Positions 1 to 39,977 of a stretch of DNA of 39,977 nucleotides are shown one piece after another. Each line of letters starts with the position of its first letter. The stretch's first letter is position 1. This DNA comes from Deltaproteobacteria bacterium. Lineage in GTDB: Bacteria; Desulfobacterota; Deferrimicrobia; Deferrimicrobiales; Deferrimicrobiaceae. A program made the translations under genes and the position numbers. Location: assembly GCA_020346465.1 (NCBI GenBank), contig CP070783.1, positions 1,481,923-1,521,899 on the forward strand, read 5' to 3'. The notes beneath the pieces are model-generated. The model was given only the letters and a program-made list of their open reading frames with translations. It was not told the origin of the DNA and did no database searches.

Positions 1-1
1 G

Positions 2-64
2 TGCGCCCTGTCGATCCTCGCGTTCGCGCTCCTCTGGAGGAACGGACACGCGCCATCGACATAG
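2..64 (+). CDS. C-terminal end of a probable membrane protein (partial)
   Basis: Only the last 20 codons are present, ending in TAG. They read as a hydrophobic stretch (ALSILAFALLW) followed by a short polar tail, which is what the last transmembrane helix of an integral membrane protein looks like. The family cannot be named. A second frame is also open across this stretch to about base 90, so the assignment rests on hydrophobicity alone. It points the same way as the HEAT-repeat gene that follows 42 bases later. Confidence 0.35.
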   Translation, partial: CALSILAFALLWRNGHAPST

Positions 65-106
65 CGCTTGATTCTGCCCACTCCAAGTGAGATTCTTTCC
101 CGTGAA

Positions 107-2122
107 ATGGGTCAAACGCCCGAAAAGAAGGGCACGATCGGCGTCGGGACGCTGATCCTGGCGTTCGCAAAGACGTTCCACTGGGCAGGGCTCTACGGAC
201 CGGACCATCCGGTTCTCGCCAAACGCGTGGGAGAGCTGCACGCGGCCTTCCTTGCCCACCTTTCCCTCGAGCCGGAAAAACAGCTTCTCCTCGGGATCAC
301 CCGGGACAAGGTTCTCTACCGGAACGAATTCCTCGGAGAAGGGCAGGATCTCGTGGCACGCCTGGCGGAAAACCTCTATCTCCGGCAGGTGGCAACCATG
401 GCCCTCGACGATTCGGTAACCCCGGAAGGGATCGTGGCCCTCTTCCGCTTCCTCCACGGGCCGCCCGCCGGCGAGGTCCCCGTTTCTCCCGAGCAGTTCC
501 TCCGGGAGAAGGGGATCCGGGGCATCTCCCTTTCTTCCTACAACTACAAGGAGCTCCTCTCGCGCAGGCTGGTCGAGGCCGGGGGGAGCCCGGCGCAGGA
601 CACGGGCCGGGAGGAGAACCTCTGGCGCCTTCTTCTCGCTGCCGACTCCGGCACCGGCAGCGAGGAGGGGGCCGTTCTGCAAGGACTCTCGGATTCCCCG
701 GAGATCCTCCAGGCGATCGTCCGGCGCGCGCATGAGATCGGAGGAAGGGGAGCGCAGCCGGCCTCCGGGGAAGACGCCTTGTCGACGGATGTCCTGAAGA
801 AGATTTTCGGCCGGATCGGAGCATTGGTGCGGACGCTGCCGGACGACAAGAAACAGGAGATCCTCCGTTCCCTGGACGAGGGGTCCGGCCGAACGGACGC
901 GGGCGGGGATGGCCCGGAGGGACACGTCGATCTTCTCGAGGCGCGCGCGCTCACGGAAAGCTTTTCCGACGACGAGTTCCTCGATCTTCTTGCCTCTCTC
1001 CTTTCCGCGGAGGGGAAAGGAGGGGGACGGCTCCGGAACGCGTTCGGGATCATCGCGGGGGAGCGGAATCTCCGGGAGAGCCTCCTCCCGCGAGTCGGGG
1101 AACACCTGAAGGAATCCCGGCGGGTGAAGGACTACTATTCCGTCAAGACTTGGGAAACGGTGGAGAAGCTCCTCCTCTCCCGTTCGGAGGAACGATACGT
1201 CGAATCCGACCACGCCCGTTTCCTGGAGAATATCTCCGCCCTGCGCGGGCCTTACCTGGAGCGGATCGAGGAGAAATACTTCCTCCCCCCGGCGATTCTC
1301 GACACGTTCCATCCGGAGGGGATTCGAAGGAAAACCATCCTGATCCTCCTGGAATTCCTGCGGAGAGAAGAGCTGGAGAGCGAATTCCCGGACATCCTCG
1401 AGGAGATCCGGAAGACGCTGCCCAACCTCGTCTCCCGAAAGGAGATCGACCTCCTGGAGATCACCCTCCTCTCGCTGGAAGCCACCGCGGGGAGCGTCCG
1501 GGAGGAGTGGAAGCCCGCCGTGAAAGAGGTTTTTCTCGGGATCGACTTCGACCAGATCATCGACCTCGCCGTTGCCGGCGACCCCGGCAACACGGACGCG
1601 CTCCTGCGCATTCTTGCCCGGTTCGGCGAGGCCGCCGCCGAGCCGTTCCTCGACCGTCTGCTCAACGAGCCGGAGACGGCAAAACGCCGGGCACTGCTGA
1701 AGCTCGCGGGGACGCTGGGGACGGCCGCCGTGCCCGCTGTCCTGGACCGGATGGACCACCCGAAATGGTACTTTGTGCGGAACCTCTGCATCATCCTCGG
1801 CGAGATCGGCGACCGGCGCGCGGCGAACTCCCTGGTGCAGGCGGTCTCGCACACGGACCACAGGGTCCGGCGGGAGGCGATCCACGCATTGGGAAGGCTG
1901 GAGGCCTCCGAGGGGATCCCCGTCCTGGGGAGGATCCTCGTCGAGGAGAGTTTCTTCGCCCCGAAGAGGGACGACCAGCTCCGGATCGATGCCGCAAGCG
2001 CGCTGTACCGGATCGGCGGGACGGAGGCCATCGGCTATCTCCACCAGGCGAAAGGATCCAGGCGCAAGGCCATCCGTTCCCACTGCACGGAACTGCTCCA
2101 CAGCCTGCAGGAGGCCCGATGA
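107..2122 (+). CDS. HEAT-repeat protein with an uncharacterised N-terminal domain
   Basis: About 671 aa, soluble, no signal peptide or membrane segment. The C-terminal 190 residues form HEAT/PBS-lyase-like helical repeats (stretches such as VRREAIHALGRL and LRIDAASALYRIGG), a scaffold for protein contacts. The N-terminal ~110 residues form a separate domain with a pattern (…YGPDHPVL…, LLLGITRDKVLY) that resembles the N-terminus of the next gene's product. The middle is Glu/Leu-rich helix. I chose ATG at 107; a TTG at 68 in the same frame would add 13 residues, and neither has a strong ribosome-binding site. The stop overlaps the next ATG by 4 bases (ATGA), so the two are probably translated together and work together, perhaps as a regulatory scaffold and a signalling protein. 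No enzymatic motif is visible. Confidence 0.75.
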   Translation: MGQTPEKKGTIGVGTLILAFAKTFHWAGLYGPDHPVLAKRVGELHAAFLAHLSLEPEKQLLLGITRDKVLYRNEFLGEGQDLVARLAENLYLRQVATMALDDSVTPEGIVALFRFLHGPPAGEVPVSPEQFLREKGIRGISLSSYNYKELLSRRLVEAGGSPAQDTGREENLWRLLLAADSGTGSEEGAVLQGLSDSPEILQAIVRRAHEIGGRGAQPASGEDALSTDVLKKIFGRIGALVRTLPDDKKQEILRSLDEGSGRTDAGGDGPEGHVDLLEARALTESFSDDEFLDLLASLLSAEGKGGGRLRNAFGIIAGERNLRESLLPRVGEHLKESRRVKDYYSVKTWETVEKLLLSRSEERYVESDHARFLENISALRGPYLERIEEKYFLPPAILDTFHPEGIRRKTILILLEFLRREELESEFPDILEEIRKTLPNLVSRKEIDLLEITLLSLEATAGSVREEWKPAVKEVFLGIDFDQIIDLAVAGDPGNTDALLRILARFGEAAAEPFLDRLLNEPETAKRRALLKLAGTLGTAAVPAVLDRMDHPKWYFVRNLCIILGEIGDRRAANSLVQAVSHTDHRVRREAIHALGRLEASEGIPVLGRILVEESFFAPKRDDQLRIDAASALYRIGGTEAIGYLHQAKGSRRKAIRSHCTELLHSLQEAR

Positions 2123-3258
2123 AGGACCGGCAGGAACTGTTCGGCGTGATCCAGGACCTCGCCCAGGCGATCCAGGCGGCGGCGATCTACCCCGCGCACC
2201 ACCAGCGGGTCCAGCAACTGCTCACGCGCCTCCACAGCCGGATCGGGCGCGTGTCGGCGGCCGTCGGCACGATCCACATCGGCATCATCGGCGACCATTT
2301 CATCATCGACGAGTTCCCCTTCCTCGAGATGAATCCCGCCATGGGGAAACTCCTGCGGGACATCCGGGAAAAGGGGATCGAAAAACTCTCTCTCCGGGAG
2401 GGATTGACCTACGGCGAGCTCAAGCGCTTCGTCTTCTTCCTCGCAACCGGCAAGGAAGAGGCATCGGGGGCAAAGTGGGAGCGCATCTCGTACGGCAACA
2501 TCCAGACCATCGGGAAAGCGGAAGCCCTCCCGGAAGGGTTCGAGAGGTCGCTCCCCCGCTCCGGTCTTCTGTTCGGAGTGACCGACACCCTCAAGACGCT
2601 TCTGCATTCGCTGGCGGGGGGGGAAGGCGGCAAATCGATTTCGGAGGCGAGGGACATCGTGGCCAGCTTGATGCAGGGGATCCGCCAGGATGCGTTCCTC
2701 ATCCACCGGCTCATGCAGCTCCAGTCCCACGACGACTACACGGTGACGCACTCGCTCAACGTCTGCGCGCTGGTCGTGGGGCAGGCAAGGATGCTCGGGA
2801 TCCCGGAGGAGAAGATCCAGGAGATCGGGGTCGCCGCCATGCTGCACGACATCGGGAAGGAGATGGTCCCTGCGGAGATCCTGCAGAAGCCCGGGAAGAT
2901 CACCGCATCGGAGTTCGCCCGGATGGCGGAACACCCCGTCCTCGGGGCGAACGCGCTGCGGAAGCTCGACCACGGCTCCGATCTCCCGATGATCGTCTGC
3001 TTCGAGCACCACATCCGGTACGACCGCTCGGGGTATCCCAGGACATCGTCGCGGGAGCCGCTCCACCCGGTCTCCTACATGACGCAGATCGCGGACGTCT
3101 TCGACGCCCTTCGCACCTACCGCCCCTACCGGAAGACGCTGGACATGAAAACGGCGCTGTCGATCATGGACCGCGGAAGAGGAACGGAGTTCGAGCCGAC
3201 CTACTACGACAACTTCCTCCGCATGCTGTTCGCGGATCAGGCGGGCGCGGGGGCGTAG
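2119..3258 (+). CDS. HD-GYP domain protein (probable cyclic-di-nucleotide phosphodiesterase)
   Basis: 379 aa. Residues ~1-120 are an N-terminal domain similar in pattern to that of the upstream HEAT protein. Residues ~200-370 are an HD-GYP domain: HDIGK (His243-Asp244), an EHH pair (His297, His298) and GYP (305-307). HD-GYP proteins hydrolyse cyclic di-GMP or related dinucleotides at a di- or tri-iron centre. The usual HHxxxDGxGYP motif here reads HHIRYDRSGYP, so the first Gly is Arg303; metal ligands are kept and activity is still likely. There is no receiver domain, so input probably comes through the N-terminal domain or the HEAT partner. The gene starts inside the upstream stop and its 3' end overlaps the convergent flavoenzyme gene by 22 bases. 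Confidence 0.88.
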   Translation: MKDRQELFGVIQDLAQAIQAAAIYPAHHQRVQQLLTRLHSRIGRVSAAVGTIHIGIIGDHFIIDEFPFLEMNPAMGKLLRDIREKGIEKLSLREGLTYGELKRFVFFLATGKEEASGAKWERISYGNIQTIGKAEALPEGFERSLPRSGLLFGVTDTLKTLLHSLAGGEGGKSISEARDIVASLMQGIRQDAFLIHRLMQLQSHDDYTVTHSLNVCALVVGQARMLGIPEEKIQEIGVAAMLHDIGKEMVPAEILQKPGKITASEFARMAEHPVLGANALRKLDHGSDLPMIVCFEHHIRYDRSGYPRTSSREPLHPVSYMTQIADVFDALRTYRPYRKTLDMKTALSIMDRGRGTEFEPTYYDNFLRMLFADQAGAGA

Positions 3259-4208
3259 ACGCTCTCGGCCTCGGCGACGAGGCGGTCGATCAGCTCCCGG
3301 ACCGTGAGGATGTCCTTGATCTTCCAGACGTTCTCCCCGGCGAACACGAGCCCGTTCTCCGTGTCCCCTTCCCGGGACATGTCCAGCCGGTCGATGATGC
3401 AGAACGAATGGTCGCAGCTCTTCAGGCAGCCCCGCTTGCACTCGCCGTCGTAGACGCTCTCCCCCCCGAGCAGCCGGTTCAGGAACCGGTTCCGGATGGC
3501 CCGGCCGGGCAGCCCCACGGGGGAGTGCATCAGGGAGATGTCCTCCTTCTTCGCGTTCAGGTAGGCATTCTTGTAGGAGTCCGGGACGTCGCACTCCCTG
3601 GTCAGAACGAACCGCGTCGCCATCTGGACGCCGTCCGCCCCGAACCGCCCCAGCATCTCGGCAATCTCGTAGCCGTCCGTGATCCCGCCCGCGGCGATGA
3701 GGGGAACCTTCTTCACGACCTTCCGGATTTCCGGGAAGAGCTCGCGCAGCGGCCTGTCGGTCCCGAGGTGCCCCCCCGCCTCCTTCGCCTCCACCACGAT
3801 GGCGTCCGCCCCGCACCGCTCGGCAAGCTTGCCGAATTCCGGCGTGGAAACGATGGAGACGATCGGGACGTTGTGGTCCCTGCCGACCTTGAAGATGTCC
3901 CGGGAGAAGCCGGCCCCGGTGACGATCATGTCCACCCCCGCCTCGATCGACGCCATCACGACTTCCATGAACTGGCGGACGGCGAACATGATGTTGACGG
4001 CGATGATCCCCCTGGTCATCTGCTTCGCCCGGCGGATGTCCTCTTTGAGCTCCTCGATCGGGATCCCCGATCCCCCGATCGTCCCGATGCCGCCGCACTC
4101 GGCCACCGCCGAAGCGAGCGACGAGGTCGATATGCGCACGGACATCCCCCCCTGGATGACCGGGAGCCGAGAGGTAAGATGGCCGATCGTCAGTTCCGGA
4201 AGTTTCAC
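3237..4208 (-). CDS. Nitronate monooxygenase / 2-nitropropane dioxygenase family flavoprotein
   Basis: 323 aa, usual length for the family. This is an FMN-binding TIM barrel: the N-terminus has PVIQGGMSVRIS, then GGIGTIGGSG, VTGAGFS, EAKEAGGHLGTDR and IAAGGITDGYEIAEML, and these glycine-rich loops bind the FMN phosphate. Family members oxidise nitronates, or act as FabK enoyl-ACP reductases or other NAD(P)H-flavin oxidoreductases; I cannot separate these here. The C-terminal region carries a Cys cluster (CKRGC, SCDHSFC) common in the clostridial/deltaproteobacterial subgroup. The start is GTG at 4208 behind a G-rich stretch, sharing 4 bases with the stop of the truncated glycosyltransferase ORF upstream. 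The 3' end overlaps the HD-GYP gene. Confidence 0.85.
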   Translation of the reverse strand: MKLPELTIGHLTSRLPVIQGGMSVRISTSSLASAVAECGGIGTIGGSGIPIEELKEDIRRAKQMTRGIIAVNIMFAVRQFMEVVMASIEAGVDMIVTGAGFSRDIFKVGRDHNVPIVSIVSTPEFGKLAERCGADAIVVEAKEAGGHLGTDRPLRELFPEIRKVVKKVPLIAAGGITDGYEIAEMLGRFGADGVQMATRFVLTRECDVPDSYKNAYLNAKKEDISLMHSPVGLPGRAIRNRFLNRLLGGESVYDGECKRGCLKSCDHSFCIIDRLDMSREGDTENGLVFAGENVWKIKDILTVRELIDRLVAEAESVYAPAPA

Positions 4209-4576
4209 CTGTCCCCCCCCATGTACTTGAGCATTCTAACGGGAATGATCCTCCTTTGTAAATTCCCCGGATGCAAATTCAGACCGCGCAGGGGTCCGCC
4301 CGCCACCGAGACGGCGGCGGTGAACCCTCTTGCCCCGACCTCGGTCTCCCCGACCATCCGCAGGGACGCCGCGGTTCCCCAGTAGTAGAGCGGGGGCTTC
4401 TCCAGGTAGGCAACGCCGTTCAGGCGCGGGGTCACGAAGTCCCCGGAGGCGAGCATCTCCCGGGGGATCTCCGCGTACCTTCCCTCGTCCGGCTCGAGGA
4501 GGGGGACAGTGCCGAGCGCCGAGCAATAGAGCAGCCCCACGGCGAGGAAAAACAGAAAGAGCGTCCGTTTTCTCAC
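4205..4576 (-). pseudogene. Truncated PMT/ArnT-family glycosyltransferase (N-terminal remnant)
   Basis: The first ~94 residues match the start of a PMT-family (ArnT-like) lipid-linked sugar transferase: a first membrane helix, then the family signature PDEGRYAEIPREML, a LNGVAYLEKPPLYYWG segment and the start of helix two. Full-length members have about 450-600 residues and a dozen membrane helices. Here the homology stops after AAVSVAGG and about 29 unrelated residues run to a stop. The acidic DE pair that binds the sugar-phosphate lipid is present, but a one-helix fragment should not be active. The start is GTG at 4576 with GGGGAGGGGG a few bases upstream and a TATAAT further up, so it may still be expressed, possibly now serving as leader for the flavoprotein gene, which it overlaps. 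Confidence 0.7.
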
Positions 4577-4600
4577 GCGCGGCCCCCTCCCCGGGATTAT

Positions 4601-4645
4601 TGAATGCGAATTATATCACCGGGGTCGGACGCTGGTATAATACCG
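4601..4645. promoter_or_regulatory. Divergent promoter region with two TATAAT boxes
   Basis: A perfect TATAAT lies on the plus strand at 4636-4641, leading to the PPC-domain gene, and another on the minus strand at 4610-4615, leading to the glycosyltransferase remnant and flavoprotein. Neither has a convincing -35 at normal spacing. This is the AT-rich spot in a GC-rich background. Confidence 0.4.
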
Positions 4646-4713
4646 CCAGCCTCGGATCGACAAAACGAAAGAGGAAAGGGGGAAGACCACGCTGCGATCC
4701 TCCCTGGTGCGCG

Positions 4714-5151
4714 ATGCGATATAAAGCGGGAACGGTCGGAAGGGTCCTCCTCGCCCGGTTCGACCACGGGGAGCAGGTCGTGCCGGCCCTCCAGGATCTT
4801 TGCGCGAAGGAAGGGATCTCTTCGGGGTGGTTCTTCCTGTTCGGGGCGATCCAGGGCGGGAGGCTGGTGGCCGGCCCCCGGGAAGCCTCCCTTCCGCCGG
4901 ACCCGGTCTGGCGGGAGTTCGCGGATCCGTTCGAAATCGTGGGGATGGGGAGCATCGCCTCCGGCAGCGGTCCCCCCTCGATCCACCTGCACTCCTCCCT
5001 CGGACGAGGGACGGAGGTCATGACCGGCTGCATCCGGAGGGAAGGAGAGGTGTTCATCGTCATCGAGGCGATGATCCTCGAGATTCTGGGCGTCCGCGCC
5101 ACGAGATCCCCGGACGAGCGGTCCGGTCTGGAGCTGTTGACCGTTGGGTGA
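4714..5151 (+). CDS. PPC/DUF296 domain protein
   Basis: 145 aa, a single PPC (plants and prokaryotes conserved, DUF296) domain, the usual size for a stand-alone bacterial member. Visible family features are the opening FDHGEQVVPALQDLC, GWFFLFGAIQGG, the SIHLHSSLGRG segment with its clustered histidines, and GEVFIVIEAMILEI near the end. In plants the domain is fused to AT-hook DNA-binding motifs; the bacterial proteins form trimers of unknown function, and no DNA-binding motif is present here. ATG 4714 is the first usable in-frame start and has no clear ribosome-binding site. The stop overlaps the next gene by 8 bases, so the two are probably co-translated. Confidence 0.8.
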   Translation: MRYKAGTVGRVLLARFDHGEQVVPALQDLCAKEGISSGWFFLFGAIQGGRLVAGPREASLPPDPVWREFADPFEIVGMGSIASGSGPPSIHLHSSLGRGTEVMTGCIRREGEVFIVIEAMILEILGVRATRSPDERSGLELLTVG

Positions 5152-5980
5152 CGCATTCGCCGTCCGGCCCCTGCGAAGCGGCAGTTCCGGGAACCTCATG
5201 CTCGTCGAGCACAGGGGTACGGTTCTCCTGGTCGATGCCGGGCTGCCTTCCCAGCGGGGACTCGTCGAGGCGCTGCGCGAGGCGGGGTACACCTGGGAAG
5301 ACATCGACGCCGTGCTGGTCTCCCACCTCCACGGGGACCATATCCACCCCTCCGCCGTCGCCTGCTGCGCCCGCCACGAGGTGCCGATCCTCCTGCACGA
5401 AAAGAATGTCCGTCCGTTTTCCCGCCGCATCCTGTCCCGGTCCCCCCTTTCGGGGCCGGTGTGCACCTTCGACGGGAGGGAGTTCTCCGTCGGCGCCATC
5501 GGCGTCCGCCCCTTTCCCGTGCCCCACGACGCCGAGGGGGTGACCTGCGGATTCCTCCTCTCCGGCCGGACGGCGGACCGGGAGATCCGCGTCGCCGTCG
5601 CCACCGACCTGGGAAACGGCGGGAACGGCCTCTTCGAGGAGTTCGTCGACAGCGACCTCATCCTGATCGAGTCGAACTACGACGCGGAAATGCTCGCGGC
5701 AAGCCCCCGCCAGGACCGCACGAGGGTCGACTCCGAAGTCGGACACCTGTCCAACGAGCAGGCGGGAAGGTTTCTCGCCCGCGTGATGCTCGAGAGCCGG
5801 ACCCTGCCGCAGGCGGTCGTCCTCTGCCACCTGAGCGCGGACCACAACACCCCGGCGAAAGCGGTCGGGACGGTCCGGGAGTTCCTCGCCCGCTACGGGT
5901 TCGGCCACGTTCCCGTCCACGCCGCCCGCCGGCACGGACCCTCGCCCCGGTTCTCCGCTGTGGCCAGGACCGGACGATGA
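5144..5980 (+). CDS. Metallo-beta-lactamase-fold hydrolase, YycJ/WalJ-like
   Basis: 278 aa. It has the metal-binding HxHxDH motif as SHLHGDHIHP (His61, His63, Asp65, His66), the earlier SGSSGNLML and VDAGLP segments, ATDLG in the middle, ESNYD, and the GHLSNEQA and CHLSADHN motifs near the C-terminus. That pattern matches the YycJ/WalJ branch, putative exonuclease-type di-metal hydrolases often near cell-envelope or replication genes. The substrate is not known from sequence. The start is TTG at 5144, inside the end of the PPC gene, with GGAG about ten bases upstream. Later ATG codons would delete conserved N-terminal strands. Confidence 0.83.
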   Translation: MGDAFAVRPLRSGSSGNLMLVEHRGTVLLVDAGLPSQRGLVEALREAGYTWEDIDAVLVSHLHGDHIHPSAVACCARHEVPILLHEKNVRPFSRRILSRSPLSGPVCTFDGREFSVGAIGVRPFPVPHDAEGVTCGFLLSGRTADREIRVAVATDLGNGGNGLFEEFVDSDLILIESNYDAEMLAASPRQDRTRVDSEVGHLSNEQAGRFLARVMLESRTLPQAVVLCHLSADHNTPAKAVGTVREFLARYGFGHVPVHAARRHGPSPRFSAVARTGR

Positions 5981-5989
5981 ATATATACT
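5961..5989 (+). promoter_or_regulatory. Candidate sigma-70 promoter for the glycine-zipper lipoprotein gene
   Basis: TGGCCA (5961-5966), a 17-base spacer, then TATACT (5984-5989). The -10 is strong and the -35 matches four of six positions. It overlaps the end of the hydrolase gene and would give a leader of about 30 bases before ATG 6028. Confidence 0.4.
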
Positions 5990-6027
5990 CGGGGAGAAAC
6001 GTCCGATGGACAGCTAGGAGGATCCCC

Positions 6028-6645
6028 ATGAGGAAGTTCCTCTGCCTCTGCGTCGCCCTGGCGTTCCTGTCGGCGCTCTTTCCGGGGTGCGCCGGCATGG
6101 AGCAGACGGTGCGCGACAATCCGAAGACGACCATCGGGGCCGGCACCGGCGTCCTGGGGGGCGCCGTCGTCGGGGGGCTCCTCGGGGGGAAACGGGGCGC
6201 GCTGATCGGGGGACTCCTCGGGGGGCTGGCCGGAGGCGCGGTCGGGCACTACCTCGACCAGCAGGAGAAGGACCGGGCGCAGACCAGCAGGGAATATGAC
6301 TATTCGCCCTCGCAGGGTACCCGGCTCAGGATCGAAGCGGTCCAGGCAAACCCCGAATCCGTCTCCCCGGGGGAAACGGTCAACATCAACCTGACCTACG
6401 CCGTCCTCACCCCCACCGCCGACACGCAGGTCCTCGTCCGGGAGACCCGGGAGATCCTGCTGAACGACGGCCAGGTCGGAAAGACCTCGATCGACATCTC
6501 CCGCGAGGGGGGAACCTGGAAGAGCACGGTCCCGATTACCCTCCCGGCCAACGCGGCCCCGGGGAATTACCGCGTCATCGCCTCGATCGAAACCCGCAGC
6601 GCAGGCACGGACCGCCGGGAAACCTCCTTCCGGGTCGTCCCGTAG
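6028..6645 (+). CDS. Glycine-zipper lipoprotein
   Basis: 205 aa. A lipoprotein signal ends at LFPGC with the acylated Cys21. Residues ~37-75 are a glycine-zipper helix pair ([28 protein letters not shown]), as in the 17-kDa antigen/SlyB/YMGG families, which packs against membranes. After a short charged linker, the C-terminal ~110 residues look like an all-beta domain ([16 protein letters not shown] … [12 protein letters not shown]) of Ig or CARDB type. It probably sits in the outer membrane, facing the periplasm. AGGAGG at 6016-6021 lies six bases before ATG 6028 and fixes the start. It may have its own promoter and may contribute to envelope integrity; no specific role can be assigned. Confidence 0.8.
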
Positions 6646-6706
6646 AACCCGATCCGATCCCCGCCTTCTCCCCGCCGTTTCCGGAGAGGAATCCTTTTCC
6701 GATACA

Positions 6707-8959
6707 ATGGACGGCATGACGGGAACCGTTCCCATGCAGGAGATCGCGCGCCTCGTGGAGGCGCGTCACTGGGACCCCTTCTCGGTCCTCGGCCCGCACG
6801 TCGTCCCGCTGCGGACGGGGAAGGCGGTCGCCATCCGGGCGATCCTGCCGGACGCCGCCCGCGCGTCCGTGGTCACACTCCGCGACGGAGAGGAGGTCCG
6901 CGCGGAGATGGAACGGCTCCATCCCGACGGCCTCTTCGAGGCGGTCTTCGCCGACAGGGACGAGGCGTTCCCGTACCGGATCGAGATCGAGAACGACGAG
7001 GGCCATCGCTGGCGGCAGGAGGACCCGTACGCGTTCGGCTGCGTCCTCTCCGACTTCGACATCCACCTGCTCGGCGAGGGGACCCACCTCGAGCTGTACC
7101 GGAAGCTGGGGAGCCACCTGGTCGAGATCGGGGGGGTGCAAGGCGCCGCCTTTGCCGTGTGGGCCCCCAACGCGGAACGCGTCTCCGTGGTGGGGGACTT
7201 CAACCGGTGGGACGGCCGCCGGCATCCGATGCGCAACCGGGGAGAGTGCGGCATCTGGGAGATCTTCCTCCCGGGACTGTGCGAGGGGGAGATCTACAAA
7301 TACGAGATCCGCTCCCGGGATTCGGGGGCCCTGCTCCTCAAGGCCGACCCCCACGCCTTCCGGTACGAGCACCCCCCCCGGACGGGCTCGATCGTCTGTG
7401 CCATCGACGGGTACTCCTGGGGGGACGACGAGTGGATGGCCCGGAGGCGGGCGGGGAATCTGCTCGAGGAACCCGTCGCCGTCTACGAGGTCCACCTCGG
7501 GTCGTGGAAGCGGAAGGAGGGGGAGCGGCCCGGCTACCTGTCGTACCGGGAGCTGGCGGACGAACTCGTCCCCTACGTCCGGGAGATGGGGTATACCCAC
7601 ATCGAGCTTCTTCCCGTTTCCGAACACCCGTTCGACGGCTCCTGGGGGTACCAGTCGCTCGGGTATTTCGCCCCCACCTCCCGCCACGGCCATCCGAAAG
7701 ACTTCATGGCCTTCGTCGACCGGTGCCACCGGGAAGGGATCGGGGTCCTGCTCGACTGGGTTCCCGCCCACTTCCCGAAGGACGCCCACGGCCTCGCCGC
7801 GTTCGACGGGACACACCTGTACGAGCACGCCGACGCCCGGATGGGGGAGCACCGGGACTGGGGGACGCTGATCTTCAACTACGGCCGCCGGGAGGTGGCC
7901 AACTTCCTCCTCTCGAGCGCCCTGTTCTGGCTCGAGAAGTACCACATCGACGGCCTGCGGGTGGACGCGGTGGCCTCCATGCTCTACCTCGACTACTCGA
8001 GAAACCACGGGGAATGGATCCCGAACCAGTTCGGCGGGAACGAGAACCTGGAGGCGATCGCTTTTCTGCGACGGATGAACGAGATCGTGCACGACCGGTA
8101 CCCGGGCGCGGTGACGGTGGCGGAGGAGTCGACCGCCTGGCCGGCCGTCTCCCGCCCGGTCTACCTGGGGGGCCTGGGGTTCACCCTCAAGTGGAACATG
8201 GGGTGGATGCACGACATGCTCGAATTCATCGGGAAGACCCCGATCCACCGGAAATACCACTTCGGAACGCTCACGTTCGCGCTCCTGTACGCCTTCCACG
8301 AGAATTTCGTCCTTCCCTTCTCCCACGATGAAGTCGTCCACATGAAACGCGCGATGCTGGACAAGATGCCGGACGCCGATCTCTGGGAGAAGTTCGCGAA
8401 CCTGCGGCTCCTGTACGCCTACATGTACGGCCACCCCGGGAAGAAGCTCCTCTTCATGGGGGGAGAGATCGGCCAGTGGGAGGAGTGGGACCACGACCGC
8501 TCCCTGCAGTGGGGCCTTCTCCGGTGGGACTCCCACCGGGGAGTGCAGCGGTTTCTCCAGGACCTGAACGGGCTCTACCGGACCTGCCCTCCCCTCCACG
8601 AGACCGATTTCCGCCCGGAAGGGTTCGAGTGGATCGATTTCCGGGACGTGGACAGCAGCGTCGTCTCCTTCCTGCGCCGGGGGAAGGACCCTTCCGATGT
8701 CCTGGTCTGCGTCTTCAACTTCACCCCCGTGGTCCGGGAGGGGTACCGGATCGGCGTGCCCGCTCCCGGCTTCTACCGGGAGGTGATCAACAGCGACGGC
8801 GCCGCATACGGCGGCAGCAACGTGGACAGCGGAGGAGGGGTCGAGGCGGAAGCCCTCCCGTGGATGGGCCGCCCCTTCTCGGTCTCCCTCACGCTCCCCC
8901 CGCTGGGAGCCCTGTTCCTCTGGCCCGGCAAAGAGTTGCCCTTCCGACCGTCCCGATGA
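6707..8959 (+). CDS. glgB: 1,4-alpha-glucan (glycogen) branching enzyme
   Basis: 750 aa, close to E. coli GlgB. It cuts alpha-1,4 glucan chains and rejoins them as alpha-1,6 branches in glycogen synthesis. An N-terminal domain is followed by a CBM48 domain ([18 protein letters not shown], ~150-230) and a GH13 barrel. Catalytic residues are visible: nucleophile Asp420 in [10 protein letters not shown], acid/base Glu473 in VAEEST, and Asp541 in FSHDEVVH; a C-terminal beta domain follows. ATG 6707 is used, but its only purine-rich site is ~16 bases away and a TACAAT -10-like sequence overlaps it, so translation from ATG 6719 or 6734 is possible. The stop shares ATGA with the next gene. No glgA or glgC is in the window. 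Confidence 0.96.
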
Positions 8960-10200
8960 GAACGGCCCTCCCGCCGGAGATCCACCCGGCGCACGCCACC
9001 ACCTTCCAGGCGCTGCGCCACCGCAACTTCCGTCTCTGGTTCTTCGGGCAGCTCACCTCTCTCATCGGCACCTGGATGCAGACGATCGCCCAGAACTGGC
9101 TCGTGTACAAACTCACCGGGTCGGCGTGGGACCTTGGGCTGGTGAACTTCGTCGGGGCGATCCCCCTCGTTCCCCTCACCCTGCACGCGGGAGCGATCGC
9201 CGACCGGTTCTCCAAGCGGCGCATCATCTTCCTCACGCAGGCGTCGATGATGGCCCTCGCCTTCGTCCTCGCCATCCTCTGCGCAACCGGGGCGGTCCGG
9301 CTCTGGCACGTGATCGGGCTGGCGTTCCTGCTCGGGACGGCCCAGGCGATCGACACCCCCGCGCGCCAGGCGTTCGTCATCGAACTGGTGGGAAGGGAGG
9401 ACCTCGCCAACGCCATCGCCCTCAATTCCGGCACGTTCCACGGGGCCCGCGTGATCGGCCCGGCGGTGGCCGGGATCCTCGTCGCCGCGATCGGCGTATC
9501 CGGCGCCTTCTTCCTGAACGGGGCGAGCTTCCTTGCGGTCCTGGGAGCGCTGTTCCTGATGGACGCCACGCTCATCCGCCGGGCGCAGCCGGACGGGACG
9601 GGCAGGGACGATCTGTGGGGGGGGGTGCGGTACCTCGCGGGAAACCGGGCCTCGGGGTCCGTCGTCCTCCTCATCTCCCTCTCGGCGTTCCTGGCGATGC
9701 CCTATTACGTCCTGGTCCCCATCTTCGCCAAGGAGGTGCTGGGCGGGGGAGCGGGAGGCTACGGGGGGCTGATGTCGGCCGCGGGGGTGGGGGCCGTGCT
9801 GGGATCGCTTTACGCCGCATCGGGAGGGGCCGTGCGCAGGAAGGGGGCGCTTCTCACCGCGGGATCCCTCTCCTTTCCCCTCCTTCTCCTCGCGTTCTCC
9901 TTTTCCCGCTCCTACACGGTCTCGATTCTCCTCCTGGCCGCCGTCGGGTTCGCCTTCGTCATCCAGAACGCCCCGGCGAACTCCCTGCTCCAGTCGCTCG
10001 TCCCCGACCACCTGCGCGGCAGGGTCCTGGCGATCTACGTCTCCCTGTTCCTCGGGCTGATGCGGCTGGGGGGCCTGCTCGTGGGGCTGCTCGCGACGGC
10101 CACGTCCGCCACGGCCGCCCTGGCGATCACGGCGGCCGCAAGCCTCGTCGCGAGCCTGCTCGTCTTCCGGAAGTTCCCGGAACTTCGCGGAATGGAATAG
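8956..10200 (+). CDS. MFS transporter, EntS/DHA3-like exporter
   Basis: 414 aa with about twelve hydrophobic segments. The N-terminus [20 protein letters not shown], then [17 protein letters not shown], and the loop-2/3 motif [10 protein letters not shown] are characteristic of the EntS-like (DUF894, drug:H+ antiporter-3) branch of the major facilitator superfamily. Members export siderophores or drugs; the substrate here is unknown. ATG 8956 overlaps the glgB stop (ATGA), so it is translationally coupled to glgB although no functional link is obvious. A hairpin/repeat element follows directly after the stop. Confidence 0.85.
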
Positions 10201-10201
10201 C

Positions 10202-10250
10202 GTAGCGGAGGGGAACCCCCCGCATCGATTGCGGGTCCCCCGTGGCTCCG
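10202..10250. repeat. Hairpin repeat, related to the inverted-repeat element at 26048-26211
   Basis: Begins within a base or two of the MFS stop. The ends pair (GCGGAG with CTCCGC) and the inner part pairs imperfectly (GGGGAACCC with GGGTCCCC). The reverse strand shares an exact 15-mer GATGCGGGGGGTTCC, preceded by GGGGACCCG four or five bases earlier, with the left arm of the element at 26048. It could also serve as a terminator between the convergent genes, though there is no T-run. Confidence 0.5.
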
Positions 10251-10274
10251 CCGCAGGGGATCCCCGGGTCGGGG

Positions 10275-11498
10275 TTACGCCTCCGTTTCCCGGGGCGCCT
10301 TCGCGAACTCCTTCCACGGCGGGAGAACCTTCAGGAAGACCGCCAGGATGACCAGGGGCAGCGCGAGCAGGGCCAGGGTGTACAGCAGTCCCTCGATCCC
10401 CCCGAACTCCATCTTGTACGTGGTCAGCCCCCGGAAGCTCTTGGAGAACATCTGCCCGCCGATCACGACGTTCCAGCGGGTGGCGAAGATCCCTCCCTGG
10501 ATCAGGATCAGGGAGACGAAATAGAGCATCTTGCGGAGCTCCTCGCTCTCCCGGAACCGCCGGAAGATCTTGATGGCGGAGAGGATGCCGAGGGGGAAGA
10601 GCATCCCCATGAGGACCTGGACGATGACCAGGCTGAAGAAGATCTTGTTCATGACCAGTTCCCCGAGGATCTTGATCTCCTCCTCGCTCTGGTAGATCCG
10701 GTGGATGAAGTCGACGAACTCCAGGGAGAAGTCGACGATCACGGCGTAGAAGAGGAAGGACATCCCCTTGTCGACGCACTTCATGTCGATCTTCCCCCCC
10801 ATCATGGGGTAGATGAACATGTACAGCAGGATCACCAGCGCGATCCCGGAGACGATCGCGGAGAACAGGAAGACGATCGGCATGAGGACGGAGCTCCACC
10901 ACGGGTTCGCCTTGATCGACCCGAAGATGAAGCCGACATACCCGTGGAGGAGGAACGCCGAGGGGATCCCGATGATGGTGATGACCTTGAGCGCCCGGTT
11001 GTCGAACCGGAGGGCCTCCTCGCTGGTGTCTTTCGAAAAGAGGGAGAGGACCCGGTGGACGTGTTTCATCACCCCCTTCTCCTCCTGCCCCCAGACGATC
11101 ATGTCCTTCCGGTAGTCGAACCAGATCTCGACCAGGAGGACCACCATGAGGTACCAGGCGTAGACGAATCCGAACATCGCCATCGCGGAGCTGGTCTGGG
11201 GGGTCAGGAAGATCTCGTAGGCGCGGAACGGGTGCCCGAGGTGCGATACCAGCGACAGCGGCGCCACGAGAAGGAACGCGAGCGCTGTCAGGAGGGCGAG
11301 CCGGTAGAGGGGCTGGACCTCTTTCACGTTGAAGACCTTGACGAGGGAGGCGAGGATGAACGCCCCCGCGACGATCCCGGTGATGTACGGGTAGACGACG
11401 ATGAGGAGGCCCCAGTGGACCTCGATCTCGTTGGGGTAGATGTACCCCGTGATATGGGGAAGGATCTCGCGCAATTTCTCCAACATGGCCGGGTTCAT
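10275..11498 (-). CDS. NrfD/PsrC-type quinone-interacting membrane subunit (module A)
   Basis: 407 aa integral membrane protein with about 9-10 hydrophobic helices, belonging to the NrfD/PsrC/HybB family, which binds quinone and passes electrons to or from an Fe-S partner. Recognisable stretches include EVHWGLLIVVYPYITG in the first helix, LVAPLSLVSHLGHPFRAYEI and WYLMVVLLVEIWFDYR. It contains no cofactor motif of its own, as expected. ATG 11498 overlaps the upstream Fe-S gene's stop (ATGA), giving the gene order cytochrome, Fe-S protein, NrfD. It should transfer electrons between menaquinone and the octahaem cytochrome via the Fe-S protein. Confidence 0.88.
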   Translation of the reverse strand: MNPAMLEKLREILPHITGYIYPNEIEVHWGLLIVVYPYITGIVAGAFILASLVKVFNVKEVQPLYRLALLTALAFLLVAPLSLVSHLGHPFRAYEIFLTPQTSSAMAMFGFVYAWYLMVVLLVEIWFDYRKDMIVWGQEEKGVMKHVHRVLSLFSKDTSEEALRFDNRALKVITIIGIPSAFLLHGYVGFIFGSIKANPWWSSVLMPIVFLFSAIVSGIALVILLYMFIYPMMGGKIDMKCVDKGMSFLFYAVIVDFSLEFVDFIHRIYQSEEEIKILGELVMNKIFFSLVIVQVLMGMLFPLGILSAIKIFRRFRESEELRKMLYFVSLILIQGGIFATRWNVVIGGQMFSKSFRGLTTYKMEFGGIEGLLYTLALLALPLVILAVFLKVLPPWKEFAKAPRETEA

Positions 11499-12241
11499 CG
11501 CACTTCTCCGTCGATATTGGCGTAGAGGACCTTCGGCTCGGTGTTGAGGTTCGGCTTGAGGACGAAGATCTTGTTCATCCGCTTGAACCGGGTCATCGGG
11601 CTGGCCGGGCTGTTCAGGTCCCCGATGACCCGGGCCTGGGTCGGGCAGACCTCGACGCAGGCCGGCAGCAGTTCCCGGTCGAGCCGGTGGTAGCAGAACG
11701 TGCACTTGTCCGCCGTATCCGTCGCCGGGTGCAGGTACCGCGCCCCGTACGGACACGCCTGGATGCAGTACCGGCACCCGATGCAGGTCTTGTCGTTGAC
11801 GAGCACGACGCCGTCATCCGTGGAGAAGGTGGCGCCCACGGGGCAGACCTGCACGCACGGCGGGTGGGCGCACTGGTTGCAGAGCTTCGGGACGAAAAAG
11901 CTCCGGAAGATGGGACGGGACGGGATCTCCTCCTCCGGCGCCAGCCCCGTGTGGATGTTGGTGACCACCGCCTCCCCCGTCCTCGGGATCATGTATCTCT
12001 CCACCCAGGTCCGGTAGAAGAACGGCTCCTTCGGGACGTTGTTCTCCGTCTTGCACGCCACGACGCAGCGCGCGCACCCGATGCACTTGTCCACCGACAC
12101 CCCGAACCCCCACAGCTTCCCGGCGGGCTCCTCCTTCGCCTGCCCCCAGGCGGGAACCCCACGCAGGAAGCCGCCCAGCGCGCCGCCCGACAGGGCGAGA
12201 GCGGACAGGAGCTTCTTGAGAAACGATCGACGGTCCATCAT
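11495..12241 (-). CDS. Tat-exported four-cluster Fe-S protein (module A, DsrO/NrfC-like)
   Basis: 248 aa. A twin-arginine signal (DRRSFLKKLL) and hydrophobic stretch precede a ferredoxin-like domain with sixteen cysteines in four groups: CIGCARCVVAC (Cys53, 56, 59, 63), CNQCAHPPCVQVC, CIGCRYCIQAC, and the split pair CTFC plus CVEVC. This is the NrfC/DsrO/PsrB pattern with four cubane clusters, which wires an NrfD subunit to a periplasmic redox partner. The Tat signal places it outside the cytoplasmic membrane. The start is the first of two adjacent ATGs (12241), sharing ATGA with the upstream cytochrome stop. There is no Mo-enzyme in this module, so the partner is likely the octahaem cytochrome. 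Confidence 0.9.
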   Translation of the reverse strand: MMDRRSFLKKLLSALALSGGALGGFLRGVPAWGQAKEEPAGKLWGFGVSVDKCIGCARCVVACKTENNVPKEPFFYRTWVERYMIPRTGEAVVTNIHTGLAPEEEIPSRPIFRSFFVPKLCNQCAHPPCVQVCPVGATFSTDDGVVLVNDKTCIGCRYCIQACPYGARYLHPATDTADKCTFCYHRLDRELLPACVEVCPTQARVIGDLNSPASPMTRFKRMNKIFVLKPNLNTEPKVLYANIDGEVR

Positions 12242-12984
12242 TCCGCCTCCGGAAGGTGGGGGTAATGGCACTGCCAGCAGACGTATTTCTCCCCGTGTGT
12301 GGCCAGGTCGATCTTCGGGGAGCCCTTGTAGGGCGATTCCTGCCCGTGGCATTTCCCGCAGAAATCCCGGCTGGAAGGCTTGGTCGGTTTTACGACCCTC
12401 GGGGAAACCCGGTGCCGGCTCGGTACGTCGTGGCACGTGGTGCATTTGAGCTGGACGTGATGGGATACCGAGAGCGTCCTCGCGATCTCGCCGTGGCATG
12501 CCGAGCACTCCCGCGGGACCGTCGGCGGCTTCGGATCGTGGGGGTTGTGGCAGGTAAAGCACGCCTGCATCGGGTTGTGGGCCACCGGGTTGATCATCGG
12601 AAATCCCCTCGGGCGCGAAGGATTGAACGTGTGGCACACGGGGCAGAATTTCCGGTCCCGGGGCGCCGACGGCTTGATGTTGTCCGGGTCTTCGGTGTGG
12701 GCCATCGCCGGGCCGTGGCACGTCTCGCAGGACAGGTCGCGGTGGTACCCCCGCTTCTTCTCCGCCACGATCTCGTCGTGGCACTCCGTGCAGGCGACCG
12801 CTCCGGCGTACCGGACCGGCTTGGCGACCTCCGTCTTGACCGTGTCCGCCCACTGGATCTTCGTGTCCTTGAACCGGGGGGGGATGACGAACTTCACGAC
12901 GACGATGGTGCCGACGATGAAGACGGCGAAAACGGTGACGAGCCGCAACGCGGACTCGGGCATGTTCTGCAACGGTTTTTTCAT
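12238..12984 (-). CDS. Octahaem c-type cytochrome, membrane-anchored (module A)
   Basis: 248 aa with one N-terminal membrane helix (LRLVTVFAVFIVGTIVVV) and a periplasmic domain carrying eight CxxCH haem sites in order: CTECH, CETCH, CPVCH, CFTCH, CSACH, CTTCH, CGKCH, CWQCH. Additional His residues between sites fit bis-His coordination, and the layout suggests a NapC/NrfH-unlike, doubled c7/c3-type fold. The product should receive electrons from, or give them to, the Fe-S/NrfD pair encoded immediately downstream. I chose ATG 12984, which keeps the helix at the N-terminus; AAGGAGG lies 12 bases upstream, slightly far. A GTG at 13035 would add 17 residues. A minus-strand TTGACA lies at 13163-13168. 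Confidence 0.88.
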   Translation of the reverse strand: MKKPLQNMPESALRLVTVFAVFIVGTIVVVKFVIPPRFKDTKIQWADTVKTEVAKPVRYAGAVACTECHDEIVAEKKRGYHRDLSCETCHGPAMAHTEDPDNIKPSAPRDRKFCPVCHTFNPSRPRGFPMINPVAHNPMQACFTCHNPHDPKPPTVPRECSACHGEIARTLSVSHHVQLKCTTCHDVPSRHRVSPRVVKPTKPSSRDFCGKCHGQESPYKGSPKIDLATHGEKYVCWQCHYPHLPEAE

Positions 12985-13139
12985 GAACGAGGCGATCCTC
13001 CTTGGAAACGAGACGATGGATGACCGGTCAGACACAACGGGTACGCAACCTCATTTTGAAATCGTGTCTCGGCGGAACGTGAAGACCCCCCGAGGGGATC
13101 TAACTCGGGATATTCGTCCCCGTCCACAAAATGGAAAGA

Positions 13140-13168
13140 AGACTATCTGATGAATAGAGAGTTGTCAA
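13140..13168 (-). promoter_or_regulatory. Candidate promoter for module A
   Basis: On the minus strand, a perfect TTGACA (13168 down to 13163) is followed after 17 bases by TAGTCT (13145-13140), a weak -10. It would transcribe the octahaem/Fe-S/NrfD operon with a leader of about 150 bases. Confidence 0.35.
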
Positions 13169-13192
13169 CGGAGGAAAAATATCCCACGGCAT

Positions 13193-13217
13193 GTCCTCCG
13201 GCGGAACCCCGGAGGAC
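13193..13217. promoter_or_regulatory. Perfect 9-bp inverted repeat between divergent promoters
   Basis: GTCCTCCGG and CCGGAGGAC are separated by a 7-base loop. It is not followed by a T-run on either strand, and it lies between the two candidate -35 boxes, so an operator is at least as likely as a terminator. Confidence 0.35.
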
Positions 13218-13263
13218 CTTTCCCAAGCATCCGTTGCCTGCAGCCCGCCGTCAGAAATGGTTC

Positions 13264-13292
13264 TTGACAAGAATGTACACAAAAGGTAAAAA
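13264..13292 (+). promoter_or_regulatory. Candidate sigma-70 promoter for module B
   Basis: A perfect TTGACA (13264-13269), 17-base spacer and TAAAAA (13287-13292, four of six matches) lie ~80 bases before the pentahaem lipoprotein gene in the most AT-rich part of the window. Confidence 0.5.
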
Positions 13293-13374
13293 ACCCTATC
13301 TCCAGATACGGAAAAATTTATTTCCCTGCTCCATGAGGCATGAACAGGTCAGCTGCAATTTCGGCGGAGGGGAA

Positions 13375-13869
13375 ATGAACCATTGGAAACTATTAACAAT
13401 TCCTGCCTTCCTCTTATTCTTTGTGGGCGGTTGCTCTGATTCGGGAAGGTTCTCCCAACCGATTGCCTATAATCACAAGAAGCATATAGAAGAAGCAGGA
13501 CTTGGCTGTTTTGACTGTCACACCGGAGCACAAACCCATCAAAAAGCCTCCATCCCCAATATCCATTTTTGCAAGAACTGCCATGAAGAAGCGATGACGG
13601 ACAGCAAAGAGGAGGAGAAACTCGTCGGCTTCATCAAAAAGAATGAGCTGATCCCTTGGGTCCAGGTGCACCGGGTGCCCGACCATGCCTATTTCTCGCA
13701 CAGGCGCCACGTCTCGCTCGGAAAAATCGCCTGCCAGGACTGCCACGGCGATGTGAACAACATGACCCTTCCTTTTACGAAGCCGCATGTTTCGATCAAT
13801 ATGGAGTTCTGCATCCGGTGCCACGAATCGAAACAGGTAACCACCGATTGCGCAGCATGCCATCGTTAG
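13375..13869 (+). CDS. Pentahaem c-type cytochrome lipoprotein (module B, ActA/c7-like)
   Basis: 164 aa. A lipoprotein signal ends at FVGGC with acylated Cys20. Five CxxCH sites follow: CFDCH, CKNCH, CQDCH, CIRCH, CAACH, with extra histidines (HKKH, HRRH, KPHV) that can act as distal ligands, as in c7/c3-class cytochromes. ActA of alternative complex III is also a pentahaem cytochrome at the start of its operon, and QrcA is a hexahaem one, so this is probably the haem wire of the module B complex. GGAGGGG sits just before ATG 13375. The gene is clearly AT-richer than its neighbours (42-50% GC in successive 60-base lines, against ~65% nearby), which may mark transfer or a different expression constraint. 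Confidence 0.88.
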   Translation: MNHWKLLTIPAFLLFFVGGCSDSGRFSQPIAYNHKKHIEEAGLGCFDCHTGAQTHQKASIPNIHFCKNCHEEAMTDSKEEEKLVGFIKKNELIPWVQVHRVPDHAYFSHRRHVSLGKIACQDCHGDVNNMTLPFTKPHVSINMEFCIRCHESKQVTTDCAACHR

Positions 13870-13885
13870 CTCGCAGGAGCAGGGA

Positions 13886-16246
13886 ATGAACATCTCGCGT
13901 CGCGCATTTCTTCAAATGCTGGGAGCAACGGGCGCTCTCGCCGGGGGGGCTTCCCGGATCTGGGCGATACCGGACGAGTGGAGGGAGATCCTGCGATCCG
14001 GACCCCGCCTGGAGACGTGGAAGATGTCCGCATGCGGGCAATGCCCGGCGGGATGCGGCATTCGTGTGCGGCTGGTGGACGACATCCCGGTTCGGATTCT
14101 CGGCAACCCGATCGCTCCTGTGAACAAAGGCTTTGTCTGCCCGATGGGGGAAGCCGGACTCGAACTCCTCTACCATCCCGACCGGATAGGCCAGCCCATG
14201 CGGCGCAAGGGGAAGAAGGGCGAGCCGGGGTGGGAACCCGTTTCCTGGGATGACGCACGGAAGACAATCTCCCAGGCCCTCAAAGGGTTCAAGAAAGGGA
14301 AACAGCCCGGCGCGTTGGGGTTCCTGATGGGGGACCGGAACACGCTCCTAACGGAATTCGCGGGGGAATTCGTCTCACGCCTGGGGTCTTCCCACTTCTT
14401 TCCCTGGCGATCCCCCCGCATCAACGAGTTGGGATTCTGGCAGGGGGCGGGAGAATTCCCTCCCTTCGCGTTCGACCTGACACGCACGGATTTCCTCCTC
14501 ACCTTCGGCACGAACCTGTTGGAGGAACCCCTGTCCCCCGTCTACTTCAACCGGATCTACGGGGGGTTGAAAGAGAAGCGGGCGCGCACGGGCCTGAAGA
14601 TGGTGCATGTGGACGCGCGCATGTCCCAGGCCGGCAGGAACGCCACAGAGTGGGTGCAGATCCGTCCGGGAAGCATGGGCGTTCTCGCCCTGGGCATGGC
14701 GTACGTGATTCTGCGGGACCAAACGTACGACCGGAATTTTGTGAGCCGCCACACCATGGATTTCCGGGAGATGGTCGACCGGGACTACCACCCCGATCGG
14801 GTCTCCGAGGTCACCGGGGTCCCGGCGCAGACCATCCTCCGGCTTGCCCGGGAATTCAGCTCCGCGAAGGCGCCCCTGGCCTTATCCGGGGGGAACCTGT
14901 CCTCCAGCGAAACGGAGCTGTTCTCCCAGTGGGCGGTGGCGAGCCTCAACGCCCTGTCCGGCAGTTTTTCCGCGAAAGGATTGTGGCGCGAACCGGTGCC
15001 GGTCCCCTGGGGAACGCCCTCCGTCTCCGCTTTCAGCCCCCGTTCTGCCGCTTTTTCCCGCAAGCCGGAGAACGCCCTCGGTTCCGACATGCCCGCGGCC
15101 TGGGTCGCGGAGAGACTCCCGGATCTTGCAGCGGCCGGGAAAATACCCGACCTCGAAATGCTTCTGATCGCGCAGGTCGACCCGGTGTTTCTCGCGGCGA
15201 ACCAGAAGGCGTGGAGGGATTGGCTTGCCCGAATCCCTCTCGTGGTCCAGTGCGCAACGATGATCGATGACACCTCGCCCTATGCCGACCTCGTTCTGCC
15301 GATGACTACGTATCTGGAGCAGTGGGACCTGACGCTGCCCACTCCGGATCTTCCCTTTTCCCAGCTGGGCCTTCAGCAGCCGGTCGTTTCCCCGGTGGGT
15401 GGCGCGCGTTCCCTCGGAGACATCCTCCTCCACCTCGGAAGGGAGGCGGGCGTCGACCTGCACCCGGGAAGCGGCGGAACACCGTATGGAGAGTACGTAG
15501 AAGCACGGATGAAGCAGATCTTCGCTTCGGGGAAGGGGACTCCGTTCTTCGAGGCGGTTTCCCTGGAATTCCTGGAGGATCTGCGCAGACGGGGCTGGCA
15601 GGTATACAGCTACCCGGCCTTCCAGGACTTCTGGCGTCTGCTCCGGGAAAAAGGGGGGTGGTGGGACCCGGGGGAATATCCGGCGGTGGACTGGAATCGG
15701 AGAACGTTCCTCTTTCCGACCGATTCCCGCATGGCGTCCCTGCTGAAGGAGTCCATGATCCCCCGATCGGAGGAGGGAGGGGAAAAAAGCGCCAAGACGC
15801 CCAACCTTTGGCTCGAAGACGGAATCCGGAGACCCGATGGCCCCGACTCCTTTCTCCTGGTCCCCTTTACCTCGCTCATGAACATGACCGGTGACGGGGC
15901 CAGCCTGCCCCTCCTGCAGGAGATGTTCGGGCTGTACCCCCGCCTGTACTGGAACACCTGGGCGGAGATGAACCCCCAACGGGCCGCTCGCCTCCAGCTC
16001 AAGGACGGGGACCTTATCCGGGTGATCTCCGGAAAAGGCGTGATGACGCTCCCCGTGCGGGTCGTCCCCACGGTTTCCCCCGAAATTCTGTCCGTTCCGT
16101 TCGGCCAGGGGCACACGGAATCGGGAAGACATGCGAAAACCATCGGGGCGAACCCGATCGTGATGCTCGACCACCGTGCGGACCCGCTGAGCGGGCGCAA
16201 CTCGTGGCAGTCGACTCTCGTCCGCGTGGAGAAGATCAACCGATAA
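13886..16246 (+). CDS. Molybdopterin-oxidoreductase-like subunit without visible Mo-ligand Cys (module B)
   Basis: 786 aa. A twin-arginine signal (SRRAFLQMLGATGALAG) leads to a CISM-superfamily catalytic-type subunit. The N-terminal [4Fe-4S] motif is intact (Cys50-x2-Cys53-x3-Cys57-x27-Cys85). The middle has the family's folds (LLTFGTNLLEEPLSP, VVQCATMIDDTSPYADLVLP), and the C-terminal ~130 residues are the dinucleotide-binding domain (ARLQLKDGDLIRVISG). In the stretch where PsrA/PhsA/formate dehydrogenase place the Cys or Sec that binds Mo (after FVSRLGSSHFF) I see Pro, Trp, Arg and Ser but no Cys. That suggests a subunit kept for structure, as in ActB1 of alternative complex III or QrcB. 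AGGAG precedes ATG 13886. The Fe-S partner follows 12 bases after its stop. Confidence 0.85.
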   Translation: MNISRRAFLQMLGATGALAGGASRIWAIPDEWREILRSGPRLETWKMSACGQCPAGCGIRVRLVDDIPVRILGNPIAPVNKGFVCPMGEAGLELLYHPDRIGQPMRRKGKKGEPGWEPVSWDDARKTISQALKGFKKGKQPGALGFLMGDRNTLLTEFAGEFVSRLGSSHFFPWRSPRINELGFWQGAGEFPPFAFDLTRTDFLLTFGTNLLEEPLSPVYFNRIYGGLKEKRARTGLKMVHVDARMSQAGRNATEWVQIRPGSMGVLALGMAYVILRDQTYDRNFVSRHTMDFREMVDRDYHPDRVSEVTGVPAQTILRLAREFSSAKAPLALSGGNLSSSETELFSQWAVASLNALSGSFSAKGLWREPVPVPWGTPSVSAFSPRSAAFSRKPENALGSDMPAAWVAERLPDLAAAGKIPDLEMLLIAQVDPVFLAANQKAWRDWLARIPLVVQCATMIDDTSPYADLVLPMTTYLEQWDLTLPTPDLPFSQLGLQQPVVSPVGGARSLGDILLHLGREAGVDLHPGSGGTPYGEYVEARMKQIFASGKGTPFFEAVSLEFLEDLRRRGWQVYSYPAFQDFWRLLREKGGWWDPGEYPAVDWNRRTFLFPTDSRMASLLKESMIPRSEEGGEKSAKTPNLWLEDGIRRPDGPDSFLLVPFTSLMNMTGDGASLPLLQEMFGLYPRLYWNTWAEMNPQRAARLQLKDGDLIRVISGKGVMTLPVRVVPTVSPEILSVPFGQGHTESGRHAKTIGANPIVMLDHRADPLSGRNSWQSTLVRVEKINR

Positions 16247-16258
16247 GGAGTCTCGCCG

Positions 16259-16939
16259 ATGAAGTGGGGGATGGTGATCGATCTGCAGAAATGCACCGGC
16301 TGCGGGGAATGCGCGGCCGCCTGCAAGCTGGAGAACAACGTGGCCATCGTGGAGCCCAGGGAATCGGAGATGGGGAGAACGATGCTCTGGATGGACATGC
16401 TCACCATCTACGAGGGGGAGTATCCCCGGCTCCGGGTGCGGCAGATCCCCCGGCCCTGCATGCATTGCGATCACCCCCCCTGCACGAAGGTCTGCCCGGT
16501 GCGCGCCACGTACATGAACGAGGAAGGGATCGTGGCGCAGATCTACCCCCAATGCATCGGGTGCCGCTACTGCATGGCCGCCTGTCCCTACACGGTGAAA
16601 TCCTTCAACTGGTACAAACCTTCCTTCCCGCCCGGAATGGACCGGGCCACCAACCCGGATGTCTCGGTCCGCCCCGTAGGCGTGGTGGAGAAGTGCACCT
16701 TCTGCATTCATCGTCTCCAAATGGCCAAGGAGCAGGCGAAATTCGAAGCACGCGATTTGCGGGAAGGAGACTTCCAGCCGGCGTGCGCGGACAGCTGCCC
16801 GACCGGCGCGATCGTCTTCGGAGACCTGGAGAACAGGGATCACCAGGTAAACCATCTCGCGCACAGTCCTCGTGCGGAGAAACTCCTGGAAGATCTGGGG
16901 ACTGAGCCGAAAGTCATCTATCTAAAAGAGGTGGATTAA
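16259..16939 (+). CDS. Four-cluster Fe-S subunit (module B, PsrB/ActB2-like)
   Basis: 226 aa without signal peptide; it is probably carried across the membrane with the Tat-tagged partner upstream. Sixteen cysteines fall in four groups: CTGCGECAAAC (Cys12, 15, 18, 22), CMHCDHPPCTKVC, CIGCRYCMAAC and CTFC…CADSC. The insert between the third and fourth groups (FNWYKPSFPPGMD…VRPVGVVEKC) is typical of the alternative-complex-III B2 and module C type proteins. In ACIII the equivalent domain is fused to the Mo-like domain; here the two are separate genes. It should bridge the pterin-like subunit or haems and the NrfD protein, whose ATG directly abuts its stop. Confidence 0.9.
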   Translation: MKWGMVIDLQKCTGCGECAAACKLENNVAIVEPRESEMGRTMLWMDMLTIYEGEYPRLRVRQIPRPCMHCDHPPCTKVCPVRATYMNEEGIVAQIYPQCIGCRYCMAACPYTVKSFNWYKPSFPPGMDRATNPDVSVRPVGVVEKCTFCIHRLQMAKEQAKFEARDLREGDFQPACADSCPTGAIVFGDLENRDHQVNHLAHSPRAEKLLEDLGTEPKVIYLKEVD

Positions 16940-18286
16940 ATGGAACACGCCTCCGCTCGGCCTCATCCGGATGCTGCGCTGCTCAACCCCATCGAGAATC
17001 CCGGAAGAACGTATTACTACATCGTGGTGGGGCTGCTGGTCATCATTCTGTACACCGGATTCGTCTATTTTCGGCAGCTCTGGTACGGACTGGGCGTCAC
17101 GGGGATGGCCCAGCCCGTTACGTGGGGTTTTTACATCATCAATTTCGTCTTCTTCATCGGGATCAGCCACGCCGGCACGCTGATCTCCGCCATTCTCCGT
17201 CTGTCCAAGGCCGAGTGGCGACGCCCGATCACCCGCATGGCGGAAGTCATCACCGCGATCGTCCTCGCGATCGGGGGGTTGCATCCGATCATCGACCTGG
17301 GCCGCCCCGACCGGATATCGCATCTCTTTTTCAACGGCCGGCTCCAATCTCCCCTGCTCTGGGACGTCGCCAGCATCACGGCGTATTTCACCGCCAGCAC
17401 GATCTACCTGTACATTCCCCTGATCCCGGACATCGCGATCCTTCGGGATCGCGGAGTGAAACCACGGTGGCTGTACGAATTTCTCTCCTGGGGCTGGCAG
17501 GGAACCGAACGGCAGCACAAGGTGCTCGACCGAGCGATGAACATCCTGATGGTCATGGTGATCCCCATCGCGGTTTCGGTGCACACGATCATCTCCTACA
17601 TCTTCGCCATGACCGTGCAGCCGGGCTGGCACAGCACCATTTTCGGCCCCTACTTCGTGGTCGGGGCGATCTTTTCCGGCATCGCCGCAATCCTGGTCCT
17701 GATGATCGTCTTCCGCAAGGTCTTCCATCTGGAAGGGTACCTGAAGCACATCCACTTCAACTATCTCAGCATCCTGCTGCTGATCATGTCGCTGATCTGG
17801 TTCTACTTCACGTTTTCGGAATACCTGACCGGCTTCTATGGCCATGAACCCAACGAGATGCGCGTGTTCTGGTACAAATTCGCGGGGGACTTCGCGCCTT
17901 ACTTCTGGGCGATGATCGTCTGCAACTTCGCCCTCCCGGTCGCCATCCTCTGCAACAGCAAGACCCGCACGATCCCGGGAATTCTGATCGCCTCCATCTC
18001 CGTGATCATCGGGATGTGGATGGAACGTCTGATCATCGTCGTCCCGTCCTTGGCCAACCCCCGGTTGCCCTACCCCACAGGGATCTACATCCCCAGCCAC
18101 ACGGAATGGATGCTGTTTCTCGGGGGGATCTCGGTGTTCATCCTGGGGTACATGATCTTCGCCCGCTTCTTCCCCGTGATTTCGATCTGGGAGATCGAAG
18201 AGGGGCGCCACGAGAGCGCCAAGATCGTTGCCGAACGGATCACTTCCTACATGCCGGATCCGGAACCCTCCGCGACGGGGGAATAG
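16940..18286 (+). CDS. NrfD-family quinone-interacting membrane subunit (module B, ActC-like)
   Basis: 448 aa, about ten membrane helices. It opens with a ~30-residue polar stretch and the segment LLNPIENPGRTYYYIVV, then VTWGFYIINFVFFIGISHAG, a segment typical of the ActC/QrcD/PsrC branch, and GGLHPIIDLGRPDR, which includes the conserved Asp/Arg near the quinone site. It starts on the base after the Fe-S gene's stop, so the subunits are made together. Alternative complex III has two such proteins (ActC and ActF); only one is present here. The protein would oxidise or reduce menaquinone and could contribute to proton movement. Confidence 0.9.
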   Translation: MEHASARPHPDAALLNPIENPGRTYYYIVVGLLVIILYTGFVYFRQLWYGLGVTGMAQPVTWGFYIINFVFFIGISHAGTLISAILRLSKAEWRRPITRMAEVITAIVLAIGGLHPIIDLGRPDRISHLFFNGRLQSPLLWDVASITAYFTASTIYLYIPLIPDIAILRDRGVKPRWLYEFLSWGWQGTERQHKVLDRAMNILMVMVIPIAVSVHTIISYIFAMTVQPGWHSTIFGPYFVVGAIFSGIAAILVLMIVFRKVFHLEGYLKHIHFNYLSILLLIMSLIWFYFTFSEYLTGFYGHEPNEMRVFWYKFAGDFAPYFWAMIVCNFALPVAILCNSKTRTIPGILIASISVIIGMWMERLIIVVPSLANPRLPYPTGIYIPSHTEWMLFLGGISVFILGYMIFARFFPVISIWEIEEGRHESAKIVAERITSYMPDPEPSATGE

Positions 18287-18366
18287 GGAGGAATCCGGGA
18301 AAAAATGTGTCGCGCATCGAACGGGAGGTTCTATACACTCAATGAAAGGGATACGGAGATCCGCCC

Positions 18367-18609
18367 ATGAATAAGAAAACCATCGAAGCGCTTCAAGTAC
18401 TCTCGATTTCCCTGATCTGGGTGTTGTTCACCGGGATCGCCGTCTGGATTGTCAGCCTGCTGAGGGAATCCCTCAGGCTGCACGACGCACCGGATGCTTC
18501 CGTCGGGATCAGCATCATTGCGATTCCCGTCTTTTTCACCCTCGCTTCGATCCTGACGTACGTGTTCATCGGTTTGAGAAAAGGGCGGAAAGAGGAATCG
18601 GAACCGTAG
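18367..18609 (+). CDS. Small two-helix membrane protein (module B)
   Basis: 80 aa with two predicted membrane helices (about residues 9-32 and 46-69) and a basic C-terminal tail (RKGRKEE). I do not recognise the family. GGAG lies about eight bases before ATG 18367. The position, between the NrfD gene and the terminal cytochrome, is where alternative complex III operons encode ActD/ActE, so it is a good candidate for an accessory subunit. It could also help assemble the complex or anchor the cytochrome. Confidence 0.7.
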   Translation: MNKKTIEALQVLSISLIWVLFTGIAVWIVSLLRESLRLHDAPDASVGISIIAIPVFFTLASILTYVFIGLRKGRKEESEP

Positions 18610-18667
18610 GGAACATCCGAGGTCGGATCGCCGGAGACCGGGGAGATCGTCGAGGGAGATGACATCC

Positions 18668-19909
18668 ATGCGAGAGAGGAAATCAAGCACGATTGCCGTT
18701 GGCACATCCGGAGTGCTTTGCCTTCTCGCCGTCGCCGTCCTCCTGATCGGGGGCGGTTGCAGCAAGAAGGAAACCGGCCCGACGGAGAGGACCATCTCGA
18801 AATCAGAGCCTGCGGCCTTCCAGCCCCAACTGAACAGCGACCTCATCCAGGGCCGGAAGGTCTTCGAGGAAAAACATTGCAGCCAGTGCCACTCGATCTT
18901 CGAGCGGGAGCGGAAGATCGGGCCCAAGCTGGGATCCGACAGGGTCTACGGAAGCTTCCTGGACATCTTCTCCACCCTTTGGAACCACGCCCCGGCCATG
19001 GCGGTATACATGAGAAAAGAGGTGCTGGACCGCCCCCGGTTCAGCACGCCCGAACTGAACCAACTGGTCTCTTTTCTCTATATGCTGCCCTATCTCGGCG
19101 AATCGGGGAGTCCCCGGAAAGGCGAGGCTTTGCTCCAGGAAAAAACCTGCTTTGAATGTCATTCCCTCGGCAGAAAAGGGAGAAAAGACGGGGTACCGCT
19201 GGATGCTCTCGGCGTCTACCAGTCCCAGGTCATCCTGCTGCAGCGCATGTGGAACCATGGGCCGGAGATGATCGGACAGATGGAGTCGAAAGGGACCGCC
19301 ATCCCCACCTTTTCCGGCAACGACATGACGGACATCTTTGCCGCCCTGACGGAATCGGCGACGGAGAAAAGCCGAAAAGTATTCCTGGGAGTCGGAAACA
19401 CGGAAAACGGGCGGAAGATTTTCACGGACAAGGGATGCTCCAAATGTCACGCCATCTTCGGCAAAGGAGGGAAGGAGGCGCCGGATCTGGGGAAAGCCGT
19501 TTCCCAGGCGAACGTTACCTCGCTGATCACCCAGATGTGGAACCACGCGGGGACCATGCGGAAACGGTTTGCCAAGATGAAACTGACGTGGCCGTACTTC
19601 CACGAAACGGAGATGAACGACCTGATCGTGTTCCTTTACTCGTTAAATTACGAGGACAAATCCGGGGATGCCGCGAAGGGAGAACGAATCTTCCGGGACA
19701 ACCGATGCGTCGACTGCCATTTCAAGACAGACGCGGACAAACAGAAGATCGTCGGTGACATCAAATCGGCCAACGCCATATTGTTCGCCACGCACCTGTG
19801 GAACCACATTCCCGCCATGGAGGCCGCGATGGTGACCCAGGCGGTGCCGTGGCCCGAGATGAGCGGCCAGGATCTGCGGGACGTCCTCGCGTTCCTCAAG
19901 GGTCAATAA
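18668..19909 (+). CDS. Lipoprotein with four tandem monohaem cytochrome c domains (module B)
   Basis: 413 aa. A lipoprotein signal ends at IGGGC (Cys31). The rest is four class-I-like cytochrome c units, each with one haem site (CSQCH, CFECH, CSKCH, CVDCH) followed ~45-55 residues later by a repeated WNH motif (LWNHAPAM, MWNHGPEM, MWNHAGTM, LWNHIPAM) and a final helix with FLY or FLK. The Met at the end of the motif may be the sixth haem ligand; this is inference. The subunit probably takes electrons from the module B complex, like ActE, but with four haems in a row. ATG 18668 is preferred because AGGGAG is nine bases upstream; ATG 18659 overlaps that site. Confidence 0.87.
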   Translation: MRERKSSTIAVGTSGVLCLLAVAVLLIGGGCSKKETGPTERTISKSEPAAFQPQLNSDLIQGRKVFEEKHCSQCHSIFERERKIGPKLGSDRVYGSFLDIFSTLWNHAPAMAVYMRKEVLDRPRFSTPELNQLVSFLYMLPYLGESGSPRKGEALLQEKTCFECHSLGRKGRKDGVPLDALGVYQSQVILLQRMWNHGPEMIGQMESKGTAIPTFSGNDMTDIFAALTESATEKSRKVFLGVGNTENGRKIFTDKGCSKCHAIFGKGGKEAPDLGKAVSQANVTSLITQMWNHAGTMRKRFAKMKLTWPYFHETEMNDLIVFLYSLNYEDKSGDAAKGERIFRDNRCVDCHFKTDADKQKIVGDIKSANAILFATHLWNHIPAMEAAMVTQAVPWPEMSGQDLRDVLAFLKGQ

Positions 19910-19925
19910 CCGGGCGCAACGCGGG

Positions 19926-19946
19926 CCGGTCGGCACCCCCGACCGG
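19926..19946. terminator. Hairpin between convergent modules B and C
   Basis: CCGGTCGG and CCGACCGG form a perfect 8-bp stem with a 5-base loop, sixteen bases after the module B cytochrome stop and six before the module C NrfD stop. No strong T-run follows, so it is a probable rather than certain bidirectional terminator. Confidence 0.5.
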
Positions 19947-19951
19947 TCTCC

Positions 19952-21250
19952 TCATTGCGTAAGCAGGTCCCCCTCCTCCCCGACATCCTCTGCCACCCGG
20001 CGGACAAGGAACAACTCGTCGCCGATGTGCGGGTGGATCCCGTCCTCCCCCACGTGGAAGTCGCCGTTCATGATCGGGATCGCAATCCGGAGGAGCATCG
20101 TGTACACCAGAAGCCCCGCCGCCCAGATCCCCATGGTAACCAGGATCTCGGTCCCGGTCGGGGAGTACTCGTAGAAGTCCCCGAGGACGTCCGGGACGAA
20201 TCCCGGGATCACGAGCCCCATCCCCTTCTCGATGTACACGCCGACGAAAATGAGGATGCAGCCGATGTTGAGAGTGACCTGGTTCTCCCGCGTCTGGGGG
20301 ATCAGGAAGAGGAAGAAGGCCGTGATGTTGAACAGGGTCGCGGTCCAGATGTAGGAAACGAGGTCCGAGTGCCCTTCGAGACCCTGGTACAGGTACTTCA
20401 TCGGCGCCAGGTGGGCGGTGTCGGAGTAGTACTCCTTGAACACCTCGGCGCCGAGCAGGAACAGGTTGAGGAACATCGCGTAGGCGATGAGTTCCGCGAT
20501 CTTGAAGATCGCCTGGTCCGTGATCTTGAACTTCGTCCACTTCCGGATGACCTGGAACATGAGGATCATGCCGGCCGGCCCGGAGCAGAACGCCGAGGCG
20601 AGAAACCGCGGGGCGAGGATCGACGCGTTCCAGAAGGGCCGCGCCGCCAACCCGTTGTAGAGGAAAGCGGTCACCGTGTGGATGGAGACCGCCGCCGGAA
20701 TGGAGAACAGCAGAAGCGGCGTGACGTACTTCATGTTCGGCTGGCGCTTGTAGTAATAGCTGTACAGCATGTACCCCGCGATTGAAAAGTTCAGGACGAG
20801 GTACATGTTCAGGACGACGACGTCCCACGCCAGCAGGGACTGGGGGAAGTTCAGGATCCCGATCTTCGGGATCAGATGCCAGAACCGTTCGGGACGCCCG
20901 AGGTCGACCGTGACGAAGAGCAGGCACATCACCATCGCGGATACGGCCACGAGCTCGCCCAGGATCGCGATCTCCTTGATCGGCTTCCACTGGTAGACGT
21001 ACGCCGGGATGACGAGCAGGACGGCGGCGGCCGCCACGCCGACCATGAAGGTGAAATTGGAGATGTAGAACCCCCAGGAAACCTGGTCCCGCATGGCGGT
21101 GACGATCAACCCGTTGTACAACTGATTCACGTAGGCGGCGACCCCGATTCCCACGAAGGCCAGTAGGACATAGACCCAGGTATAGTAGAGCTTGCTTCCC
21201 TGCCTCAGGAGGATGAAACAGCCCTTGACGAACGCCCAGACTTTTTTCAT
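19952..21250 (-). CDS. NrfD-family membrane subunit, DsrP/HmeB-like (module C)
   Basis: 432 aa, about ten membrane helices. The opening QGSKLYYTWVYVLLAFVG, then VSWGFYISNFTFMVGVAAAA and VTVDLGRPERFWHLIP, resemble DsrP/HmeB of the sulphite-reduction DsrMKJOP complex and related Hme/Act proteins. It should bind menaquinone and exchange electrons with the Tat-exported Fe-S protein encoded upstream (19 bases between them). The C-terminal ~30 residues are polar and acidic. There is no dsrM, dsrK or dsrJ nearby, so this is not a standard Dsr complex. Confidence 0.87.
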   Translation of the reverse strand: MKKVWAFVKGCFILLRQGSKLYYTWVYVLLAFVGIGVAAYVNQLYNGLIVTAMRDQVSWGFYISNFTFMVGVAAAAVLLVIPAYVYQWKPIKEIAILGELVAVSAMVMCLLFVTVDLGRPERFWHLIPKIGILNFPQSLLAWDVVVLNMYLVLNFSIAGYMLYSYYYKRQPNMKYVTPLLLFSIPAAVSIHTVTAFLYNGLAARPFWNASILAPRFLASAFCSGPAGMILMFQVIRKWTKFKITDQAIFKIAELIAYAMFLNLFLLGAEVFKEYYSDTAHLAPMKYLYQGLEGHSDLVSYIWTATLFNITAFFLFLIPQTRENQVTLNIGCILIFVGVYIEKGMGLVIPGFVPDVLGDFYEYSPTGTEILVTMGIWAAGLLVYTMLLRIAIPIMNGDFHVGEDGIHPHIGDELFLVRRVAEDVGEEGDLLTQ

Positions 21251-21269
21251 CGGTTCCCTCTCCCGCCGG

Positions 21270-22196
21270 TCAGACGGAGTAGAAGTAGTAGAACTTCGGC
21301 TGGGTATTTAACTCCTCCTTGAGGATGAACACCCGCTTGTTCTCGATCACGAAGCGGATCTCGCTTTCCGGGTCGAGCAGGTTCCCGAACTTGCGGGCCC
21401 CGACGGGGCAGACCTCGACGCACGCCGGATACTTGCCCTCCATCTCCCGGGTGCGCTGCATGCAGAAGATGCACTTCTCGACCACCCCGACGGGCCTCGG
21501 GCGGTTCCCCAGGTAATGCGTGTCGGGGTTCACATCCGCGGCCGGCAGGCCGGGTTTCTTCCAGTTGAAATGCCTCGCCCCGTAAGGGCACGCCGCCATG
21601 CAGTACCGGCAACCGATGCACCAGTTGTAATCCACCACCACGATGCCGTCGTTCTCCTTCCAGGTCGCCTGGACCGGACACACCTTGGTGCACGGCGCAT
21701 TTTCACACTGATGGCACTGGACGGGCATGTAGAAATGCCCTTCCTCGGGGACGTTCGCCGGGTTGTAGTACTGTTCGGCGTGCTCCAGGTCGACCCCCCT
21801 TTCCTTGGACAGCCGGAGAACCCGGATCCAGTGGATCTGGGGGTCGCGGGACTGGTTGTTTTCGGACACGCACCCGTACACGCACCTGCGGCATCCGATG
21901 CAACGGGACAGGTCGAGGCCGTACCCGTACAGCACGCCCTCCAGGGAGGGTGTCGTCTTGACCTTCACCGGCTTGCCGTAGCGGGTGCTGTATTCTGCCT
22001 CGAGCCGGGCCACGACGTCCTGGACCTCGGACCGGCTCAGTTCCCGGAAATTCTTCTGGAAAAACGATTCCCAGACGGCGGCGGAAGCATCGTTCGAGGG
22101 AACGGCCAGCGCGCCCAGCCCCGCCGCCAGTCCCTTCAACGCTTTCCTGCGCGTGAGCCGGAAGATGCGATCCGCGCGCGTTTTCCTATCCGACAT
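21270..22196 (-). CDS. Tat-exported four-cluster Fe-S protein (module C)
   Basis: 308 aa. The twin-arginine signal is LTRRKALKGLAAGLGAL (Arg16-Arg17). An extra ~60-residue helical stretch precedes the ferredoxin domain. Cysteine groups are CIGCRRCVYGC, CHQCENAPCTKVC, CIGCRYCMAAC and CIFC…CVEVC, giving four [4Fe-4S] sites as in DsrO/HmeA and ActB2. GAGGAG lies eight bases before ATG 22196. It sits between the tetrahaem cytochrome and NrfD genes and should join the two. Confidence 0.9.
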   Translation of the reverse strand: MSDRKTRADRIFRLTRRKALKGLAAGLGALAVPSNDASAAVWESFFQKNFRELSRSEVQDVVARLEAEYSTRYGKPVKVKTTPSLEGVLYGYGLDLSRCIGCRRCVYGCVSENNQSRDPQIHWIRVLRLSKERGVDLEHAEQYYNPANVPEEGHFYMPVQCHQCENAPCTKVCPVQATWKENDGIVVVDYNWCIGCRYCMAACPYGARHFNWKKPGLPAADVNPDTHYLGNRPRPVGVVEKCIFCMQRTREMEGKYPACVEVCPVGARKFGNLLDPESEIRFVIENKRVFILKEELNTQPKFYYFYSV

Positions 22197-22236
22197 GTCG
22201 TTCTCTCCTCAACGGGTTGGTGGGCAACCTGCCCCC

Positions 22237-22782
22237 TTACCGTATGTTTTCCGCACGTTCGGGAGGCGGCTTCGGCTGGATCGGTTTGAACCGGGGGTTG
22301 TGCGGATTATGGCAATGAGCGCACAGCAGGTATTCCTTCCTCCCGTTCCACAATCCCGTGCGCTTCCCGTGGATGCCCATCTTCCAGTCACGGTATTTGT
22401 CCCCGTGGCACTGGCCGCACAGCCGGTAACTGTGGTTGAAGTCGATCTGCTCCCCGGACACCAGCCTCAGTTTGTCGCGGTTCTTCAAATCGTGACAGTC
22501 CAGGCACCATCGCTCGTTTTCCGCGTGGTTCTTCAGTTGAATGTCCGTGTGCTCATCCTCGAGGACCCGGCGTTTCGGGTTCGGGGGAATGTCGGAGTGG
22601 CACTCGGTGCAGGGAAAGATCCCCTCCGTAAACGGAGGCGGCGGAACCATGTAGTCCTCGGTCTCCGATTTCGGCGGCGTCAGCCAGAACTCCCTGCGGC
22701 CGGCGTGTCCCGCAACCGTGACAAAAATCGTGACTGTCGCCAGAGCAAACGCAGCAAGGAAATAGATCGTACGGTTTTTCAT
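22237..22782 (-). CDS. Tetrahaem c-type cytochrome, membrane-anchored (module C)
   Basis: 181 aa. An N-terminal helix (IYFLAAFALATVTIFVTV) acts as membrane anchor or uncleaved signal. Four CxxCH sites follow: CTECH, CLDCH, CGQCH, CAHCH, with several free histidines suitable as distal ligands. The C-terminus is Pro-rich. It is larger and richer in haem than DsrJ, which has three haems. I chose ATG 22782, which has GAGG six bases upstream; a GTG at 22794 would add four residues. A minus-strand TATATT at 22844-22839 may be its -10 box, but no good -35 is visible. Confidence 0.85.
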   Translation of the reverse strand: MKNRTIYFLAAFALATVTIFVTVAGHAGRREFWLTPPKSETEDYMVPPPPFTEGIFPCTECHSDIPPNPKRRVLEDEHTDIQLKNHAENERWCLDCHDLKNRDKLRLVSGEQIDFNHSYRLCGQCHGDKYRDWKMGIHGKRTGLWNGRKEYLLCAHCHNPHNPRFKPIQPKPPPERAENIR

Positions 22783-22907
22783 TTCACGCCTCACTCGCCT
22801 GGAGGGAATAGGGCCGGCAGCAAACGCAAGCGGTTCCTAATATACACCGAGGTTGCGCCCACCTCCATGATTTTTCCCCTTCGCCGGCCTCCGGCCTTTC
22901 CCGCACA

Positions 22908-22926
22908 AGGGATCCGCGGGATCCCT
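22908..22926 (-). terminator. Hairpin downstream of the rubrerythrin-like gene
   Basis: AGGGATCC and GGATCCCT form a perfect 8-bp stem around a 3-base loop, about twenty bases after the rubrerythrin-like stop. No T-run follows immediately. It separates that gene from the module C operon transcribed in the same direction. Confidence 0.4.
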
Positions 22927-22945
22927 CCGATGCCGGCCGTCCCCC

Positions 22946-23461
22946 TTACCCGTCCTGCATCCGGAGCCCCTGGGCCTCCAGGAAATCGAGGTATTCGTAG
23001 ATGATGTTGAAGTGGGAATCCTCCTCGCCCGCAAGGAGCTTGAAGAACCTCTTCTCCTGGGGGTTGGTCGCCGCCTTCGACATCCGCAGGTACATCTCCC
23101 GCCCCTCCGCCTCGAAGGCGAGGGCCTTGCGCATCCCGTCCACCGCCTCCCCGGAGATGACCTTCTCCTTCCGGATCCGGCTGTGCTCCCGCCGGAACAG
23201 CCGCATCCTCGAGTCGTGCGGCGTGCTCGACACCTTGGGGAATTTCCCCTCCTCCTCGAGCTTGCGGGCGATCGCCTGGATATCCTCCATATGTTTCGTC
23301 TCCAGCTGCGCCAGCAGCAAAAAGACGTGCTTGGCGAACGAATCCACGCTCTTGGCGGCGGCCGCGGTGAAAAAGCGCTTCCCCTCCGTCTCGAACCGCA
23401 ACGCCCTCTCCAGGGCGCTCGCGGGGTTCTTCTTTCCCGCTGTCAGACCGGGTTTCCGCAT
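22946..23461 (-). CDS. Rubrerythrin-like ferritin-superfamily protein
   Basis: 171 aa, all-helical, with the two-fold ferritin-like pattern: FETEGKRFF followed by LETKH (Glu54-x2-His57), then FEAEGREMY followed by EEDSH. These Glu and ExxH residues form the di-iron site of the rubrerythrin/erythrin family, which reduces peroxide or stores iron in anaerobes. There is no C-terminal rubredoxin domain, so the electron donor is separate. GGGAGGG directly before ATG 23461 sets the start. It probably protects the iron- and haem-rich respiratory proteins from oxidative damage; that link is inference from position. Confidence 0.82.
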   Translation of the reverse strand: MRKPGLTAGKKNPASALERALRFETEGKRFFTAAAAKSVDSFAKHVFLLLAQLETKHMEDIQAIARKLEEEGKFPKVSSTPHDSRMRLFRREHSRIRKEKVISGEAVDGMRKALAFEAEGREMYLRMSKAATNPQEKRFFKLLAGEEDSHFNIIYEYLDFLEAQGLRMQDG

Positions 23462-23557
23462 ATGCCCTCCCTCGTCATGGAAACTGGTTTAGCGTACTAT
23501 TATGCATTCCCGACCGGGGGGATTCCAGCGCTTTTCGCCCCCCTCCCCGGGCGGGGC

Positions 23558-25384
23558 TCACTCCCGCGCCCCGGCCTGCGGCTCCCTTTTTCTCAGACGC
23601 TGCCCCGCCGCCAGCACCTTCTTGCGGAGACGGACCGCCGCCGGCGTCACCTCGACCAGCTCGTCCCCGTTGATGAACTCGATCGCCTTCTCCAGCGACA
23701 GGATCCTCGGCGGGACGAGCCGAAGCGCCTCGTCGGCCCCCGCCGCGCGGATGTTCGTGAGCTTCTTCTCCTTGGTCACGTTGACGTCCATGTCGACCGG
23801 GCGGGAGTTCTCCCCGATGATCATCCCCCCGTACACCCGCTCCCCCTCCCCGAGGAAGAGGGTCCCCCGCGGCTGGAGATGGTAGAGGGCGTATGCGGTC
23901 GTGCGCCCCTCCCGGTCGGCCACCAGCGCTCCCGCGACCCGGTCCCGGATGGCGCCCTGCCAGGGCTCGTACCCGTCGAAGAGGTGGTTGAGCAGGCCGG
24001 TGCCGCGCGTCTCCGTCAGGAACTCCGACCGGAAGCCGATGAGCCCCCGCGAGGGAATCCGGTACTCGAGCCGCGCCCGGCCCCTCCCCGGGTTGATCAT
24101 CCTCACCATCTTCGCCCTCCGGACCCCGAGGCTCCGCGTGACGGCCCCGATGTACGGCTCGGGGACGTCGAGGAAAAGCATCTCGACCGGCTCCAGGAGG
24201 ACGCCGTTCTCCACCCTCGTGATGACCTCCGGGCGGGAGACGGAGAGCTCGAACCCCTCGCGCCGCATCATCTCGACGAGGATCGCCAGCTGCAGCTCCC
24301 CCCGTCCCATCACGGGGAACGAATCGGTCCCCGAAAAATCGATCCGGAGCGCGACGTTGGCCAGGAGCTCCCTCTCGAGACGCTCGCGGATCTTGCGCGA
24401 CGTGACGAGACTCCCCTCCTGCCCCGCGAAGGGGGACGTGTTGATCGAGAAGACCATGGAGACCGTGGGCTCGTCGACCGCGATCCGGGGGAGGGCAAGG
24501 GGGGTTTCCGCGTCGGAGACCGTGTCGCCGATCGTGGCGCGCTCCGCGCCGGCCAGCGCGACGATATCCCCGGCGGAGGCCTCCCGGACCTCCTTTTTCG
24601 ACAGCCCGTCATACCGGTACAGCGCCGTCACCTTGACCCGCTCCGTGGCTCCCGCGTCCCCGCACACCGCGACCGGATCCCCCGCCCGGACGGTCCCGTG
24701 GAAGACCCGACCGACCGCAAGCCGGCCCAGGTACTCGCTGTAGTCGAGATGCGTGACAAGAAGCTGGAGGACCGCCGCCGGATCCCCGGACGGGGGCGGG
24801 ATGTGGGAGAGGAGCCGGTCGAACAGCGGGCGGAGGTCGCGCGACTCCCCCCCGTCCCGCTCCCGGGCCGTCCCCGCCCGCGCGTTCGTGAGCAGGATGG
24901 GGAACTCGAGCTGGTCCTCGGTCGCATCCAGGTCGATGAACAGGTCGTACACCTCGCTGATCACCTCGTCGATCCGGGCGTCCGGGCGGTCGACCTTGTT
25001 CACGGCGAGCACGACGGGGAGCTCGCGCTCCAGCGCCTTCTTGAGGACAAACCGCGTCTGGGGGAGCGGCCCTTCGGAGGCGTCGACGAGGAGCAGCACC
25101 CCGTCGACCATCTTGAGCGTCCGCTCCACCTCGCCTCCGAAGTCGGCGTGTCCCGGGGTGTCCACGATGTTGATCTTCACGCCCCCGTAGACCACGGAGG
25201 CGTTCTTCGCCATGATCGTGATCCCCTTCTCCCGCTCCAGGTCGATGGAGTCCATCACGCGGTCGGGAACGGTCTGGTTCTCCCGGAAGATGCCGCTCTG
25301 CCAGAGCATCGCATCGACCAGCGTGGTCTTTCCGTGGTCCACATGGGCGATGATCGCCACGTTCCGGACAGGGAGAGCGTGCAT
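23558..25384 (-). CDS. typA: Translational GTPase TypA/BipA
   Basis: 608 aa, the usual length. The G domain has AHVDHGKTT (residues 13-21), switch [18 protein letters not shown] and NKVDRPDA, followed by the EF-Tu-like domain II, EF-G-like domains III and V, and the BipA-specific C-terminal domain (NLRSRG-like positions are replaced by GLIGFRSEF … [13 protein letters not shown] and [15 protein letters not shown]). It binds 70S ribosomes in a GTP-dependent way and helps in ribosome assembly and stress adaptation. It is the second gene after the SLOG-like gene, 13 bases apart. Confidence 0.96.
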
Positions 25385-25397
25385 GCGGGGACGGCCC

Positions 25398-25958
25398 TTA
25401 CGCGAAGGAGCGATCGAACAGATCCCGGATGGCCCGGCGGCCGCTCTCCTCCAGGAACCGGGTGCCGGTCCCCGTGAACCGGGGGCTCCGGATGCGCGGT
25501 TCCCCGGCCTCCGTCACCTCGGCCCACTGGTCCCCGGTCCACCGGAACCACCGTCCCGCATCCTGGTCGAAGACGAAGATCGGCTTGTTGCACAGCTTCG
25601 CGAACTCGGCGCCCCACCCCGTCCCGCCGCGGACGGTCCCGTCTCCGAGGATCTTCCCGATCACGTAGATCTCCTGCCCCGCGTTGACCTGGTACCAGAT
25701 CGTCTGGAGCACCTTCCGGATCCGGGGGGTGTCCGAGTAGGTCCGGTTCATCAGCCGGGAGACGTAGGAGAGGCTTACGTCGCCGTTGCGGAGCTCCTCG
25801 CGGCTCAGCACCCGGACCCCCCGGGTCCGGGCGATGTCGTTCCCCTCGAAGGTGAAATGGATCTCCTCGATTCCGAAGCGTTCCGCCTGGACGCCGAACT
25901 CGTATTCGGCCCCGTTGGCCCCGCCGCTGTACAGAACGGTCTCTTCCCGCATCCTCAT
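25398..25958 (-). CDS. SLOG/Rossmann-like protein of unknown function
   Basis: 186 aa. The N-terminal [12 protein letters not shown] and later [20 protein letters not shown] recall the glycine-rich loops of the SLOG superfamily (LOG, DprA, YpsA, TIR-linked nucleotide sensors), which bind nucleotides or nucleotide-derived ligands. I do not recognise a named family; the middle ([21 protein letters not shown]) is helical and the C-terminus contains [13 protein letters not shown], an aromatic-rich hairpin. AAGGAGG precedes ATG 25958 by about four bases, and a TATAGT box lies upstream. It forms an operon with typA. Confidence 0.6.
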
Positions 25959-25999
25959 CGTTCCTCCTTCTTGCCGTGCCGGTTCCGGACAGGCTTTCC

Positions 26000-26005
26000 A
26001 CTATA
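26000..26005 (-). promoter_or_regulatory. -10 box (TATAGT) for the SLOG-typA operon
   Basis: TATAGT on the minus strand, 42 bases before ATG 25958. Five of six consensus bases match, but no good -35 is visible 16-18 bases further upstream in this GC-rich stretch. Confidence 0.35.
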
Positions 26006-26047
26006 GCACGTGCGGCTCCGGGCGCGGGGGCCGCTCCTTCGGGTTGC

Positions 26048-26211
26048 TGCGCCCTGTCCCGGGGACCCGGGGCGATGCGGGGGGTTCCGCGAAGCGGCCT
26101 GTGGAGCGAGAGGGAAATCGCGTCGAGCGGAACCGGCAGCGAGCGGGCGGAGGTCGCGAGCGTAGCTTCCGCGGAATCCCCCGCGAGCGGACCCCCGGGA
26201 GACAGGCGTGC
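26048..26211. mobile_element. MITE-like element with ~47-base imperfect inverted terminal repeats
   Basis: The left arm (26048-26095) and the reverse complement of the right arm (26165-26211) line up through CCTGTC, CCGGGG, GCGGGGG and TTCCGCG…AAGC with a few mismatches and small gaps. The ~70-base centre has several GCGAGCG-type repeats and no gene. It lies between the promoter of the SLOG gene and the stop of the TRAP permease gene. A related solo arm is at 10202-10250. Non-autonomous transposon remnant or large structured intergenic repeat are both possible. Confidence 0.5.
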
Positions 26212-26217
26212 GTTCTC

Positions 26218-28062
26218 CTATCCCGGGAGGAGAATCGTGGAGAGCACGGGGATGTAGGTGATGGCGAGCACGCCCAGGAGGAGGATCAGGAGGAAGGGGA
26301 GCACCGACCGGTACACCTCCCCGAGAGGGCGGTCGAACCGGTAGGCGGCGAGGAACAGGTTCATCCCGACCGGCGGGGTCAGGTACCCGAGCTGGAGGTT
26401 GGCCAGGAAGATCACCCCGAGGTGCACGGGGTCGACGCCGAAGACCGGGGCCAGCGGGGTGATGATCGGAACCACGACGACGATGGCGGAGAAGATGTCC
26501 ATCAGGCTCCCCACCGCCAGGAGGAAGAGGTTGAGGGCCGCGAGGAAGAGGATGCGGGAGTGGATCGTCGCCTTCACCCACGCCAGGATCGTCCCGGGAA
26601 CGCCCGCGTCCACCAGGTAGCTGGTCAGCCCCATGGCCGCCGCCAGGACGATGAGGACCCCTCCGATGAGCGTCGCCGACTCGGTGCCGACCCGCGCCAC
26701 GTCTTTCCGGACCGAAATGTCCCGGTGCACGAAGGCCTCGACCAGGAACGCGTACAGGACCGTCATGGCGGCCGACTCGACGACGGTGGCGAACCCCCCG
26801 AAGATCCCCAGGAGAACGATGACCGGGAGGAGGATGTCCCATTTCGCCTCCCAGATCGCCCCGCGAAGCTCCGCAAGCGAAAAAGGGGTCCGCTTCGCGC
26901 CGGAGAGGATGCCCGTCCGCACCGCATACCCGTTCATGAGCAGGACGAGGAGGACACCGGGGAGAAACCCGCCGAGAAACATCCGGTCGACCGCGATCCC
27001 GCCGACCACCGCGTAGAGGATCACCGGCAGGCACGGGGGGAACAGAAGGCCGAGGGACCCCGTCGAGGTCAGCAGACCGATGGAGAACCGCTCGGGGTAC
27101 CGCTCCGTCAGCAGGGCGGGCAGGAGGATCCCTCCCAGGGCGAGGATCGTGACGCCCGACGCCCCGGTGAACGTGGTGAAAAAGCCGCAGACCATCACCG
27201 CCGCGACGGCGATGGCGCCGGGCATCCAGCCCACCATCGCGCGGAACAGGCGGACGAGGCGCCCCGAGGTATTCCCTGCGGTGAGAAGGTATCCCGCGAA
27301 GGTGAAGAGGGGGATCGTGGGCAGGGTCGGGGAGGTCACCAGCCCGTACATCTCCGCCGGGATGGACGCGAGGGGAACGTCGGCATGCCGGAAGAGGAGG
27401 ACGGCCAGCCCTCCCAGGGCCGCGAACAGGGGGGCTCCAAGGAGCACGGCGACAACCAGCACGACGATCGAAACCGCGAAAGGTCCATTTAGGGTAATCA
27501 GGTCCGACGAGACGGCCAGAACGCCGGCCGCCGCGAGAATGGCAGTCGCCCCCCGCTCTCGCCAGGCGCCGGAGGAACGCCGCACCATCCTCCACGCGAC
27601 CAGGGCGAACCCCAGGGGGATCGCCGCCTCGGCCAGCCAGACGGGAAGGAAAGGGAGCAGGGTCCTGCCGTCGGCCCATTCGATCCGGACGAGGGTGAGC
27701 CCCGCGAGGCAAAGGAGAAGGGACACGGAGACGGAGACGGCGGCCGAGAAGAGGGAGGCGGGCTTCCGGATCCCTTGGGGAAGCAGGCCCGCGCCCCCCC
27801 CCAGGGAGAGCAGCCGGCCGTCCCGCGCGGCGATGGCCCCCCCCAGGAACCCGATCCACAAGGTCCCGTGCTGCACGAGCGCCATCGAGCCGGGGATCCC
27901 GGTGCGCCAGAGGCGGCGGCCGACGATCTCCAGGAGCGGGAGGATCGCCATCGCGCACAGCGTCGCGATGGAAAGCGCGTTCTCCGCCCGGCGCAGAAGG
28001 GAATGCCGCCCCGCTTCGACGGGGGATTGGTCGGCGCCCCCCCCCGGCAGAAGAGCCGCCAT
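26218..28062 (-). CDS. TRAP transporter fused permease (DctQ-DctM)
   Basis: About 614 aa. Residues ~15-150 form the four-helix small subunit (DctQ-like: LSIATLCAMAILPLLEIVGRR), fused to a ~430-residue large subunit (DctM-like) with a dozen helices and family segments such as LFTFAGYLLTAG, TTFTGASGVTILALGG, GSLGLLFPPCLPVILY and TPPVGMNLFLAAY. TRAP systems import organic acids and similar solutes with a sodium gradient. Start ATG 28062 has AGGAAAGGGGAG before it; a GTG at 28083, overlapping the dctP stop, would add seven residues. The substrate is unknown. Confidence 0.92.
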   Translation of the reverse strand: MAALLPGGGADQSPVEAGRHSLLRRAENALSIATLCAMAILPLLEIVGRRLWRTGIPGSMALVQHGTLWIGFLGGAIAARDGRLLSLGGGAGLLPQGIRKPASLFSAAVSVSVSLLLCLAGLTLVRIEWADGRTLLPFLPVWLAEAAIPLGFALVAWRMVRRSSGAWRERGATAILAAAGVLAVSSDLITLNGPFAVSIVVLVVAVLLGAPLFAALGGLAVLLFRHADVPLASIPAEMYGLVTSPTLPTIPLFTFAGYLLTAGNTSGRLVRLFRAMVGWMPGAIAVAAVMVCGFFTTFTGASGVTILALGGILLPALLTERYPERFSIGLLTSTGSLGLLFPPCLPVILYAVVGGIAVDRMFLGGFLPGVLLVLLMNGYAVRTGILSGAKRTPFSLAELRGAIWEAKWDILLPVIVLLGIFGGFATVVESAAMTVLYAFLVEAFVHRDISVRKDVARVGTESATLIGGVLIVLAAAMGLTSYLVDAGVPGTILAWVKATIHSRILFLAALNLFLLAVGSLMDIFSAIVVVVPIITPLAPVFGVDPVHLGVIFLANLQLGYLTPPVGMNLFLAAYRFDRPLGEVYRSVLPFLLILLLGVLAITYIPVLSTILLPG

Positions 28063-28079
28063 ACTCCCCTTTCCTACGC

Positions 28080-29120
28080 TCACCGGGTCATCGCCCTTCC
28101 ATGGCCCGCGGAGCTCCGGAACTCGTCCCGGTACATCCTCACCTCGTCAAAGACGTCTGCGGGGATGATCTTCCCCTTGATCTGCGGATAGATGTCCTCG
28201 ACGATTTTCCGCCATTCCGCCTCGACGGAAGGGGAAATGTGATGGATCTTAAGACCGTTTTCCACCATCGCCTTCACCGCGTCCTCGTTGAGGGTGCGGA
28301 TCTCGCGACGGAGGCGCGTGCTGGCGTCCCGGGACACCTTGAGGATCTCCGGCCTCAGCTCCGCCGGAATCTTTTCCCACATCCTCCTGTCGATGACGGT
28401 GGCACCGGAAAGGAACGTCCAATGGAGGTCCGCCATGTTGGGAGCAAGGGCGAACCACTGGAAAGCCAGGGCGGCAAGGGGAACCGCGTTGAAGGCATCC
28501 ACCAGGCCGGTCTGCAGGGAGGGAAGGATGTCCACCATCGAAATCGGCACCGGCCGGAACCCCGCTGCCTTGTAAAGCTGCGTGAGGGTGGCATCGCCGG
28601 CCCCGAGGTACAGCTTCATGGCCTTCATTTCCGAGGGATGCGTGAAGGGCTCCTTCGCGAAGAAGTGGACCCACCCCGCGTCCCCCCAGTTGAGGACGAT
28701 GAACCCCTTCTCCTCGAGGATCTTCTCCAGCTGGGGGGAGAGCCGGTTGCGGACGTGGTCGAACTCCTCCTCGGAGGCGAACATCATCGGCACGTGCAGC
28801 GCGTAGAAGGAGCGGTCGAGGAAGGTCAGCCCCATCCCGCTGATCGCCGCGGCGTGGAGCTGCCCCACCCGCATCTTCCGGAGCATCGCCTCCTCGTCCC
28901 CGACCACCCCTCCGGCGTAGATGCGCAGCGCGACCTTCCCTCCGGAGACCTTCTTCCACTCCTCCCCCATGTCCAGCAGAACGCGGTGCCACGACGACCC
29001 TTCCGGCGCAATGGTCGCCAGCTTGACGACGATGGGGCCGGCGTGCGCCGATATGCAGAAAAGAGAAAAGCAAAGAAGGACCGTGGCGCCCGCCACCATC
29101 TTGCTACAGAAAGAGCTCAT
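28080..29120 (-). CDS. TRAP transporter substrate-binding protein (DctP family)
   Basis: 346 aa. A Sec signal (GATVLLCFSLFCISAHA) is followed by the DctP fold: VVKLATIAPEGSSWH, RIYAGGVVGDEEAMLRKMRVGQL, MKLYLGAGDATLTQLYKAAGFRPVPIS and GLVDAFN. In DctP proteins an Arg in the second region contacts a substrate carboxylate; the stretch here (PSEMKAMKLYLG) has Lys at that place, so an unusual ligand is possible. It shares 17 bases with the upstream tatT-like gene. With TatT and the fused permease it forms a TRAP-TatT system, in which TatT and the binding protein are expected to form a complex in the periplasm. Confidence 0.9.
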   Translation of the reverse strand: MSSFCSKMVAGATVLLCFSLFCISAHAGPIVVKLATIAPEGSSWHRVLLDMGEEWKKVSGGKVALRIYAGGVVGDEEAMLRKMRVGQLHAAAISGMGLTFLDRSFYALHVPMMFASEEEFDHVRNRLSPQLEKILEEKGFIVLNWGDAGWVHFFAKEPFTHPSEMKAMKLYLGAGDATLTQLYKAAGFRPVPISMVDILPSLQTGLVDAFNAVPLAALAFQWFALAPNMADLHWTFLSGATVIDRRMWEKIPAELRPEILKVSRDASTRLRREIRTLNEDAVKAMVENGLKIHHISPSVEAEWRKIVEDIYPQIKGKIIPADVFDEVRMYRDEFRSSAGHGRAMTR

Positions 29121-30018
29121 CCACCCTCCCGACCAGCCATTTCGCCTTGCGCTGGGACAGAAGATTCGCGAGCCGGAACTCCGGCGCCTCCTCTCGCGCG
29201 TCGAAGGCGAGCGCCCGGGAAAGAAGCCCCAGGAACTCCTCCCGGTTCTGCGTGCGCACGGAGACCGTCTCGGCGAACGTCACCAGGGGGGATATCTTCC
29301 TCCCTCGCCCAAGCTCCATCGCGCGCTCGAAATGGCGTCTGGCCTTGTCCAGCGACCCCCCCATCGGACCGGGGCGTCCCCCCTCGAATGCAACGAAATA
29401 TTCGTGGATCGACCCGTGCTCATAATCCTCCCGGAGCGCGAGGGCCCTGCGCATGAGCGATTCGCACCTTGGCAGGTCCGCGAGGAGGGTGGGAACTCCC
29501 CCGGAGGTGGAGATCGCAAGGCTCCAGGATGCGGCGGTCCAGAAGAGCAGGGGGACGTCCTCCTCGCCCGCCATCGCCACCGCGCTCGCGGGGTCCGCGG
29601 CCAGCCGCTCGCCGAACCCGGGATGCGCCGCCTCCAGGCCTCTCATGCCGTACTCCTTCGCCCGCAGGAAGAGACGGTTCGCCCGCTCCTTGCCGGCGGC
29701 CGCGCGCTCCGCGTCGCTCTGCTCGACGGCGTCCTGCCAGACGAACGCCGACGCGTATTGCGTGAATCCCCGGCAGAGGGAGGCCAGCAGCCCCCGGTGT
29801 CCGGGGTCCTGCGCGAGGAGGGACTCCTGCGCCTTGAGGGCGAAAGGGGCGGCCTCCCGCACCAGGTCGGGATCGTCGTCGGCGGCAAACGAATAGCCGC
29901 CGGACGACATCGCGTTCGCCACCTGCCCGACGAGATAGGCCCGGGGGGAGCACCCCGCGGACCATCCGAGAAGGATTAGGGCGAACGCCGTCGAGAGGAT
30001 CCGGAACCTAGTCTCCGT
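29104..30018 (-). CDS. TatT-like TPR lipoprotein of a TRAP system, probable ACG start
   Basis: About 304 aa if it starts at ACG 30018. The mature part matches the TRAP-associated TPR protein TatT (Treponema Tp0956 type): DDDPDLVREAAPFALK, ESLLAQDPGHRGLL, GFTQYASAFV, PLLFWTAASW and HGSIHEYF. Trimeric TatT binds the substrate protein and may hand it hydrophobic ligands. The reading frame continues upstream of the first GTG (29922) through a perfect lipoprotein signal ending in WSAGC, but no ATG, GTG or TTG lies there. ACG at 30018-30016 is six bases after AAGGAGG and would give METRFRILST…, a normal signal. The gene overlaps the kinase stop by 11 bases and dctP by 17. Confidence 0.82.
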   Translation of the reverse strand, partial: TETRFRILSTAFALILLGWSAGCSPRAYLVGQVANAMSSGGYSFAADDDPDLVREAAPFALKAQESLLAQDPGHRGLLASLCRGFTQYASAFVWQDAVEQSDAERAAAGKERANRLFLRAKEYGMRGLEAAHPGFGERLAADPASAVAMAGEEDVPLLFWTAASWSLAISTSGGVPTLLADLPRCESLMRRALALREDYEHGSIHEYFVAFEGGRPGPMGGSLDKARRHFERAMELGRGRKISPLVTFAETVSVRTQNREEFLGLLSRALAFDAREEAPEFRLANLLSQRKAKWLVGRVDELFL

Positions 30019-32149
30019 TGGATGCCTCCTTCCGGGAAGAGGATCCCAGCGCTTCGCCCACCTTCTGGGCCAGCTCCCATCGGCGGAACGGCTTCTGGAG
30101 GAACCCGGAAAACCCCGAATCCACGACCTGCGCGATCCTCCCTTTGTCGTCGTACCCGCTCATCAGGACGGCCCTGGCGGAAGGGGAGATCCGGCGGATC
30201 TCGGCGAACGCCTCCTCCCCCGTCATCCCGGGCATCATCATGTCCAGCAGGACGAGAGCGATCTCCCCGCTTCGCTCCCGGAAGAGGTCGACCGCCTCCC
30301 TCCCGTCGCGGGCCTCCAGGACACGGTACTCGAGGGACTCCAGCATGGCGCGCACCATCATCCGGACGTCCCCCTCGTCGTCGGCGACAAGAACGAACCC
30401 CGTCCCGCCATGGGGGACCGTTTCCCTCTCCTCCTCGACGGGCGCGTTCCCGGACACCGCGGGGAAGGAAAGGGAGAAGGTCGTCCCCTTTCCCGCTTCC
30501 GAGGTCACCCGGATCGACCCGCCGTGGCTCTCCACGATGCCGCGAACAGCCGCCAGGCCCATGCCGCGCCCCAGGAACTTCGTCGAGAAGAACGGCTCGA
30601 AGATCCTCGAGAGCGTTTCCGCATCCATGCCGCACCCCGTGTCCGACACCTCGAACACCGCCTTCGTCCCCGGGGAGAGGATCCCGGGGCCGATCGCCGG
30701 TCCCGCCCCTTCCCCCCCGTCAACCCCGGGGAGGGGAGCGCCGCCGGGCGGAGCCTCCTCCTTCCGCGTCCGGAGGGTGAGAACCCCTCCGTCGGGCATC
30801 GCTTCCGCCGCGTTCAGGCACAGGCTCATCACCACCTGCTTCAGCTGGAGGATGTCCGCCTCGATCGCGGGGTCATCGCCGGCAAGATCGAGACGCACCT
30901 CCACCGACGGAGGAAGGGTCGCCTTGAGGACCGCGGTATCTTCCCGGACGATCCGGTTGATCGACAGGATCTCCGGGCTCCTCTTCCCCCGGCCGGCGTA
31001 CGCCAGAAGCTGCCGCGTGAGTTCCGCAGCCCGCGTCCCCATCCGGTCGATCATGCCGAGATAGCCGGCCGCCTCGTCGTTGCCGGCGAGCAGGTGGGAG
31101 AGCATCTCCGCCGTCCCGGTGATGCCCACGAGCAGATTGTTGAACTCGTGCGCAATACCCCCGGCGAGCATCCCGATCGTCTCCAGCTTCTGGCTCTCGA
31201 AGAGGCGGCTTTCCATCATCTTCCGTTCCGTGAGGTCTCTCGTGATCCGCACGATCCGGGGGGCTCCCCCGCGGCCGCCCGGGACGGAAGAGCTGACCGT
31301 CTCCACCTCGAGGAATCCCCCGTCTTTTTTCCGGAGACGGTGCTGCATCGTGAGCGCGGTGACCTCCCCCGAGGCAAGCCGGCGGGTCGCCTCCCTCACC
31401 CTCTCCCGGTCCTCCGGGGGGAGAAACGCCTCGCCCCCGCACCCGACCATCTCCTCGGGGCGGAACCCGAGCATCCGCTGCGCCGCGGGGCTCGCGTAGA
31501 GATACCTGCCGGTTGCGTCGTGCAGGGAGATGACGTCGAGGGCGGTGTCGGCAAGGAAGCGGTACCGGGCCTCGGAAGACCGAAGCCTCTCCTCCATCCT
31601 CCGGCGCTCGAGGGCCGCGGAGAGGATGGAGGCGACGGCCCCTACGATGCGCAACCCCTCCTGCCCGAAGTCCCTGGGGGAGCCGTACCCGTGGAGAGCG
31701 AGAAGGCCGACCAGGCCGGTTCCGAACTTCAGCGGGGCCAGGAGCAGGGACCGCACGGAATGCGGTTCGTGGAGCGCCCTGACGGGGTCGTCCGGCGACA
31801 GGGACGAGATGTCGCCCGTCGCCAGGATCCCGTGGGCGCAAAGATGCGCGAGAGCGGCATCCCAGCGGGGGTCCGGCCCGTACACCGCGCGGAGGTCGGG
31901 CCAGTCCCGCGAGCCGGTGTAGTGGCGGACCTCCGTGGCGCCGTCCCTCCCCCGGAACGAGACGAGGTAGCACGCGTCGACGCTGCACAGGGAGACGATT
32001 TCCCGGCAGGTCTCCCCGAGAAGCTCCTCGAGGCCAAGCCCCATCGCGCTGATCCGCGCGATCTTCGTCACCACCGCGGCGGGGATCTCGAAAGACGACA
32101 ACTCGCCGCCGTCCCGGATTCCTCCGCGGAACGGAATCGGGTCCCTCAC
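30008..32149 (-). CDS. Hybrid sensor histidine kinase (GAF-PAS-HisKA-HATPase-REC)
   Basis: 713 aa from GTG 32149; a start at 32230 would add 27 residues, but the -10-like CATAAT near 32190 and AGAAAGGAT just before the GTG favour the shorter form. Domains: GAF ~25-185 (VDACYLVSFRG … LLLAPLKFGTGLVG), PAS ~195-315 with an RITRDLTERK end, HisKA with His334 in GGIAHEFNN, HATPase ~430-565 (DTGCGMD, FLGRGMGLAAVRGI), REC ~590-705 with Asp636 (LVLLDMMMPGM). It is cytoplasmic, without membrane helices. Its 3' end overlaps the TatT-like gene, so it may sense or control TRAP-dependent uptake. It has no DNA-binding output; a partner is needed. Confidence 0.92.
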   Translation of the reverse strand: MRDPIPFRGGIRDGGELSSFEIPAAVVTKIARISAMGLGLEELLGETCREIVSLCSVDACYLVSFRGRDGATEVRHYTGSRDWPDLRAVYGPDPRWDAALAHLCAHGILATGDISSLSPDDPVRALHEPHSVRSLLLAPLKFGTGLVGLLALHGYGSPRDFGQEGLRIVGAVASILSAALERRRMEERLRSSEARYRFLADTALDVISLHDATGRYLYASPAAQRMLGFRPEEMVGCGGEAFLPPEDRERVREATRRLASGEVTALTMQHRLRKKDGGFLEVETVSSSVPGGRGGAPRIVRITRDLTERKMMESRLFESQKLETIGMLAGGIAHEFNNLLVGITGTAEMLSHLLAGNDEAAGYLGMIDRMGTRAAELTRQLLAYAGRGKRSPEILSINRIVREDTAVLKATLPPSVEVRLDLAGDDPAIEADILQLKQVVMSLCLNAAEAMPDGGVLTLRTRKEEAPPGGAPLPGVDGGEGAGPAIGPGILSPGTKAVFEVSDTGCGMDAETLSRIFEPFFSTKFLGRGMGLAAVRGIVESHGGSIRVTSEAGKGTTFSLSFPAVSGNAPVEEERETVPHGGTGFVLVADDEGDVRMMVRAMLESLEYRVLEARDGREAVDLFRERSGEIALVLLDMMMPGMTGEEAFAEIRRISPSARAVLMSGYDDKGRIAQVVDSGFSGFLQKPFRRWELAQKVGEALGSSSRKEASNGD

Positions 32150-32309
32150 GGGCGATCCTTTCTCTGCGAGATACTTTCTGGTTTGTCTATTATGGAGGAA
32201 AGGAGCGGGAAAAAGAACCCGCTGCGACAAAGGGGGGACGGAGGGGGAGGCCTGCCCCGGCGGACCAGGGTTCTGTTTTTGTTTGCCGCGGAAGAGCTAC
32301 CTGCTTCAA

Positions 32310-32315
32310 TATAAA
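32310..32315 (+). promoter_or_regulatory. -10-like TATAAA five bases before an ATG: possible leaderless start
   Basis: TATAAA at 32310-32315 is followed by five bases and then ATG 32321. Transcription starting about seven bases after the box would begin at the start codon itself, and no ribosome-binding site is visible. The -35 region is poor. Confidence 0.3.
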
Positions 32316-32320
32316 TACCC

Positions 32321-35300
32321 ATGAACCCCGTTTCCCGTCGCGACCTCCTGGATTCCCTGCTGACCGGCATCCCCGCGTTCGTTTTCACCTTTCGCCGGGA
32401 GGGGCTCGGGCTTCTCTCCGTCACGGACGGAGTGAAGGCCCTGACCGGGTTCGAGGCCCGGGACCTTCTGGCCAACCCCGGCCTCTTCTTCTCCCGCCTG
32501 TCAACCGGGGAGAAAGGGGAGCTCGAACGGATCTGCGCGAACCTGGCGGAAGACGCGATGCCGATGTGGGAGTTCCCGTTCCGGTGCGCCGACGGGAAAT
32601 CGCGGTGGTTCCGGGCCCGCCTCACGAAGAGGCAGGGCCTCCCCGGGGACCCGGACGCCGTCACGGGAATCGCCCTTGCCAACGAGGAGGAGCGGAGCGC
32701 CCGCAGGAAGGCGATCGAGGCGGTCTCCATCCTGGAAACCGCCGGCGACGTGATCATCTTCGCCGACCTCGAGGGGGGTATCCGGCAGTGGAACCGGGCA
32801 TCGGAGCTCTTCTTCGGCTGGAGCCGGAAGGAGATGGTCGGGTCCGCCATGCACCGGCTCTTTCCCGTTCCCCCGGAGGTCGTCGACGGGATGATCCGCA
32901 CGGTTCGGGCCGGGAAGACGGTTTCGCAGGAAAGCCGGCTGCACACGAAATCGCGGGGGGAGGTCGACTGCCGCGTGACGATCTCCCGGGTCTCCGGAGA
33001 AGGGGGCGCCCCGGTGGGGATGGTCCTCACCATCCTGGGGACGGCGGAGCGGAAAGACCTGGAGAGCCAGCTCCAGCAGCTGGTCACCCGCCTCCGGACG
33101 ATCGAGCGGGTGAACCGGGTTATCGCGTCGGACTGGGACATCGGGAAGGTCCACGGCAGGATCGCGGGGGAGCTGGAGAAGCTGATCGACTTCGACCGGA
33201 GCTCCGTGGCGGCATTCGAGGAAGGGAAGGAGCTCCTCCTCATCCACGTCTCCTCGAAGGGACGCACCGAACTCGGGACCGGGAGCCGCATTCCCCTGGA
33301 ACGGTCGGCGGCCGGCTGGGTCCTCTCCCACCGCATCACGCGCGTGGACGCGGACATGGCGGCCTCCCCGGACCCGTTCGCGGAAGACGGGATCCTTCGG
33401 AAGGAAGGGATGCGGTCCCGCCTCATGATCCCCCTGTTCGCCGGGGAGAGAATCGTGGGCACGCTCGGCTTCAACAGCCGCCGGAAGGGGGCGTACAGCC
33501 TGCTGACCGTGGACGGGCTGGGAAGCATCCCGGACCAGATGGCGATGGCGATCGAGAAGTACCGGATGGTCACGGGCCTTCGCACCTCCGAGGAGAAGTA
33601 CCGGTTCCTGTTCGAGCACGGCCCCCCCGCGGCAACGGTGGGGAGGGACGGACGGTTTCTCGACGTGAACGCGGGGTGCCTGCAGCTCTACGGCTACGAG
33701 AGAGAGGAATTCCTCCGTCTCGCCGTTTCCGAACTCTTCGGCTCTCCGGAGCGGGACTCCCAGGTCGACACCGTTCTCTCCACCGGCATGCCGGTGGAGG
33801 CGGAAGTGCTCCAGAAACGGCGGGACGGAACGCATTTCTGGGGCCTGCTCAACGTGTTCCCGGTCTCGGGGGACCTCGTGCTGGGGCAGATCACCGATAT
33901 CACCCAGCGGAAGGACGCCGAGGAGGCCCTTCGAACGGAGAAGGACTTCTCCTCGAGGATCCTCGCGGTCGCGAACGTCCTGATCGTCGTGATGGACCGG
34001 GAAGGCAGGATCCTGCTCTTCAACCGGAAGTGCGAGGAGGTGACCGGCTGGCGGGAAAGCGAGGTCCGGGGAAAGCATCTCTGGGACCTCCTCCTGCCCG
34101 AGCGGGCCGTCGCGCCGATCCGCGAGGCATTCTCCCAGCTGGACGAGAAGGACCTCTTCCCGTTCTACGAGAACCCGTGGCACACCCGGGACGGGAGGGA
34201 GAGGAACATCCGGTGGAACAACTCGGTCACGAGGAACGAGCGGGGCGAGGTGGTCTGGGTCATCGGGACCGGCCTCGACGTCACCGAGCAGAGGCAGCTC
34301 GAGGAACAGCTGCGGCACATCCAGAAGATGGACGCGGTGGGAACACTCGCGGGAGGGATCGCCCACGACTTCAACAACATCATCCAGGCGATCATGGGAT
34401 ACACCTCGGTGCTCAAGGCCCGGATCGGGGATTCCGCCGATGGCGCGGAGGAAATCGAAGCGATCGAACGGGCGGGCCTTCGCGCCTCCGAGCTCACCAC
34501 CCAGCTCCTCGGATTCGCGCGGGGCGGCAAGTACGAGGTCCGCCCGGTCGACCTCAACCAGGTCGTGGAGAAGGTCGTTTCCATGATCCGCCACACCTTC
34601 GACCGTTCGATCGAGATCCGGACGGAGATGGACGACGCTCTTTCGGCCGTCGAGGGGGATGCCGGCCAGCTGGAGCAGACGGTCCTCAACCTGTGCATCA
34701 ACGCCCGCGACGCCATGCCGAAGGGCGGACTGCTCATGCTGCGGACGTGCCACGAAACGGTTTCCGGAGAGGAGGAAGGGGGGCCCGAGGGGGCGCCGCG
34801 CGGAACGTACGCCGCCCTCGCCCTCTCCGACACCGGCGTGGGGATCCCCCCCGAGAACATCCCCCGCATCTTCGAGCCGTTCTTCTCCACCAAGGAGACC
34901 GGGAAAGGAAGCGGGATGGGGCTGGCGATGGCCTACGGCATCGTCAAGAACCACGGAGGGTTCCTGGATGTCCGAAGCGTTCCCGGGAAGGGGACGACAT
35001 TCCGGGTGCTGCTGCCCATCTCGTCGAAGGAGGTATTGCCCCCGCCCGCCCCGGCCCCGGACGAGCCGGCGGTCGGCGGCATGGAGACGATTCTCTTCAT
35101 CGACGACGAGGAGTCCCTGCGGATGCTGGCGGTGGAGATGCTCGGCAGGCTCGGGTACAAGGTCCTGACGGCCGGGAACGGCCTCGAGGCCGTCAAGACC
35201 TTCGAGGAGAGACGCGGGGAGATCGCGGTGGTCATCCTCGACATGATCATGCCCGGAATGGGGGGGGAGGAGACGTTCCATCGCCTGAAGGAGATCGACC

Positions 35301-35455
35301 CGACCGTCCGCATCCTGATCTCCTCGGGATACGCGGTGGAAGGGAGGCCCCAGAGCCTGCTCTCGGCGGGCGCTGCAGGGTTTCTCCAGAAGCCGTACCG
35401 GGTCGGAACCCTGGCGGCAACCATGCGCAGGATCATCGGGGGCGGCAGCCCGTAG
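32321..35455 (+). CDS. Multi-PAS hybrid sensor histidine kinase
   Basis: 1044 aa, no membrane helix. Order: PAS ~15-125, PAS ~135-250, GAF ~265-415, PAS ~425-540, PAS ~550-670, HisKA with His682 in GGIAHDFNN, HATPase ~725-890 (DTGVGIPPENI, GKGSGMGLAMAYGI), and a C-terminal REC with Asp974 (VVILDMIMPGM). The REC probably receives phosphate from His682, then passes it on or acts by dephosphorylation. Transcribed away from the TRAP-linked kinase across a short region. ATG 32321 is the only reasonable start; see the -10-like sequence just upstream. Its ligands are unknown. Confidence 0.93.
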   Translation: MNPVSRRDLLDSLLTGIPAFVFTFRREGLGLLSVTDGVKALTGFEARDLLANPGLFFSRLSTGEKGELERICANLAEDAMPMWEFPFRCADGKSRWFRARLTKRQGLPGDPDAVTGIALANEEERSARRKAIEAVSILETAGDVIIFADLEGGIRQWNRASELFFGWSRKEMVGSAMHRLFPVPPEVVDGMIRTVRAGKTVSQESRLHTKSRGEVDCRVTISRVSGEGGAPVGMVLTILGTAERKDLESQLQQLVTRLRTIERVNRVIASDWDIGKVHGRIAGELEKLIDFDRSSVAAFEEGKELLLIHVSSKGRTELGTGSRIPLERSAAGWVLSHRITRVDADMAASPDPFAEDGILRKEGMRSRLMIPLFAGERIVGTLGFNSRRKGAYSLLTVDGLGSIPDQMAMAIEKYRMVTGLRTSEEKYRFLFEHGPPAATVGRDGRFLDVNAGCLQLYGYEREEFLRLAVSELFGSPERDSQVDTVLSTGMPVEAEVLQKRRDGTHFWGLLNVFPVSGDLVLGQITDITQRKDAEEALRTEKDFSSRILAVANVLIVVMDREGRILLFNRKCEEVTGWRESEVRGKHLWDLLLPERAVAPIREAFSQLDEKDLFPFYENPWHTRDGRERNIRWNNSVTRNERGEVVWVIGTGLDVTEQRQLEEQLRHIQKMDAVGTLAGGIAHDFNNIIQAIMGYTSVLKARIGDSADGAEEIEAIERAGLRASELTTQLLGFARGGKYEVRPVDLNQVVEKVVSMIRHTFDRSIEIRTEMDDALSAVEGDAGQLEQTVLNLCINARDAMPKGGLLMLRTCHETVSGEEEGGPEGAPRGTYAALALSDTGVGIPPENIPRIFEPFFSTKETGKGSGMGLAMAYGIVKNHGGFLDVRSVPGKGTTFRVLLPISSKEVLPPPAPAPDEPAVGGMETILFIDDEESLRMLAVEMLGRLGYKVLTAGNGLEAVKTFEERRGEIAVVILDMIMPGMGGEETFHRLKEIDPTVRILISSGYAVEGRPQSLLSAGAAGFLQKPYRVGTLAATMRRIIGGGSP

Positions 35456-35468
35456 CCCCCGGCGGGGG
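35456..35468. terminator. Short hairpin between convergent kinase and rpiB genes
   Basis: Immediately after the TAG of the kinase gene, CCCCC, a 3-base loop and GGGGG form a very GC-rich stem, 12 bases before the rpiB stop. The stem is short and there is no T-run. Confidence 0.3.
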
Positions 35469-35480
35469 AACGCTTCCTCC

Positions 35481-35951
35481 CTACTCCCTCCAGTGGGCCT
35501 TCTCGAAGCGCCGGATCTTCTCCACCCGGCGCCGATGGCGCCCCCCCTCGAAGGGGGTTTCCAGCCAGATTCCCACGATGCTTCGCGCCCTGCGGGGGGA
35601 GACCTCGTTCGCCCCCAGAACGAGCACGTTGGCGTCGTTGTGGCTCCGGGACAGTCCGGCATCCGGCACGGTCGACACCACCGCCGCCCGTATCCCCCGC
35701 ACCTTGTTCGCCGCGATCGCCATCCCGATGCCGGACTTGCAGATGAGGATGGCCCGGTCGGCCTCCCCCCGCCCCACCGCCGCGGCGGCGGCGAACGCGT
35801 AGTCCGGGTAATCCACCGGGTCGGTCGCATCGGTCCCCATGTCCCGGGCCGCATACCCTTTTGCGGACAGGAACCGGAGGAGGTCGGCCTTCAGGTCCAC
35901 TCCCCCGTGGTCGGCGGCCAGAACGATTCCCGGAAGCCTGCGGGTCTTCAT
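35481..35951 (-). CDS. rpiB: Ribose-5-phosphate isomerase B
   Basis: 156 aa, usual length. It interconverts ribose 5-phosphate and ribulose 5-phosphate. Motifs: LAADHGGVDLK at the N-terminus, VDYPDYA, ICKSGIGMAIAANK with the active-site Cys, and SRSHNDANVLVLGA. The C-terminal ETPFEGGRHRRRVEKI is typical of RpiB. It is the last gene of the operon, and its ATG overlaps the glk stop by one base (TGATG). It completes the oxidative pentose phosphate pathway downstream of Gnd. RpiB can also act on allose phosphate. Confidence 0.93.
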   Translation of the reverse strand: MKTRRLPGIVLAADHGGVDLKADLLRFLSAKGYAARDMGTDATDPVDYPDYAFAAAAAVGRGEADRAILICKSGIGMAIAANKVRGIRAAVVSTVPDAGLSRSHNDANVLVLGANEVSPRRARSIVGIWLETPFEGGRHRRRVEKIRRFEKAHWRE

Positions 35952-36940
35952 CAATTGGCACCCTCCTTCCCTGCGATCGCATAGTGCGCCGCTCCGAGCA
36001 GCGCGGCCTTGTCGTCCCGGATCACCCGGACCGGCACCCGCGACAGGAACTCCCGGAACCGCCCCTTGGAGAGGAACGACTCGAGAAACGGCTTCTCCGA
36101 GAGGACCGGCAGGATCGCGGGGGCTACACCCCCTCCCAGGACCACCCCTCCCGTCGCCATCACCTGGAGGGCGAGGTTCCCCGCCTGCGCCCCGTAGAGG
36201 GACGCAAAGACCCGGAGGGCCTCGCCGCAGGCGCCCGACCTCCCGGAAAGACCTTCCTGCGTGATGACGCGGGGCGGGTCCTCCGCAGCCAGCCTCGCCT
36301 CGACTCCTTCGGATTCCGCCACTCCCTCGGCCTCGCGGAGGAACCGGTAGATCGCGTGAAGCCCCCGGCCCGATACCACCCGCTCCACGCTGACGCGGCC
36401 GTGCCTGCTTTGCAGGTACTGGAGCAGCCGGATCTCCCGCTCGTTCCGCGGTGCGAAATCGGCGTGCCCCCCCTCCGAGGCGACCGGCAGGTACCCCGTG
36501 CCGTCCCACACGAGAAATGCCGCCCCGAGACCGGTCCCCGCCGCGAGGACCGCGACGGTTCCCCGCGGCTCGGCCTCGCCCCGCTGCAGGACGGCCAGGC
36601 TCTTTTCCGGGAGGAACGGAACGGCAAAGGCGGTCGCCTGCAGATCGTTGATGAGGAAGACGCGCTTCGCCCCGATGGCGCTCCGGACCGACTCCCTCTC
36701 CACGACCCACGGGAGGTTGGTCATCTTGCTTCGCCCGGACACCACCGGGCCCGCGACTCCGATGCAGGCCACCGAAACCCCCGGTTTGCCGGCGAGGAAC
36801 TTCGCGAGAATCGATTCGAGGTCCGGGTACCGGCCGCTGGGGAAGGAGCGAAGGGACGACCGTCGCAGCGTGCCCCGTTCTCCGAGATAGAGCGCGAGGT
36901 TCGTCTTCGTTCCTCCCACGTCTCCCGCCAGGATCCTCAT
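35951..36940 (-). CDS. glk: Glucokinase (bacterial Glk family)
   Basis: 329 aa. It phosphorylates glucose with ATP. Features: ATP-binding LAGDVGGTKTNLALY at the start, INDLQATAFAVP, AAGTGLGAAFLV, SEGGHADFAPRNEREIRLLQYL with the sugar-binding Glu/His/Asp set, and VLGGGVAP near the C-terminus. This is the PF02685 glucokinase, not the ROK type. It overlaps pgl (ATGA) and rpiB (TGATG). Placing glk with zwf and pgl directs glucose into the pentose phosphate route. Confidence 0.93.
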   Translation of the reverse strand: MRILAGDVGGTKTNLALYLGERGTLRRSSLRSFPSGRYPDLESILAKFLAGKPGVSVACIGVAGPVVSGRSKMTNLPWVVERESVRSAIGAKRVFLINDLQATAFAVPFLPEKSLAVLQRGEAEPRGTVAVLAAGTGLGAAFLVWDGTGYLPVASEGGHADFAPRNEREIRLLQYLQSRHGRVSVERVVSGRGLHAIYRFLREAEGVAESEGVEARLAAEDPPRVITQEGLSGRSGACGEALRVFASLYGAQAGNLALQVMATGGVVLGGGVAPAILPVLSEKPFLESFLSKGRFREFLSRVPVRVIRDDKAALLGAAHYAIAGKEGAN

Positions 36941-37785
36941 CCCGCGCCGCCCTTCCCTTCCGGTTCGCCCCCCGTCCCGGGGCCCGGGGGCGGTTTCGCG
37001 TGCATGCGCCGCGCCGCGCCGGCGTCTGCCAGGAAGGTGATCTTCCCCCTCCGGGGGGAAACCCGGGAGGCGGGCAACGCGGCCCCCCTTCCCGACAGCA
37101 CCTCCTCCAGAACCCGGGCCTTCCCCGTTCCGCTCACCAGGAAGATGACGTGGGAGGCGGCGTTCAGCACGGGAAGGGTCAAGGTGACGCGGGGAACGGG
37201 CGGGGTCCCTCCCTCGGCCGGCGCCACCCAGGCGGCCTCCTCCCGGAGGGCGGGGGAGCCGGGGAACAGGGACGCGGTGTGCCCGTCCGCTCCCAGCCCC
37301 AACAGGATCGCATCGAACCGGGGGAAGCCTCCGGTGCCCTCCCGGAAGGCGCGCCGGAGAGTTTCCTCATACCTGCGGGCCCCCTCCCGGGGGTCGGACA
37401 GGGAGGTGTCGACCGGGTGAAAATGACCCGGGGGGACGGGGGCCCGGGAGACGAGCGCCTCCCGCTGCATCCGCTGGTTGCTCGACGGGTCGTCCGGGGA
37501 AACCCACCGCTCGTCGACCTGATAGAAGTGCACCAGGTCCCACGGAAACCGGCTCCGGTACGGCTCGGAGGAGAGAACCGCAAGAGTCCGGCGGGGGGTT
37601 TCCCCCCCGGAAAGGGCCACACAGATCCCCTTCCCCCTCTTTCCGGACCGGTCCAGGGCCATCGCGCGCTCCCGCGCGATCCCCCAGAGTCGCCCGGCCG
37701 CCGCCTTCGCCAGCTCCTCCGGGGAGGAAAGGACGAAGAGCCTTCCGGTCGGCCCCTCCCCTTCCCTGCTCACGGCTCCCGCCAT
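36937..37785 (-). CDS. pgl: 6-phosphogluconolactonase
   Basis: 282 aa. It hydrolyses 6-phosphogluconolactone to 6-phosphogluconate. DevB/SOL-type motifs are present: LSGGETPRRTLAVL, QVDERWVSPDDPSSN and LLGLGADGHTASLFPGS. Slightly longer than average because of a Pro/Gly-rich C-terminal tail of about 20 residues. GGAGGGGAG sits four bases before ATG 37785, inside the end of zwf (16-base overlap). The stop shares ATGA with glk. Confidence 0.93.
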   Translation of the reverse strand: MAGAVSREGEGPTGRLFVLSSPEELAKAAAGRLWGIARERAMALDRSGKRGKGICVALSGGETPRRTLAVLSSEPYRSRFPWDLVHFYQVDERWVSPDDPSSNQRMQREALVSRAPVPPGHFHPVDTSLSDPREGARRYEETLRRAFREGTGGFPRFDAILLGLGADGHTASLFPGSPALREEAAWVAPAEGGTPPVPRVTLTLPVLNAASHVIFLVSGTGKARVLEEVLSGRGAALPASRVSPRRGKITFLADAGAARRMHAKPPPGPGTGGEPEGKGGAG

Positions 37786-39311
37786 TGTCTCCCCTCCCGG
37801 AAGAGCAGGTTGTCCGCCTCGCGCGGACCCCAGGTCCCCGCGGGGTAGAAGAAGAGGTCGCGCCCCGGGTTTTCCTTCCATCGCGACAGGAACGGCTCCA
37901 GGAGGGACCAGGAGATGTCGACGGTGTCGTTCCTGGGAAACAGGGTCGCATCCCCCAGCATCGCGTCCAGCAGGAGCCGCCCGTAGGCGGGACGGGACTT
38001 CACCCCGAACGCCTGCTCGTAGGTGAACTGGAACTCCACCGGCTCCACGCAGATCGACGGACCGGGAGTCTTGGCCCCGAACTTCAGGAAGATCCCCTCC
38101 TGGGGCTGGATGTTGAGGACGAGGTAGTTCGACACCAGCTGCCCGCACACGGAGCTGTCGAACAGGAGAAACGGCGCCGGTCGGAACTTGATCGCGATCT
38201 CGGACACCCTTCCGGCCAGACGTTTCCCGGTGCGCAGATAGAACGGGACCCCTCCCCACCTCCAGTTGTCGATGGTGAGGCGCATGGCGGCGTACGTCTC
38301 GACGAGGGACTGCGGCGAGACGCTCTTCTCCGCCCGGTAGCCGGGGACCGCCCCGCCCCGGACGTTGCCGGCGGCATACTGCCCGCGGACGCACACCTCG
38401 CCGACATTCTCCTCCTTCACCGGTTCGACGGAGCGCATCAGCTTGACCTTCTCGTCGCGCACGTCGTCGGCGGCCAGGGAAATGGGGGGCTCCATCGCAA
38501 CGTTGGAGAGGAGCTGGAACAGGTGGTTCTGGATCATGTCCCGGACGACGCCCGCCTCCTCGAAATAGTCGCCCCGCCCCTCCACGCCGATCTCCTCCGC
38601 CACCGTGATCTGCACGTGGTCGATGAAGTTCCGGTTCCACAACGGCTCGAAGATTCCGTTGGCGAAGCGGAAGACGAGGATGTTCTGGACCGTCTCCTTG
38701 CCCAGATAGTGGTCGATCCGGTAGACCTGATCCTCCGGGAAGACCCCCGAGACCACCCGGGAAAGTTCCCGGGCGCTCGCCAGGTCGTGGCCGAACGGTT
38801 TCTCGATGATGACGCGACGGGTGCCGGGGAGATCCTCCGAGGGGACGGAAAGCCCCGCCTCCCCGATCCGGCGGATGAGGGGGGCGTAGAACTTCGGGGC
38901 GACGGAAGCGTAAAAGATCAGGTTCCCCGGGATTCCCCGATCCTTCGCCACGGCACGGATCCGCTCGCCGAGGGCGCGCGTGGCCTGCGGATCCCCGATA
39001 TCCCCGGGCTGGTAGAAGAGCCTCTCCGCGAAATCGTCCCACGAGGCCCGGTCAACCGTCTCCGGCGACCCGTCCCGCAGGTGGTCCCGGAACGCGTCGT
39101 CCGAAAAGGGGGTGCGTGATACCCCCAGGACGGCGAACGCTTCGGGAAGGAGCTTCTCCCGGTAGAGCCCGTACAGGGCCGGGACGAGCTTCCGCTTCGT
39201 CAGGTCGCCCGAAGCCCCGAAGATGACCAGAAGGCACGGAGGGGGGACCACGGAGGCCGGCGCCTGTCGCCGAACCGTCAGCGCGGAGGGGTTTTTCCCT
39301 TCGTCACCCAT
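37770..39311 (-). CDS. zwf: Glucose-6-phosphate dehydrogenase
   Basis: 513 aa, usual length. It oxidises glucose 6-phosphate to the lactone and reduces NAD(P)+. Coenzyme-binding IFGASGDLTKRKL and the active-site RIDHYLGKETVQN (with catalytic His) are clear, as are IEKPFGHDL and FRFANGIFEPLWNRNFI. It follows gnd with an 8-base overlap, and pgl starts within its end. An N-terminal extension of ~25 residues (MGDEGKNPSALTVRRQ…) is a little longer than in many relatives, so a later start is possible. Confidence 0.96.
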   Translation of the reverse strand: MGDEGKNPSALTVRRQAPASVVPPPCLLVIFGASGDLTKRKLVPALYGLYREKLLPEAFAVLGVSRTPFSDDAFRDHLRDGSPETVDRASWDDFAERLFYQPGDIGDPQATRALGERIRAVAKDRGIPGNLIFYASVAPKFYAPLIRRIGEAGLSVPSEDLPGTRRVIIEKPFGHDLASARELSRVVSGVFPEDQVYRIDHYLGKETVQNILVFRFANGIFEPLWNRNFIDHVQITVAEEIGVEGRGDYFEEAGVVRDMIQNHLFQLLSNVAMEPPISLAADDVRDEKVKLMRSVEPVKEENVGEVCVRGQYAAGNVRGGAVPGYRAEKSVSPQSLVETYAAMRLTIDNWRWGGVPFYLRTGKRLAGRVSEIAIKFRPAPFLLFDSSVCGQLVSNYLVLNIQPQEGIFLKFGAKTPGPSICVEPVEFQFTYEQAFGVKSRPAYGRLLLDAMLGDATLFPRNDTVDISWSLLEPFLSRWKENPGRDLFFYPAGTWGPREADNLLFREGRQWREP

Positions 39312-39977
39312 TCCGTTTCCCTTTTTCCCTCGGCCGGGGAGAGGCGGCCTTCACCGCGTGTCCCCCGAACTCGTTGCGCAGCGCAGCCAGCATCCGCATC
39401 GCGAAGGAGTTGTCCTGCCGGGAGAAGAACCGCATGTAGAGGGAAAGCGCGATGGAGGGGAGGGGGACCCCCGCCTCGATCGATTGCTCGACCGTCCAGC
39501 GTCCCTCCCCCGAATCGGACACATAGGGGGAGAGCCCGGCGAGCTCCGGGTCTTTTTCCAATGCCCGCCCGGCAAGTTCCAGAAGCCAGGACCGGACGAC
39601 GCTCCCCTGGTTCCACAGGGCGGCGATCGCCCGGAGGTCCAGCGGAAAGGGGGCCGAGGAGAGCAGTTCGAACCCCTCTGCGTACGACTGCATCATCCCG
39701 TATTCGATCCCGTTGTGGACCATCTTCACGAAATGGCCGGCGCCGTGGGGGCCCATGTAGGCGTACCCCCCGGGCGGGGCGAGCGTGGCCAGGACCGGGG
39801 TCACTGCCCGGAAGGCCTTTTGATCCCCCCCGACCATGAGGCAGTACCCCTCGGAAAGCCCCCAGATCCCCCCGCTGGTCCCGGCGTCGAGGAACCGGAT
39901 CCCGTTCCCGGACAGGCGGTTCGCCCGGCGCGTCGCTTCCTTGAAGAGCGAATTTCCCCCGTCGACGACGATGTCCC
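39304..39977 (-). CDS. gnd: 6-phosphogluconate dehydrogenase (decarboxylating), cut by the window edge
   Basis: The C-terminal ~220 residues are visible; the N-terminus is beyond the edge. The frame is open to base 39977, beginning with DIVVDGGNSLFKEATRRANR, then DAGTSGGIWGLSEGYCLMVGG (the GTSGG-x-GLxxGYCLMVGG signature of the short, NAD-preferring GndA/YqeC-type enzyme), and GHFVKMVHNGIEYGMMQSYA with the catalytic Lys and substrate-binding residues. It converts 6-phosphogluconate to ribulose 5-phosphate and CO2. The C-terminus is short (no long E. coli Gnd-type dimer extension), fitting the ~300-residue class. It is the first visible gene of the operon. Confidence 0.93.
   Translation of the reverse strand, partial: DIVVDGGNSLFKEATRRANRLSGNGIRFLDAGTSGGIWGLSEGYCLMVGGDQKAFRAVTPVLATLAPPGGYAYMGPHGAGHFVKMVHNGIEYGMMQSYAEGFELLSSAPFPLDLRAIAALWNQGSVVRSWLLELAGRALEKDPELAGLSPYVSDSGEGRWTVEQSIEAGVPLPSIALSLYMRFFSRQDNSFAMRMLAALRNEFGGHAVKAASPRPREKGKRNG

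Follow-up and report, generated by a model that had tools for sequence, protein, structure and literature searches.

In the alternative complex III (ACIII) of R. marinus, residues of the membrane subunit ActC have been proposed to form two proton half-channels, and the cluster beside the quinol site is a [3Fe-4S] cluster at +140 mV (PMC5928083). Proton pumping by ACIII itself has no experimental confirmation (PMC13059093), and whether and how these complexes pump protons is an open question in the field, as is the relation of ACIII to the Qrc complex. For the latter, mutation of either of two residues of the membrane subunit QrcD, D70 and Y110 (equivalent to HybB D58 and Y99), abolishes function (PMC13059093), and its QrcB subunit has been described in the literature as being without redox cofactors.

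The subunit composition of ACIII is variable. In iron-oxidising bacteria, ActB is split into separate actB1 and actB2 genes, and ActB1 carries the same CX2CX3CX27C motif that we report below (PMC4643136). For the MBNT15 bacterium SHF-111, a further study describes a "cluster 4" that comprises ActABCD together with an ActE-like protein with four haems and that is flanked by two counter-oriented operons, each encoding an Fe-S protein, an NrfD protein and a multihaem cytochrome; a role in Fe(III) reduction was proposed there on the grounds that oxidase genes are distant from it (PMC9386147).

Here, we analyse a gene cluster of this kind, module B, from a Deltaproteobacteria bacterium. It lies in a window of 39,977 nucleotides, i.e., the whole stretch of DNA that was analysed. 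Module B probably encodes a quinone:cytochrome c oxidoreductase that resembles ACIII, with a B subunit that is split and non-catalytic, a single membrane subunit of the ActC type and, as the counterpart of ActE, a lipoprotein with four haems. Its predicted activity would pass electrons from quinol to cytochromes located beyond the inner membrane.

Gene layout of module B

Six plus-strand open reading frames at 13375-19909 form the compact cluster of module B, with two further modules on the opposite strand on either side:

A, 13375..13869, plus strand: pentahaem c-type cytochrome with a lipoprotein signal, ActA/QrcA-like, 164 aa
B1, 13886..16246, plus strand: molybdopterin-fold subunit with a Tat-like signal, without a Mo-ligand residue, 786 aa
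C, 16259..16939, plus strand: Fe-S subunit with 16 Cys, ActB2/QrcC-like
D, 16940..18286, plus strand: membrane subunit, NrfD-like and of the ActC type, with about 10 helices
Small membrane protein, 18367..18609, plus strand: 80 aa with two predicted transmembrane helices (TMHs), at the ActD position
Cy4, 18659..19909, plus strand: lipoprotein cytochrome whose four class-I haem domains lie in tandem, replacing the monohaem ActE
Module A (flanking, divergent), 10275..13035, minus strand: octahaem cytochrome, Fe-S protein and NrfD protein
Module C (flanking, convergent), 19952..22794, minus strand: tetrahaem cytochrome, Fe-S protein and DsrP-type NrfD

The intergenic gaps from the first to the sixth gene of module B measure 16, 12, 0, 80 and 49 bp, and the gene order is kept in relatives with 63-86% B1 identity, so this arrangement is not a product of chance. 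It had already been read in a first-pass annotation as a six-subunit order of pentahaem cytochrome, pterin-fold subunit, Fe-S subunit, NrfD, small membrane protein and cytochrome, with B1 and B2 as separate genes and only one NrfD, and every part of this is borne out at its coordinates. The ATG of A at 13375 is preceded by a purine-rich stretch. A promoter scan of module B returned a single site just within the first gene and near chance level, and a terminator scan stayed at chance level. An inverted repeat without a T run (ccggtcg...cgaccgg, 19921-19946) sits where the genes of Cy4 and module C converge.

B1 has no Mo ligand and groups with ActB and QrcB

B1 matches the Pfam families Molybdopterin, Molydop_binding and Molybdop_Fe4S4 and contains a complete [4Fe-4S] motif of the form CX2CX3CX27C (Cys50/53/57/85) besides one further Cys at position 456. 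In an alignment of 80 relatives, the Mo-ligand column is occupied by Cys in 10 of 11 catalytic reference rows (PhsA/PsrA-like) and by Ser in the remaining one, E. coli DmsA. At this column, B1 and its near relatives show a gap, which comes from a loop shortened by about two residues behind "GSxH/N", and no Ser, Asp or Sec substitutes for the ligand in B1. The alignment with Cys-ligated enzymes thus confirms the earlier claim that B1 is without a Mo-ligand Cys. Two findings had been named in advance as speaking against the first-pass reading of module B, i.e., a Mo ligand in the active-site column or a position of B1 among the PsrA/PhsA enzymes, and we found neither. The B-subunit tree places B1 in a clade (support 100) with ActB and QrcB, apart from the catalytic PhsA/PsrA-type enzymes; inside this clade, QrcB and ActB each form a clade of their own (100 each), and the module-B family has no firm position between them.

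The pocket as a whole has been eroded as well. Over 173 columns that are conserved in 21 catalytic rows, mean retention is 0.52 in the module-B family, 0.51 in QrcB, 0.47 in split ActB1 and 0.33 in fused ActB, compared to 0.92 in catalytic enzymes, so B1 has degraded to the same extent as QrcB and split ActB1. A model of B1 (pLDDT 79) has ArrA and PsrA as its best fold matches in the PDB (TM about 0.7-0.77); ActB is absent among the 50 structure matches listed for this model, and the comparison did not separate the hypotheses considered below.

We also considered the retained [4Fe-4S] motif as a distinctive feature of B1 and rejected it, since the motif is common to most ActB1 and QrcB: all four Cys are retained in 10/10 split ActB1, in 9/12 fused ActB (including the fused ActB of the source genome) and in 18/20 of the QrcB sampled. 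The motif is therefore present as first annotated, but it is widely shared and has been published, and it does not set B1 apart. Among the QrcB-type proteins of QrcABCD loci (L062-L085), the two that do not keep all four Cys are L077 and L082.

An ActC-type membrane subunit beside an all-Cys proximal cluster site

Compared to PDB sequences, cytochrome A (five CxxCH motifs and a lipobox) has four ActA chains as its sole matches (best E 3.6e-24), C matches best to four ACIII structures, in their ActB2 domains, and D (PF03916, E 2.7e-34) matches four ActC chains (E 1e-68 to 1e-72) and then ActF alone, with no PsrC. In the D tree, 13 members of the module-B family group together (96) and are joined to ActC plus ActF (99), apart from QrcD, HybB and DsrP. 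A weak NCBIfam match of D to DsrP (116 bits against a cut-off of 350) was rejected on the basis of this tree and the residues described in the following. No ActF is found in module B, which has one NrfD gene, and the NrfD proteins flanking it are DsrP-type or unplaced, not ActF.

Relative to R. marinus, D is identical at 19 of the 20 ActC channel residues, i.e., at 14/14 of the cytoplasmic and 5/6 of the periplasmic ones. From this set, broadly just the equivalents of Tyr176 and Arg395 persist in QrcD-type rows. D has Phe69 and Leu109 at the two sites that correspond, by way of E. coli HybB D58 and Y99, to QrcD D70 and Y110; most ActC likewise have Phe and Leu there, and 23/23 QrcD have Asp and Tyr. 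At the quinol site, where ActC has His139, Asp169 and Asp253, D has Asp119, Asp142 and Ile221, so that one residue out of three is kept, and Asp119 sits at the QrcD D120 site.

The 16 Cys of C provide room for four [4Fe-4S] clusters. Its CIGCRYC motif includes Cys102 and Tyr104, and the column of Cys102 holds Cys in 14/14 members of the module-B family and in 23/23 QrcC, while ACIII has Thr in 22/23 (10/10 split and 12/13 fused). The Thr-for-Cys substitution that ACIII shows at the quinone-proximal cluster is thus absent from C. An all-Cys proximal site predicts a [4Fe-4S] cluster, which would probably have a lower potential than the [3Fe-4S] cluster of ACIII. The Tyr of CIGCRYC would be the equivalent of QrcC Y113 above the quinone, judging from the described place of Y113 between two Cys ligands. 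At the level of sequence, the module-B family is therefore a mosaic: its channel is of the ACIII type, its first cluster resembles that of Qrc/Psr, and its quinol site is altered.

The small membrane protein and the four-haem cytochrome Cy4

The 80-aa protein at the ActD position has no family match above cut-off and no detectable similarity to ActD. The ActD of ACIII has two helices, a domain on the cytoplasmic side and, in TMH2, a conserved Glu, a combination that the small protein does not show, its second helix being free of Glu. Relatives of it were found in families f1, f2 and f95.

Cy4 carries a lipobox and four CxxCH motifs at 74/164/260/350 (PF00034, E 2.3e-22), i.e., module B has a lipoprotein with four haem domains instead of the monohaem ActE of ACIII. 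Alignments of its domains with one another span 83-96 residues and contain 22-34 identical positions, far more than with shuffled sequences, and each of the four repeats has a "WNHxPxM" motif that is conserved in relatives. A Foldseek search with a model of Cy4 (pLDDT 78.8) gave nothing significant. Both the CxxCH motifs and the internal repeats uphold the initial description of the last cytochrome as four-fold, though as a difference to ACIII this feature is already on record for SHF-111 (PMC9386147).

Comparison with described complexes

Module B resembles the split ACIII encoded by actAB1B2CDEF (PMC4643136) in its pentahaem A, a B1 with CX2CX3CX27C, a separate B2 and an ActC-type D with the channel residues. 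It differs by the absence of ActF and of a recognisable ActD, by a four-haem instead of a monohaem cytochrome, by a proximal-cluster Cys in place of Thr and by the replacement of the quinol-site residues His139 and Asp253. The ActF-less ACIII of Nitrospirales (PMC12342949) likewise combines a split B with the lack of ActF, but is set apart, by description, through its actD/actE genes, behind which a CydA-like oxidase gene is found in most cases. QrcABCD of sulfate reducers shares with module B a multihaem A, a separate cofactor-poor B, a four-Cys proximal cluster and one NrfD; however, QrcD belongs to another clade with Asp70/Tyr110, Cy4 is missing there, and module B misses all NCBIfam cut-offs for Qrc. 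Finally, SHF-111 cluster 4, going by its description, matches module B in content and layout, and the content described there shows no difference (PMC9386147).

The split B1/B2, which the first-pass annotation had counted as a difference, is a published feature of ACIII (PMC4643136), and so is the lack of ActF (PMC12342949), to which its remark on a single NrfD corresponds. Also known already are the [4Fe-4S] motif of ActB1 and the four-haem ActE-like protein (PMC9386147). New here is a recurrent family with mosaic characters: 22/395 sampled genomes of the phylum have a D that is 49% identical or more, with the next group at no more than 47%.

Phylogenetic placement

In a concatenated A-B1-C-D tree rooted on catalytic B subunits, Qrc (100) and ACIII (100) are recovered, and the module-B family (monophyly 68) joins ACIII (85) from outside the ACIII clade; in a reduced concatenated set, this join is supported by 85/89. 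An AU test on a smaller concatenated set with a simpler model rejected neither the grouping of the family with Qrc (p 0.25) nor that of ACIII with Qrc (p 0.22). Each of QrcB, QrcC and QrcD forms a separate clade that leaves the module-B members outside. In the C tree, the module-B family is not recovered, and its member L058 is placed with ACIII.

An evolutionary reading that is compatible with an ACIII-like function sees the family as a stem lineage between Psr/Qrc-like enzymes and ACIII that predates the Cys-to-Thr change, the B fusion and ActF. We regard this as conceivable, if somewhat short of probable. It is in line with the mosaic characters of the C cluster and of the quinol site and channel of D, with the position beside but outside ACIII in the rooted concatenated tree and with the lack of ActF. 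However, the AU test rejects neither other arrangement, the monophyly of the family is modest in the concatenated tree and absent in the C tree, and evolutionary sampling covered one phylum, which leaves room for secondary simplification. The same applies to the initial suggestion of an ancestral or intermediate form: the mosaic is compatible with it and the best trees place the family beside ACIII, but the branching order is not statistically settled, so that an ancestral form is plausible and an intermediate one the favoured reading of the trees. More tentative still is the fuller picture of a surviving ACIII stem lineage that would combine the full ActC channel set with a proximal cluster ligated by Cys throughout, presumably of lower potential, and with just one pump subunit. 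If true, module B would represent a minimal ACIII with one pump that serves anaerobic acceptors of low potential, and the pump would be older than the B fusion, ActF and the [3Fe-4S] cluster of high potential.

Predicted mechanism and rival explanations

For an ACIII-like module B, we infer that menaquinol would be oxidised at the periplasmic face of D and that electrons would pass from the proximal Fe-S cluster of C to the pentahaem A and then leave via Cy4 to periplasmic cytochromes. This oxidation would be coupled to proton movement, i.e., translocation via the ActC-type half-channels of D, and B1 would serve as a structural scaffold that keeps its Fe-S cluster motif and has no Mo site. The PDB matches of A, C and D, the D tree, the concatenated tree and the channel residues lend good support to the earlier description as a "split, minimal relative of ACIII". 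An ACIII-like complex is also favoured by Cy4, which like ActE is a class-I cytochrome and a lipoprotein and which nearly always adjoins such a D. What speaks against this reading is Cys102 in C, the replacement of ActC His139 and Asp253, the missing ActF and recognisable ActD, and a grouping with ACIII that falls short of significance with catalytic enzymes as the root (AU p 0.25 and 0.22 for the alternatives, as above). Cys102 and Asp119 are Qrc-like states that would suit a lower-potential site, possibly one running either way.

These two residues (the latter at the QrcD D120 site) and a split B are also shared with the main rival, a Qrc-type complex in which a reduced periplasmic cytochrome would, via Cy4 and A, reduce menaquinone with protons taken from the cytoplasm, the direction again being predicted. 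Among NCBIfam models, A, B1 and C do score best with QrcA, QrcB and QrcC, but all four Qrc models remain below their cut-offs (80.5/180, 260.9/440, 298.6/400 and 34.7/570 bits for A, B, C and D), the QrcD residues D70 and Y110 that are essential for Qrc are missing in D, and the QrcB, QrcC and QrcD clades exclude the module-B proteins. We thus consider a Qrc-type complex unlikely, and the "or Qrc" of the first-pass annotation is the weaker part of its proposal. That the ACIII reading is to be favoured over Qrc is well supported at the sequence level by the PDB matches, the 19/20 channel residues and the absence of the essential QrcD residues. Far less probable again is a working molybdoenzyme (PsrA/PhsA/ArrA-like) that would bind Mo without a protein ligand as in arsenite oxidase. 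The [4Fe-4S] motif kept in B1 would fit such an enzyme, ArrA and PsrA are the nearest solved relatives of B1 in sequence and fold, and a MobA-like gene is present, though with a model score under the cut-off. Against it stand the shortened ligand loop, the retention of only about half of the catalytic columns (0.52 vs 0.92) as in QrcB and split ActB1, and the position of B1 within the ActB/QrcB clade, whose characterised members contain no Mo (PMC13059093, PMC5928083).

A single-NrfD complex that retains the ActC channel set while deviating at the quinone site and the first Fe-S cluster would make the contributions of channel, redox potential and second membrane subunit separable in tests. The source genome additionally encodes a canonical fused ACIII (L086, G000:C1:1010000-1024000) adjoining a COX1-family oxidase gene, as well as a bc-type cytochrome b and further NrfD modules. 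No oxidase gene was recognised in the neighbourhood of module B, which therefore probably serves another acceptor. Should it feed extracellular or periplasmic acceptors, this would be relevant to Fe(III)-respiring uncultured bacteria.

Distribution and genomic neighbourhood

Cy4 is present in 18 genomes and adjoins a module-B-type (ActC-like) D in 17 of these, across seven families, with G056 as the exception. In G035, an extra Cy4 is found in a fused-ActB ACIII operon (L168, G035:C212), downstream and besides the monohaem protein. At another locus (L170, G198:C95), a second NrfD-like gene, divergent and with ten helices, comes after a D of module-B type and Cy4, and it may encode an ActF-like pump that was added to the module-B family. 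In a further relative of module B (L171, G149:C47), Cy4 is replaced by monohaem cytochromes flanking the module on either side and, upstream, a protein with 11 haems. The phylum also contains a strongly supported clade of split-ActB ACIII (L080, L095-L103), of which L080 has the full ActA-B1-B2-C-D-E-F order with monohaem ActE and ActF.

Modules A and C flank module B in close relatives, too. In family f9 (L051-L054), module C lies upstream of module B in the same direction, and its persistence beside module B despite the changed orientation suggests a functional link that has outlasted rearrangement. The NrfD of module C (19952-22794) scores 420 bits with the DsrP model (cut-off 350), and the tetrahaem cytochrome and a DsrO-like Fe-S protein are encoded beside it. 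After module C follows a gene that appears ferritin/rubrerythrin-like by sequence (22946-23461) and is retained in close relatives. In f9 (L052-L055), the operon continues past Cy4 with genes for a cNMP-binding protein and a GltD-like pyridine nucleotide/Fe-S flavoprotein.
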